Shown: positions 1-64,000 of the stretch, one piece after another
Numbering within the stretch: the first letter of the stretch is position 1
Layout: each line of letters starts with the position of its first letter
Source: Darksidea phi
Taxonomy: Eukaryota > Ascomycota > Dothideomycetes > Pleosporales > Lentitheciaceae
Direction of reading: 5' to 3'
DNA length: 64,000 bases
Assembly (NCBI GenBank): GCA_030770425.1
Contig: JASJFT010000106.1
Span: forward strand, 89,364-153,363
Program-made: the position numbers and the translations under genes
The notes under the pieces: model-generated
Database searches by the model: none
Seen by the model: only the letters and a program-made list of their open reading frames with translations
Told to the model about the DNA's origin: nothing

Positions 1-298
1 GGTATCTAGCTTGAAGACGCGATTGAAGCGTTGCGGGCGAGTTTGCAGAGTCGCGTATTCCTGGGAAGGTTGAACTCCGTCTTGTAGAAACTTTCTACTC
101 GCAATGGGATGCAGTCGGATCTTCTTAAAGAATTTGGCCCGAGTCGCCAGTACGTCGCGCAATGCCTCTTTTCAGCAGTACGCCGCGTATAGCCTATCTT
201 CGACATTACGCCGCGCAATACCTTCTTTCGACAGCGATTGGTCTTCTTGGAAAGAGTAAAATTCTTCCTACTGGGTAATAGTCTAAGGTTGGTGGTAT
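1..298. other. Window start, no gene recognised
   Basis: One open frame runs through this stretch on the minus strand, but its arginine- and serine-rich translation resembles no family I know and has no start or splice context. I see no terminal repeats. It is probably intergenic or old repeat DNA. Confidence 0.4.
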
Positions 299-662
299 GC
301 ATATCAAAGCTGACCGTTTTTCGGAGTTCGAAGGGCGTCTCGTGCGATAAAACGTCAGATCACCTTCTACTTCCGTTTACCCCGCTTTTCCCCGCTCGCA
401 TTATCTCTTGATCTAACCTCTTAATTCTAACTAGATGTTTATCTCAGCACAAGGTTATTAATAGTATAGAGAGTTCATGTTACAAAGGTGATATGGATAT
501 TAAAGCTGGCCGCTTTTTGAGTCCAAGGTGCGTCTCGTGTGATAAAACGTCGGGTCACCTTCTATTTGCGTTCACTTCGCTTTTCCTTGCTCGCATTATC
601 TCTGGATCTAACCCCTTGTTTTGCAACCATGTTTGTCTCATCTCAAGATTGTTGATAGTACA
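299..662. repeat. Diverged tandem duplication upstream of the UstYa-like gene
   Basis: About 170 bases starting near 299 are repeated in the same orientation starting near 491. Shared landmarks are AAAGCTG, GGCGTCTCGTG or TGCGTCTCGTG, GATAAAACGTC, TCACCTTCTA, CGCTTTTCC and GCTCGCATTATCTCT. The copies have diverged by scattered substitutions. A short third echo, ACGTCAGATCACCTT, lies near 669. The second copy ends about 75 bases before the start codon at 739, so the duplication occupies the presumed promoter and 5' leader. Confidence 0.7.
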
Positions 663-738
663 CAGCCTGAACGTCAGATCACCTTTTTACTCTGCTGCAA
701 CAGTGAGAGCATCTTTTCCCCAACTCTCAACCATCAAA

Positions 739-1626
739 ATGGATGTGTCAGATAAAAGTCCTGAGAAGTCGACCCCAGATGGAGATTTTCTTGACGCCGA
801 GTCATATTACGCAGAACCTGACGATTCCGAGGGCCTCCTCAGTAAAACGCGAAAGTCGTGGAAGTCAAACCCGTCTAAGCCTTACATAGCGGTGGCATTC
901 TGTCTTGTAATCATAGCCATCCAGACAGTACTCCTCGCTCAGGCATACGAACAATTGCGCCAGTACACCACTTCGCCCAGTACGTCTCCCGCTAACGTAT
1001 ACCATATGGAGAGTTGACAATATCTGAAGATGGATTGAGCTTGAGGCGCACAGAGAGGCGCACCGTATATGAGCCTTCGAAGTACACATCCCACAACGAA
1101 ACCGAAGCAGACGATGCGTGGGGATCGATTTTGGCTGGCCACGGTGTTGTTGCTATAAGTCCCGACTACGTAACCCAACATCATATGCCAGATTCAGTGG
1201 AGCTTCCAGATAAGACCGGCAATAGGATGTATGTCATTGAAGCCTACCATGCGATACACTGTACTGTTCGTTCCCCCATACTCAAAAATATCCGGCATCT
1301 CTAACATGGTCAAGGCGACTCTCCGCACACACTATATGGCACTGGACCGCGGTATACCTGGGAATTGGTCGCGCCCACATGATACGCACTGCTTCGATGC
1401 GCTTCGTCAATATATAATGTGCAACATCGATGACACCCTACTGTACACCACCGGTCACAGAGAATCTGGTACGGGCCAGTCGAAGCAGTGCCACGATTGG
1501 GACGCGCTGAGAGATTGGGCGGAGGAGCGTTCGGCGAGTTATTTCGACGTCGAGCCTGGCCTCGGGATCTCACACCTGCGCAATTATCACGCTGGGGACG
1601 GGTTGCCTGTTGGAGCCTTGAGCTAG
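739..1626 (+). CDS. UstYa-like (DUF3328) membrane-anchored oxidase
   Basis: Three exons, 739-979, 1030-1265 and 1315-1626, join in phase to give 262 residues. Intron 1 has donor GTACGT and branch GCTAAC; intron 2 has donor GTTCGT and branch CTAAC. An acidic N-terminus is followed by one membrane helix (about residues 50-70), then the ectodomain. Two HxxHC motifs, HAIHC (154-158) and HDTHC (181-185), are the family hallmark. Known UstYa-family proteins act in fungal peptide and RiPP biosynthesis (ustiloxin, cyclochlorotine), where they catalyse oxidative cyclisation or hydroxylation. The substrate here is unknown because no core gene is adjacent. The start at 739 follows a CAAA context and opens the acidic tail; the same frame is open upstream, but that part overlaps the tandem repeat and is probably leader. 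Confidence 0.88.
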
Positions 1627-1718
1627 GTCACGGTCCATAGCGCTTGACGTAATTCCAGATATGATGTAGAAGGACCGATGAACGGGTCTTAATGACGTAA
1701 CATAACAAGAATATAGCG

Positions 1719-1790
1719 ATAGTTTCAACAACCTTCTTACGTTTCAAGGTATTCGGAATAAAATATCTTTTTATATTACCTTTTTCTGAA
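1719..1790 (+). repeat. LTR-type repeat fragment
   Basis: The words TTTCAACAACCTTCTTACG, CAAGGTATTCGG and ATTACCTTTTT match the 3' part of the LTR-like repeats at 39785 and 59595. Only about 70 bases remain, and the copy is TA-enriched as expected for an old mutated element. Confidence 0.55.
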
Positions 1791-1982
1791 CGATCATCAC
1801 TACGGTTCCTTACAGCCTGATATTAGTGTGGGAGGCGCGCGAGTCCGGCTCTTCCAGCGATAAGGGTGCGGTCTAGTTGCGCTATGGAACCGCGACTCTC
1901 TCGTCCTGCGGATTGGGATACGGGGCCCATTTGACATCCGTGTCGGACCATTTTTGCTTCTTTACTACCCATCCAAGATAGT

Positions 1983-2507
1983 GTGACTAAAATCTATCTG
2001 TCTCGAAGGATCGTAGAATCATTTCGTGGACAGTTCCGTTTCACTAGTGCCGGCGCCTGGATACATCGTGTACAATGGCCAGTAGCCCTTGCGATAACGG
2101 CTACTAGTGTTTCTATAGCGTTAGTCGCGAAATTCACCCAGCGCGGACTGGCCGACACGCTGGGATTAGAAATAACGTGCTATCCTGAGCCGGTATCGGA
2201 GTATGAGTGCAATGCGTCTTCGCGCACAATTTCATTACACCAGCGTTTCTCGAAGAGCAGAAGCACCGAATTAGGGCTCACTAAGCGCCTTGAAGGCAAC
2301 ATTGGAGATCTAAGTGACCTAGAGTAGACTGGAAAGTCCCCGTACGCCGAGGCCATCGCACCTGAAATTGTTGCGGCGGTTGCCGAAGGGGACTTTGCTG
2401 TCATGGACGGACGCCTTGAGCCGCAGCTGCATCTGGGATACGCTGCTGGTGATGGTAATGACCTTCATCTTCCCGTTTTTCAGAGCGGATTGGGTGAAGC
2501 AGTGTAA
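1983..2507 (+). pseudogene. Decayed gene of unknown function with an in-frame TAG
   Basis: One reading frame stays open from 1983 to 2507 except for a TAG at 2325-2327. Translation on both sides looks protein-like: a hydrophobic segment (PVALAITATSVSIALVA) and, after the stop, APEIVAAVAEGDFAVMDGRL and GYAAGDGNDLHLPVF. A CAG-to-TAG transition would explain the stop and fits RIP-type damage. No intron with sensible splice sites spans it. There is no clear ATG, so the 5' end is missing or lies in another exon. I do not recognise the family. Confidence 0.45.
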
Positions 2508-3047
2508 GGGTGATGCGCTTCGTCAGGATCAAGCAGCGGAGACATATAACAAGCAAATACCTAACGCCAGCCTAACACACGATATCTCTGAAGCCAAAGG
2601 ATGTGCAGTACGTAGCAGGGTCTAACTTCACGCTTCCCTGTTGGCGATCGGTGAAAGCTGTTCCTCAAACTGTCTGAACGGGCAGAGCTTTCATTTTGAC
2701 TAGCCCGCTCCGCTCGTATGTCCGTCAGCCATGCAACATGCACTACCCTCTACCAATAATTTAGTATATACAATTTATTGCATTTGATGACTCAAAACAA
2801 ATCGTAGGCCTTGCACGTATTCATCACTGGCGTAAGCATCGAAGCAGAGCGACCCGGTTGGTCATGTGGAATGCATTGTCGCACGATAGTAGAGAAGCTC
2901 GTGAACATGCCCTACAACATATCTGATGTTTCTAATCAAGGGCGTCTTGAATTTGTGGAACGGAAATCTAGAAGCCTCTTGTCAAGGTCGACGGAAAATT
3001 GCAAATGAGATGAATAAGCGCACTAATGGCGTCATCTAACATTCCTC
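2508..3047. other. Intergenic, no gene supported
   Basis: Only short frames on both strands, without recognisable domains or splice-joined partners. The stretch ends at the TA target site of the MITE that follows. Confidence 0.4.
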
Positions 3048-3049
3048 TA

Positions 3050-3472
3050 ACGTGTTCCATCACTCAGTGACTCACACCAGTTAGTGACTCACCCCAAGAA
3101 CCACCAAAAATCGGAAAAATGGCCCCTGCAATATCAACAACGGCTTAATAATAAATTCTAAAACTATATATTTAAGCTTTAATACCTATTTAAAGCCTCT
3201 AATTTAAGTCTTAGAGTAGTTGGCCTAGCTATTAGTAAGATATCGTGTTTTGGCCCCTAATTTCAAGCCAAATTGCTCTATCTCAAGAACTACTTAATAA
3301 AATACTTCTAGAGTCTAAGAGTAGTTATAAAGTAGATATAAAAACCTAAATATATAGTTTTAGAATTTATTATTAAGCCGTTGTTGAAATTGCAGGGGCC
3401 ATTTTTCCGATTTTTGGTGGTTTTTGGGGTGAGTCACTAACTGGTGTGAGTCACTGAGTGATGGAACAACGT
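3050..3472. mobile_element. TA-flanked MITE with about 125-bp terminal inverted repeats
   Basis: The left arm begins ACGTGTTCCATCACTCAGTG; the right arm, reverse complemented, begins ACGTTGTTCCATCACTCAGT. The arms stay nearly identical for about 125 bases (shared words GACTCACACCAGTTAGTGAC, CAAAAATCGGAAAAATGGCC, CAACGGCTTAATAATAAATT). The loop is TA-rich and non-coding. TA dinucleotides at 3048-3049 and 3473-3474 fit a TA duplication, typical of Tc1/mariner-type elements. The long arms make it a near-complete foldback with no transposase. It ends about 110 bases before the start of the PLP enzyme gene and may lie in its promoter. Confidence 0.85.
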
Positions 3473-3580
3473 TAATACTATCAACGGCCAGCGAATATAA
3501 GATATACGCGTCATGTTTGCCATGCATCTCCAAAAATCTTTGAAAGCCCTGCAGTAACACCGGTAGTAAGCATAGTTGCA

Positions 3581-4790
3581 ATGGCTAACTCCAAGGTATG
3601 GCTTCCCAAGCCGTTTGCCGACATCTCGCGGGTTCCTCTGATGTATCCGCATCCAACGCCAATCGAACCGTTGCGCAACCTCACTCGCCATCTAGTGACA
3701 TCCAAAGATGAGGGTGGAAAAGGTGGACCTACATTCTGGATCAAACATGAGGATACGAACAGCCCGCTCGCATATGGCGGTAACAAGGTGCGGAAATTGG
3801 AGTACGTGATTGCGGACGCACTAGACAAGGGCGCGACACACCTTGTCACTGTTGGCGGTTTGCAGAGCAACAGCCAAAGGCAGGTAGCTGCGGTTGGGAA
3901 CCGTAACGGTCTAAAAGTGAGTGAGCACAACGGATTGCCGACCTCCATGATCCTAGCTGACGAGGATGCAGACCATACTCACACCTGATCCCACTATTGG
4001 GAACCCTTCATCCAGCGACCGCCATGCCTACGAGAATGCAGGAAATGTGCAGATCAACTCAATTCTTGGGGCTTCATGGCTGCCATCAACACCTGCTGAT
4101 AGCGAACATGCCAAATCTAACAATGAGCTTGCATACGAGGTAGCAGCTCATCGTGAGATGGCACGTCTTGAGGCAGCTGGAAGTAAACCTTATTTCATCC
4201 CATCAGGCGCTTCGCTACACCCCCTGGGCGGACTGGGGTTTGCGCGTTGGGCGTTCGAACTTGAGCAGCAAGAGTTAGAAATGGGTGTGAGATGGGATGT
4301 GGTGATTGTGAGTTGTGCGAGTGGAAGCACACTGGGCGGGATGGTGGCGGGATTCAAACTCATTGAGAAGGGAAAAGCGCTAGCTGGAGGGGATATCAAC
4401 GCCAACGGCGGGCGCAAAAAGCCGAGGAGGCTCATCGGCATCCAAGCAACCACAGTTGACCTGAACGAAATAGAAGGCTTGGTCCTCAAGTCTGCGAAAA
4501 ACGCGATGAAGTTGATAGGATTGGAAGATGAAGACATCACAAGTGACGCCTTCGAGATCATCGGAAGGTTCAACGGAGGTGCTTACGGGAAGCTAGATGA
4601 GAAAACGTGGGAAGGGATCAAGCTCATGGCGGAGACGGAGGGAATCCTGACTGACCCAGTTTACACGGGTAAAGCTATCACCGGGCTTATTACGCTGGCA
4701 AAGGAAGGCGCTTTAGATGAGTCGGAGAACGTACTATTCGTACACACAGGAGGAACAGTAGCTTTAGGGGCTTATCCTTCCATGCGGTGA
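3581..4790 (+). CDS. PLP enzyme, ACC deaminase/D-cysteine desulfhydrase family
   Basis: Two exons, 3581-3916 and 3972-4790, joined by a 55-nt intron (GTGAGT donor, GCTGAC branch, CAG acceptor), give 384 residues. It is a fold-type II PLP enzyme. GGNKVRKLEY holds the probable PLP lysine (K69), followed by GGLQSN, PSGAS, the phosphate-binding SCASGST, and C-terminal DPVYTGKA and HTGG. True ACC deaminases carry Glu after the DPVY tyrosine and Leu in the HLGG motif; this protein has Thr at both places. From published work comparing bacterial ACC deaminase with plant D-cysteine desulfhydrase, that pairing points to D-cysteine desulfhydrase (D-cysteine to pyruvate, H2S and ammonia). A permissive D-amino-acid lyase is the alternative. 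No targeting signal is visible. Confidence 0.88.
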
Positions 4791-4836
4791 TTCGAGGAGT
4801 CGCAATCGTTGCTAATCAAATCAAGACAGAAAATCG

Positions 4837-5323
4837 GGGAGTTGTTAACGAATCCCCCAATAACTCGTTATTTGACCCCCCAATAAGCCTATGGGACCGG
4901 TGTCGCATCAACGTAATATAGAAATCTGTATCGTCGGAGAGTATTATTACGGTATCCAACAGCGCGAGAAGTGAGCTTAGCCATCCTCGTAATCCCAAGT
5001 GACATACGAGGGCGCTGGTGGCCAATCTATGCCCTAATTAGGCTAGTAGATTTCCCCTTTAGGATAATTGTATAGGCCCTACGACGGCTGTAAACTGCAG
5101 ATATGGATGACTCAGTACTAATAAAATGAGCCGCTGGTATTAGTACAGCTCTGGTACCAAAAAACGCGCTGTTCCTAGAGCCAAGGTGTTTCTAGAGCCA
5201 AGGAGACTACTACGGGTTAATGCACCGCCAGAGCTTTACCGAGAGAGCCATCCCCGAATAGGCTTAGGAAGTCTTATTAGGGGGTCAAATAACTAGTTAT
5301 TGGGGGGTTCCGTTAACAACTGC
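4837..5323. mobile_element. MULE-like MITE with 10-bp target duplication
   Basis: Left end GGGAGTTGTTAACGAATCCC and right end, reverse complemented, GGCAGTTGTTAACGGAACCC start inverted repeats of about 50 bp that continue through CCAATAACT and GTTATTTGACCCCC. The ten bases CAGAAAATCG sit directly outside both ends (4827-4836 and 5324-5333). A perfect 10-bp target duplication with a GG start is the pattern of Mutator-like elements. The interior has no transposase frame, so this is a non-autonomous 487-bp element. It inserted about 40 bases after the stop codon of the PLP enzyme gene. Confidence 0.85.
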
Positions 5324-5333
5324 CAGAAAATCG

Positions 5334-5932
5334 CTCCCGATATTTAATATTTATGGTGAGTCGCTATTAAGCTTTAAAATACTACCGGCTCCCCACTAAG
5401 CGGAATTCCAGAACGCGTTACGCAAACCCTCTATTGCCCCACTATGCAGTATTTTCGCTGCATGCTCTAACGTGCAGCTGTAAGCCACACTCTTTGGACC
5501 GGCTCGAGCGGTCCCAAGTCCCGGTTTGATCGGTCGATCCGTCAGGGTGCCAGTCAAAAGTGCTCGCAGTCGGCGACCAGCCACCAGCGCACGCGCGATT
5601 TTATTTACGTTAATGTGGAGTACCAGCTCAAATACAAAGTAAACGGGATTCAGCGTTCGAGCTGACATGGAGTGCAGAAACGGTAACTCGCCGCGCTGTT
5701 GTGCCCGCCCAAGAGCAAAATACACGCTTTTCATTACCGACATGCTCGCTAAATGTCTTGGTCAAGCTGCACGAGCACTTAACATACCTGGCGCATTTTA
5801 TACCCGAAGTTTTGTAACCAAGGCGGCCCCCAAGCGCTTCGCACCGACGTACTCTGCCTGCCCTGCCCCCCAGTGCTTAGGGTCAGGTATCTCACGCTGT
5901 TTTGACATCCATCCTAGAATTATCACTCTTAC
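5334..5932. other. Intergenic, upstream of the 1210-residue gene
   Basis: Two overlapping short frames occur on opposite strands (near 5400-5740 and 5670-5960), but neither has recognisable protein features. It presumably holds the promoter of the next gene. I see no convincing TATA or repeat. Confidence 0.4.
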
Positions 5933-8900
5933 ATGGCGGACAGCTTGGATCTGCTTGGAGTAGTTGGCACTTGGGTAGCCGCTGCCCTGGCTGTCATTGC
6001 GCTCGCTGGCGTCCTGCCAGTATACCTTCTCTATCGGCAGTCCAAAACCGAACGCTATGTGGCACTCAACAACGTGCACGATCCCCACAACGCCTACATC
6101 ACTCCAGGATACCGACTGTGGCCGGGAGCCCGGTTCTTTCGCACCTACAGGGTGCCCGAATTGCAAAGTCCACCGAACTGTGCGAAAATCACAGTTACAA
6201 GGCATTGCGAAGTGTTCAGTCAGAAAGAGGTCCGATCATGGACGGGTTGGCTGAATTTCGCAAACGTCCTGCGTGCCTACGGCGTCACAGCACCTTCCAA
6301 GGGCAAATTGGTATTCTCCCGCGAAGAGACCCTGCTTCCCGTTCATCGCGGCTGGTTGCTGCTGCTGGGAATTATTGACCGATATGCTACTGAGATCCAT
6401 CGGCCTGACAAGGGTCTATTCGAGGAGGAATCAGAAGAGCTCGAGATGGATAATTTCGGGGACGGAGCAGTCTTCGGGCTCAGCGGAATTCTTGAACGTC
6501 TTCCGCCTTCTTCAGCGAGGAGTGATGCTGAGTCCGGTCCTGGGCTGGTTGATAGAGTGGTCTTTCGGATACACCCGCCAGAGCACATGGTCAAGATTCC
6601 CAGATCCTTTCCGGAAGAAAAATTATCCGTGCAAACACTAATCGCTTTGTACCTCGGCTATCTACCAAAAGCTAACGGGGAATATTATGATCTTCAAATG
6701 CCAGACGATCTAGTTAGGAGATTTGTTTCAGTACACCGCAGGTCCTCAAGTGACGATGACTCACACAAAATCTGGACGTGGGAGCAAACGGGAAGTGACG
6801 GTTTGCCTCCTCACCAAAGAAGGCTGGTAAAGGAACTTGCCATTGAGATTCCTTGCATACAAAAGATGAAGGAAATTCCTGCTTCAGACCAAGCGGCATT
6901 CGACCGGCTGAATAGAAGTGACAGGCCCACAGCGGAGAGCTACCTTCGTATTTCGGAAAAAGGGCGGGGGGTCTGGATTGCTCGATCCAGTCTCCACATT
7001 CTCATGTTCGCCGTGTTGCAGCTAAAGACCAGTCGTCAGTCGGCCCTTTTTGCAATGACTTCGCAAACCAACAATATATTGCGTCACCTGTTTTGTGCCG
7101 CGGATTTGATGGCAACTCTTGAGAAGGCCCAAAAGGTTGTTGAGCAATTCCATTTCAAGCAGGAGGAGAGGCAGACTTTGGAAGGTGCCATCCTCAAACT
7201 AAGGGAGCAGCTCAAGCAAAGAGAGCAGCTCAAACGAAGGGAGCATGGACCGGAGGATAAGCCTGAGATATATTGGAGCCGTACATGGATGGCCTGCTGT
7301 GTCGCTCTGGACAACGAGTTGCACAACATTTGCCAGACAAACCAACTCGGGTCCCGAGCCATCAGCATTCTATACATGCAAGAGGATGACTTTCGTGCAC
7401 TTTGCAAGAACTATGATTCTGAAAGTGCCGACACACTAGAAAGGCATTTCATTTTGGACCGGTCTTTAAACCTGGTTCGCGCACCAGCAATTCACGAGGG
7501 GCCGGACAGATACATGGACTTTTACTTTGATTTTACCGCCGTATTCCCCGCGGGCGAGCTTGCCAATGTCTGGCCTTCTCCCATGGACTCCTACCCTCGA
7601 GATCTGTCATTTTCGGTAGCTATGATGGCATGTCTGCAGGCACACTTGAGGATGGCAATGTGGGACATGATGCTGCCGGCCGAGCCGCTTGCCGACTTCT
7701 ATGCCAAACTCAGTAGCCGTGTGCATATCGTACCCCAAGAGACGCCGCCGCACTCCGGCTTGGTGCCGATGCCGGTTCAGGGTGTTTCGCGCTTTCGTCC
7801 ACCGTCTCCTACACCGTCCCCCTCACCGCCTCCCCGATCGCCTCCCCGATCGCCTCCCCCACCGCATCCTGCTTACCTCCAACGGCCAGCCGGTGGACGT
7901 CCCACACGCTTACTCGAGCGCTCGTCTAAACATGAAGATTTAGTTAATCATCATCGGAGAGAATATTCAGATGGTCCGCCTTATCCAACTTCTCCTACTT
8001 ACCTCCAAATACCAGCCGGTGGACGTCCCGCACGCTTACTCGAGCGCTCGTCTAATCATGAAGATTTAGTTAATCATCATCGGAGAGAATATTCAGATGG
8101 TCCGCCTTATCCAACTTCTCCTACTTACCTCCAAATACCAGCCGGTGGACGTCCCGCACGCTTACTCGAGCGCTCGTCTAAACATGAAGATTTAGTTGAT
8201 CATCTTCGGAGGGAATATTCAGGTCGTCCGCCTCGTTCCGACACAGACACTGACTATTCATCATCGTCAGATTCCAGTGGATATCGACACCGTCGAGACC
8301 CCCCAATTCAGGAACGGGCACATTCCAATAATAACGTCGGTATTATTGAGATTGTATCGCCTTTGACAGGTCCCTGCGGTAAGAGTGAGATGAGCCTTGC
8401 AGACAGCGCGGAAGATGTCTACACGACAGCTCCAGAAGATTCAGACGGATCCTTGCCTATGCCCGGAGAGAGAAATTTGGAAATTGAGTGGGAACAGAGG
8501 CAGTCTCCCCAAAAGGTGCCAGAACATCCTAACCGGGCACGCCAGTTTAGCAACCCGAATTTATCGGAAGCCGTTAGCGACTGCTCTATTAAGATTGATG
8601 ACATTATGAGTAACCTGCTCAGTCTTGATGAGTCGGCCAGAACTAGAGTACTGCAGGGAGTGCAGAGGGCAGCAGACCGAGCCAAAGAAAAGGCGGGTCC
8701 GGGCAGAGCCGAAGCAACGGCTGGGCGGGCAACCGGAAAACTGCTCAGGCAGAGGTCCTTTGAGAGTTATGGAGAGGAATCGCCAGCCAGTGATAGGCGG
8801 CACTCACTTGAACGAGTCATCCAGTCGCTTGAAAGGAGCCCCGGACAGCCCGCAGAGCTAGACCCGGCGAACCCCAGGGACAGGTCGGTGGATAGCCTGG

Positions 8901-9614
8901 AGCGGTGGTTGGGGAGACCCAGACTGGAGAAAGCGGCTGAGCGGAGCCGCGGAGCGAGAGGCCGCGAGAGGTTCAATGAGCGAACAACGGAGCACGCCGC
9001 AGAGGGCGAGCGGGGGATCCCGCTCGAAGAACTGGCCAATAGTGGAAGAGTTGAGAGCATGTCACGTGAGGGGACGAATGAGAGAGCAAAAATAAGGGGT
9101 GGTCTCGGAGTTGCGGATGTCTCTAGGGAGAGGTCCAGGGCGGGAGCTATGAGGCAGGGATCCACTCCCGAGAACAGGTACAAGAAAGTGAAGATCCACA
9201 CCACTCCAACTGAAACTGTTACGAATGCACCGCAAACACGGTCTTCCTCCTCTGAAGCACCTACATCTCCGCCTAGCTCTTTCCCTACTCCAGAGCACTG
9301 GACAATGAAAGTTTTTGATGAGTCTTACCCAATATCTCCTTTATACGGACACGGTGAGCCGTAAGTTAGTCAGCCGCTAGGCTTCTTCGAGACTCTAACG
9401 TTGCCTTAGGACGGAATGCTTTGGGAGCAATGAGGGTTTCGCACTGGAAATGCTTCGCGAAGAAGGATTTATCGTAGTCCTTGAATTGTTCGTCTGCCCA
9501 ATTTTTATTAATTCTAATACGTTAACCGTTTTAGGGCCTGGGGACTCCGCAAGGATGCCTGTATTAGGCTGTACTGGCGACCAAAAGACCATCGCGCCAG
9601 AATCCTGTTCTTAG
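5933..9614 (+). CDS. Large membrane-anchored protein of unknown function with 42-residue repeats
   Basis: The first exon, 5933-9360, is followed by an intron 9361-9409 (GTAAGT donor, CTAAC branch, TTAG acceptor) and a second exon, 9410-9614, giving 1210 residues. Without that intron the frame stops at 9364. Residues about 8-35 form one membrane helix near the N-terminus. The first 640 residues are globular, including a WLNFANVLRAYGV stretch that I associate only loosely with uncharacterised fungal proteins, and a coiled-coil-like KLREQLKQREQLKRREH segment. Then come a proline/serine tract, three 42-residue tandem repeats (648-773), and a highly charged Arg/Glu-rich tail that is probably disordered. 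No catalytic motif was found. The coding strand is GC-normal and intact, so I consider it an expressed gene. Confidence 0.8.
7874..8251 (+). repeat. Three 126-bp tandem repeats inside the coding region
   Basis: Units at 7874-7999, 8000-8125 and 8126-8251 encode YLQ-x-PAGGRP-x-RLLERSS followed by HEDLV and RREYS. The first two are almost identical, and the third diverges at its end. The unit length is a multiple of three, so copy-number change would not break the frame. Confidence 0.93.
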
Positions 9615-9810
9615 CCGTTGAGAACAACCAAAGATACCAGTACTGCAAGCCCTTAACCGCCTTAATGTTTGTCCGGGTCGAATCGGCCATTCAGTTGCGC
9701 CGAATCAATCGCGACGGGACATTTGATCTATGGGCAAATATTCAGTTTGTTGTTTATGAGCGTAGGTAACTGCCAAGGGCTTGCCGACATTTACTTAACT
9801 AGACCTAGGT

Positions 9811-10136
9811 ATGGTGTTATTTTACTGTACCATTGTCGCAATGAAGAAGCAAGATTGGGTACACACCCCTCACATGATGGATGATTCCTTCCCCGGTGAG
9901 ATCTTGGAATATGCAGGGTAGGTAATACGGTACCTTCTCTATGCACTAGCTAACAGCTTAGTAGGGCCATCGAAGACCAGGGCTACCTTCATGCGCTTCG
10001 AATTTTCAGAGATAAGGATTCGGGAGGCGTGCGGTTCGAGGCTAGCGGTATGCTGCCATGCACTTGTCTTGGATGCCATGCTAAAATACTCGCAGCTCTC
10101 GACGGCCCGATGAGAAGGTGTCCAATCTGGACGTAA
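9811..10136 (+). CDS. Small RING-like zinc-ribbon protein or relic
   Basis: Exon 9811-9917 joins 9965-10136 across an intron with donor GTAGGT, branch GCTAAC and a TAGTAG double acceptor; either AG (9961 or 9964) keeps the frame, giving 92 or 93 residues. The C-terminal half reads GMLPCTCLGCHAKILAAL and then MRRCPIW. That resembles a RING domain (Cys pairs and a final CPIC-type motif), but the last CPIC has become CPIW and the chain stops right after. It could be a shortened RING E3, a truncated copy, or a degenerate gene. An internal ATG at 9841 is an alternative start. Confidence 0.45.
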
Positions 10137-12172
10137 GGAATATCACAATTGGTTGTACTGTGTAGATAGGGCTGAACTATCTAGGGCGTTCGTTACCCCC
10201 TATATCCGCTCTCGATCGTGGATGAGACGCATCTCCCCGCTTATAATCCAACTACGCGAACTGCGTCCATATATATTCTGCCACGATTTTAAGCCGGGTA
10301 ACGGACGTAGGAAGAAGTATGAGTTAAAGTTCACGCTCAAAACTGGTAAGAGTTGTACCATATCTAGCCCGATACGGCTGCTGCTTATGGAATTTTCTAG
10401 ATGCCGACCAGTTCATGGAATTATGGCGTAATATTCGAATAGCCCCGCAGGCACTCGTGGGGGCGCGAGATGGGGTGAGTGATGCCGCAGGTCGAAGAGC
10501 TAGCTGAGTGGATGGGTAGAGCGATCGATAAGACTGTAGAGGACGAAGGACGGAGGACGGAGGATAGAGTACAAGGCTTCGTTTTTATAGAAAGTTGAGT
10601 AGGTAGTATGTCACGTTTTTAGCTACTCTCAAGTCTAGTAGACTACTATCGCTACCGCTTGATATTATAGTACGTACTACGCCCTCTCAATAAGGCTCGG
10701 AACGTCATACTATAATACCTTACCTTTTTAGTTATTCCGCGAGCTTAACGACGCGATGGCTACTACTTATTCGGTAATATTCAACTAGAATAAATACTAC
10801 TATATCTAGATATAGTAAACGAAAGCCATGAATAATAGAGCATATTTCGTCCAGGGATACTATTTCCTCTGCATAAAAGTATAGTTTTACTACGTAGACT
10901 TTATGATTTTGGTAAATTAGCTCGTTATTAGATTGCTTAGTGATGCATTATTTAGGAATTGAAATTATATACTATAGATGCCTATGCATTATCATACGTC
11001 GCAACGATAACGGCCCCTACGTCCTCACTAACACAATTCTTCCCGGCTTATCAACAAGGGCTCGTAAGTCTTATCAACCTAACAAACCAAAATTTGGTCA
11101 TCATCACGCAGCAGCACAGTTTGGGTCATGGGGAAGTAATTTCCCCTGCTCCGGATATGAAAATACTTCCCATTCCATTTAAGCTAAAATGCACCCCTCG
11201 CTGGGGTCCGCACCCGTGTTCGATTCCGCGAGAAACCCTGGCTCCCATTATTTTTCTCGAAATGCGAAAATGAGTCATGGATACATGTTTTTGCGACCGA
11301 AAGCCGGAGTGGGGGAATGACGCAATTATAACGTTCGGCTCTTTCGTCGAAAATTTCGTGCGCTGATGATACAGCCACCATTCCCGTTCGCGTGCGTGAT
11401 GTCCGGGGCTTGCCCATATTCTCTATCAGCATTTCCCCCCTTCCTTTCGGAGCGCGGAAGTAACACCTAGTTGTTAGTCCGTATCAAACACCTCCTTCGG
11501 CCTGACTAAGACCCCTTCATCGATGGCGTCGTCGTCACAGTAACATCTGGGGTGGAGATCGAAATATATAGTACGTCCCGTTTTCGCTGCGACGAGGGCG
11601 GGATCGTGGATGCGGCATTCGCTGGTGCAGCGCTATGGGCTTGGCCATTTTTGGGCGAGAGTGGTGTGGAAGAGGAGGGTTGAGCTGTGGAGTTTCATTG
11701 TAGAGATGGTGGAGAGATGGTGGAGAGATGGGAAAGAGTGGCTGTACGACGAGGCAGAAAGGTGGTTAAGAGTAGTGAACTGGAACCGTGAAATAGTTAC
11801 TGTTCGAAAAATGCGATACATTTAACAAATCCTCCTTCATATTCCCAAATCAGAACCACATGGCCTGCAATCCCCTCCGATCCAACCTCGTACATACCTT
11901 GCTCCTGTGCGTCACTAGCCCTGCACAATCAGCAAAACTCTATTTTAGCCGAACAGGCGGATCGCCGATTCTTGCCAATTTTAGCCCCGCCCGCGCGCTG
12001 ATATCCCCAAATGCTTTCAGTAATGATGGGGTCACCGAGCAATTTTGCCCCTATGGCCAGAGGATGTTCTTCGGATCTGCTGTACAGTAGCTGCGGTAAC
12101 GTTGATAATCCTCCCGGCCCATGTACGCGATCGTCAGATCACGAAGAGGTCAGCATGGACGGGCGGGGACCT
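10137..12172. other. Gene-poor stretch
   Basis: Only short frames, none with recognisable domains. It contains the LTR fragment at about 10640-10800 (listed separately), TA-rich DNA to about 10980, and short GGAGAGATGGT repeats near 11700. Nothing here supports a gene. Confidence 0.45.
10640..10800 (+). repeat. LTR-type repeat fragment, mutated
   Basis: CTATCGCTACCGCTTGATAT, TACGCCCTC, TACCTTTTTAGTTATTCCGC and GACGCGATGGCTACTACT match the repeat at 59595-59935 in order. TA-biased changes from that copy suggest RIP-type decay. Confidence 0.6.
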
Positions 12173-12427
12173 ACAAGGGGGGATCATGAACGGGCGAGCC
12201 CGCTGTTCTGTGGCAAAAGGCCCGTGCATGGAAGCTGCGAGAATCAAATACCTTGTTTTATAAGCGTTTTGCTACTAAATTCCGTGCTATTCCTCTATAA
12301 TACTCTATAAGTAGATGAGAATAGAATGTAATTCTGCGTATAATAGATATAGAAAACGGCATAGCGTAAGCACTCGGTGGCGCTCGGGCAAACCCTCGGG
12401 CTCGCCCGTTCATGTTACCCCCTTGTG
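12173..12427. mobile_element. MITE-like inverted-repeat element, about 255 bp
   Basis: ACAAGGGGGGATCATGAACG on the left and, reverse complemented, ACAAGGGGGTAACATGAACG on the right are continued in both arms by GGCGAGCCCG. The interior is TA-rich and non-coding. I could not assign a clear target duplication. It lies about 220 bases upstream of the P450 start codon. Confidence 0.65.
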
Positions 12428-12648
12428 CCTCCTGCGCAAACGGTGAATGGAGGTCTTTGATATTAGTGGCAAAATAGGTGGGTCAGCTCGTTTATGCCGA
12501 CCCTCTCAAACCGACTCAGCTGACTCGGCGAAGACACCCACTCACCTTCTCCCACGGGTGGGTATTTAGGCTGCGTGACGAGCCAACCCCGCATTGCACT
12601 TTTCTACATTATTCCAAATCGTCGCGGCTTCACTATAGCATAACTAAC

Positions 12649-14307
12649 ATGCTGTTGTCTCTTGCGCTCGCTCCGCTCGCTCTCGTCGCGGCTGTTCGCT
12701 GCTACCATCTGGCCAGGAACTACATCGCTGCCCGCAAATTCGGCCTTCCAATAATTCTACTCCCTGTCTCCTTTGAAGACGTGTGGTGGATTCCTCTTCG
12801 ACCCCTGTTCTCCTGGGTCGAACTCCTTCCGTTTGGTCTCGGTAGTTGGTATGTATACACGGAAATGGGTTGGCCGACGGTGGACGGCGACAGGACCGTG
12901 TCACGGCTCGGCGAGAATTTCGTCCTTTGCTCGCCGCAAAGCAATGTGATTATAACCTGCTACCCTCCCGGGATTGATCAAGTCGTTAAAAACCATGACA
13001 ATTGGCCTCAACCTGAAGCGCAGTCCCAGCTATTCGTTTTCTATGGTCAGAATGTCTTGTCCACAAATGGCGCCGACTGGCAAAGGCACCGCAGGATTAC
13101 TGCATCGGTATTCAACGAGCATAGCATGAATCAAGTCTGGAATGTGTCCATTGAACGAGCTACCGATCTCGACCTTGCTGGAGAGAATGCTCGCACGCTC
13201 AGCCGCATTCGCTCCACTTTTGACGTGCTTGCCATGGAGATTCTTACCGTGGTTGGCTTTGGTCAAATCCCAGCCCTGACTACAGTCCTGCCTGGTCATC
13301 GGGAATCGCTGATACAAAGCTTGAGCACCATCTTGCGACACGTCCTCCTGTCTGTCATGTTCAATGGCATCAAAGCACCCGACTTTCTTTTGCCTGGAGT
13401 ACTTCGACGCTTGAAAGTCTCCGTCGCAGAATTTAGGTTATACATGGAAGAATTGGTCCTCCATCAGATGCAACTCTCAAGAAAGGAGAAGTCCCAACCT
13501 CGAGCGGCTAGCCTTCTGGAAGCCATGGTGAATGCCAATGAAGCGGAGAAGCAACCACTCCAGACACCGACTGCTAGGCGCTCCTATCTAACCGAGTCCG
13601 AGCTTTATGGCAATCTGTTTATCTTCAATATCGCGGGTTTTGAAACGACGGCTTCAACCATGACCTTTGCCCTCGCGTTCCTCGCTGCACACCCTAATAT
13701 TCAAGAATGGTTGGTTGAAGAAGTCGACAGGTACTACGGGACGTCTCCAGACCGCAACTATGCTGCCATCTACCCAAAATTGGTCCGTTGCCTTGCGTTC
13801 ATGTACGAAACTCTCCGGTTGGCAGGCCCTGCACCAATGATCTTACGATCACCGATAGTCTCGAAAGAACTTCCAATCACGACGTCTAGCGGCAGTACCA
13901 CGCTTACAGTGAATCCCGGCACACTTGTCGGCATCCACCCCTGTGGCGTCCATCTCTCGCCCCGCTGGGGTGTCGACGCGCAAAAGTTCAATCCAAAGCG
14001 CTTCGTGTCGACTTCAGAAGCCGGGGGCGAGAATATAGTAGTGCCAGAGACGGCCGTGTACTTACCGTGGATGTTCGGCCCGCGCGTTTGTCCCGGCAAG
14101 AAATTCAGTCAAGTTGAATTCGTCGCCATGCTCGCACAGATCCTTTCGGGGTACCGCGTCGAGGTGCTAAGATATGATGGAGAGAGCGACGACGTTGCAA
14201 GGGCGAGGTTGATGAGAGTGCTGGACGATAAGTATTACAACATCAGTGCGCATCTGAAGCGACCGGAAGCTGCAGGAATACGATTTATTCAGCGTGGTAT
14301 ATTGTAA
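12649..14307 (+). CDS. Cytochrome P450 monooxygenase, single exon
   Basis: An uninterrupted frame of 552 residues starts at the ATG at 12649. The same frame is open further upstream, but the membrane anchor MLLSLALAPLALVAA begins here. P450 marks are the I-helix AGFETT (329-334), ExxR in ETLR (387-390) and the heme-ligand loop FGPRVCPG with Cys481. An ER-bound, haem-thiolate, NADPH-reductase-dependent oxygenase is expected; the substrate cannot be read from the sequence. No introns are needed, unusual beside its intron-rich neighbours. It stands alone between repeats, 1.9 kb from a divergent-family C6 regulator gene, and might be controlled by it, but that is only proximity. Confidence 0.92.
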   Translation: MLLSLALAPLALVAAVRCYHLARNYIAARKFGLPIILLPVSFEDVWWIPLRPLFSWVELLPFGLGSWYVYTEMGWPTVDGDRTVSRLGENFVLCSPQSNVIITCYPPGIDQVVKNHDNWPQPEAQSQLFVFYGQNVLSTNGADWQRHRRITASVFNEHSMNQVWNVSIERATDLDLAGENARTLSRIRSTFDVLAMEILTVVGFGQIPALTTVLPGHRESLIQSLSTILRHVLLSVMFNGIKAPDFLLPGVLRRLKVSVAEFRLYMEELVLHQMQLSRKEKSQPRAASLLEAMVNANEAEKQPLQTPTARRSYLTESELYGNLFIFNIAGFETTASTMTFALAFLAAHPNIQEWLVEEVDRYYGTSPDRNYAAIYPKLVRCLAFMYETLRLAGPAPMILRSPIVSKELPITTSSGSTTLTVNPGTLVGIHPCGVHLSPRWGVDAQKFNPKRFVSTSEAGGENIVVPETAVYLPWMFGPRVCPGKKFSQVEFVAMLAQILSGYRVEVLRYDGESDDVARARLMRVLDDKYYNISAHLKRPEAAGIRFIQRGIL

Positions 14308-16195
14308 AGCTGGAGGCAGAACGTTTTATGTTAAAGTTCTCTTTAGGCTGTATGTTTTCGCTTTTCTTTTTATTTTCGCATTAAGAACATTTCTCCAGCC
14401 ATAATGTGGGCTACTACGAGTCTTGTCTTCATGCCCGGATCCGAATACGGTAGCGCGCAATGGTAGTCAGCGCAGCGTTTAGGTAGAGCCGAACATGCTG
14501 TTATCACCACCCTGGCCGTGCTTTATATTTTCTGGCACAGGATTCTAACCTTAGCATTTTCTAGTTACACTGTCACCAAGTGCTGACGACGTCTTGTTAT
14601 CAAGTGCCAATTGAGTCGCGTCATCGGGTACTGATGAAGGCGAACATCTCGGCTTTGCGGGCATGCGGCGCACGATACAATTCAGCCGCAGAGGTTGAGG
14701 ATCCTTTTGTATACTGTGATTGATGAGTCCATGAGCAACGCCAACCAAGTGCACCGAGCAACGACATGGGAACGAGGCCAGGCGGCGTAGCTTGCAGGTA
14801 ATTTGAATGGTTGAGAGCCTCATTCTATATAAGAGAAGTCATTTTGACTGCGCCCTTATTTCATGTTTAAGACGGCGAACACGACACGGCGTACCAATAT
14901 GGTATAGGCGATAGGCCCTATGACCTAAGCATGGCTGGAAGCCGATCATAGCTCCCGCATGCTTCCAGCCTTACATTTCTAGCCTGCAATCATCTTACGC
15001 GTCCATTACCCAGCTTTGCTCCGGCACACTTTTCTGGCGCAGGTTTTTAACTCGGCGGGCCCGTGAAGCCAATGGTTTATCTCGGTAAGCCCGATCCGAC
15101 GCACTTTCGAGCCGTAATACTTGACAGCTTTACTACGGATGTGAGCATAAAACTCGGCGATTAGCTACCGCTGTCGTAATGCGTTCGAAGCGATTAGCGA
15201 TCGGTCTGATTATTGGTGAGTAGCGATCCCTTCTGCTCAACGACATTAAGCTCTAGCTCTAGATACTGTACCGCCTCGCATCCAATGTCGACGTGCACGC
15301 TATGACGGCCGATCATGTCGCCAAAGTTCAAACATCTCATGTAGCTCGTCGGCACAAGCCCAAAATTCCGCAACAAATACGCCGACGATAATGGAACAGT
15401 TACAAAGTTGATTGTGTGCGAGGTTAGAATAGGCAATCCCAATGGTGGCGCTCAATGCTGAAGACCAGGCAGGAAGGATATCGATGTAAACTATAAAGGG
15501 CCTGAGGTTCCAGGTACATGTGAAAGAGAGATTAATCGCCGACCGCCTGTACACTGTCATGACTGGTATCGTATTTGCGCTCGAGGCTAAACCTGGACCT
15601 AGCGACATGATGGTATGGCTGGACGAGCACTCACCCAACTCGGCCACCCAACGACTACTACCAGTGCAGCAGCTTGCCAGCAACAAAGGCACGGACTGGG
15701 TGGCAATTTTGAGACAGCGACACTTCCTATATAGACAATAGGTGTTGTCGCACCTTTGGATTAGCTTTGCCGACTCCGTAACCTCACCTTTAGGGCGGAG
15801 AAATATCAGGTCATTAAAGGACTAGATGGACACTATGCCATTTTGGCTTTCCGAAAGGCATACCGGTATGCCTAACGCGCTATTGGCGACAATATATCCT
15901 TTTCTCCGTGAGGCCGGGGAACGCATTTGAACAATAATTTTAAAGTCACTGCTTTAAGTTTACGCCAGCGCAATATTATATATTTAGCCGTTGACCGCTT
16001 TCTGGTCCTCAGCGTAGTGTTGATGAGCTATGAAAAGAGCGGGCCAGCCGTCTGAGTTTTGCGAAAATGGTATTGTTTCTTCTAGGCGACAAGGCTGCTT
16101 TTACAAGGGCTACAATCGTTCCTGTTTACAGTCGATGTGCATGCTGTTGCGAGTTTACTTGGCAGGACAAATCACACCTCTCGGTTGCCCCCACA
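14308..16195. other. Gene-poor stretch between P450 and C6 regulator
   Basis: Short frames around 15194-15741 on both strands read moderately protein-like (for example HVDIGCEAVQYLELELNVVE on the minus strand) but have no start, splice or domain support. They may be remnants. No repeats with clear ends were seen. Confidence 0.35.
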
Positions 16196-17970
16196 TCATA
16201 AAACGAACCATTCCTCCCATTGTGAGTCTAGCCGTCTCCTCGTGTCGAAATTCATAACATGGCTCTTTGCCCAATCTGCGAACGAGAATGCCACCCAAAA
16301 CCCGCCTTTGTCATCCATATCTCCATCAATATCGGAGCCCAAAAGTCGTGAAGATCCCACCGGCCATCCGGTCTCAGGATCAACATTTTGCTCCTCGATC
16401 TCGATGCAGCGTCTTGCGACGGCTGCATGTTGTTCCGCATCCCATAGTGCCTCGCGGGGCGGATTTAGTTCAAGTAGTGATACTGCTTCTCGGCGTGTGG
16501 TGGGACAACGACAGCGCGTCGCCACGTAATTGAGGCTTGGGATGAGTGATACTTCGAAAGTGAAGTTGGAGGCTGCCTGGCTGGCCTTCATTGAGGATGG
16601 TTTCGATGTTGCAGTGTCGTTTGTAAGATCCATCGAGTTGAGAAGAACCTTGGCGTGGTGGTTTATAGCTTTGAAGCTTGCGATATGAGCATCGTAGGGA
16701 ATTTGGCACATCTCCGTTGCGCAAGCTACCCCAATGTAGATGGGATAATACATTAATAGTATGGCGTTTGCGTAGATCTTGTCTTCCTTTGACAGCCGCC
16801 CTTGTCGTTCGAGTAGTTGGAAGGATCTGTACCAAGAATTATGGCATTGGAGAAGCTCCGCTTGGGTTCTCAATCCTTCGGAAGTGATGGGTATACGCAA
16901 AAAGAGTTTCTGGCCCCAATCCCGTATGAAAAGGATGGATGCGTTCCGAAGCTGAGTACTAGCGGCCTGAGCTTCGGTAATGCTCGCGAAAGCTTGTTCC
17001 GGATAGCTCTGTGGACGTGGCGTTAGAACCTCGTAGATGCCAAAAGATTGAATGGGGTAGCTCTGGGGACCTGTAATTGAAACGTCGAAGATGTCCGGCA
17101 CACTCATCCCGAATAGGAGAGCAGCCGTCATGGTTCGGTGGAACATTGACACGATGTTATGCTGAATCATCGAGTCCCTGGTGCTCCGATCGAATAGTAA
17201 CTTGAACCCGCATTTGAGATGTGTGAATGCGGTATGGTAGTCGCCCCTTACAAATTCGATGCAGACAAATAGCAAGCATGCAACTAGTCCAACCTCTGGA
17301 GAAAAAGAGGGCTCAGCCATACGCTCGACCAGACTACGTAGAGCCTTGTTGTAATGATGAAACAGGGTTTTGTGTTGGTGGTCGGCTGCAAACCTCGCAC
17401 GAGCATGCTTCAAGCTCCCGGGCTCTGTCTTGTGTAGGTAGCCTAGAGCAATCAATGCATGGCGGATAGACGGCTCTGACTGGGCCAACTGGAGCGTGGT
17501 ACGAGACCAGAACCCCTCGTCGAATTTGCTCGATAGAGTCCGTCTCGCGCAGTGGTGGTAGAACTCTAGGTAATGAATGCTTTCGCCGGCCTCCAAGAGC
17601 ATAGTGTTTGAATAGCGGAATATTGGGGGGCTAATGTAAGTCAAGGGTTTTGATTGGATAGCTTTGACTGGGGCATAACCGTCACATGTACGCCCTGCCT
17701 TGGTACACCTATGCGCATCAGAAGATGGATCTCCCATGGGTCTGCAGGACGTACTTCGAACAAGCCGGCTTCCCTTCATCACACCTCACATGCCGTAGCC
17801 TAGATATGTTAGCCAACTACACAACGCATGGTGAGGACCACAATAGAGTCCATTTCATGGTGAACATACTTGCACGTAATGCAGCCAGTTTTCACTTTGG
17901 CGCCGTACCTGCGCGTCTTCTTCAAGGTGGGAAACTCGAGAACCGTTACTCCGGCCTGCAATTTCTCCAT
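16196..17970 (-). CDS. Zn(II)2Cys6 transcription factor
   Basis: Three exons on the minus strand, 17970-17870, 17799-17755 and 17708-16196, join in phase to 552 residues. The two small 5' exons and the start of the third assemble the zinc cluster: C30-x2-C33-x6-C40-x6-C47-x2-C50-x6-C57, with the basic stretch KLRHVRC. The third exon alone begins mid-motif and looks headless unless the introns (GTATGT and GTACGT donors) are recognised. The rest fits the fungal-specific regulatory domain of the PF11951 kind (EFYHHCARRTLSS; IRHALIALGYLH). Nuclear regulator; targets unknown. It is transcribed toward the P450 gene. Confidence 0.9.
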
Positions 17971-18742
17971 ATCTCCTTGGATTTTCACCGCGTGAGGCTG
18001 GGGTGGCTAAGGGGTCGTGGTGGCTGTTCCGTTGTGCAGAGGTCGATTCCGAAGGATGCGACATCAGGGGTGGACGATACGTGAAATTGGGCCCACCCTT
18101 CTAATCTATTTTGGGACATCCGAAGGCACGGAGCCATGACGAAGAACACGTGACGCTTACGAGCCGGCCAATCAACGACGGTCAAGAGCGAAACGCTAGT
18201 GTGAATGAGGAATTGTACGAGGGATTGGGGGCCTAATGTGACTTAGAAATAATCGTCTGGCACAATGCTGGATGGGATGTTGCTCCTTTGACTCCGCCTA
18301 ACTCTCGTTCAAAAGCATCTGTCGTTCGCTCCATTACCTTTCCTTCGCTGCATCTATTTAGTATTTGAGTTTGTGTTTGGAACGCACGCAGAATAGCAAG
18401 TCTCGACCATCTTACAGTTATACTCAGCAATTGGACCCTCTTGGCTTTCGTTTCCACTATCCAGCTCTGAAGATTTTCAGACCACACGTCCACCAATTAG
18501 TACGCGCATCCCAACGAAGAGAATTCCTGAACATCGTGTGCCATTTATTCCGCCTAGGAATTTGGTTTTGTTGCATTGCCCACTGACATCTTTGTTAGAA
18601 CAGAAAAGACAAGATCCGATCTCTAACCCTTCGTACTCTTGTTCCCGAACGAACCGCACAGATACTACCATCGCTCATTTTGGTCGCTCCGGTTTCGACA
18701 CCCCACCTTGTTATTCTCGTTCACACATCACGAACTGCCGCC
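17971..18742. promoter_or_regulatory. Divergent intergenic region between C6 regulator and small membrane protein
   Basis: The two flanking genes are transcribed away from each other, so this stretch should hold both promoters and 5' leaders. A pyrimidine-rich run with several short CT tracts precedes the rightward start at 18743. No TATA box or operator can be assigned with confidence. Confidence 0.4.
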
Positions 18743-19015
18743 ATGTCTCCTATCATGAAGCGCGACAACATGGGCTACAGTATCCCACCTATGGCCATTG
18801 TCGTATTGTGCCTGTGCGGCTCCGGCATCCTATTAGTCATGTGCTACGCTGCATCACGGCTCTTCATGTCCTCCGACAGCGGTAATGGTATCAAGCCTCT
18901 GACGACGGACCAACATGAATACATGGCAACTGTTCGGGCCCGGAACCTAGATTCGTTGGCGTCCGAGGCGCATCGAAGTGTATATGGACATAAGGCGAAG
19001 GCTGCTATGGAGTGA
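18743..19015 (+). CDS. Small single-pass membrane protein
   Basis: An intronless 90-residue frame starts at 18743 in a good context (GCCGCCATGT). One strong membrane helix, PMAIVVLCLCGSGILLVMCY (about residues 16-36), is followed by a polar tail (QHEYMATVRARNLDSLASEA). I believe similar small proteins are conserved in Pleosporales, but the function is unknown. The frame is open upstream to 18680; the internal ATG is preferred because of its Kozak-like context and because the helix follows it closely. Confidence 0.7.
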   Translation: MSPIMKRDNMGYSIPPMAIVVLCLCGSGILLVMCYAASRLFMSSDSGNGIKPLTTDQHEYMATVRARNLDSLASEAHRSVYGHKAKAAME

Positions 19016-19847
19016 AGGAGGACGCGAGAGATTGGACAGAAACAGCGTTTTGAAATACTGGTGAAGGATGGAATCGAAATGCAGGTGCTAAGGCTGTTGC
19101 TGGGTGGAAGAAGGTGCGCTGCATCCTGGCTGGGGGAAGGTCGCTCGTCAAATTGGTGTTCATAAGGGAGGCTGTGGCGGTAGAATAGTACAACGCAATG
19201 TCTTTAATGTCATGCTACAGTACTACCATAACGTTTTGAATGACAAGAAGGATTTGATGCGCCACAGCCCAATGTGCACCCCCGAAACGGCGATTGTTAG
19301 CATAAATATAGACGACCTTCCTGTACGCACCCTTACTATTGACAGTGAAGTAACACGGCCTGCGTAATTTGAGAGCAACAATTGGTCGCGTCCAGTTAGT
19401 GGTAGGTGGCGGCTATAAGCTTTATCTTGTCCGGTGAACGGCTGCCTTACTCAAAAGGAGATCCACGGTAGACATAGCGTGTGCACCATATACGCAATTC
19501 ATGTGCATCACCTCTACAGCACAGATAGGATTCATGAACTTTGCACTTCCGCTAGCACGCTTCCCTCGTTGTTACAGCCTTTCTAGATCGGCTTGCTCCC
19601 ATGGTTTGCTGTTGACCGTGGCTAGCTTTGCATAAAGTTGCGCATCGCGGACCGGTCTTTGGGTCGGAGAGATATGTAGTTGTAATGTCCGTCAAGATTG
19701 GTGTACGGAGAAGGGGGAGGCGTGCTTCACTGTTCGTAATTAACGCCATCTTTCGAAGAGCTTCATGACGACGCGGCAGTGCGGATGATGTAAGCCATCA
19801 CCTACCACTTTCATCTCAAACTCGAACGAACGCCAAAAATACTCGAT
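19016..19847. other. Intergenic, no gene supported
   Basis: Short frames only. Sequence composition is unremarkable and no repeat ends were recognised. Confidence 0.4.
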
Positions 19848-20160
19848 ATGACCACAAAGAAACTGGAGTCGAATTCTTCAGGCGTTAAGAAAATTGTCGT
19901 CTCGAACGAAGAAGTGCGCCAGGAGGCTTCCTTTGGCGGCGGATGCGGCGCTTCCTGCACAGCAAAAGGCAACCGAGCTGAAAAATGCAGCAACCGGCGC
20001 CGGCGACGCAGACGCACGCCAAAAGGCGACAGAGCAAGCAATTGACGAGCAAATCGAAGCTGAATCCTTTTAAAAAAAACCGCACAGTATGTCCGCTCCG
20101 GCACGTTTCAAGGCCTCGCAATGGGAACCGGCCTACTCTATAACACTTACGCGTTGCGTG
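19848..20160 (+). pseudogene. Frame-broken remnant of a small basic/acidic protein gene
   Basis: Three coding-like segments follow each other in different frames. MTTKKLESNSSGVKKIVVSN starts at 19848. After a shift, a segment including LPAQQKATELKNA and QAIDEQIEAESF follows, ending at a TAA inside TTTTAAAAAAAA. After a second shift, TAQYVRSGTFQGLAMGTG follows. Indels near the A-run and earlier could explain this. The last segment runs into the 179-bp repeat starting at 20134, so the 3' end may have been cut by that repeat. Family not recognised. Confidence 0.4.
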
Positions 20161-20565
20161 TGTGTGGGAGCTGAGAATGGCCTTTGCCGCCGGCTCGCTT
20201 ATTTAACCAATCAGGCGCAACTTCACGTGTATATCCATTTTCCCGCTTTTCTGTGTGCGTAGGTTGTGTGATGGGCTGGCACCTGAGGTGCTCAAGCATA
20301 GCTAGGTGCTTCGGCCACCCGCCCTGCTAGGGGCTATCCAACTGCGCCGCGCGCCTTACAAAAGGATACGTTTTGATCTGATCTCTAAATCCCACAGATC
20401 AACTAGCTATATAGGGGAGGCCCCGCCCAGCAGGCTCTCTGCGCGCCGGCTTAGCCGCCTAGCGCCAGGCCTGGAAGCTGATGCCAAGGGCTAGGCAAAG
20501 CCTAGCCCATAACAGGTTGGAGGATTTACCTATTTTTTTTTGTTGCTCTAGGTTGTAGAAGCGCT
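20134..20565. repeat. 179-bp direct repeat, left copy, split by a small insertion
   Basis: TACTCTATAACACTTACGCG at the left and GTTGTAGAAGCGCT at the right delimit a unit that recurs intact at 20811-20989. This copy is interrupted by the insertion at 20266-20513 plus one copy of its 5-bp duplication. Once these are removed, both copies are 179 bases and nearly identical. The unit contains a CCAAT word (AACCAATCAGG) and CACGTG, but I see no coding potential. Confidence 0.85.
20266..20513. mobile_element. 248-bp insertion with 5-bp target duplication
   Basis: The insertion is flanked by AGGTT at 20261-20265 and 20514-20518, and the undisrupted sister repeat at 20811 shows the empty site with one AGGTT. 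The ends are imperfectly inverted: GTGTGATGGGCTGG against GTTATGGGCTAGG. The interior is non-coding. It is a young-looking non-autonomous DNA element, dated as later than the 179-bp duplication. Confidence 0.75.
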
Positions 20566-20812
20566 TAGAGATAAAAAAGCAAAAAAAAGTAATGATCGTG
20601 CCAGGGGTCGAACCTGGAATCTCTTGATTACTGTAGAATCGTAGTCTACGAGGAGATTAGAAATGTTATAGGAATAAAGTACACCTATAGACTTACCAAG
20701 CGCCTTGCCATTGGGCCACACGACCGATTTTTATTGATGGAAATACTTCAATAATTATAATATATAACCTACCAGAAATTGCTTGATCCAGATTAGCGAT
20801 CATGTGGGGTTA
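20562..20812. repeat. 251-bp tRNA-bearing inverted repeat, left copy
   Basis: Reverse complemented, this segment matches 35067-35317 over 251 bases with eight substitutions and no gaps. It contains the tRNA-Arg gene, 87 bases of 5' flank and 31 bases of 3' flank including the T-run. Its borders coincide within a few bases with the junctions to the two 179-bp direct repeats. Confidence 0.93.
20593..20725 (-). tRNA. tRNA-Arg (anticodon ACG) with two introns
   Basis: Read on the minus strand, the acceptor stem GGTCGTG pairs with CACGATC, box A is TGGCCCAATGG and box B is GGTTCGACCCC; an eight-T terminator follows. The anticodon arm CTTGA-CTACGAA-TCAAG is interrupted twice. One interruption is a 10-nt intron one base after the anticodon (20638-20629), the canonical tRNA intron position. 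The other is a 51-nt insertion (20696-20646) between the fourth and fifth bases of the 5' anticodon stem. That insertion starts GTAAGT, contains TCTAATC and ends TAG. Removing both leaves a 72-nt cloverleaf with perfect stems. Whether the 51-nt piece is removed by the spliceosome, by the tRNA endonuclease, or not at all is unknown. Confidence 0.85.
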
Positions 20813-20989
20813 CTCTATAACACTTACGCGTTGCGTGTGTGTGGGAGCTGAGAATGGCCTTTGCCGCCGGCTCGCTTATTCAACCAATCAGGCGCAACTT
20901 CACGTGTATATCCATTTTCCCGCTTTTCTGTGTGCGTAGGTTGGAGGATTTACCTATTTTTTTTTGTTGCTCTAGGTTGTAGAAGCGCT
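20811..20989. repeat. 179-bp direct repeat, right copy, uninterrupted
   Basis: Same unit as 20134-20565 but intact, so it defines the empty site of the 248-bp insertion. The two copies flank the tRNA segment directly. Confidence 0.88.
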
Positions 20990-21189
20990 ACTCTATTATG
21001 TGTTACTTATAAAATCCAAAAATAATAATAATAATAACACCTACGTGCTGCAACTCCTGCAATATTGGTAGTTTACTGAGAAGAAGGGAGGGGGGTCCAT
21101 TTCCGGCCCCTAAGCCTGAGCAGTCCCACTACAGGGATATGCGTCCACCAAATTTTGGAGGAAGGGACCATACATGATCTGAAAAATAA

Positions 21190-21310
21190 GCTAAGCAGTA
21201 GAAGTTAAAGGTCACGTAAGCGGTTGAATAAAGTCGATGTTGTCGCAAGTATAGATTGAGGTTGCATTAATAAAGCGAACTTTACAGAACTCTCAGAAGC
21301 CATCAACTCC
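21190..21310 (+). pseudogene. Degenerate front part of a HET domain
   Basis: In frame with the downstream gene, SID-stop-GC-INK and then NFTELSEAINS precede the ATG at 21311. In HET domains this region reads WIDTCCIDK and then SSAELSEAINSMFRWY. A TGA at 21257-21259 and loss of the Trp and Asp break the motif, and further upstream the frame is interrupted by more stops. The gene therefore once began earlier, and its N-terminus has decayed. Confidence 0.65.
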
Positions 21311-23845
21311 ATGTTTCGCTGGTACAGCGAAGCCACTCGGTGTTATGTGTATCTTTCGGACGTTCCCGACCCTCACGATCATACTTCTACAGCAGAGTCG
21401 GCTTTTCCGAACAGCCGATGGTTTAAGCGAGGCTGGACACTTCAAGAACTTATAGCGCCGTCATCAGTTCAGTTCTTCTCCCGGGAGGGTAGCCTTCTGG
21501 GAAGTAAAAAGTCACGAGAGCTACAGATTCATCAAATAACCGGTATTACTGTTGAAGCTCTTCAAGGTGCCCCTCTGTCTCAAATCAGCACGGCGGAGAG
21601 GCTATCATGGGCAGCGCAACGTCAGACAACAGTCGAAGAAGATGCGGCGTACTGTCTTCTAGGCATTTTCGACATCCAAATGCCGCTCATCTACGGCGAG
21701 GGACGGCAAAAGGCATTGGATCGGCTTCAGAGGAAGATTAAAAAGTCTCTAGGAGCACCGATAGCCCCAAAAAATGCAACCTGGATCGTCCCATTCGAGA
21801 GGAACTCGCGCTTCACAGGCCGCGAAGCCCAGCTTGCTCAGCTGGAAGGAATACTGTTCGCCGAAAATCATACCGCAAAGGTTGCCATAATGGGACTCGG
21901 CGGTGTAGGGAAGACACAGCTTGTGCTGGAGCTGCTCTTTCGAACAAAAGATAAGCACCCCGACTGCTCCATTATCTGGATACCGGCAACCAACAAGGAA
22001 AGCCTGCACCAAGCATACCTCGACGCTGCGCAGCAGCTTGGCATACCCGGATGGGAGGACGATAAGGAGGACGTGAAAAGACTGGTGCAGGGGTACCTGG
22101 CCAAAGAAAACACAGGCCAGTGGCTGCTGTTGTTTGACAACACCGATGACATCGACATGTGGATCGCCAAGGCCGAATCTGGGCTGCAGCCTGGACAGGG
22201 ATCACAACCTTTGATCGACTACCTCCCGAAGAGCAAGCAAGGGGCCATTCTGTTCACAACGCGCGATAGGAGGCTCGCAGTCAAACTTGCACAACAGAAT
22301 GTCGTGGAGGTTCCGGCAATGGGAGAAGATTCGGCAGCTCGGCTGCTAGAGAAGTGCTTGGTCGATCCGAAGCTCATCAACAATCGGCACGACACAAGCG
22401 CCCTGCTTTCACAGCTCACTTACCTCCCCCTGGCCATTGTCCAGGCAGCGGCGTACATTAACGAAAATGGAATAGCGATCGCAGACTATCTGTCGCTTCT
22501 AGCAGACCAGGAAGAAGAAGTCATCGACCTGCTCAGCGAGGAATTCGAGGACGACGGGAGATATCGCGATGTGAAGAACCCGGTAGCCACGACGTGGCTA
22601 ATTTCGTTCGAGCAGATCCGGCAGCGCGATCCGCTTGCAGCCGAATACCTGTCGTTCATGGCCTGCGTGGAGCCAAAGAACATACCCCAGTCTCTTCTTC
22701 CGCCAGGACCGACGCGAAAGAAGGAGATAGATGCGATCGGGACGCTTAATGCGTATTCCTTCGTCGTTAGACGGCCGACAGATACGGCCCTCGATCTCCA
22801 TAGACTGGTACATCTGGCAACTCGGAACTGGCTCCGGAAGCAAGAGCGGCTCGGCCAGTCGACAGAGAAAGCTATTATGCGACTAGAGGAGGTTTTCCCG
22901 AATAATAGCCACGAGAACAGAAGTCTCTGGAGGACTTATCTAACACATGTCCGTTGCGTAATGGAGTCTGATCTCGTCGACAAAGATTGGAAAACTAGGA
23001 TGGACCTCATGTGGCGATATGCAATGTGTCTTTACCAAGACGGCCGATGGGACGAGGCTGAGATTCCGATTACACAAGTTCTCGACATGGAAAAGAGGAT
23101 ACTAGGAGTGGACCATCCTTCCACACTGACCAGCATAGCCAATCTGGCGTCGACGTACAGGAATCAAGGCAGGTGGGAGGCAGCGGAAGAACTGGATGTG
23201 CAAGTAATAGAGACTCGCAAGAAGAAGCTGGGAGAGGACCATCCTTCCACACTAACCAGCATGGGCAATCTGGCATCGACGTTTTGGAACCAAGGTAGAT
23301 GGGAGGCAGCGGAAGAGCTGTTTGTGCAAGTGATGGAGACTTTCAAGAAGAAGCTAGGAGCCGACCATCCAGACACGCTGACCAGCATGGGCAATCTGGC
23401 GTCGACGTTTGGGAACCAAGGTAGATGGGAGGCAGCGGAAGAACTGGATGTGCAAGTAATAGAGACTCGCAAGAAGAAGCTGGGAGAGGACCATCCTTCC
23501 ACGCTGACCAGCATAGCCAATCTAGCGTCGACGTACAGGAATCAAGGCAGGTGGGAGGCAGCGGAAGAGCTGGAGGTGCAAGTAATAGAGACTCGCAAGA
23601 AGAAGCTAGGAGTCGACCATCCAGACACGCTGATCACCATGAACAATCTAGCCTTCACGTGGAAAGGACAAGGCAGAGCTGTGAAAGCTACACGCCTTAT
23701 GAGCGAATGTGTGCAGCGTCAGCAACGCGTTCTCGGAGTCAATCATCCCCACTTCATCTCTTCTTCCAAAGCGTTGGCTAAATGGGAAGCGGAAGTAGCA
23801 AAGAGTGGCAGCTCAGCCTCAAGTATGGCCGAGAAAGGACATTAG
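21311..23845 (+). CDS. NLR-like protein: partial HET, NB-ARC, TPR repeats
   Basis: An intronless 844-residue frame. Residues 1-110 match the C-terminal part of a HET domain (MFRWYSEATRCYVYLSDV; FKRGWTLQELIAPSSV; YCLLGIFDIQMPLIYGEG). The NB-ARC core follows: Walker A GLGGVGKT (195-202), Walker B LLLFDN, an FTTRDR sensor motif and LPLAIVQAA. From about 590 there are at least five kinesin-light-chain-type TPRs of 42 residues (HPSTLTS-x-NLAST-x-x-NQGRWEAAEEL). Such proteins are NLR relatives acting in fungal non-self recognition and regulated cell death. The HET effector domain is incomplete because the upstream part is decayed, so the protein may be a sensor without a killing domain, or a dying gene. 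The start ATG is simply the first in the open frame. Confidence 0.82.
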   Translation: MFRWYSEATRCYVYLSDVPDPHDHTSTAESAFPNSRWFKRGWTLQELIAPSSVQFFSREGSLLGSKKSRELQIHQITGITVEALQGAPLSQISTAERLSWAAQRQTTVEEDAAYCLLGIFDIQMPLIYGEGRQKALDRLQRKIKKSLGAPIAPKNATWIVPFERNSRFTGREAQLAQLEGILFAENHTAKVAIMGLGGVGKTQLVLELLFRTKDKHPDCSIIWIPATNKESLHQAYLDAAQQLGIPGWEDDKEDVKRLVQGYLAKENTGQWLLLFDNTDDIDMWIAKAESGLQPGQGSQPLIDYLPKSKQGAILFTTRDRRLAVKLAQQNVVEVPAMGEDSAARLLEKCLVDPKLINNRHDTSALLSQLTYLPLAIVQAAAYINENGIAIADYLSLLADQEEEVIDLLSEEFEDDGRYRDVKNPVATTWLISFEQIRQRDPLAAEYLSFMACVEPKNIPQSLLPPGPTRKKEIDAIGTLNAYSFVVRRPTDTALDLHRLVHLATRNWLRKQERLGQSTEKAIMRLEEVFPNNSHENRSLWRTYLTHVRCVMESDLVDKDWKTRMDLMWRYAMCLYQDGRWDEAEIPITQVLDMEKRILGVDHPSTLTSIANLASTYRNQGRWEAAEELDVQVIETRKKKLGEDHPSTLTSMGNLASTFWNQGRWEAAEELFVQVMETFKKKLGADHPDTLTSMGNLASTFGNQGRWEAAEELDVQVIETRKKKLGEDHPSTLTSIANLASTYRNQGRWEAAEELEVQVIETRKKKLGVDHPDTLITMNNLAFTWKGQGRAVKATRLMSECVQRQQRVLGVNHPHFISSSKALAKWEAEVAKSGSSASSMAEKGH
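23092..23720 (+). repeat. 126-bp TPR-coding tandem repeats
   Basis: Five units with 126-bp spacing (DHP codons near 23112, 23238, 23364, 23490 and 23616) are almost identical at DNA level. The shared run is AGGTGGGAGGCAGCGGAAGA or AGATGGGAGGCAGCGGAAGA. Differences concentrate in a few codons at matching positions. Confidence 0.85.
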
Positions 23846-25715
23846 TCAGTGGCCATGAATTGAGCCTCCGTACAAAATATCTGAGTCGGACGACTTCGTT
23901 CTTAGCAGCAAGTGATGAGCAGTCTTCACGCGCTCGTATAAGCAGGGGAGGCAGGAATATGAAGATTGAATGTATGTCTTGATCTAAACTCAGTAGTAGG
24001 CGGACCTGAATAGTCTGACCAATAATGGTCATGTGATGTGGTCCTGGGCTTACAGCTCACATTAGGTATACATCCCCGCCAGCATTGGCGCTAGTCGGGT
24101 GGTCTCTCGCCATTGATCGAGGCCCAGGCGAAATAGGGGAGTCAGCCCAGTGTCTTCTCCCACGCAGGGATTTTCTGCGTCACCCAAAAGAGTTAGACCG
24201 CATAAAAGTTACATATATCAGTATACTTTACACGCAGCAGTGAAATTTAGAAGTATAGAGCATTACTGTTTGCGGTATAGCGTGGGCACGGACCCTAGCG
24301 GGGTAACATTCAGAGAGTGCGCTTGGGTAGAAGCCAATTTCGAAAACAACTGTAATATCGTTCGGATACCATTGTCGAAGTTTTTCGTCCGGGACTGCTG
24401 ACGCCATCATGCCGCTGACGCAAGGACAAGCGCTAGTTTAGTAAGCGTATGCTGCTCTACGAAGCTGTTAGCTTTGACGTCATGAGGAGCTTGGCAAAAG
24501 GGAAGCTATATCACGTCCGATATTGAACAGCGGTCAGATTGAAGAGGTTTACGAGAAGAATAATCGTACGATCTAAGCATGTTTGCGGACCTCCATAGAA
24601 GGGTACATCTTCCCAACCCACTTTACTGCCCTCCCGTCCCTCGGGTCTAGAATTCCAAGCACATGCTCGCAATAGTTCCGCGCGTCGATATATCCTGTAT
24701 ATGTCCACAGACAGGATGAAAAGTCAAGTCTCGAGAGTAGCTTTTCGAGCATTCAGTGGTCCTGTCGGGTATAGCAGTAAGACTTCGAGTAACATGTGTT
24801 GGAGAGATGAACATGAACGTAGGGTTCTTGTAAGCGACGGGGGCAATATATATCACGTATATACCGAAAACCTCAAGCACTATGGCCCATTTTCGGAGAG
24901 GCGGGATTCCCAGGTTTTGCGATTGATCCAGATAAGGCTGCAATTTTCAAAATGTAGTGCAAAATGCGAAAGCGTTTATGCGAAAACACGAAGAATACTC
25001 CCCATTAATGTCTGATTATGAGAAGGAATGGTCTGTTCAGGTAAGGTAAAAAAAAAGAAAGTCCCTATTCTGTATGCAGCTTTCTGGGGATTCTGCCGTG
25101 AACGCAGGGTAAATTCGCTTGAACAGTGACGCGCGGCACCTCGGTTTAATTCCAGCATAATCATCACAACCTCGCGAAAACGACTTACATTTGCGGACAA
25201 AAAACTCATCGCTTTAGGGCCGGGGACTACAGTCGAAAACACACCCCCTCTACGTACGTATGTTCATCCGATCGGGGATCATAACGATTGCGCCGTCATG
25301 CCACGCAGTCTCACGGTAGCCATTATGCCACGCGCGCAACCCCCATCGAAAAGCATTACGAAGGCGCAAAATGCATTTCCAGATTGTGAATGATCGCTCA
25401 TTATGTGCAGTTCTTTTCTTGACGATTCGTGCTCTTTCGCTGAATGGGTCTTAAACCACATACTGTATTGCCAGAACATCCTGGAGAAATGCGGGGTACA
25501 ACAGAATTCCGGCCCCCGTACCGGTTTCAAAGCTCGTTCACCTGACAACGTGGTTGATGACTCAAACCAACATACACGCACAAATGGCGCGATAGCCTCA
25601 CATAGTGGAAACATCTTCACAAGAAAGACTTGTCCCTATTCCTTCTTGCTCGTCAACTTGTGTTTTGAGTAACCAGTAGCCTCACTCTGTGGTTGCATCC
25701 CCTCCCATCATAACC
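23846..25715. other. Intergenic between NLR-like gene and ABC transporter
   Basis: Short frames on both strands (for example 24701-25015 plus and 25279-25620 minus) have no recognisable domains or splice partners. I see no inverted repeats with clear ends. The last 200 bases presumably hold the transporter promoter. Confidence 0.4.
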
Positions 25716-28700
25716 ATGCCACACTGCGATCAAGCCATTGGCCCTCGCGTCGACCCGTCATGCCGCTCCTTTGACTTTACCCTCTACTTTCAGGATCTCT
25801 TCTTTGCCATAACACCAAACGCTGTCCTCCTCGCCCTCCTGGTCTTACCAGTCGCACGTCTCCTCAGAGCGCAGGATGTCGTTAGACGCACAAAATCAGT
25901 CGCAGTCAAGGCTGTAAGTAAATAGGCATATCCCCCCTCATCCTGCTCCTATACCCCGAGACTAATGTCCTTCAAAATCCTAGGCTTTGTATGTCCTGCT
26001 ATTTACATGTCAGACAGTCTTTCTAGCCCTCAGATCCCGACAGCCGCAGCTGCACACCCCTGCCTCTGTCGCCGCGGATGTGCTCGCCGTCGTGACCACC
26101 CTCGCCGCCGCCAGCCTCTCGTGGCTCCAGCACCATCGCTCCGAGCAGCCCTCGGCGCTACTCGCCATCTTCTTTGCCCTCATCTCCCTGCTCAATGTCG
26201 CGCGCGTTAGGAGCCTATGGCTTATACCGCATTCGACGGGACCGGCAGTCTTGCAGGCTCTCATCCTGCTCCAGGGCGCTGGTGTCCTGCTCGCAGAGTC
26301 TGTTGGCAAGAAAAGCGCCCTGAGGTTCCCCGAAACATTTCACTCTTCTGGTCCGGAGCCATTTACCGGATTCTGGAATCTCGTCGGTTTTTCTTGGCTC
26401 CTCGGGACCCTGAGCCGCGGATATCACAGCATCCTCTCCGTCGACGACCTCCCAGAGCTCGACTACCGCCTCGACTCGGAGGCTCTGCGAGAAAAGCTGG
26501 CCAGTACCTGGTCCAAGTGCAAGTCAAACCCCTAAATTGTTTTGGACGGGAAGCAGCATTGCTCACTTACCTCACTCCAGATGACAAGACTCAGAAACGA
26601 AGTCTACTGGTGGCATGCTTCCGCGCCTATGCCCCTTCTTTGCTGTCGGCAATCATCCCGCGACTCATCTTAAGCGCCCTTAAGTTCACACAACCCTTCA
26701 TGATCACCAAGCTCATCCGCTTCGTGGGCGATAAGGGCGTGCCAGATGACTTTGGCCGAGGCCTAATAGGTGCCTATGCACTCGTCTATCTCGGCATGGC
26801 CGTAAGAAAACTGCAACCCTCGTTCGCAAGTCGTACCTTGAGCTGACCACTATAGGCATCGACGGCGCTATACGGGTACATGACGTTTCGATTCCTCATC
26901 CGTCTAAGGGGTGGCCTCATAGCCCTCATCTACCAGCAAACCGTCGAGGCGCGAGCCGTTGACCTCGACAGCATCAACGGCCTCACCCTCATGGGTACCG
27001 ATGTGGAGCGTATCGTTCTTAACTTTCAGACAATACATGAGGTCTGGGCATCGCTCATGGACATTGCCATTGCTATCTTCTTGCTGCAGAGGCAGATATT
27101 TCTCGCATGCCTTGTCCCGGGAGTCGTTACTTTTAGTGAGATATCCAATGCCCTCATTGATCTTCGGTACCATTTAGTGCTAATATATTGACTTGTAGTA
27201 TTCGTGCTGGCCACATTTAAGTTTTCAGCGTGGGCCAAGGCTGCCCAACGAGCGTGGATTGAAAAAGTCGAAAGGCGACTGAGCGTCACCACAGTCATGA
27301 TCGGGGCAATGAGGACCGTGAAAATGCTTGGGCTCAGCGAAAAGATGTCCAACATCATCAGCAACTTTCGCAAAACCGAAATCGACAGCTCCTCGAGATA
27401 CCGCAAGATTCTCATCGGCATCATCTTCTTCTGTGAGTCCTGAACGACAGCTTCCCTCACCAAATCCCTACAAGTCGTAACTAACCTTCGCGTGCACAGC
27501 TGTCTTGCCGCAGAACCTCGCACCGATGCTCACATTTTCCGTATTTTACGCCATAGCTGCTGCGAGGGATGACAACTCGATTCTTGCTGGACAGGCATTC
27601 GCATCACTGTCTCTTATCGCTCTTATCACATTGCCGGCTCTAGTCTTTATAAAAGCCATCCCGGCCCTCATCCAGTGCTTTAGCAGCTTTGATCGAATTC
27701 AAGAGTACTGCAGCCAGCCTGTTCGACCTCGCCATCTACTGGAGAACCCCAGCTCTCACCAAGCACCATTGGGAGACGACAAGACAGGATCCGAAGTGGA
27801 ACTGGCGCCAATACAGCCGAGTGGTCTTCAGACCACCGTCGACCAGCCCCTTGTGCTTTTCCGGGACCAGGATATTGCGTGGGAAAAAGCTGGTCCTGTC
27901 ATTCTTAAAACCCTTAGAGCGAGCATCCATGAACGGCGCTTCACGGTCGTCCTCGGGCCAACAGGGAGCGGCAAATCGACTCTTTTGGAAAGTTTACTTG
28001 AGGAGACAGTCTCATTGGGCGGTGATACTGACCGACGCTTCTCCACGGCTGCATACTGTACCCAGGTGCCATGGTTGGTCAATGGCAGCGTCCGAGACAA
28101 CATTGTGGCCGACGCCTCAGGCCTAATAGATGAAAAGTGGTACGCGACAGTTCTTTGGGCCTGTGGACTGGAGAGTGACATTGCCACTCTCAGACAAAGA
28201 GACCGAACTCCAGTTGGAAACAGCGGCAGCAATCTGAGCGGTGGTCAAAGGCAGCGCGTCGTGAGTGACAAGAATCTGTGGCTGTTAGCGATCGTTGAAT
28301 CAGTCTCTAATCTGCATACACTTAGTCTCTGGCACGGGCCGTCTATTCGAGGAAGAAGCTTATCCTCTTAGACGACGTCTTTAGCGGCGTCGACGCCCGC
28401 AACGCTGCACTTATTTCGGAACGGCTTCTGGGACGTCAGGGACTTCTCCGCAGAAGCCTGACTACCGTAGTGCTCGTTACTCATGCCCGTAAGTGGGAAT
28501 TCTCCCTCAAGCGACAGGGAAGCAGGCCTCAGCTGACAGTCATGTAGCGTCCCTCATATGCCTTGCTGACGATGCCATTATTGTGGAGAACGGCACAATC
28601 ACCGAGTTTGGTAGCATAGGACTACTGAGAGCGTCGGACGGATATGTCGCCGGGCTCCAACTCAAGTCGCCGTCGGAATCGGGTGGGACTGAGACAACTT

Positions 28701-30938
28701 CATCCGACGAGGAACCTTCGCACCCCGCAAATAATATAGCCGCAACTGCCGCAGAAGCATTCATCGAGCTCAACGAGGAAGAGCAGGATCTGAAGCGTCA
28801 GACTGGTGACTTTTCCGTCTACAGCTATTATTCCAGAGCTGGGGGTCATGGGACTGTCGCCACGATGCTGATCATGGTGGCTTTGTGGGTTTTTTGCACA
28901 GAATTCTCCGGTACGTTTCCTTGCAAATTGACCCCAGTGCTGGCATCGATCGCAAGGCTTACACTCACAACGCATAGTCGTCGTCGTCGATTGGTGGTCC
29001 GCCGCCAATGCAAAGAGTCAGGGCCGTAGCAACGATGGGCTGTACCTAGGCGTATACGTTGGTCTGGGCTTCCTCGGAGCGGGTTTCTTGCTCAGTGAGA
29101 TGTGGTCAGTTCACTACTCAAATCGACAGAGTATCGCAACATGACTTACCTCTTTAGGCTCATATTCGTGACCATCATATCCAGAACTGCTAAGCACCTC
29201 CACGATGATCTTCTCAAGACGACAATGAGGTGGGTCAAAACAAGACAAACACCCTAGGACCAGGAACTGACTCGATCACTAGCGCCCCCTTGCGCTTCTT
29301 TCAGGAAACTGACGTTGGCTCCATCACCAACCGGCAAGTTGAAAGGTGCTCCTTGCTCGTTATCACGACTAACCTCTTGAAGCTTCAGTCAGGATATGGA
29401 GCTAATCGGCCTGGATCTTCCCACTATCGCTGCCAATTACATTATCGGTGAGTCTGACATGTTCAACTAGCCGTGCAAAATGTGGCTTAGACACGGCTAA
29501 ATGAATCAAAGCTCTGTACGAATGCCTCGCCAAGGTCATCCTTCTCGCGGTCTTCGCCAAGTATCTATCAGCGACGCTGCCTTTGATTGCGGGAAGCGTC
29601 TTCTTCGTGCAGCGGTTTTATCTGCGGACGTCTCGTCAGGTGCGACTACTTGACATTGAGGCAAAAGGCCCCGTGTATCTGCACTTTCTCGAAACGACTA
29701 ATGGCGCCAATACGATCCGCGCATTCGGATGGCAACGCCCATTCAGGCAGAAGCTCCATGCTCTGCTTGACCGGTCGCAGAAACCGGTGTATCTACTCTA
29801 TTGCATTCAACAATGGCTTGCCCTGGCATTGGATCTCATCGTGGCAGTACTCGCGGCCGTCCTTGTTACGATTCTGGTGGTTTGGAGGGACTCATTCGAT
29901 CCGGGAGCCGTCGGCGTCTCGCTCGTCACGGTAATGACTTTCAACCAGGTCCTGGCCCTACTCGTCAAATCCTGGACCGCGCTCGAGACTTCGATCGGTG
30001 CAGTCGGAAGGATCAAGTCCTTCGTAGAGAAGACGACTTCAGAGGAAACAGAGTTGGGAATACACCAGCCTCTAGTTGGGCCCGACAACTGGCCGACGAG
30101 AGGTGCAATTTGCTTTCAGAACGTAACAGCAACGTACAAGTAAGCGGCCTCGTGCAGCTAATGCCTTCTTTCGTGACTGACTTGATCGTAGATCTGACGG
30201 TCACCCGGTCCTAAGAAATCTTTCTCTTGCCATCGCCGCTGGTGAGAAGGTGGCGATTTGTGGGCGTTCGGGTAGCGGAAAGACGTCGTTCATATTGACC
30301 TTACTTCATATGATTAATTTCACCGGTTCCGTCTCAATAGACGGAATAGAGACTCAGAACTTGATCCCATCAGATCTCCGTTCGCGCATCAACGTGGTGC
30401 CGCAGGAGCCTTTTCTGATGCCCGGATCGATACGGTTCAACATTGATCCTCTAGGTCAAGTACAAGACGAGGCCATAGTCTCGACTCTGCGGCGCCTAAA
30501 GATCTGGGATAGAGTAATGGACTGTGGCGGCCTTGATGCGCAGACGTCAATATCCTTGTGGTCTGTGGGAGAGAGGCAGCTGTTGTGTTTGGCAAGGGCC
30601 ATGGTTCGGAAAAGTCGGATCTTGATACTCGACGAGGCCACAAGCAGGTAAGTTTGCTGAATTCTAAACTAGCATGCTGGTGCACTTTGGCTGACCCAAC
30701 CCGAAGCGTCGATGCTTTGACAGAGTCTATCATGCAGGATGTCATCGACAGCGACGTCTCCGCCCAAACTGTTCTAGCCGTCGTCCATCGGCTGCGATAC
30801 ATTGAAAGATTCGACAAAGTTGCGGTCCTAGATGGCGGTGTACTCGTCGAGTTTGACAAGCCCAGCACGCTGTTGGCCGGAACGTCACTGCTAGCTGACA
30901 TGTACAAGGCCGGACAGCAAGATAGAGTCTCGGAGTAG
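25716..30938 (+). CDS. ABCC (MRP-type) multidrug/conjugate ABC transporter
   Basis: Fifteen exons close in phase to 1456 residues: 25716-25913, 25984-26503, 26581-26801, 26856-27135, 27199-27432, 27500-28260, 28326-28488, 28548-28910, 28978-29104, 29158-29229, 29283-29333, 29383-29447, 29512-30139, 30192-30647 and 30707-30938. The N-terminal hydrophobic TMD0 is followed by TMD1, NBD1 (Walker A GPTGSGKST near 637, LSGGQRQRV, Walker B LILLDDVFSGVDA), TMD2, then NBD2 (Walker A GRSGSGKTS near 1253, SVGERQL, Walker B LILDEATS). NBD1 lacks the catalytic Glu (Asp instead) while NBD2 has it, the normal ABCC asymmetry. It is expected to export conjugates or metabolites at the vacuolar or plasma membrane. 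The exon 11 donor is GC (GCAAGT). The exon 2 donor GTACCT is the least certain junction. Confidence 0.92.
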
Positions 30939-31656
30939 ACGGGACCACTCCGTACTAGGAATCATCCAAACCATGAACGGGAGTTTCGAAGTGGAGTTGG
31001 TGAATGAGGGTAAATAATTATCCTTTTTCGATCGTAAACTGCGCATGTACCAGTGGGCAGTGAATGTTATATCCTCACTGGAGACAAGCGGACCCTTTCA
31101 GTGAAGAGCCGAAGCTAGTGTTCCCACCCTACCGGTTTCTGCACTGTTATATGCGTGACGAACTCATTCCGGACCATCTGGTACCCAGTCAGGTCATACG
31201 TAGAAGAATAATGAAGGAGTACACCTGCCCAAACTATGGTCGGGGGGTGGGGGGGGTGCTTCGTACTGCATGCAGAGACATGCAAGGTGCCAGAAGAGGA
31301 AGCCTTGGTGTCTGCCCACCCAAATACACTCTCTCTGCACTGAGTCCCGACTGCGGAATCCATGATTATTGAGCAGGGTGCAAGTTGCGGGATATGCATT
31401 GCACGGGGAAGGTGTCCATGTACACCACCTCAGCCAGTCGAATCGTGAAGTCAGGAGCAGACCAAAGCTTACGCACGAAAGCTCTGGGAGTCAATTATCA
31501 CTAACTTCTGTCGCATGTAAGCGGAGGGAAAGCCTTCTTGGTAACTGCTCTCACTTTGTCCCACTTCGAACGCCTGCATATTCGACAGTATTCAGTTGTC
31601 ATGAGTACATATGAGATCCTATGCGCTTAAATCGAGGGTTCTGGATCGATACAAAA
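30939..31656. other. Intergenic, convergent gene ends
   Basis: The transporter and the ankyrin-SPRY gene converge here. No polyadenylation signal or gene can be assigned. A G-run of 18 bases with one interruption sits near 31240-31257. Confidence 0.4.
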
Positions 31657-34600
31657 CTACCCCTGATACACGAAAGCCCCGCTATCTCCGAAATTAACAA
31701 TCACCTCCGTCCCCTCACTCCCGACCCCAATAACGGGGAACAGCAATTCCGCCTCGATCATATAGAACGCCACGCCCCCCATACCCTCGCCGTCCAACCT
31801 GATGCCGTTCTTCGTGAAATACACGGAGCGAGACTCAAAATCTACGCCGCAGCCTACAACGTCGTTGGCGCTATAGGTTGGATATGGAGCGGTGAGGTAG
31901 TGGTCTCCTTCTTCCATGGTGTGGCCGTCGTCGCCATGGTAGCCCCACGACCCATCGAACCAGCCGGGTATGCCAGTTTTTCTCTGCTTGAGGGATTCTG
32001 GGGTACTGAGGCCTAGGCCAATGATGCTAGGGAAAAAAACGGTTAGTCAGTGAGGGAGAGAGGAGTTGGGATGTTCGGAGGGGTGTGAGAAATCTGAATG
32101 AGAGACTTACCCCTCTCCACCGACTCGGGCGATGCTTATTTCGAAGTAGAATGGTGAGGTTGGGATGATAGGGTGGTCTGCGCGGAGGAGAATATGGCGC
32201 GATAATTCGGCTGCTTTGATGGCGTCTAGAATGTAATGAGTACGATATGGTAAACAGCAGAGAAGGTTATTGGCTCTGTGATTCTCACCCGTGTTGATCG
32301 TCAACCCATCTCCACTGATCCCCACAGTGGATTTGTCATTGACTTTGACAAGTTTACTTGGCGGCAGAGCGATAAGCTCTCCTAGAGCCGGTAGCGAAGG
32401 GTCTATACTTAATAAGGCGCGAGCCACATCCCGGCTTTCACAAGCAACAGCGTGCAAATAAGGAGTCCAGCCATGATCATCAGCAATATTGATATCAGCA
32501 CCATGCTCAATCAAGTAACGCAAGATCCTCGCGTCGTCCGCCTTTGCAGCAGCTATCAATGGGCTCGTCAGCCTGCCTCCCTGGAGATTGACGTCTGCTT
32601 TGTGTTCAACCAAAAGCTGAATGAGATGCATGTCTCCTGCCTTGGCTGCTTCTTGGAGTGGGTTGCCGAATTCGCCATCCTGAAGATCAGCATTGGCCCC
32701 ATGCTCGAGGAGTAGCTTCGTCATTTCGACATCTCGTTGCTTTACCGCTCTCTGGAGAGCAGTTCCATGTCCGTTATTTCGGTCACAACCACAAGTGCTA
32801 CCGTGTTGGGTGTCAATGTCAATGCCTTGGTCCAAGAGAGCCTTTAGCTGAGCTATATCGCTTGTCTTAGCCGCATCAGGAAGATCAATTGCCCTTGGGG
32901 TTCGATCTGGGCTTTTAGGCGGCGAAGGCGTGAAGTCCGTTTCGGCGAGCACCTTTTGAAGGTATGGGTTCTCTGGTACCCTTTGTTGGAGTGTTCTCAG
33001 CAGCGTTGGCTCGTCTTCCTTTGGTTTACGCCAAGTCCACCTAAGTTGAGATTTCTTCGCACTTACAGCAAGGTCTACGAGCTTGTTGGGCACTTCTTGT
33101 CCGCCTCTATGTTCCAGGAGCTTGTCGAGTAATTTTCCATCCCATTGGTGAGCGGAAGCGATTAGGATTTCGTCTGAGACCGGGACTTTGTCATTGTGCT
33201 TGAGGAGAAGTGCGACCATCTTGTCCGGGGAGTTCCAACGACGCGATGCGGCAAGTAAGACATCTTGGGTAATAAGTTTTGGGTCGCAGCGATCGAGAAG
33301 GTACTCTGCCATGGCGAGTTCGTGCCCATGACTGAACGCAGCGTACTTGAGAATTGTCTCGGTCACCTCTAAATCCTCGTGGCTATCGAATAGCAATTTC
33401 ACGGCACCTTCCCGGTTGAGTTCCACAGCTAACTCTATCACGTTCGGCGGTATGGGAACATCCGGCTTCAGGTCCAAGAGGAGTTTGAGTTTTTCCGGCT
33501 TGGTTTCCATCCTGAGGACTCTCTCCAGCGTCTTCACAGTCACAGGAGCATCTGGGTCATGCTCAAAGAGCACTCGTAGATTGTTAGAATTCCAAGCACA
33601 GATCGCACCACCGACCATATGTTCATCAACACGGATGCTGGGGGCCCTGTCAAAAAATCGTGCCATGATCTTACTTCCGCCTGAGCTGTTTGCAGCTGCC
33701 GCACCGAGCATGCTGGACGTGATTGGGAGGTTCTCTTTTTTGCTGAAGAGGAATTCGAACATCTCATCTCCATTCCTGTTCGTAGCCACGCTTCTCAGAA
33801 ACGCGGCAGGTAAGTGCAAATCTGAATCATCTGCAAACAACAATTTTAGTGTCTCTACGCTTGCATTCTCAAGCTTAGCTGCCTCCATAAGGACTTTCCG
33901 ATTAATCGCTGGTCGGTAATACTCTGGTTTGTGATCCAACAAGTACTGGAGAATACCCGGAGCGCTCCTCGTAATTCGCGGCAAGTCCCTGGCAGGGAAT
34001 ATATCCTCCGCCTCTGCCGACTTCGATTCCAGCAGATGAGCAGCGAGCCATCGGATGTTATACTTGATCGCAATCTCAGCACGGCTGCGAAAGAAATGCC
34101 GTGGGCCTCCGGAACAGGAACATCCACTACTCTGATCAGTCCACAAATACACATTGTTCTTCGCGGGATCTACGATCTTGTCCAGCCAGGGCTCGAGAGC
34201 TTTTGCATCATCGACTGAACGAACATGCTTGTACCAGCTATGCGATGCGTAGGTCAGGAACGGATCTGAAGAGGACAGGTCTGATCTCACTCCCTTAATC
34301 TCGGTAGGAAGTGGAAGGTCTCGGAAATCGTCGAGGCCGAGGTACATGACGCATGCTTTGGCAATGGAGAAGCCAAGGCCTTTGGTGTGCCAGAATGAGA
34401 GACCGTGGAGGAGCGGGTTGGTTGCGAAGTAGTCTTTAACTGTGTGGTTTCGGAAGGAGACCTGCCCGGAGTCGATCTTTATGATCACACCAACAGCTCT
34501 GTTCAACGACTCTTCGGTCAATTGAGGACGATACTCGTTCAACTCGGCCAAAGTGGAACATTCGGGTTTGGCGAAGAGAGCGACGGCTGTTTCTAGGGCT

Positions 34601-34788
34601 CGGATATGTAGTGGTGCATTCGCCATTGCTAGCCAAGCGAGGATGAAAGTTTTCTGTTCATCTTGGATGCATTCCTCGATTGACAGTTGCAGGACTTCTG
34701 GGTCCGGGCTATTGAGTTCAGTTTCTGGGACTTTTGGCTCGTTTGCAGAGGGCTCAACGAAGGACCGGAACACGGTGGTCAGGGGCAT
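31657..34788 (-). CDS. NLR-like protein: winged helix, ankyrin repeats, SPRY domain, no NACHT
   Basis: Three exons on the minus strand, 34788-32289, 32225-32111 and 32026-31657, close in phase to 994 residues. The 63-nt first intron is in frame and would be read through if missed; the second has GTAAGT and TAG ends. Residues about 40-135 resemble the winged-helix region that follows NACHT in fungal NLRs (ILAWLAMANAPLHIRALETAV; VSFRNHTVKDYFATNPLL). The middle consists of divergent helical repeats, then canonical ankyrins (about 635-790; HGTALQRAVKQRDVEMTKLL and DHGWTPYLHAV). The C-terminus is a SPRY/B30.2 domain (FYFEISIARVGGEG; GWFDGSWGYHGDDG; VGCGVDFESRSVYFTKNG). No P-loop exists in the frame or in the 280 bases upstream, so the nucleotide-binding domain is missing. 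It probably derives from an NLR-type recognition protein; its present function is unknown. Confidence 0.82.
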
Positions 34789-35066
34789 CTTGGGTGAGAA
34801 ACGCAGATGGTTTCACCGTTGCAGAGATGTCAAGATGAGAGTCTACTCCACGTATCGTATATGAATGATATGGATGGTGGTAGGCAGAGGAGGAAGGTGT
34901 GAAGGAGCACAAGGCAGCAACAGTGAATTAGGCAGAAGCAGCATGCTAGGTTGGCAAGCGATGCCCTATATGGATAAGCGAGGGATTGCACTAATCCCGA
35001 AAGGGGAGTCCCCGGACAGAGATTACGAAAGGACCGTGCAGCGCAATTGAAGCCGGGCGCGACGCC
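34789..35066. promoter_or_regulatory. Presumed promoter of the ankyrin-SPRY gene
   Basis: This stretch separates the gene start from the right tRNA repeat. No coding remnant of a NACHT domain is recognisable here, and no clear promoter elements either. Confidence 0.35.
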
Positions 35067-35317
35067 TAACCCCACATAATCGCTAATCTAGATCAAGCAA
35101 TTTCTGGTAGGTTATATATTATAATTATTGAAATACTTCTATCAATAAAAATCGGTCGTGTGGCCCAATGGCAAGGCGCTTGGTAAGTCTATAGGTATAC
35201 TTTATTCCTATAACATTTCTAATCTCCTTGTAGACTACGATTCTATAGTAATCAAGAGATTCCAGGTTCGACCCCTGGCACGATCATTACTTTTTTTTGC
35301 TTTTTTATCTCTAAGCG
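35067..35317. repeat. 251-bp tRNA-bearing inverted repeat, right copy
   Basis: Reverse-complement partner of 20562-20812. Differences: five in the 5' flank, two in the 51-nt insertion, one in the 10-nt intron and none in the mature tRNA or 3' flank. All are transitions, mostly toward T/A in this copy. The 179-bp unit seen around the left copy is absent here. Confidence 0.93.
35154..35286 (+). tRNA. tRNA-Arg (anticodon ACG) with two introns, second copy
   Basis: It has the same mature sequence as the left copy, base for base. The 51-nt insertion is 35183-35233 (GTAAGT start, TCTAATC, TTGTAG end) and the 10-nt intron is 35241-35250. Box A, box B and an eight-T terminator are intact. The 3' end of the 51-nt insertion (TGTAG here, CGTAG in the left copy) can pair with the anticodon sequence CTACG. 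That intron-anticodon pairing is a habit of true tRNA introns. Confidence 0.85.
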
Positions 35318-36340
35318 AGAATGTGCTCTTCACGTGGCATTGGTACAAAGTACTTTTTTCCATTAAATTTTTTGTTATTGCGATGATTTTTAATTAGAAT
35401 AGTCCTTGCGTATTTTAATGATCTCAGGTCGCTAATGATTTATATTATTACTCTATCGGCAAAAGGTTCGCTGCGAAATCGCGCGGCTAGCAGGTGGTCC
35501 ATGCCCGTGGCAGGCGCACTCCACGCTCTCCATGCCCCCAATGTTACTCAATGTTACTCAAGGCTCCCCACGACCAGTCGCCAGATTGCATGGCCCTGGC
35601 AGGCCTGGCAGGCCTGGCACGTTCGGAACAGGTTCGGAACAGGTTCGGGATAGATTCGGCTATAGCGCTATATACGCTAGTCCTAATTGGGAAATTATTT
35701 AATAGAATTATAGTACTAATTATTCTCTATAAAATAAGCTAATAATCTCCTAATTAGGCCTAGTATTAGTAAAGTTATTAGGTTTTAAAGATTCGATAGA
35801 TTCGATTCTTTTCCTTAATCCTTCCTATTTAGGAAATATCCTCGTACTTAGTAGTATTTTATAAGGTTAGATTCTAGAAAGGTTTCTACTAGTATTATAA
35901 AGCCCCCCTTATAATAATTATTATATTAGAAAAGCTTACTAAGTAAAAATATTAGGTTTCGAAGGTTTAAAATAATAAAATAATTTTTTCGTTATTATTC
36001 TAGCTAGCTAGAAGACTAGCGAAATTTTTCTTGGCGTTAGAACTTTATATACTATATATAAATATTTTTTTAAACTTAAAATATTAGCTTAATATCTATT
36101 AAATAGCTTTATTTTTAGATTTAAACTTATTATTTTTATAAAAATTAAGTTTATTTATTAAATATAAATCTTTCTAGTAGATATAAAATTTATTACTAAA
36201 TATAGAAAAAAACTAGACCTAATATAGTATAGTTTTATATAAAAATAATCGTTAATATCCCTATTAGGTCTAGTATTAGAATAAAATATTCGTTTGAAAA
36301 ACGTGGAGGCCATGGCGGCCATGGAGGCCATGGAATTGAG
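35318..36340. mobile_element. TA-rich, RIP-like transposon relic
   Basis: From about 35680 to 36300 the sequence is strongly TA-enriched and no frame survives, the usual look of repeat DNA mutated by RIP. The flanks are GC-normal and carry short tandem repeats: GGCAGGCCT and GGTTCGGAACA units near 35585-35650, and GGAGGCCATGGCGGCCATGG near 36305-36332. I cannot name the element class. Confidence 0.6.
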
Positions 36341-36855
36341 TAAGCGCTACCCTTCTTTTAGAAAGCCTAGACGCGTTAATCAGAAGCCTCCAACTTATGC
36401 TTGACCGCCTTTAAAAAGAGAAAGGCTCGGTTTTTAGCGCTTACGTGGCTATTTTAGCGCCTTGGAGTTGAAACTGAAGGCTCCAGATTGTTGTACCGAA
36501 CAGGCCCTAAACCATCACATTATAAGCTATATTTTACTATTTTACTATAGTACCTGATAGCATCGTCAACCTGCCACTTAGATAACACTATGACACCAAT
36601 TTTAAGGATAGTGTAGCCAATCGGCTGAAGCTCACGTCATCACGCTGGGCTAACGCCCCAATACTGATCCTTTCTTTCATAGGCTCACCTTAAGCTCAAT
36701 TAGGAATGTGTTATAGCTATACCAGCCAAAATTTTCAGCCCACTCGGGTGACCGCAAACCCGGGATCAATAGCTGACTTTTCCTTATAATACAAAGCGGG
36801 GCAGTTCCTTGCAATAACTTGTGTAGGTAGACAGCGCTTCTGATCGTCTGTTAGC
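36341..36855. other. Intergenic with a small inverted repeat; promoter of the amine oxidase
   Basis: GTAAGCGCTA at 36341-36350 recurs inverted at 36436-36445, with weaker complementarity inside, so this may be a tiny MITE. The remaining 400 bases lead into the amine oxidase gene. No TATA box is assigned. Confidence 0.4.
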
Positions 36856-38298
36856 ATGCATTCCCAGATCTTCCTGCTGGCGTCATGCCTCGCATCGACC
36901 TTCGCCAATCCAACTTCAATTAAGGACTTCACTGGCTTTAAACCTTCAGACATTATCGAACGAGATGTTGCAATCATCGGAGGCGGCTCGGCTGGAACAT
37001 ACTCATCGATCAGTCTCAAGGACAAGGGCAAATCAGTTATCGTGATTGAGAAGAAGAATCGCATTGGAGGGCACACGGAAACATACATCGACCCTACCAC
37101 AGGAAAGCCCATCGACATAGGCGTCATGATATTCCATGACCTCCCTGTCGTCCGAAACTACTTCGCTCGGTTCAATATACCACTCATTGTATATGGTTCA
37201 GATACCGACCCAAATGCTCCTGCGCCAGCGAACGAATTCTATGATCTGCGAGACGGCAAAGAAGTGAACGCCACGAATCCAAGTCAAGCAGCCATTTCGG
37301 AAGCGTTTGCTAAGTACACACAGCAATTGCAAAAGTATCCTCGTCTGAATGATGGCATGTACTTGCCCGATCCGGTGCCTGAGGACCTCCTTCTGCCTTT
37401 CGGCGAGTTCATGAGAAAATATGGTTCTGAAGATGCGCTGGTCACCATGTACAGATACAATCCAGGGCTTGGTGATATCCTTACCGTCCCAACGGTTGAA
37501 AACATGAGGGTGTGGGGGTTGAGCTTAGTGCAGCAGTTGCAGGGTAGCTTTCTCACCACCGCGCGTCACAATAATAGCGAGCTTTACAGCAAAGCATCAG
37601 CTGAGCTACTTGCTGGGAATAGCCTGTTGCTAGAATCCGAAGCTGTGTACGCTGATCGCAGCAATGACGGTGTCAACCTTGTCGTCAAGACCCCCACCGG
37701 TCGGAAGCTCATCAAAGCAAAGAGGCTTCTGATCACCATCCCGCCTCGTCTCGATTTTCTCGGCCCCTTCGACCTCTCAAACCAAGAGCGTAGCATCTTT
37801 GGCAAGTTGATCAATGCGGGATACTACACGAGCATCCTCAAGAACACTGGGCTTCCGGACAATCTGAGTATCACCAACTTCCGCCAGGATACTGCGTATA
37901 ACTTGCCTGAGCTACCAGCCGTATACTCGATTGGCAGCACCGGGGTGCCAGGCCTCAAGCTCGCATTTTATGGCGCGCCTCGCTCACCTAACACCTACCC
38001 GATTCCGGACCCGGAGGTCAAGTCTGGAATTATAGATGCCTTCAAGACTCTGCAGCAAGCAAATCCCCACAAGTTTGAGCAGACGGAACCCGAGTTTGTA
38101 GTGTACAAATCGCACGCGCCGTTTTACTTGCAGGCAAGGCCACAAGATACAAAAGCAGGGTTCTACAAGAAGATGTATGCGTTGCAGGGCGAGAGGAGTA
38201 CCTATTGGACCGGAGCTAGCTGGCGAGCGCAGGATAGTAGCGATATTTGGCGGTTTACGGAGACTGAGGTTCTGCCGGGGCTGCTGGCTGGACTATAG
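36856..38298 (+). CDS. Secreted FAD-dependent amine oxidase
   Basis: An intronless 480-residue frame from the ATG at 36856. Residues 1-18 form a signal peptide (MHSQIFLLASCLASTFA, then NPT). The FAD-binding Rossmann motif is GGGSAG (42-47), followed by VIVIEKKNRIGGHTETY, the usual glutamate and GG doublet of the flavin amine-oxidase family. The C-terminal flavin-contact region is less clear (STYWTGASWRAQ). It is closest in style to secreted fungal FAD amine oxidases annotated as beta-cyclopiazonate-dehydrogenase-like; that comparison is from memory and the substrate is unknown. Expected to oxidise an amine or related substrate outside the cytosol or in the secretory pathway. Confidence 0.85.
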   Translation: MHSQIFLLASCLASTFANPTSIKDFTGFKPSDIIERDVAIIGGGSAGTYSSISLKDKGKSVIVIEKKNRIGGHTETYIDPTTGKPIDIGVMIFHDLPVVRNYFARFNIPLIVYGSDTDPNAPAPANEFYDLRDGKEVNATNPSQAAISEAFAKYTQQLQKYPRLNDGMYLPDPVPEDLLLPFGEFMRKYGSEDALVTMYRYNPGLGDILTVPTVENMRVWGLSLVQQLQGSFLTTARHNNSELYSKASAELLAGNSLLLESEAVYADRSNDGVNLVVKTPTGRKLIKAKRLLITIPPRLDFLGPFDLSNQERSIFGKLINAGYYTSILKNTGLPDNLSITNFRQDTAYNLPELPAVYSIGSTGVPGLKLAFYGAPRSPNTYPIPDPEVKSGIIDAFKTLQQANPHKFEQTEPEFVVYKSHAPFYLQARPQDTKAGFYKKMYALQGERSTYWTGASWRAQDSSDIWRFTETEVLPGLLAGL

Positions 38299-38840
38299 GT
38301 CTTTGGACTAGCTGAGAGGATGGCAGGTTCAAATCCAAGAATAATATCCTATTAGTCAGGATGCTTGTTATCGCATGACTGCCCTCTTCCACATCTTCCC
38401 ATTAGGTGACCACTAGGATTTCACCTCGCCTGGACACTTGACTCGCAGCTTCATTCGACATCTCACCTTCCGCACCATAGCCTCGGGGTTCCTAGGTGCT
38501 CTCAATAGTATCAAGAGGAACATGAGTGAAGCGTTCACGTGAGACCCTCCGCCCTTTAATGTCTTAGAAAGCGGGTCGCTATTAGTCAAGGGCGTCGACT
38601 ATATCAGCGACCGAGAAGTTTGATCGCAATTGCCAAGAGTTATTGCTATTACTGATTGAGATGTTGTAGTTCAAACAACTTCCAAACTGATGAACGGCGC
38701 TGGAAAGGGAGACTAATGGGCAACGAAGTATACAATGATAGCAGTACACGGTCAATAGCTAAACGCTTTCAGATTCGTGCCTTCATGACTCCATAATCTC
38801 TGTTGTACAATGTTCTTGCTCCTCGTCAAGCCAAATGCGG
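38299..38840. other. Intergenic, no gene supported
   Basis: Convergent gene ends. A GGTTCAAATCC word near 38327 resembles a box B, but no tRNA cloverleaf can be built around it. Confidence 0.45.
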
Positions 38841-39157
38841 TTACTTTGTACCAGGAACCAACTTCTCCAACGTATCCTTGACCTTCTCGCCAAGCGGTTT
38901 CGAAGCATTCTTCTAGAACCACATCGTTAGCATCCACTTATTTTGCTAACCTTCAAACAACTTACTGGTGTTCCCGTTTTTCCCTCGACCATATCCTCGA
39001 ATTCGTGTTCTGCCTCGATAGCACTATCCGGCAATCCGCGCTTCTGTTCCGCATCATGCTGGTGTTGCTGCGTTTCGGCGCGGTGGATGAAGTCGTGCGC
39101 TTCTTTCACCGTTCCGTCATCGAGGCCGGTTGGGTGTTGTTCGTGGTGGGAAGACAT
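38841..39157 (-). CDS. Small hydrophilic protein, unknown function
   Basis: Exons 39157-38966 and 38912-38841 (intron with GTAAGT donor, GCTAAC branch and CTAG acceptor) give 87 residues. The protein is His- and Glu-rich, starts MSSHHEQHPTGLDDGTVKEA and ends EKVKDTLEKLVPGTK, which suggests a largely helical soluble protein. The splice sites are excellent and joining them turns two meaningless frames into one, which supports a real gene. I know no function. Confidence 0.72.
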
Positions 39158-39784
39158 TGCGCTTTCTGCTGACAGTTTCGCGTATTGTGGCGTATAGTGG
39201 GTTTGCGTACTATGGGAGAGGAGATTCTAGGGACATGAGCGCATTAAAAAGCTGTGGCATCTGCTGAACGGCGACCATCTGATATTACGTCAATTGCATG
39301 GTCTCCTGCAAGAGATCTGCTTTCAGCTTCTAGCGCCTAAACGCGCTGACCAATCGCAGAAGTGGTCGGTCATCCCGCACGTGACTTCCCCGCTCGAAAG
39401 GCGTAAAGGTGATGTCGCGTGCTCAACAGATCGAAGATCAAGGCTCAAAGACGTCATTCTATGTATGCATTACTTGATTGAGATTGAAGCGAATATTACA
39501 CTACTCGTCGCTCCAATAGACATGATTCCGGAATCGCGAATAATCGCGTGCAATAATTAGAGGTCTTGCTTTGGATTTTGCACAGTAGGAGTCGCTTTGA
39601 TAAGGTCCGCACGAAACACATTAGGGGTTTGCACTACGCACGATAATAGAGCTATAGAGCTATACACTGTAAGACCGGCGAGATAATATTTCGAATTCTG
39701 ACAGGCGACGATCGTGTGGTTGTTGCCGCCTATCCTACGGCGTGAGGTAACGAATACAATGAAGACACGGTCAGCCTAGGAGCT
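39158..39784. other. Intergenic, no gene supported
   Basis: Promoter side of the small gene. Only short frames are present, none convincing. Confidence 0.4.
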
Positions 39785-40080
39785 AACGTGACGTCACGCC
39801 GGGTCGTGGCCCAAGCTCCTAGTGGAGGGGTAGCAGCCCGTTCGCAGAGGTGTGTTGTAATACACTAGGGCACGCGCCACGCCCTCATTCATGTGGCTCG
39901 GGCCGTTGCCCTCGCAGTCAGGCCGTAACGCCTTAGGCAACGACTATAACCCCCTTTATTTTCAACAACCTTCTTGCGTTTTAACTATTCAAGACCCTTT
40001 TTATTGCCTTTTTAGGTTAGTCCGCGAGTTGGACGACGCGATGGCTGCTACTCGTTCGGTACTAATACACTAGTTTGCCG
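39785..40080 (+). repeat. LTR-type repeat fragment with start of a gag-like frame
   Basis: CTCGGGCCGTTGCCCTCGCA, GGCAACGACTATAACCC, TTTCAACAACCTTCTTGCG, TTTTTAGGTTAGTCCGCGAG and GACGCGATGGCTGCTACTCG appear in the same order as at 59595. The last word starts a frame MAATRSV, shared with the 59595 copy, which could be the beginning of a retrotransposon gag. The rest of the element is missing. Confidence 0.65.
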
Positions 40081-41760
40081 CACCTCGGAAGCTTCCGTTT
40101 CTAACTTAGATTTGCAGTGAAAGGTCTTTCTGAAGAGAGCATCATTGGATAAGCTTACCATCATTCTTGATTACACTCATGTTATAGGACCGCAGTGGGG
40201 AAGATATAGGGTAAGCGCCAGGCGCTTTGACGGAATGTGAGCCAGCGTAGTTTGAACCCCGGCATTAGGTTTTACCCTCATACCTTTGATCCAGAAGACA
40301 CCATCGCGCAACTCTGACCCATGGAATTATAACTTGAGTATACGACGTTAACCGCCAATAGAAAAGGACTTTCTATGCTAGCTTGAGGTATAAGTATGCC
40401 CGCGTTCACTACGTGTAAACCTGCTCAAACTGAGGAGCACGGCGAAAAGTTCTTTACATCAAAAGCACCGCTGAAAAGTTGAGGGTAAGCATACAGACTG
40501 TTTTGAAATAGATATGCAGTTCTCGCCACACGCGCTGGGTCCCAAGATATGCTGAGGAATAACTACAGGAAAACGAGTAAGGCAGAGATGAAGATAGAAT
40601 GAGCAGGGCTGAATGGCACGCAAAAAGAAGCGAGCTGGAGGGAAAACTTTAGGAAATGTGCCACGTAAGTGGGGCCCACCCGCGCTAAAGCACAACCATC
40701 AACGACCCATGAGGACGGGCCACCTTCGTACTCCATTTCATGTCATCTCATAGCAGCATGCTGTGAGCTAGTGAACCTCTCTCGCTCCTTTGCGGACGCA
40801 CCCGGTCCTCATTTACTAGATGAGTTTAGGCATACCGAATGATCTGGCGATTGAAACCACCTTCTCTTGTTCCAAAGAGAAGACCTGATTCAACAATACC
40901 TTGCCAGATGCGCTCGCAGTCAATATAGGCTAAAGCGCGCTCTTTGTTTTTTTGCACTCTCTCCTTACCTAGTAAGATGTGGGCCGAAGATTTGGGGACT
41001 GGACTAAATAATTTGATATGATACATGGCTAGCACCAGTTTCACGACATCATCTTCTCATCACGAACCTAGCAACTTATGTGTTTGAGGCTCAGCAGCCT
41101 TACCCTTGCCGCCCACCTTTTTTGCAAAGCCCAGAATTCAAAGGCAATAATCAGCGGTCTTTGTACACGAAATGATTCGGGCCGGTTTGGGACCATAGGA
41201 TGCGCTTGTCAGTCTTGCAAATAGTTCCGCTCCATAGCAGCTACGGCGTCCGTCTGCATTATTCACAAATTCAATAAGATGAAATTGTTTTCGAACCACT
41301 ACTTTCAGATCATCGCTCCTTTCCGGTGTGAATTTTCTACATCCAAACAACCTTAGTTATTATTAGTATTCTAAGAACATTGTTGATTCTGTACAACGTT
41401 ATTTTAATTATCAGCCTTGAACTGTGTTTCGACCGTCTTGGTAATAGCTTGGCCGGCCTATTGTCCATTCAGGTTCTTTTTCACGTCCGGTTGAAAGCTT
41501 TCAGCCTATCTTATCAACCCTGCTCCTCCACACCACGCTTGGCTTTCGGTATGTCCAATCACAAACACCAACGTTAGATGATTTCAAAATGCCGGAATTA
41601 CGACCAATCTACAAGCTCTTGGTCGATATGTGTATTTGCGCCGTAATAAAGCGCAATAACAGCCGTCGCCCATTTCGCGATCACAGCGTTTATATAGTTC
41701 CCAAACACACTCTTATCCTCCTGGTCACCTTTCGACTCATCTGTATTTTTTATCGCGAAA
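40081..41760. other. Gene-poor stretch
   Basis: Several short frames on both strands, all without domains, signal peptides or splice support. No repeat boundaries recognised. The last 100 bases are the likely promoter of the SnoaL-like gene. Confidence 0.4.
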
Positions 41761-42370
41761 ATGCGCCTTCAGTCACTGCTTTCAGCCGTTATCCTAGCGC
41801 CTATCGCCGGACTTGCTGCCCCAGCCAGCGACCTGCCTTCCTACAAAAGAGGAGAGAACCTATGCAATAAATACAAATCTCCGCCACAGCTCTGCACGCC
41901 AAATCCATCTGTAACCGTCGAAGAGACAGCGCAGAGGGCGTACAACTTCTACAAGGCATTTGTCATTGATGGAGATGCAAGAACAATGTTCTCGCTCATA
42001 GATAATGCTTATATAGTACGCTATACCCTATGTGGTCGATACGGCACCGCCACACCAGCACTAAACATATAATAGCAACACCATCCGGGATATTCCAATG
42101 GTCCACAAGCCATCTGGTCCCTTTTCTGCAACGGGAAAGCAGTCGGAAGTGCTTCCAATTCAGCCTGGTGCTTTGATGCTTCTACGAACATGAGTTATGC
42201 GAGATACTCGACCACAGACAGGTGGCGCTGGGTAGACGGATGTGTCCACGAGCATGTAAGTACTTTACATCACGTAGGAGTGGTGGAATCTGACCGCTCC
42301 GTAGTGGGATTCTGGGGAGAAAATCCCAACGGAGAAATGCTTCAAGTTAAATACCACATTGGTTCTTTAG
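41761..42370 (+). CDS. Secreted SnoaL-like (NTF2-fold) protein
   Basis: Exons 41761-42015, 42076-42255 and 42305-42370 give 166 residues. Intron 1 is GTACGC to ATAG; intron 2 is GTAAGT to GTAG with a CTGAC branch. Recognising intron 2 restores the family's C-terminal VDGCVHEH-WDSGEK motif, which is lost if the frame is simply read on. Residues 1-20 form a signal peptide (MRLQSLLSAVILAPIAGLAA). The family fold binds small hydrophobic ligands and includes polyketide cyclases, but many fungal secreted members have no known reaction. It lies 1.5 kb upstream of the secreted tyrosinase in the same orientation. Confidence 0.78.
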
Positions 42371-43898
42371 CTGTTGGGAAAAGGTAAGCTGGTTGTGGTC
42401 ATGAAGTGGACTCTGTTGAATTGGGAATGCAGGAAATGTTGAGGGTCTCAGGCATCTGTATGTTCTATGTATTCGCTTTCGAGATTCCCTTTCCCGGGAA
42501 CCAAGTACCTATGATGGCTTGGGTATACACCCTATCAAACACACAAATCACATTCTTTTCTCGCACTGGGTTTACATAAACCTGATAAAGTATGGACAGA
42601 GAATACACGACTGATCGACGGAGAGGGTGTTGTGTACAGGGCTTTCTTCTCTTACGTATTGTTCGGGCGTCGGCCTTGGTTGACAGCCAAAGTTGTCCGC
42701 CGATCGTGAGGTTACAACACCAAAAGAGAAAGATTACGCATTCATTGTACAAGCAGTTGACGCAGTCACTAGCCATGGCGTTTATTCCCCTGTTTTAAGC
42801 CCGTGCGCCTGCTCATATGAGCGTCGCCCTGATCAAACCAAGCTTGACAATGAGTCTGTTCATAGGTCTTCTCACCAATAGCCATAGCCGACGCAAGCAT
42901 TACTCATGACGCGCGGTGGGCACGAGGTCTCAATTCAGTAAACGCAAGTTGAACCAAAAGCGGGGCGGTGGTTCGAGCGGCGGGAAAGCGGGTGGCTCGC
43001 GTGTTCGTGGCTGAGGGGAATCTTCAATACAATTAGTTGTTGGTATGTCACGCCCCGAGAGCAGAGATTAGGCGACGAAGGCTTGAACGCCAGTGGTCCA
43101 TTGAACGCCCGTAAAGTTTCATACTTCCCGGCAATCGTTAGTGGTTATATCCCCAAGACGTTGCACCAGCGATACTCTCGCCAATCGTGATCTGCACGGA
43201 CGATAATAACCACGAAGCCAATCTCCGCAAAGTATCACAAGCTGTTGGTGTCTGCATTCATGATTATCAACAATAAGGGTGCACAATGTGCAGCTAAGGA
43301 GATATGCGGACTACATTTCCAACAACGGCCTAATCGCGTCGACGTTCCTAGAAGAAGTCGACCTCAAAGCTGTCAAATCCTCTGCGGCCTTCTCTGTTCT
43401 AATAGAACCCGGTCTACCGGAGACCCAGAAGCTTGATCAGACCGATGGGTTGTTTGAGCGTAAGTAGGTGCAAATTGCCCGATCCGCTTAATCGATGTGC
43501 CGACTACGACCCCTGTCAACATTCGGCGCAAGCATTGGCCCCTCCAGACTGCCATCACAGAAAGTTTTCTAAGATGTCGTTGAAGCGCAGTCGTACCCTC
43601 GTTTCCCCGCGATGTCTTATATCAATATTATACGATGCCTCAAACGGCGCCCTCCTTCATTGGTTGACATCCATCTAGCGGCACCCAATATCCATTATGC
43701 ATGTCAGATAAATTGGGGATCGACGTGGGATTTCTGTTAGCATACGGCAGTTTGGCGAGACAAGAGTGCAGGTATAGAGATTGTTGAATCGTCGGAGCCC
43801 TATGTGCGAAGGTCTTAAGAGCAGCTAACGGTCTCCGGACCCTGTGGATCGTACAGCGATTTCAAATTCATACCCCTTTTTGCTAATAACCAGGCACA
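42371..43898. other. Intergenic with one gene remnant
   Basis: Apart from the coding-like piece at 43279-43468, only short frames occur. I see no repeats. The last part should include the tyrosinase promoter. Confidence 0.4.
43279..43468 (+). pseudogene. Isolated exon remnant of an unknown gene
   Basis: The frame reads LRRYADYISNNGLIASTFLE, then EVDLKAVKSSAAFSVLIE and PGLPETQKLDQTDGLFER, with good protein character and a GTAAGT donor right after the last codon. No acceptor leads to a sensible next exon, and nothing upstream continues it. It looks like one surviving exon of a lost gene. Family not recognised. Confidence 0.45.
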
Positions 43899-45392
43899 AT
43901 GGTCCCAGCGGTATTGGTCTTTTTGTTGTCGACGAGCTTGATAACAACGAACGCGGGTCCAGTCAAGCCGCCTTTCAGTCTCAACCGGTGAGCCCACGGT
44001 CTTCCAGTTTTCTAAGCAATCGCTGATATGTATATGCAGACGATCCGACGGTTTTCCTTACCCTCTCGATGATGTTGATAAGCTCGAAGAAGCGTCACTC
44101 GCAAAGTACGAGGCCTACCTAGCCAAGAAAAACGGCACCAATGGCTGCACACTAGAGAACGCAGCAAGGAGGCAAGAATGGTATTTGCATGGTATTCATA
44201 CTGTTTTCCGATAACACTAACTCGCTGAAAAGGCATGACATGACGATTCCGCAGCGTGAGGAATACATTCGAGCCGTACTCTGCCTGCAGTCGTTGCCAC
44301 CAAAGGCTGACCAAAAGAAATATCCGGGAGTAATGAACCGATATGATGACTTCGTTTTGACTCACGAAACGCAAGCGTTTCATCTGCACTCTACTGTAAG
44401 CTATTTTCACGTACCCTGAAGTCACCTCGCTGATTATATCCACAGCCACATCTTTTCCCTGCGCATCGCGTGTATATTTGGGCATACGAGAAGGCACTTC
44501 GCGAAGAATGTGGATACAAAGGATGGCAACCCGTAAGTGCCTGAACCTCGGATGTTTTTATGATCTGATACCTGTTTAGTACTGGAACTGGGGCCGCACA
44601 GCCGCCGACCCAGCGAGCTCACCGTTGTTCAACGGCAATATGTCCAGCATGGGCGGTAATGGGGCGAAATTAGCCTATCCAGGTATTCCGACAATGGGTT
44701 TCAAGAAGCCATACGATATGATCCCAGCGGATGTTGGCGGTGGCTGTGTAAAGGACGGCCCGTTCAAGAAGTATGCACCTCCATTTACCTTCTATTCATG
44801 AATGTCCACTAACTCTTACCTAGCATGACCGTTAGCCTTGGACCTATTGGAAAGATTCTCACAGACATCCCTCCTAACCCACGCGCGGATGGCTTCGGTG
44901 CTAACCCTCGATGTTTACGTCGCGATGTAAACCGGTACGCATCGTCGATGCTTTATGCGAACTATACGTACGCCCTAATCAAGGAAGCGAACGATATCAA
45001 TATATTCCAGAAGAACATGCTGGGGATGCCGGAGAAGAATGACTGGGGTGTTCACATGGCAGGCCACTACACCATTGGTGGTGATCCTGGAGGTGTATGT
45101 TCTTTCACACTTCACTCACATTAAGTACTTATTGAGCAATCGTTAATAACACGAATAGGACTTCTACTCCTCTCCCGGGGATCCCGTCTTCTGGTTCCAC
45201 CATGGAATGGTTGATCGTATCTGGTGGATTTGGCAAATGCAAGACCCTGAGAACCGAATGAACGTGCTGCCGGAGAACCCGCCCAAAGATGACTTCGTGG
45301 ACCTGAACTGGACCGCGAAGAAGGTGAACACTTGGGATCTTGTTGACAGCGTTGGCGGTATGGGAGGCGAGTTTTGCTACATATATGTTTAG
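43899..45392 (+). CDS. Secreted short tyrosinase (type-3 copper monooxygenase)
   Basis: Seven exons, 43899-43987, 44040-44180, 44233-44395, 44446-44532, 44580-44770, 44824-45094 and 45159-45392, close in phase to 391 residues. The signal peptide is MVPAVLVFLLSTSLITTNAG. CuA ligands are H121, H129 and H138 (LTHETQAF, LHST, FPAHR), followed by YWNWG. CuB ligands are H301, H305 and the H328-H329 pair (WGVHMAGHYTIGG; FWFHHGMVDRIWW). The chain ends GGEFCYIYV, so it lacks the long C-terminal shielding domain of classic tyrosinases and is complete for the short secreted class. It oxidises phenols or diphenols. Some relatives tailor secondary metabolites (UstQ, AsqI), others serve pigment or lignin-phenol chemistry; this one cannot be assigned. 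Confidence 0.92.
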
Positions 45393-45485
45393 TCGGAACA
45401 CTCTGATGTTTAGTTGAAGCGAGCTGCAGACCACAAAAAACACTGGGAACATATTCATGAGCTTATTTAAAGTTATTATTAACAT

Positions 45486-45740
45486 TTATTTATCAGCAAA
45501 TCCTTGTAGCGTGACCTCGAGATCATACTTGACAACCGGCTTTAAAGCTTGCCAGCCCGTCGTCGCTTCCAACCCTAACTTTTCCCCACCCTTGATAGAG
45601 TAAGAGCTGCCGCAAGACGCCATCTCAACCGTATCATCGGGCGCACTAGTCATGTGCGCAAAAAACAACTTCGTGCCTTCGCTCAAATCTACGCTCTTAA
45701 GCACGCGACAATCGCCCCTTGCGCAACCTCTAAGCACGAA
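45486..45740 (-). pseudogene. C-terminal exon of an unknown gene
   Basis: Minus strand, from just after a GTGCTTAG acceptor: GCARGDCRVLKSVDLSEGTK, then LFFAHMTSAPDDTVEMASCG, ending YDLEVTLQGFADK and stop. Protein character is good and three cysteines hint at a secreted product, but no upstream exon or start is found. It is either a gene remnant or the last exon of a gene I failed to assemble. Confidence 0.35.
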
Positions 45741-46160
45741 TTCCTTCTATTACCACTAAGGATAATTTCAGCTTTGGATTTGTAGGACTCTTCGAATATA
45801 CCCAGAGCCTGTAGTGCGATGATTCTGTACAGTTCGATCAAATCTCGGCGTACATATGGTCCTACATACCTTTGCCAGGTCCCACCTTGTCTCCGTACCT
45901 GTGCGTTAGTATAGCCACCGCATTTGCCGAAATTGATTGAGTCGTTATTTTGAAGAGACTTGAACCTTTTCTCAAGATTGTCAGGCTTATAATCACTACC
46001 GTCTTAACACTCTCCCTAGATATCTATAACGGCTAACCCATTGTGCGCTGTGCGTGGACCTCTACGCAACCATGAAGATAATATTTTGAATCTTGAAGAT
46101 CTCTATCAGGTGTTTGCTCCTCTATTCTCTAGAGGTCGGTAGGTCGGCCGAGTCGGAGGC

Positions 46161-46236
46161 GCCTCACCTATTACTATGCAGACATCGTCACCAGCCGTGC
46201 GCGCGCGAGGCCGCGGAGATAGCATAATAGGTGAGC
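46161..46236. repeat. Short hairpin
   Basis: GCCTCACCTATTACTATGC at 46161-46179 and GCATAATAGGTGAGC at 46222-46236 are inverted, with a GC-rich loop. It could be a tiny MITE or a chance palindrome. Confidence 0.45.
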
Positions 46237-46403
46237 GTCGTGTAAATTACCATGCCTTATTTGGTGGCAATGGTGATTGGCCGCTAAATTTGTCACGTAG
46301 TGTTAAGTGAGCTTGAAGCATTTCTGTCGAATGAGACCTTAAATGATATGGAAGAGCTTCTGCTAAAATAACACCCAATAGTATATATGCTCATGCGTAC
46401 ATA

Positions 46404-48062
46404 TGCCGCGTGGTCATAAGTTACGCCGTGTTCCGGCGTCGTTATGGCTCAAATATTTACAATATTCCGGGGCCATTCCTCGCTTCTGTCTCCGTCGCAT
46501 GGCAGTTATGGCGAATTATCAAGGGTGATATCGACTTGCAATGTAGTAAGCTGCCTGAGAAGCTTGGTGGGTGCAGCACGCGCAATGTGAGCTTGTGCTG
46601 AAGTGAAGAGGGCCATTTGTTCGAATCAGCTACGAAGAGTCAGCGTCTGTCACATTGATGCATTCCGAGGAATCCTCCACAATCCGCTTCACAAAGCCTG
46701 CGTGCTGAGTTTTCGTCTTCCATAGAGCTGTCAAGGCTACCTAGGTAGATGCTCGCTTACTATTTTCTTAGCCAGAATGGTACAGCATAGTTGCCTTGCC
46801 CGATCAACGCTTCCAGATACCCATGTCGACGATCGATCCGAAAACTCACCTTCAGAAACCAAGAAATCTCGCCGCAGGGTTCGCACTGTCCTACATAATC
46901 AAGTCCGAGCCCTACGTCGATAATGCCATTCGTCTTCTTAAGAAGCGCTTCGTGGAGTTTTCAGAGCGCAAATCGGAGATCCACCTCGACCACTGGTTCA
47001 ATACCTGGCATTTGACATCCTGGGCGAGATTCTCTTCTCTCAAGCATCTGGTTTTCTGGAAGCTGGAAACGACTTCGGTGGATCAATCGCCAATTCAAAG
47101 GCACCCACTCTATACATTACTGGCTGGCTTCCTTCAGAGTTTTCATCGCTTGACACGGGGAAATCCGATCATCAGTGACCGGAAGCTAATGCCCGCTCAG
47201 CATATTTTTGACACAGCGTTGCACGTTATCGACAGTCGACAGAAAGATCCCGAAGCGCGCAAAGGCATCCTGTCATTAGGGATGAAACAACGAATTGAGC
47301 ATCCAGACAAGTTTTCGGAGCAGGAGCTATATAATTGCGTTAATATGACGGTAGGCGCCGGTGCAGACACTGTCAGCGCTTCGCTTCAGTCGTTCATTTA
47401 CCATCTTATCCGAAGTCCACAACATCTTGTGAAACTTGACTGATGATGTCATTTCCCTTGCCGATGCCGCCAACCTCGCCTTTCTGCAGGCTTGTGTAGG
47501 GAACACCCGTACCATCCGATAAACCATCATTAACGTATCCTACCGCAGATCAAGGAAGCCGGCGCATGTTTCCTCCCGTGCCGTTCGGACTTGCCGTCGT
47601 TCTTGCTGGCGGTCTCACCATCGGAGGTCCTTGCTTCAAACCGGGTGTATGTGTCTTTGTTCGATTTGAAATAAACTTAGTACGTTAATATCGCTTATAG
47701 ACGGAACTCAGCATCGACACGCATGTAGTTCATCATAGTCGTGGACTCTTTGACGAAGATGCTGCAGTGTACAACTCAGAGCGCTGGCTCGGGCCTTGCG
47801 TAAAAAGATCGAGAAGCATTTCGTTGCGGTAAGTTACGCTGTGTATATTCATTCTGTACTTCTCATTTATTTACCTATTTTCGTTCGGTGCGGGTTACAG
47901 CTCCTGTCAGGGCCGCACCATCGCGCAGCCCGAGGTGTTGAAGGCGACGACTGCACTTGTACGCGACTTTTGATTTCAAACAGGTTGATCCGAACCAAGT
48001 CTGGAAATATGATGCGTATTTCATAGCAACTCCGCATGTTGGCCATGCTATGTACACAGCTT
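46404..48062 (+). pseudogene. Cytochrome P450 pseudogene
   Basis: Fragments of one P450 occur in order but in different frames. They are the N-terminal proline motif region (YNIPGPFLASVSVAWQLWRI), the mid-region (46796-47443) with an I-helix-like GAGADTVSAS, then PFGLAVVLAGGLTIGGPCF, then FDEDAAVYNSERW near the PERF region, and finally the haem loop FGAGYSSCQGRTIA near 47885. A TGA cuts the mid-region after SPQHLVKLD, and a stop follows the haem loop at ALVRDF. Some joins could be introns, but the stops and missing ExxR make a working enzyme unlikely. Confidence 0.75.
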
Positions 48063-48833
48063 TAATAGTATTGTAGTCATCACAGGGTGGATGTAAATAC
48101 CTTTTATTCAACCCACGCTCATTGTATCCTTGATACGTCTCATGTTCTAACATGAAACTTATAATATACTATAAGCGAGCCTGCTACTGTGCAAATTCAA
48201 GACAAACACTATAAACGACCTTCGACCCCGCTAGCCCGATTGCGATATATAACCTGCGTCATACCGCCTACCTAGCTCCGCCGGGCGAAGAAGGTTAGTA
48301 ATTCGGATACGAAACGTTCTCAGCTACTATACGAACAATCCAGTCTGGGCGTAGGTGAACTGAGATAGGAAATTTGCTCTTATTCGAGACGAGTTCTAGT
48401 CTGTCTAGGCTAAGGAATCCGAGAAGGTAACTGAAGAAACTGGATAACCTGGTCGGCCCTCATCGCATCCTCGATGACCATCTCTTCCACCAGATATGTT
48501 GCACCTCCGTCAACAATTCACTAAAGAGGCACTATCTCCTACCCAAGTGCATCCATCCCTTATAATACAACGTTTAATACGGCCTGAAGCATGCTAATAC
48601 CTATTGCAAGAGCTCCCTCGAGAAACAAAAAATATGTAAAGAAACTCAAGTTGATATTCGCTCCTTATATAATTAAAAAGTACGCAAACTACGGTCTTGT
48701 CACTATGTCTCAGCAGGGCTAGGGTGAATCACCCGCTACGTAAGTGAAGACATGTCATTACCTAGCATAAAATTCTTCAGGAATCCTTATGGACGCCAAT
48801 TTAGATGAAAGGGAAAGGGGACTCCTCTGCGCT
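48063..48833. other. Intergenic, no gene supported
   Basis: Slightly TA-rich with short frames only. Confidence 0.4.
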
Positions 48834-49922
48834 CTAACCCCATACGGTAACATTCTCATATGACAAAGCTCTTTCAACAATACCCCGGCGACTTACGAGT
48901 GTGTATGAACCATAATCGAAACAGTCCGAGGTGACCACCTCGCCACAAAGCGGCCAAACCGTCTTCGTAGCCATATCGCAAAATGTACTCTCGTATATGG
49001 AAACAAAGTCTGGTCCATATGAAGCATCATCAGCGCAGAGCTCGGAAGCGCTATGCTGCTGATACTTGCTGGCGATGAGGCGAGAGGAGAACGTTGATCG
49101 TCTCGATACCTTTCCCTTAGGCGTTCCCTCCCCAAGGTCTGCCTCTCTCTTGGTGCCACCAGCTGTCAACGGCCATAAGGATGGCGTGACATCGTCGTTG
49201 CGCGTGGCGTCGTACTTGAATATCATGCGCTTGGGGCTGCAGTAGTAGTCTTTGTCCGCAGTGGCCGCGTTATTGACAGATTGAGTGAAATCTGACATGT
49301 GGATTTGCATGGCACCGGTGTTGATGTCGTTCGTATGATCGTAGTCTAGCCAGGTACACGAAGGCTATTGTATGGTTAGTAGATGTCGTAATGATCAAGC
49401 GGAGTAGGGACATACCTTGTAATTATTGGATTCGTCACCGACTATGATGTCGGAGTGGTACCATCTGGCGCCACATAACCTGCCTATATCTCCCAACCAG
49501 CCTCGATTGCCCCCATCCGACCATGTCTGCGAGAGATATGCAATACAAATGGCGTCTGTCCCCGCCGATTGCTGATATAACTGAACGTAGGTAGCCTGCT
49601 GCCCTCGCTGGCATTCCGAACAGCTTTGAGTAACAGAGATGTCCACGAAGCTGCCCGAATCGATGTAAGACTGAGAGGTGCCGAAGATGTAGTCGGTCCA
49701 GTCCCAGTAGCCAGCAAACTCCTTGTGTTCATTGAACACCGCTACAAATGGACTATTACCCTGAGCCGACTCAGATAGTCCGACGGCAATACGTAAAGAT
49801 GAATGGTCCGAGTCAGGTGCGGCCGGCAGGTTGGTTTTGACGAAGCCTACTATACCGAGAGCGCCACTAACAAGACCAATAACATTAATGACGGCTGCGG
49901 CTGCCATGTTGTTCTCCTTCAA
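48834..49922 (-). CDS. Cys- and Trp-rich fungal protein of unknown function, probably secreted
   Basis: Exons 49922-49416 and 49364-48834 (intron GTATGT, CTAAC branch, ATAG acceptor) give 345 residues. A hydrophobic N-terminus (AAAAVINVIGLVSGALGIVGF) looks like a signal or anchor. The body has a pattern I recognise from uncharacterised Dothideomycete proteins: RIAVGL, AICIAYLSQTWSDGGNRGWL, then RLCGARWYHSD, and in exon 2 SELCADDASYGPDFVS and FCDMATKTVWPLC. A dibasic-rich stretch (GTKREADLGEGTPKGKVSRR) in exon 2 may be a processing site. No enzymatic motif. An alternative start lies five codons downstream. Confidence 0.75.
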
Positions 49923-51666
49923 AAGCTAAACAAAGACCAGAATGAAGGAGTCTAGAAGACTTGTTCTAAACGTAAAATATCGGCGAGTTGGTAGTGCTTG
50001 CGCGGCATCGCAACTACGACGGATTATATGCCTTCTTTTGAAAGGCTAGCTCAGGCTGATTTCGATCTATGCGCAGTATAAAAGCCGGTGAGGAATTTAT
50101 AAATAGCTCATACATTCTGGCAGAAATTCGCCGGAATAAGCCTTGCAAATGTACACCGCCCCAAGCCGCGCAATACGGTGGTGCCCGCTGATAATTTTTG
50201 GTTTAGAATATGGTTTGTTCTTTCGTGTGGTCGAATTAGGGCTTCGTATTTTTGATGGAGCGTGCCTAGTTCAGAGACAACTGTTCAGCCTGCTAATGGG
50301 TATACACGTCATGCCACCCTTGCGGAAAGTCAATAAGCAGCCACAGAGAAGACGAAAGTGACTAAAAAAATGGATCTCGAAATTGTAAATTATTCGTCAC
50401 CTTGATGCAGATCATCCCTATGTATGTCCAATAAGAATGGACTTTATCTTGGCAGTACGGCGACTTTGATATAGTCTACTACGTGGCGCAAGGCTGAAAC
50501 ATGCTAGGGCTATCATCTTGCAAAGGTGCCTTACTACCTGCAGGAGCTTACGAAGCTTGTGATGCATCCCCTTCGGCAGCTGAACGCTGGAACATCAACC
50601 TGGTGGTAGCCAGGGTGCCGACTAACCATGGAAGGTGGAGAAGGGGATGAGAACGCAAATAAAATTTTGTAGACCTAGACATATATTTCCCTGACGTACA
50701 TGTACTGTGGAGCCAAGACGCTAGAATGCTTAGCATACCAAAAACTTCCCGGTGAGTTGATTAAATGAAGGCTAAATAGAGCCTCAAATCTCAGGGCCAG
50801 ACAATGCCCACACGCGACGTAGCGCAATTCGATTTCGCAGGGAAACATCCTGCAGTCAAGTAAAACTGCAAAAGGTTCTTCCCATTTCTTCTGCCACTCA
50901 ATAGGGTCGCCGTATCGCCCCCGTAGTGTGTTATGACAATGACCAGGTAGCAGCAAGGACGTCCAATTAAATTCCGCAAGCGAGCTTCAGCCCGCTCACC
51001 TCAAACGCAATATTCCGCTTTCAGTGGCGCTTATCTTCACCCTCACTTTCCAATAATGCTTCGCAAACTCCATTTTAGGCTCCTCTAGAACTTACACGGA
51101 AAGAGGTTAACTTACCCTTCCATTACCTCAGCAGGTAAGTGTTTGCGAGTCTTCATTTAGCTTAGGAATGCCCATATGTCAATCTGGGGTTCTCGGATCC
51201 CTTCTAGAGAAGCTCAACCAAGTAGTATGCAAGAAATAGCTGACCAAAACACAAGAGCGATCGACCTATCCATCAGACTCGATCCTCAGATGGATTAACT
51301 AAAAGTAAACTATGCAATGGACGTCTCGCCGTCCTTGATGGGGCGAGCGTGCATGACGTCCGACGTGTAGCGGACATCGACGACGGCTAGGCCACACTAC
51401 ATCTTCTTCCTATGAAACGTCATTTCTCAATTTACGATACCAGTTTGCCTTAACAGGGGAAAAGTCCACATGAAGAAACTATTAGTACTATATTATAAAG
51501 TCGTGGCCAAACGCATCTTAATTTGAATTTATGAAGTACAAGAAGAAAGCAATGACAATAGAACCTAGTTTAGACGCTGCAAATGATGCACAGAAGCAAA
51601 AGCACAAGAATTTTAGACCACATCTTCGGCATCTTCTGCAAACCCCTCCCGTTAGCAGCCATCAAC
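49923..51666. other. Gene-poor stretch
   Basis: Short frames only. Nothing with splice or domain support, and no repeat ends recognised. Confidence 0.4.
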
Positions 51667-52584
51667 TTATCTTATTTGCAAGTCAGCATACGCCAGTTCT
51701 GAACCCACCGACCAGTTTCCGTGACTACTTACGAAAGCCCAAGACAGAAACCAGAACAGCGCCGCCCTTACAACCCACGCATTCCCACCAGTCCACACCT
51801 TCCCCGCACTACCGCCAACCACAGCACTCGCAACCTCTGCAAACTTCTCTGTCGGCATATCGCTATACTTCTGAACACTTTCAAGCTCCCCTTTGACGGA
51901 GGCGTAGCGGGAGGTAGATGGGATGTCGACTTTTGGACTGTTGGCGTGGATGTTTGACGTGACATTTCCAGCCGTGAGGGTGATGACGCGGACATTGAAA
52001 GGTGCGAGTTCTAGGCGGAGGTTTTCGGAAAAAATATTGACGGCGGCTTTGGAGGCGTTATATGTACCTAGGTTCATAGGTTAGATTTTTCTCATTTTTA
52101 ATCGTTGCATCGCTTTGATCTAAAGGATGATGAGGCTCGTTAGGAGTTACCCTAGAACAGAAGAGCCAAAACCTAAGCAGCACTCCCCACATTGGCAACC
52201 GTCCCCTTCGCGGCAATTAGCATGTTCGAAAATGTCTGTCATTCTCACCACCGCCCAATAATTGACTTCAAATATGCTCTTCCCAACCTCGACGTCCACG
52301 TCGAGCAGCGGCATCACGTACTGAACCCCAGCATTGTTCACCAAAACATCGAGCTTCCCGCCAGTCCGGGTTTCCACTTCTTTCACTGCAGCAGCTATTG
52401 ATCCAGGAGACGTGACGTCTAGAGCGATGAGGTGCATGTTCGGGAGCGTTCCGAGATCGGTCATCTTTTTGAGAGAGCAGGCGGTCGCGAAGACGGTGAA
52501 GCCGCGTTTCTGGAAAGCGAGGACGAGAGCGTGCCCGATGCCGCCGATGCTGCAGCCTGGAATTAGAACGGTCATAGGTGCCAT
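51667..52584 (-). pseudogene. Short-chain dehydrogenase/reductase pseudogene
   Basis: Minus strand. The N-terminal part has a Rossmann motif (GCSIGGIG), a TVFATACSLKKM strand and NNAGV. The C-terminal part has YNASKAAV (YxxxK) and ends with a hydrophobic tail, the layout of AYR1-like 1-acyl-dihydroxyacetone-phosphate reductases. Near 52225-52232 the frame shifts between MTDIF and NMLIAAKGTVANVG. Two in-frame TAGs follow (52173-52175 and 52152-52154), just before an otherwise good intron (52150-52068). One frameshift plus two stops make it non-functional. Confidence 0.8.
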
Positions 52585-53314
52585 TGTGAGTATTTGTGTT
52601 AACGGTATAATGCTGAATTTGGGGAGAATCGAGTTGCCTGAATTGACGATAATGATGAGAGTAAATCGGACTTTGAAGCAGTTTGATATCGACTGCCATT
52701 GCTACAGACTATCCAATATATACGAAAAATTACGTGTGCTGCTTCTCTTTCAGCGCGTCAAAGTCAGAAAGTGTCAGAACAAAAGTCAGAGGGAATGACG
52801 GTTTCCGGGCACTCGAGTATTTCATAGGCCCAACCCCGGCTTTGCTTCGATTTGGTATACAGTCGGATGAATAAAAACGCCGATTGAATATTTGTTCATA
52901 TGCTTCGCTAGACGTGCATGCTGAATACACTGCAAGCTAATGCGACAATGTTCTGGATGAGGACGAGGAGTTGCTGGGAGGCTGACGTCCGTTTTCGGCC
53001 GCGCTAGCCAAGTCTAGTTTAGCGGCTGATGAGTCACGCATCGAAGTTCTTCATACGGTAATATCTTCATTTCCTTGGTCTCCTACTATCGAAATCTCAT
53101 TATACTTTGTGTTCCCTAAGCCACAGTCCGTCTGCATAGTATGACTCTTCCATGCGCGGGGAAAACCCTAGTTGTTCGCAGTACTCTTCCGGTGGTTACC
53201 TATCCTGATATCTCCCGAGCCACAATCGTTTGGAGAGGCCGATTGTTTGCAGCAGAGATCTATATCACCTTATGCTAGAGCGAGTGGCTCCTCCCCATTC
53301 ACTCTCTCAGACCT
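52585..53314. other. Intergenic, no gene supported
   Basis: Short frames only. Confidence 0.4.
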
Positions 53315-54864
53315 TCACCAGAGTTGAAAGATACCGCCTTCGGAGTTGGCCGATTTGTCCTTCCACTTAATACACTGAAGCTCCGGCAGCCGCGCACAAC
53401 CCTCCTTCAGATCTTGCAGGACAAGACTACTGCTGTTAAGGTGCATATCATTTTCCAACTCGAGCAGTCGTAGCGATCGCGTCAATATGTCGACTAGTTG
53501 AAAGTTGGGACGATTGTCGCGCCACCACGCGGCCGTTCTGTCAGTTTTCATGCGGAACCCGAGCGGAGCGCCCAACAAAGCCATTGCTGAAATCTCGATC
53601 GTCTGGAGACGAATAAATCCAGAAAGATCTCCCACTGGTTCCAGTCCAACCTCGCGCTTTCCAACGTAGCTTGTTAAGAGACTCATCTTCTCCAGAGACT
53701 GAGTGTGATGCTCCAAGACTTCCCGAAGAAGAGCGGGAACCCAACAATCGTCATACATAAATCCTAGGTTCCAAAGCCACTGTGGGCTTGCCGCGGATAG
53801 GTCGAAACGCTTGAGGGTCTGGGACCCTTTCACCATGCCGGCTATGATCTCGGGCGGTATGGGGAAGTTCCTTAAATAGATAGTCTCGAGGACGGGAAAG
53901 CCTAAGCCCTGTGAACTAGTATATTCACACTTGCTGGATCCGGTATACCATCCGTGTATCTGTAGGCTTCTCAGACTGAATAGGTTGCTGAGGCGCCATA
54001 ACAAACGGTCTACATCGCGAGCGCTGTGGATATGACCTCCGTCCTTAGTTGGGAAAGCAATGTTGAGGTGTTGGAGTTTGTCGAACCCCGGTATTACGCT
54101 CTGAGGTACTCTTGTATACTCGGCCAAGGAAACAAGCCGCCATCCTAATTTAAACTGCTTCTACTCATTGATATTGCGAAATGATCCAAGTTTGGTGCTC
54201 GTATAAGAATCGACGCTAGCTGTAGAGAGAGTGTACATATGCTAAGGGATGTGGTGGTACACCCCCACCATTCGATAGTCTCACTGTAGTTGTCAATGGC
54301 GGCAGGGAAATCCATGAAGTTAACGTTGGAGTCATCCACGTCATTAAGAATGTACTTGATGTACCGTACATACTGCGCCAGTCGAGGATTTTCGATAAGA
54401 GTTCGAAGGAAAGGTATATGCTGAAATTTCTGAGGTATCCGGGTCGCCGGAGGTTTTGCAATGAATGATGAATAAAGTTCCGGTTCAACGATACGGTAGC
54501 ATTTCTTCGAGGTGAGTGAGAGTGTCGCTAATGTAGATTGCCGCTCTCTGTTCGCTAGCAAGTCAGGGACAAAATCCGCATCTTCCAATGCGACGATGGT
54601 ACGGATAGTGCGAAAGTTTGAGATAACATGAGCCACCAGCTTGGAACGGGAGGCAGTCCAAGCCGGGTGGCTTGTCTTCTTGTTGGACGGTAGTCGCGCT
54701 GCTATTTCTGACGTCGGCCATGCTGCTACTGAACCCACATTCAGTGATGTCCATTTGAACTTGTGGAGGTCTTTGCGGGTGTGAGCACTGTGTGGGAGCA
54801 AACAAGCTGTGGTATGAAAAACGAGTTTATATATTCTCTGTAGCGCATCTTGGCAGCAAACCAA
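53315..54864 (-). pseudogene. F-box/LRR-like gene with a frameshift
   Basis: Minus strand. The first part (54864-54145) includes an F-box-like core (LANRERQSTLATLSLTSKKC, YRIVEPELYSSF). The second part (to 53315) continues with leucine-rich-repeat-like text (KLQHLNIAF; LRSLQIHGWY; FPVLETIYLRNFP). The two are joined only if the frame shifts near 54140-54150: LDHFAISMSR runs out while KQFKLGWRLVSLAEY begins in another frame. No intron fits the few bases available. It could be a recent pseudogene or a sequencing error. It would be a substrate adaptor for SCF ubiquitin ligases if intact. Confidence 0.65.
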
Positions 54865-57006
54865 TCACTTGTACAGTCAGTAACTCCGTATCGAGAAAGT
54901 CTTCACCACCCCGTGCGTCCGTGCGGGTCCAGGAAAATTAACGCGAGCCTGCGCTTTTCCGTCATACACCTTGATTGTTGTTACACCAGTCATCAGGCAC
55001 GCATATTGCTACGGACCATACTTCGCAGTATGGTTGAGAAAAGAGTCATTGCCAAGCTTGGTAGCCAGCCAAAGTCATCCACGGATCATGACGCTCTTGA
55101 GCTTCACACGAGGCACCCAAAAGACTACTCTCTCACTGCCAAAACAGTTGACGCGATCGCAGGCACGCGCTTGCTATGAGCCAGCGAAAGCGATTTCAAC
55201 GCCACACTCGCCCGAAAAGATACAGAATTTATTAAACACAACCACTTTCTTTTTGTCGCAACGTATATCGTAAGCTCAGTATATCTTCTACTATCGCGAT
55301 TTTAAACAAAACAAAGCGCTCAACACGTACGTGACCTAATACCAAACGCCTATGACCCGCAACTTAAAAGGAAAAACTACAGGTGGGTGAGAACGTATAT
55401 TCGGTCGTCGCAAAAGGAATGAGAGAAAAAAGTTTGTGGTAATTCATTATCGTAGGAGAGCGTATTTTTATGGATGAACAGGACGTATGACTGTTAAAGA
55501 ATAATTGTATCCGGGGTCGCAACTGTAAACGTATTGGTGTTGATGTTCGTACTCGTTGTTGAACTTGTTTCATCGGGCGTATGGTGTGGTTCGGATTTTG
55601 GTAGAGTTTTATCACTGTTCGAATGCAATTAGCGTATGCTCGAACGGGGTAATGTTCATGGCCTGTCCAAACGGCCAAGGTAGTAATATCCTCGAGGCAA
55701 GCGGCAACCAGCTGGGACGACGAGAAGTGACTGACAGAAAAGAAACTAGCGCATTGTCTAGCACAAATGAAAACCTTGGCCGTAATTTGGGTCCAAGCAG
55801 ATGCATGTAGAGGAAGCAGATTATAGTGGCACATAGAACCGGGGGCGATCCCTAGGGCCGCGTGATAGTATTGATCTATCCTAGTGAGCGCAACACAAAA
55901 TAGTGGACGGATAGCGTGAAGACCGAACCAAATGCAACGCGACCGGTCTGGAACAAGTGAGGGCCCTCAAGTATTGGCTAATCAAGTGTGGATAGCGATG
56001 AGAAAGCCCAGCGGAGACAAGAGAGCGAAAGGATGAACGGAATCTTTCTCGCCAATCTTCCCTCACTCTTCCCCAACAACTCAACTCAGCCCGTCGCATG
56101 CTAAGACACTGATGATGGTTTCGCCCCTTCGTATCTGGTGATAAAGATCAAGTTGCCCGCCCGTTAGCTTAAAGATGTGTGTCCTTTTGTGGTAGTGGAG
56201 TTTTTGGTGATATCCATTTGCGACCTGGGCGTTAAGTGCTACCCCGGGGCATGCTCCGTGGAGTCCACTGAAGGTCCGCATTTTGGCAATGCTTTCATTT
56301 GGTAGGGGCTTCATCAAAAACATGAGCCTGAGATACCACAGAGCAACGGGGGATGCTGGAAGCCTTTAGTGGTCTACCGGGTTCCGTCATAACGCTGGCG
56401 CGAGATCTCTACTGGAACGGCATGGTGGCCCCCGGATAGTAACGAGGTGGGACAAAGAAACAGAATCCAAAGGTTGGCAGAGGAAGAGACACATGGAGCA
56501 ACGGTCTAGAGCGACCATACGCAAGAAAAAAAGCTCGTGACTTGGATGCGCTCCTATGCAGTCCTCTAGGTGGTCTATGCGAACATAGATTGGTATCAGA
56601 TTAGTCTGACCCCTGGATCAATCCGCGATGGAAGCTTGGTAGATGGAAATCCTTCAAGGTGGTCGGCGGGTCCGGGTGGAGCTATCTTGCCTGGATATAT
56701 AGCTTGAGTTGGAGAGAGATCCACGGAGCAAAATCCTTGCAGAGACTTTGTTGAACTTTGATTAGGTTAGATGGGAGTTTTCAGGTGTTGCTGTATCTTA
56801 CATGAGTGCATGAGTTCTTCATACGTTTTTTGAGCTGCTTAGGAAATTCGCGCTGTGCCTGACTATACGGAAGGAGCGTGAAATGAGTCCACGGTAGTAT
56901 ATCCTCTCTAGCGCGGAGTGATCCTAGGTGGACGGTAGCCACGTTACCTATTTTCTCATGATGAACTACTGGAGAGCAGATCGGATCTCATGCAAGTTTG
57001 GTCCAA
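54865..57006. other. Gene-poor stretch
   Basis: Frames around 55364-55834 and 55881-56323 on the minus strand lack domains and splice partners. No repeat ends recognised. Confidence 0.4.
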
Positions 57007-58574
57007 TCAAGTCGGTCCAGGATTTGGCTGGTCCTGTCCATCATTCCAGGGTGGGTCATAGAAGGAGTATTCAGGTGGGAAATTGACCAACGTAGAAGAG
57101 AAAGTCTCAGTAGTCATGCTAGAGCCTTGGACAAATCCAGGGCTCAGGTGATCTACCGGATTCCTGGTAGAATACGGCGACCAGGGGTCATGATCCTGGG
57201 TCGGATTGACGCCGAAAAGTTCCATTGCAGGCTCGGTATGTACGTACCCAAGTCCATTCTCCCATTGCCCATTACGCAGCATTGGTTCTTCAACAGGCTT
57301 CGAAGGCTCGTGTGTGCAATCCTGAATGTTGTGTGGTGTTGGTACTGACGACCGACGCGGCTGGAGCGGCTCAGAAGAAACCTGCGGCATATCCGAGGGG
57401 TGCTCAGTTTTGATGAACTTGTGCCCTTCCGGTCGAGGGATATCTATTGAAGTAGACTTCCTTCTATGTGCGGTGAACAAGACGCTGGCCGAGAAGAAAA
57501 GGGCCCACATACCTTTTACTTGGCTTGCTGGGCTGAACAACTTGTGTTGGCAATGTTACCCCATGGGTGGCGTGCGTGCACTAAGTACCGTTAGGTTCCG
57601 CGTCCATAACGTTACGTACAGGAGTCATGAGACGTTAATACTCTAGCTTTCTGCTTCCGGCACGCGTCGCACGCTCCTTGCTCCCGGGTCTTTTTGTAGG
57701 CTTTGCGCTCCTCCAGCGTCATCTTTCGTTTGGTCTTGGGTCGCATTGATTGCCCATTATGTGAGTTCCATACAATCTGCTGGGGGTTGGGAGTTGGGTT
57801 AGTCAACCGTGAAGGTTCAGGGTTTGCATCCATGCTAGCACTGAGCCTTGCACGGCTGGCCATGTCGGGAGAGTGTACGGACCCCGAAACGGAGGATGTG
57901 TAACCAGACGCACTCTGGGGTCGGCTGCGGCCTGAGCTGATCTCAATATATGCCTTGGATTCATCCTGACGCCTCTCGGGCAAGGGGAGGTCAATGGGCG
58001 CGGGAATGGTTGGAGTGACAGGATCCTTTGTTCGCATTCGTTCGAGCTCCTCGATAAGGAAGTCGATAGTAGCTTGATGCTTTCGTTCACGGAGAGTCCG
58101 GCATTTGGGATATGCACGCTTGAGTTGCTCTGCTAGAGTATCGGAGTCAACAGGATATTTGAACGATATACCAGCCCATGGAGGTGACTCGTCAGCTGTG
58201 GCCTGGTACCGCTGGATGAAATCCATGTCAGATAGATCGTGGCCAAGAATGGTAAGAATCATTGGACCGGTAGACAAAGGGCCATCCTTGGTAGTGTTTG
58301 CTAGGCACAGGATATCTGACGGTCGCGGCCTTGAAAGAGTCGATTAGTCTCATCAAGAAGAGTATTTGATACACTTACCTGGTGACGTCGGAGGCTCTAA
58401 GTAGACATTTGCCACCAATACCAGGCTGAGCGAGAGCAAGTGAGCAAACTGAAACGAAACGAGGAAAACCGTCTCGAGAAATATGCTACTCCACCGGGGG
58501 GGCGGAGCCTCTAGGCAAACAGGCAACCGTGTATAGCTGCACAAGGCCCTCGTCATGAACACCGAGCATGGCAC
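57007..58574 (-). CDS. Putative zinc-finger regulator with a CxxC-x7-CxH motif
   Basis: Minus-strand exons end at 58379 (5' exon, start uncertain), then 58315-57642, 57580-57513 and 57463-57007. Introns have GTAAGT, GTATTA and GTATGT donors and all phases agree. The spliced centre reads GACDACRKQKAR joined to CTHATHG, giving C-x2-C-x7-C-x-H after a basic MTLEERKAYKKTRE stretch. This looks like a DNA-binding zinc motif embedded in a low-complexity, Ser/Pro-rich protein of about 450 residues. The N-terminal part (DILCLANTTKDGPL; MILTILGHDLSDMDFIQRYQ) is conserved-looking but unknown to me. Regulator is inference; the start codon is not settled and the 5' boundary given is the open-frame limit. 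Confidence 0.6.
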
Positions 58575-59594
58575 GGAGTCCCGAAGCGGAGATGCGCCTA
58601 GACGACAATTCTGAATAAGGTCACCTTGAATGCGAGCATCGGTGTCGCGCTATGAGCCAAAGTGGTGCATTACGGCACTAGCAACTCCACGATTGGTGCG
58701 AACAGGTGCTGACGATAACCCGCCTGTCTGAAATCGACCAAGCTCACGGCGTGGGTGTAGCGCGCTGAAGGACGCTCGACACGTAGGTCCGGCCGGCTGC
58801 TTGTGGCGCGGATGATTGGTGCAGGCAGCATCAGCCTGGGACTTTATCGGGCATGACTACCTGAAGTTGGGCAGTCGTGCAGCAAATCTCGCAAAAGGCG
58901 GTTCAACGAAGTGCCTAGCTTTCGCAATCGACATGACACGGAAATTGAGACGTGTCGCGCAGGCGTCTTGGACTTTGCGACGTGCGGCATCGTGACCGGT
59001 TGCAAGCTTGAGGGAAAAGCAAGGCGCATATAAGCGCCGGGACCTGACTAGCAGCAGAACGATGGACATGTTGCACCGTCGATGTAGATGGAACAACGTA
59101 AAATGATAAAGCTGATGGAAATGTGTGGGGTGATGATGCGATGAGGTCGATATCTGAGCAGCCATCCAGAGGCCAAAATATTCGCGCCGCCCTGACCACC
59201 CCTAATTCATCATCTCCCCGCGCCACACCTCTCCAAACACGTGGTCTTGATCATTCGTGCGACATACAGTAGCAAAAGCCGATGACTCAACAGCAGAAGC
59301 ATTTTTTTTCTTCGCGGAATTAATTACCCTGGTTTAAACGCCTTCAAACATCTACCTACCGGTACCAAGGGTCACGAGCCGTTTTCCATCACGTGACTCT
59401 ACTGAGGGCGCACAGACCGTAGAAATCGGGTAACCGAAAAACGGCTCGCGACCTGAGGTGCCCAAGCCGAAACATCCCGTTTCGATACTTGCTACTTACC
59501 CGACGATGCAGTCTCCCGTAATTGCTGGTCTACGGCGAGCAACATTCCGCTGATGAAGATTTTTATGTGAGACGTTGAGCAGGCAGCCGGTCGC
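58575..59594. other. Intergenic with one inverted repeat
   Basis: GGTACCAAGGGTCACGAGCC with GTTTTCC at 59361-59387 and its imperfect inverse at 59431-59464 form a stem of about 25 bases around CACGTGAC, perhaps a tiny MITE. No gene supported. Confidence 0.45.
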
Positions 59595-60110
59595 GTTTTC
59601 CTAGACTACCGTCGCTACCGCTCGATATTATGGCATACGCCACGCCCTGTGAGTATTTCCTATTGCTGATCTAGTCTCGGACTTCGTTAAGTAATATCTT
59701 AGTTCTATTAGCCTCGGGCCGTTGCCCGTAGTACACGGCACACCCTCTTTGATAAGTCTCGGGCCGTTGCCCTCGCAGGTATACGGCAACACAAGCCTCA
59801 GGCAACGGCTGTAACCCTCTTTAGTTTCAATAACCTTGTCACCCTCCAAGGTATTCGGGACGAAATACTTTTACATATCATCTTTTTAAGTTATTCCGCG
59901 AGTTTGACGGCGCCATGGCTGCTACTCGTTCGATTACCGGTCTATTCTGTGTACCACATGGTATCTCACGGCGGAGCATCGGGCTACGGTGTAGCCTCGC
60001 CCTGGGGACTGTGGCGACATCGCTCAGTTTACTCGCGTGTCTTCAGAATGACTCGCTCTCGACCCATTCCGACTGATACTTATAGAATTTCACGTAGCCA
60101 TTCTTAAGCG
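59595..60110 (+). repeat. LTR-type repeat with start of a gag-like frame
   Basis: The most complete copy of the dispersed family: CTACCGTCGCTACCGCTCGA, ATACGCCACGCCCT, two CTCGGGCCGTTGCCC words, GGCAACGGCTGTAACCC, CAAGGTATTCGGGACGAAAT, TTATTCCGCGAGTTTGACGG and ATGGCTGCTACTCGTTCG. The final frame (MAATRSI) soon degenerates. I interpret this as the 5' LTR and leader of a Copia- or Gypsy-type element, without the body. Confidence 0.6.
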
Positions 60111-60117
60111 ACTTAAA

Positions 60118-60587
60118 CTAGCTCCTTTTGCACAAACCCGTCTCAATCTTCCTCTCTAAATTAATTCCTTTCTCAACAAGCTCCGCAATCAATCGCGTAA
60201 ACAGTACCCAATCTGCATGGGGCGAGTCTGTGCGAATGCCGATCTCAATCAATGGCTCAGGGAGTACAACTTCTTGTTTGGAAGGAGCGGCTTGACGGAT
60301 GAAACGCTTCAACGCAATTCTACCGCATCTCAACGAGAGGATGAGCAAGTGTGCTACCGGGCTACGAATCGTCCCGGTAAGAGCTCGTGAAAAATCGCAC
60401 GACTCAAGACCGGGGAAGACCTCCAAGGCGGGGAATGGTGACACGACGGGGCGTTAAAGATATCCTCAATATCGCCCACCTGAGTACGCCACAAGCTTTG
60501 CTCCGCATGAAACGGCAAGTCGCTAGGATCGACAGCTGAACCGTCTTGGAACCAATTTACTCCAATGATTCCGTCGGAGTTATTCAT
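60118..60587 (-). pseudogene. Frame-shifted remnant of an unknown gene
   Basis: Minus strand. MNNSDGIIGVNWFQDGSAVD leads to VGDIEDIFNAPS. The text then continues best in a shifted frame (FPALEVFPGLESCDFSRALT, then VAHLLILSLRCGRIALKRFI and EKGINLERKIETGLCKRS, stop). It lies directly against the TA-rich transposon. I do not recognise the family. Confidence 0.4.
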
Positions 60588-60624
60588 AAACTTGGACTCA
60601 CGATGCTGTGTCTGTACAGTACTA

Positions 60625-63611
60625 GGACAAAAGTCTGTTTGCCTAACGCCTATTCCGAATTCGGCAGCCGATCAGCCCCCATCAACAACGCCCCCAGAAT
60701 AGTAATATATATAGTAAATACATGGCTTTTTCGTGTTTTCTAGAGTAACTAAAGCTTAATATTTCGTCTGATAGCCACGCGCAACCCGTACAGCTCGAAT
60801 TCGATTCGGTATACTTAAAATGAGGGTACGAATTAGTTTTATAGGGATCCTACGCTAACAGTCCTTTAAGGCCTTATAGAACTAATTCTACTCCTCCTGG
60901 CCGCGGCCACGAGTTGATAGATAAGGGTAGTACTTCTAGAGTAGCTATTTAAGCGCCTACTAGAGGTGTTTAATAGGGTTGAGATCTAGTAAATAGGGTA
61001 GGAAATCGATAGTCTAAATCCCGTAATTCTCTAGGAACTCTACCGTACTCCGCGTAGTATAGATACACGCGTTATTCTATATAAATCGATCTCCTACCTA
61101 AATAACTAGGTAGAAGGCCTTCCTTAAGGGCCTTAATATAGCTATTAGCCGAATAGCCGTTGCGAGCTAAGCTAGGGTCCCTATTTATAATAATAAGTAG
61201 AGATCTCTAAGTACGCCCTCTAGAATCGATCTATATAGAAGCCTATACTATCTACTAAAGTAGCTAGCTAGTAGTCTACTCGGTAATTATAGAGTAATTC
61301 CATTTCTCCTATAGGTATCGAAAAACCTACTTATTATTTAGCTATAAGCCCTTCTAAACTAAGTACTTATCTAAGAACCAAATAGTTACCTATTTCTAAT
61401 CGATATTCCTATATACGCGGTAGAACTCTAGGCGTTTCTAAGCGATAGCCCTATCGATTTTAGGCCTTCTAGCTACCCTAAAGTTAGTAAGTATAATAGG
61501 CTAAGACCTATTCGCGCTCCGTAGTATACGGAGTTATTATTACGTAGTTCCTAAATAGTTAGGTCTACGCCTAGAACTAGCGTTTCGCCTAGAGTCGGAT
61601 TAGTCTACTCTATTAGCTAGTATATATAGGAGACTACTCTATAGAGATTAGTTTCTTATCTATCTATTCGTTTCTCCTTATACTATTATAGTTGGACTCT
61701 CCGTATATAGTTAGCTATATAGTAAGAATAGGGTCTACCCCCTTATAGTAGATAGGTTAACTAGCTAGCTAGCTAGCTAGTTAGTTAGTTAGTCCTAGAA
61801 TTATATCTACCTAGAATTAAACCCTAATAGCTATACTCGTATAGTAATTATAGTAGAAGCTCTAGAACTAGTATATCGAATTTTAGTCTCTCTAATTAGA
61901 TCTCTCTACCTCTTAGTCCTAGCTCTAGAACTAGTACGTAGAGCTAGTATTCCTTTATACTACTCTCTAGTTTTTAGTCCCTCTATTCTACCCTTATCTT
62001 TTAGATCTACCTCGCTTTAATAGAAAGCCTTTAGTACTCTATACGTAGCTCCCGTCTATTAAAACGAAGCTTCGTTTAGATTAGCTTATAGGAGCTAATA
62101 TATTTAATTATATTTAGGACCGACTAGAACCTATATAGTAGGTATTAGTTCTTTACCTTTACTAATCTATTAAGAAGTCTCTATCTTAGGATCCTAAAGT
62201 AATCTTTAATTTCTTCTTCTACCTCTATTATAACCCCTATAAATAGTAGGAGACTATCTAATACTTCTTTTTAGTCTATTAGTATAATAAAGAGTTATTA
62301 GTTACGTATCTAGTACGTTTTAAACGGCTAGTATATAAAATAAAGACTACCTTCTAGTCTAATATCTTCTAGATCTCTATCCTTTACTAAGGGCTTTACT
62401 AGCCCCTCTACTAGTCTCTTAAGGAGTTATAGGACTTCTTATTTAAATTATTATACTCTAAATATATAGAGCTTATATAGAGCTTTAACTAAAGATAGTA
62501 GTATTAGTTCTATCTATATCCTTCCTAACTAGTATCTACTAGAGCTAATCGTATAGATATAAATCTAGTATACTTAGCTTCTATCTACTTAGTTCCCGTC
62601 TACTAGTTCTTCGCCCGCTAGTCTTCTATCTATCTATTCTTACTACCTCTTTATTCCCGTTTATTCTAGTCGTCTAGATCCTTCTTTAAAGCCCAGCGTC
62701 TATCCTAGATAGAAAAGAACTAGTATTTCTATTATAGAGTACCCGATTATTAGATTATAGAGTATCTAATTACTACCTCTAGAAGTCTATAGTAAGTCTA
62801 GAGAAGGAAAGTATAGTTAGAAAGAGTTCTACGTACACTATTATCTAGCGTATTATACTAATACCCTAGTATATTTATAGCGCCCCCTATAGAGAGGGGG
62901 GTATATAATAGACTAAGGCCTATTTACGCTCCGTAGTATACGGAGCTATTATTACGTAGTTCCTAAATAGTTAGGTCTACGCCTAGAACTAGCGTTTCGC
63001 CCGGAGTCGGATTATTCCGCTCTATTAGCTAGTATATATAGGAGGCTACTTCGTAGAGATTAGTTCCTTATCTATCTATTCGTTTCTCCTCGTACTATTA
63101 TAGTTGGACTCTCCGTACGTAGTTAGCTATATAGTAAGAATAGGGTCTGCCCCCTTATAGTAAGGCCCTTATTTTTTAAGGCTCTATAGGCTATACGGCG
63201 GGAGTAGTCCTTCCCTAGGTAGGCTTCCTTAATAAGCTATTTATACTAAATCTTTAGGTTTTTTCGGGTATACCGGAATAGTATTCGTTTCTCCTACTTC
63301 GTAAGTATAGAAGGCCTACTAGAGCGAGGGCGTAAGGTATTACTACCTATTTTACTATATCTACGAAGGGTATTACGAATAGTTTAAAACGTAACGTCGA
63401 ACTTAGCCGCGAGCTCTCTCGTAGGTACGCTAGCCTTAGATTTCGAAATTATACTATTACGCGCGTCGATAGATAGCTCTCTATTAGGGCGACAATTTAT
63501 ACTAATTTCTGTACCGAACGAGCGTTGTAGGGGCATGTTATAGATGGCTTTAGTATAGGTATTAAGACGCGTCGCGTTTTAATGGGGCGCTCGGCAAATA
63601 GACTTTTGTCA
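60625..63611. mobile_element. Mariner-like DNA transposon, RIP-degraded, carrying a nested LTR element
   Basis: Left end GGACAAAAGTCTGTTTGCC and right end, reverse complemented, TGACAAAAGTCTATTTGCC are inverted, with TA at 60623-60624 and 63612-63613. Without the nested element the length is about 1314 bp, the usual size of Tc1/mariner transposons. The inside is heavily TA-enriched and no transposase frame survives. The only G/A difference between the terminal repeats is of the RIP type. Confidence 0.75.
61492..63159. mobile_element. Non-autonomous LTR retrotransposon nested in the mariner-like element
   Basis: Two 256-bp direct repeats, 61492-61747 and 62904-63159, begin TATAATAG and end CCTTATA. 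Both are flanked outside by GTAAG (61487-61491 and 63160-63164), a 5-bp target duplication. The original TG...CA ends appear mutated to TA...TA. The 1156-bp interior has no surviving frame and is too short for gag-pol, so it is a TRIM/LARD-like or decayed deleted element. Confidence 0.85.
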
Positions 63612-63613
63612 TA

Positions 63614-64000
63614 TAACTATATATAACATCACCTTATCTTATAAATTAGACGCTCCGCGAATTACGAGTTTTAACTAATTAGAATATAGGACCCCTACCT
63701 AGCTAATAGGAGCGGGGTTATATAAGTAGGCCAAAACAATTCGTAAAGCGTCTGAGAAAAAATAGTTCCAGTTTATATAAGTTTGCGTTACGGGCGGGGT
63801 CAGCTTTAGTACCTATTTATCTATTATATAATACTACGACTAGCTATTATTACGGTGCCGGATTATATAGGTAGCGTAGGTATTTCTCTATCTAATAATA
63901 TATATTAAAGCGCTCTAACCTATTATTATAGGTACGAAGTATCGCGTACAAGCCGCTACGTTTTCCGTCGAGTTTGCGTTACGAATAACCGCCCAACTCC
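63614..64000. repeat. TA-rich repeat DNA at the window end
   Basis: AGACGCTCCGCGAATT at 63648 and, reverse complemented, AGACGCTTTACGAATT ending at 63753 form a 106-bp inverted pair, perhaps a pogo-type MITE. GTTTGCGTTACG occurs at about 63781 and again near 63970. All of it looks RIP-mutated, and the element probably continues past the window. Confidence 0.5.

Follow-up and report, generated by a model that had tools for sequence, protein, structure and literature searches.

Spliceosomal-type introns in nuclear tRNA genes of the fungus Darksidea phi

At least 15 independent inserts interrupt at least 14 tRNA loci in the draft assembly of Darksidea phi (477 contigs, 51.35 Mb), in genes for Arg, Gln, Ala, initiator Met, Lys, Ile, Val, Glu and Leu, and by their sequence these inserts are spliceosomal introns in tRNA genes. 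We consider it very probable that they are introns of the U2 type, gained many times by nuclear tRNA genes, and that they would be spliced as such. The fungus would appear to need its mRNA-splicing machinery for making some of its tRNAs.

Results

The window analysed here, a stretch of 64,000 nt, contains on its minus strand a tRNA-Arg(ACG) gene (copy A, 20593..20725) that is interrupted twice and so encoded in three pieces, with G1 at 20725 and the discriminator A at 20593. A 51-nt intron of the spliceosomal type (20646..20696, minus strand), with the sequence GTAAGT...TCTAATC...CGTAG, separates positions 30 and 31 within the anticodon stem (CTTG/A), and a canonical 10-nt tRNA intron (20629..20638, minus strand) follows position 37. 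By script, the 51 nt can be excised in two equivalent registers, GT-AG and GG-TA. With both introns taken out, ARAGORN draws a tRNA-Arg(ACG) in which the acceptor, anticodon and T stems are complete; it miscalls both Arg copies of the window unless the canonical intron is removed as well, and neither ARAGORN run without introns nor Rfam at gathering scores reported a tRNA anywhere in the window. The first-pass annotation had described a tRNA-Arg gene with an insert in the anticodon stem that starts GTAAGT and ends TAG, a canonical 10-nt intron after the anticodon and an arm restored by removing both pieces, and these points are borne out by the sequence, the script and the ARAGORN fold. For the branch-site-like TCTAATC (20655..20661, minus strand) it had given a distance of 13 bases before the end, whereas nine bases follow the motif and the A presumed to form the branch stands 11 nt from the end of the intron. 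Also read from the sequence of the minus strand are a TATA-like element that starts 39 nt upstream of the exon string (20761..20766) and, downstream, a T8 run (20581..20588) that is likely the Pol III terminator.

Two pairs of direct repeats lie around copy A (20134-20266 and 20811-20943, 133 nt at 99%; 20514-20565 and 20938-20989, 52 nt at 100%) and form a local repeat landscape, perhaps left by mobile elements. Of the protein genes in the window, a P450 is closest to Zopfia rhizophila (Dothideomycetes), at 86%, and an amine oxidase is closest to Lophiotrema nucula, at 78%; Lophiotrema also belongs to the Dothideomycetes.

A second tRNA-Arg(ACG) gene (copy B, 35154..35286, plus strand) is found ~14.4 kb away in inverted orientation. 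Sequence comparison shows its exons to be identical to those of copy A, its 51-nt intron (35183..35233, plus strand) to differ by two transitions and its canonical 10-nt intron (35241..35250, plus strand) by one. Over the whole duplicated stretch the copies are separated by eight transitions, the remaining five of which are in the 5' flank, amounting to no change in 72 exon bases against eight in ~180 other bases; this pattern hints at constraint, in numbers too small to serve as proof of selection.

The first-pass annotation had named several intact ordinary tRNA-Arg(ACG) genes elsewhere, together with the lack of a spliced product, as the mark of a dead copy, and the 51-nt sequence in transposons as the mark of a simple insertion; what the searches returned was of neither kind. 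With 63 of 1735 candidates scored across the 51.35-Mb draft, the Rfam tRNA model matched at least 59 places, some of them on two contigs crowded with mitochondrial-type tRNAs, and no intact insert-free Arg-ACG gene was among the nuclear matches read. Patterns for Arg-ACG with up to three mismatches hit four places with the T-arm and six with the D-arm, again with no intact insert-free gene among them, and no near copy of the 51 nt occurred outside the two Arg genes. Besides the window copies, the patterns led to C124:230670, C423, C124:101303, C239 and two unrelated places. The gene at C124:230670 is Arg-like, has an insert of its own elsewhere (in the variable region) and is damaged in the acceptor and D stem; C423 is a decayed Arg-like copy with its 5' half deleted, and C124:101303 and C239 are decayed Arg-like copies too. 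At both C124:230670 and C423 the uninterrupted site CTTGACTACG is visible, so that the 51 nt in the window copies can be recognized as an insertion. Because CGT and CGC together account for 66 of the 204 Arg codons counted in five ORFs of the window, the cell presumably needs tRNA-Arg(ACG), and since both window copies are interrupted and no intact intron-free gene was found, decoding of these codons would depend on removal of the 51-nt intron.

Inserts in other tRNA genes were gathered from Rfam and pattern matches (in one search with 44 matches, 33 were read), with their borders first placed by eye from tRNA structure and position numbers likewise assigned by eye. Single inserts interrupt Gln-TTG (C149, 53/54), two Ala-AGC genes (C79, 52/53; C132, 58/59), initiator Met (C312, 54/55), Lys-TTT (C436, 28/29), Ile-AAT (C177, 25/26), Val-CAC (C78, in the D-loop), Leu-TAG (C190, 9/10), two Glu-CTC genes (C335 and C440, 52/53 in both) and Leu-AAG (C34, a GC-AG insert in the D-loop at 15/16). 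The Leu-CAA gene on C85 has one insert in its variable arm and another that splits the anticodon (34/35), in addition to a 28-nt canonical intron. Between the first insert site, at 9/10, and the last, in the T-loop, there are others in the D-loop, the anticodon arm and the variable region; all 15 inserts are away from 37/38, the canonical site at which the 10-nt piece of the Arg gene is found. Arg copy B is left out of the set of 15 as a duplicate, and the Arg-like gene on C124 with its variable-region insert is kept despite a damaged 5' half. A Lys-CTT copy on C77, with no 3' end of the insert and a damaged T-arm, and the tRNA-like places C252:31.6k, C29 and C346 are outside the count. Some 38 further nuclear tRNA genes among those read are free of such inserts. 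A pattern for the T-arm site (G/GTTC) recovered three known genes and one place on C417, a mitochondrial-type contig; its reversed control gave no matches. A query with twelve approximate fungal tRNA sequences matched nothing and carries no weight. Among the matches read there were no genes for Phe, Trp, Pro, elongator Met, Arg-TCT, Val-AAC or Ser-CGA, and for Gly-GCC there was only a doubtful copy.

Several further tRNA-like sequences came to light. The Lys-CTT copy (C77:11883, L107) has GTAAGT...CTAAC in its T-arm, no 3' splice site and no T-loop, and looks like a decayed intron-bearing gene. A tRNA-like sequence at C252:31573-31700 (L120) has a T-arm and the 3' half of the acceptor, with a 5' half that is possibly interrupted several times. 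There is also a repeated tRNA-like family, GGAGGGATGGTCGAGTGGTG...GGTTCGATTCCTACTCCCTC, with members on C187 (L058), C158 (L066), C425 (L061), C152 (L135) and C239 (L074), of which L061 and L066 end in CCACCA.

The 15 inserts are 47-57 nt long, and in the register that restores the gene 14 of them have GT-AG borders and one has GC-AG, with GCAAGT at its 5' end. Registers were determined for 13 inserts by a script, which located each of its gene strings in the genomic DNA, and for the two in Leu-CAA from the sequence and ARAGORN. Each of those 13 independent inserts allows one to four equivalent excisions, one of which is always GT-AG or GC-AG; assuming uniform bases and independence, the product of chances of finding such borders in an allowed register is ~1.5e-23. 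The 5' splice-site consensus G[TC]RNG[TC] is present in 13 of 15, the other two having weak 5' sites (GTACGA and GTTAGA), and YTRAY occurs 6-12 nt before the insert end in every case (at 9-12 nt in 14). When insert interiors were shuffled 2000 times, a mean of 0.55 of 15 had the 5' consensus and never more than 4, against 13 observed; for the branch motif the mean was 3.6 and the maximum 9, against 15 observed. Of 22 canonical tRNA introns that ARAGORN places in this genome, one has GT/GC-AG borders, and two do if the placement is allowed to slide by 3. Chance likeness to introns was rejected on the shuffles and on this canonical-intron control. A G precedes 10 of the 15 inserts. In Gln, Ala C79 and Ile, restoring the tRNA requires skipping an AG nearer the branch. 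The two Glu introns (C335 and C440) share an identical site and are not among the six most alike pairs listed; they could be either old or independent gains.

Introns of protein genes offer a point of comparison. A predicted ABC transporter gene in the window (Pfam ABC_membrane and ABC_tran) has five introns of 54-67 nt with motifs like those of the tRNA inserts, and as far as compared (n=5, one predicted gene) the two look alike. There were 52 putative ORF-joining intron candidates, 13 of them 45-54 nt long, and a count of motif pairs over 203 kb showed at 52-55 nt a weak excess, 42 against 25 expected, that carries no weight, the set being small and including tRNA loci. The spliceosomal-looking reading first given to the Arg gene is supported and, with 15 independent inserts, extends to many more tRNA genes.

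ARAGORN gave no call or a wrong one for Gln, Ile, Val, Leu-TAG, both Glu genes, Leu-AAG and Leu-CAA before in-silico excision and the right isotype afterwards, in the case of Leu-CAA with both inserts out. Lys, initiator Met C312 and Ala C132 were called correctly whether spliced or unspliced, Ala C79 was called correctly unspliced and wrongly spliced (its canonical intron still in place), and Arg C124 gave no call in either form. The interrupted copies of initiator Met, Ala, Glu, Leu-AAG and Ile could be dispensable, since the genome also has insert-free genes for each of these. Exons compared with an insert-free paralogue show 0/72 differences for initiator Met and 0/72 for Ala C132; both exon parts of Ala C79 are identical to the paralogue, as are the two halves tested of both Glu genes. 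Leu-AAG was left out of this comparison, its register being lost in the canonical intron. Inspection by eye shows a mismatch in the T stem of Ile C177, a U-U in the anticodon stem of Leu-CAA and, in Val-CAC, a single mismatch at the top of that stem.

In their flanks and inserts, the interrupted genes look like RNA polymerase III genes. A TATA-like word is found upstream in 13 of 14 gene copies (11 at 39-57 nt, the other two at 32 and 19), and TTTT starts no more than 15 nt downstream, also in 13 of 14. No T run longer than three occurs in any of the 16 insert sequences (the 15 and Arg copy B), as a Pol III precursor would need. The T-arm inserts fall in, or adjoin, the internal B box. Within the initiator-Met intron on C312 (L110) there is a B-box-like TGTTCGATTCC; it might stand in for the B box split by this intron.

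Discussion

The precision of the inserts, their splice-site and branch motifs, the tRNAs restored on excision, the insert-free paralogues and the lack of near copies of the 13 inserts queried are all features of the DNA itself, and they are most simply read as meaning that the spliceosome would remove the inserts from Pol III precursors. We infer a course of events in which the tRNA precursor, insert included, would be transcribed by Pol III, the spliceosome would remove the GT/GC-AG intron via the lariat pathway, and, in genes that also have an ordinary intron after position 37, the tRNA splicing endonuclease would remove that one, the end product being a normal tRNA. One possible origin of the introns is reverse splicing, a route proposed for the intron in fission-yeast U6. 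We also think it likely that this lineage has come to use the spliceosome as an essential tRNA processor following repeated intron invasion, with some of its tRNAs requiring the endonuclease in addition and at least tRNA-Arg(ACG) being dependent on the spliceosome.

The inserts might instead be intron-like sequences that are not removed in vivo, leaving the interrupted copies inactive and the tRNAs to be supplied by intact genes that were not seen. The insert-free paralogues of initiator Met, Ala, Glu, Leu-AAG and Ile fit such a situation, as do the damaged copies on C124, C77 and C423, and the survey scored 63 of 1735 Rfam candidates in a draft of 477 contigs. However, several interrupted genes have kept their exons unaltered, whereas other tRNA-like sequences have decayed; dead copies would have no reason for keeping GT-AG borders, a branch site and restorable stems; and neither Rfam with this coverage nor the patterns with up to three mismatches recovered an intact insert-free Arg-ACG gene; we regard inactivity as an unlikely explanation. 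Most of the substrates known for the spliceosome are transcribed by Pol II, and the introns could be spliced from longer Pol II transcripts that run across the tRNA genes, with functional tRNA derived from these or not made at all. The TATA-like words and downstream T runs, each present in 13 of 14 copies, fit Pol III genes with short transcripts, and the intron borders are fitted to tRNA structure, all of which makes a Pol II source improbable.

It is quite improbable, too, that the inserts are copies of a mobile element, whether introner or transposon, that resemble introns by accident. Introner-like elements are known in Dothideomycetes (PMC4457414, in part), and one pair of inserts, Ala C132 and Ile C177, reaches a z of ~5, the highest of 105 pairs. 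Against this, a joint query with 13 inserts (all except the two of Leu-CAA), which detects near copies only, returned 14 places, namely the 13 themselves and Arg copy B; transposon or introner copies were rejected on the lack of any other near-identical copy. The inserts also fold no better than shuffled sequences (z -1.7 to 1.5), have no target duplication beyond the 1-4 equivalent registers and, even if they were introners, would be spliced introns, as introners themselves are. The first-pass annotation had raised a further alternative, pointing to pairing of CGTAG with the anticodon CTACG: the inserts might be ectopic introns of the tRNA type, removed by the tRNA splicing endonuclease. In Cyanidioschyzon merolae such cutting occurs at bulge-helix-bulge motifs. 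The insert positions do resemble C. merolae cases (PMC3978253, in part), and Ala C79 alone has a possible 4-bp central helix, without outer helices. That pairing, however, forms a neighbouring hairpin with no bulge-helix-bulge motif, and 0 of 15 inserts pass a relaxed test for the motif (our own rule, with no positive control). Endonuclease cleavage would leave the GT/GC-AG borders and branch motifs unexplained, canonical introns of this genome being without such borders in all but 1 of 22 cases, and we give it almost no credence.

No report of spliceosomal introns in tRNA genes was found in the open-access literature, bioRxiv preprints and most subscription papers being outside its scope, and none by term in PMC11782384, PMC4090602, PMC13149111, PMC3978253 and PMC9860276. 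If spliceosomal removal is the true course, the spliceosome acts on short, probably uncapped Pol III precursors of ~120-210 nt, and tRNA-Leu(CAA) would have to lose two spliceosomal introns, one of them splitting the anticodon, as well as a canonical intron. In such genomes tRNA gene finders would miss or misname needed genes, and intron gains with insert-free paralogues would provide material for studying intron origin.

By the usual teaching, nuclear tRNA introns form a class apart, with protein enzymes of their own and a fixed site. Introns of this canonical kind also occur in the Arg gene, from which the inserts differ in site, length, borders and the enzyme expected to remove them. Spliceosomal introns are present in the nuclear rDNA of ascomycetes, and a 1993 paper reportedly described an mRNA intron in fungal 18S rDNA; these are likewise spliceosomal introns in a structural RNA, but in Pol I rRNA rather than in tRNA. 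Introns of nuclear tRNA genes are described as lying exclusively at 37/38, with C. merolae and Guillardia as exceptions (PMC3978253, in part). The nuclear genes of C. merolae and the nucleomorph genes of Guillardia theta are, like those here, interrupted away from that site, but their introns are of the bulge-helix-bulge type or undefined (same source, in part), whereas the inserts here have GT/GC-AG borders and branch motifs, with no such motif found. Introner-like elements represent a similar case of repeated intron gain in the same fungal class (PMC4457414, in part), although the queried inserts, unlike these elements, are without near copies and have tRNA genes as hosts. As a precedent, the fission-yeast gene for U6 snRNA comes nearest; it contains an mRNA-type intron thought to have arisen by reverse splicing and is likewise a case of a spliceosomal intron in a Pol III non-coding RNA (PMC10484740, in part). 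U6, however, is one snRNA and a part of the spliceosome, whereas here the introns are found in tRNAs for nine amino acids, at many positions, and in some genes alongside a canonical intron.
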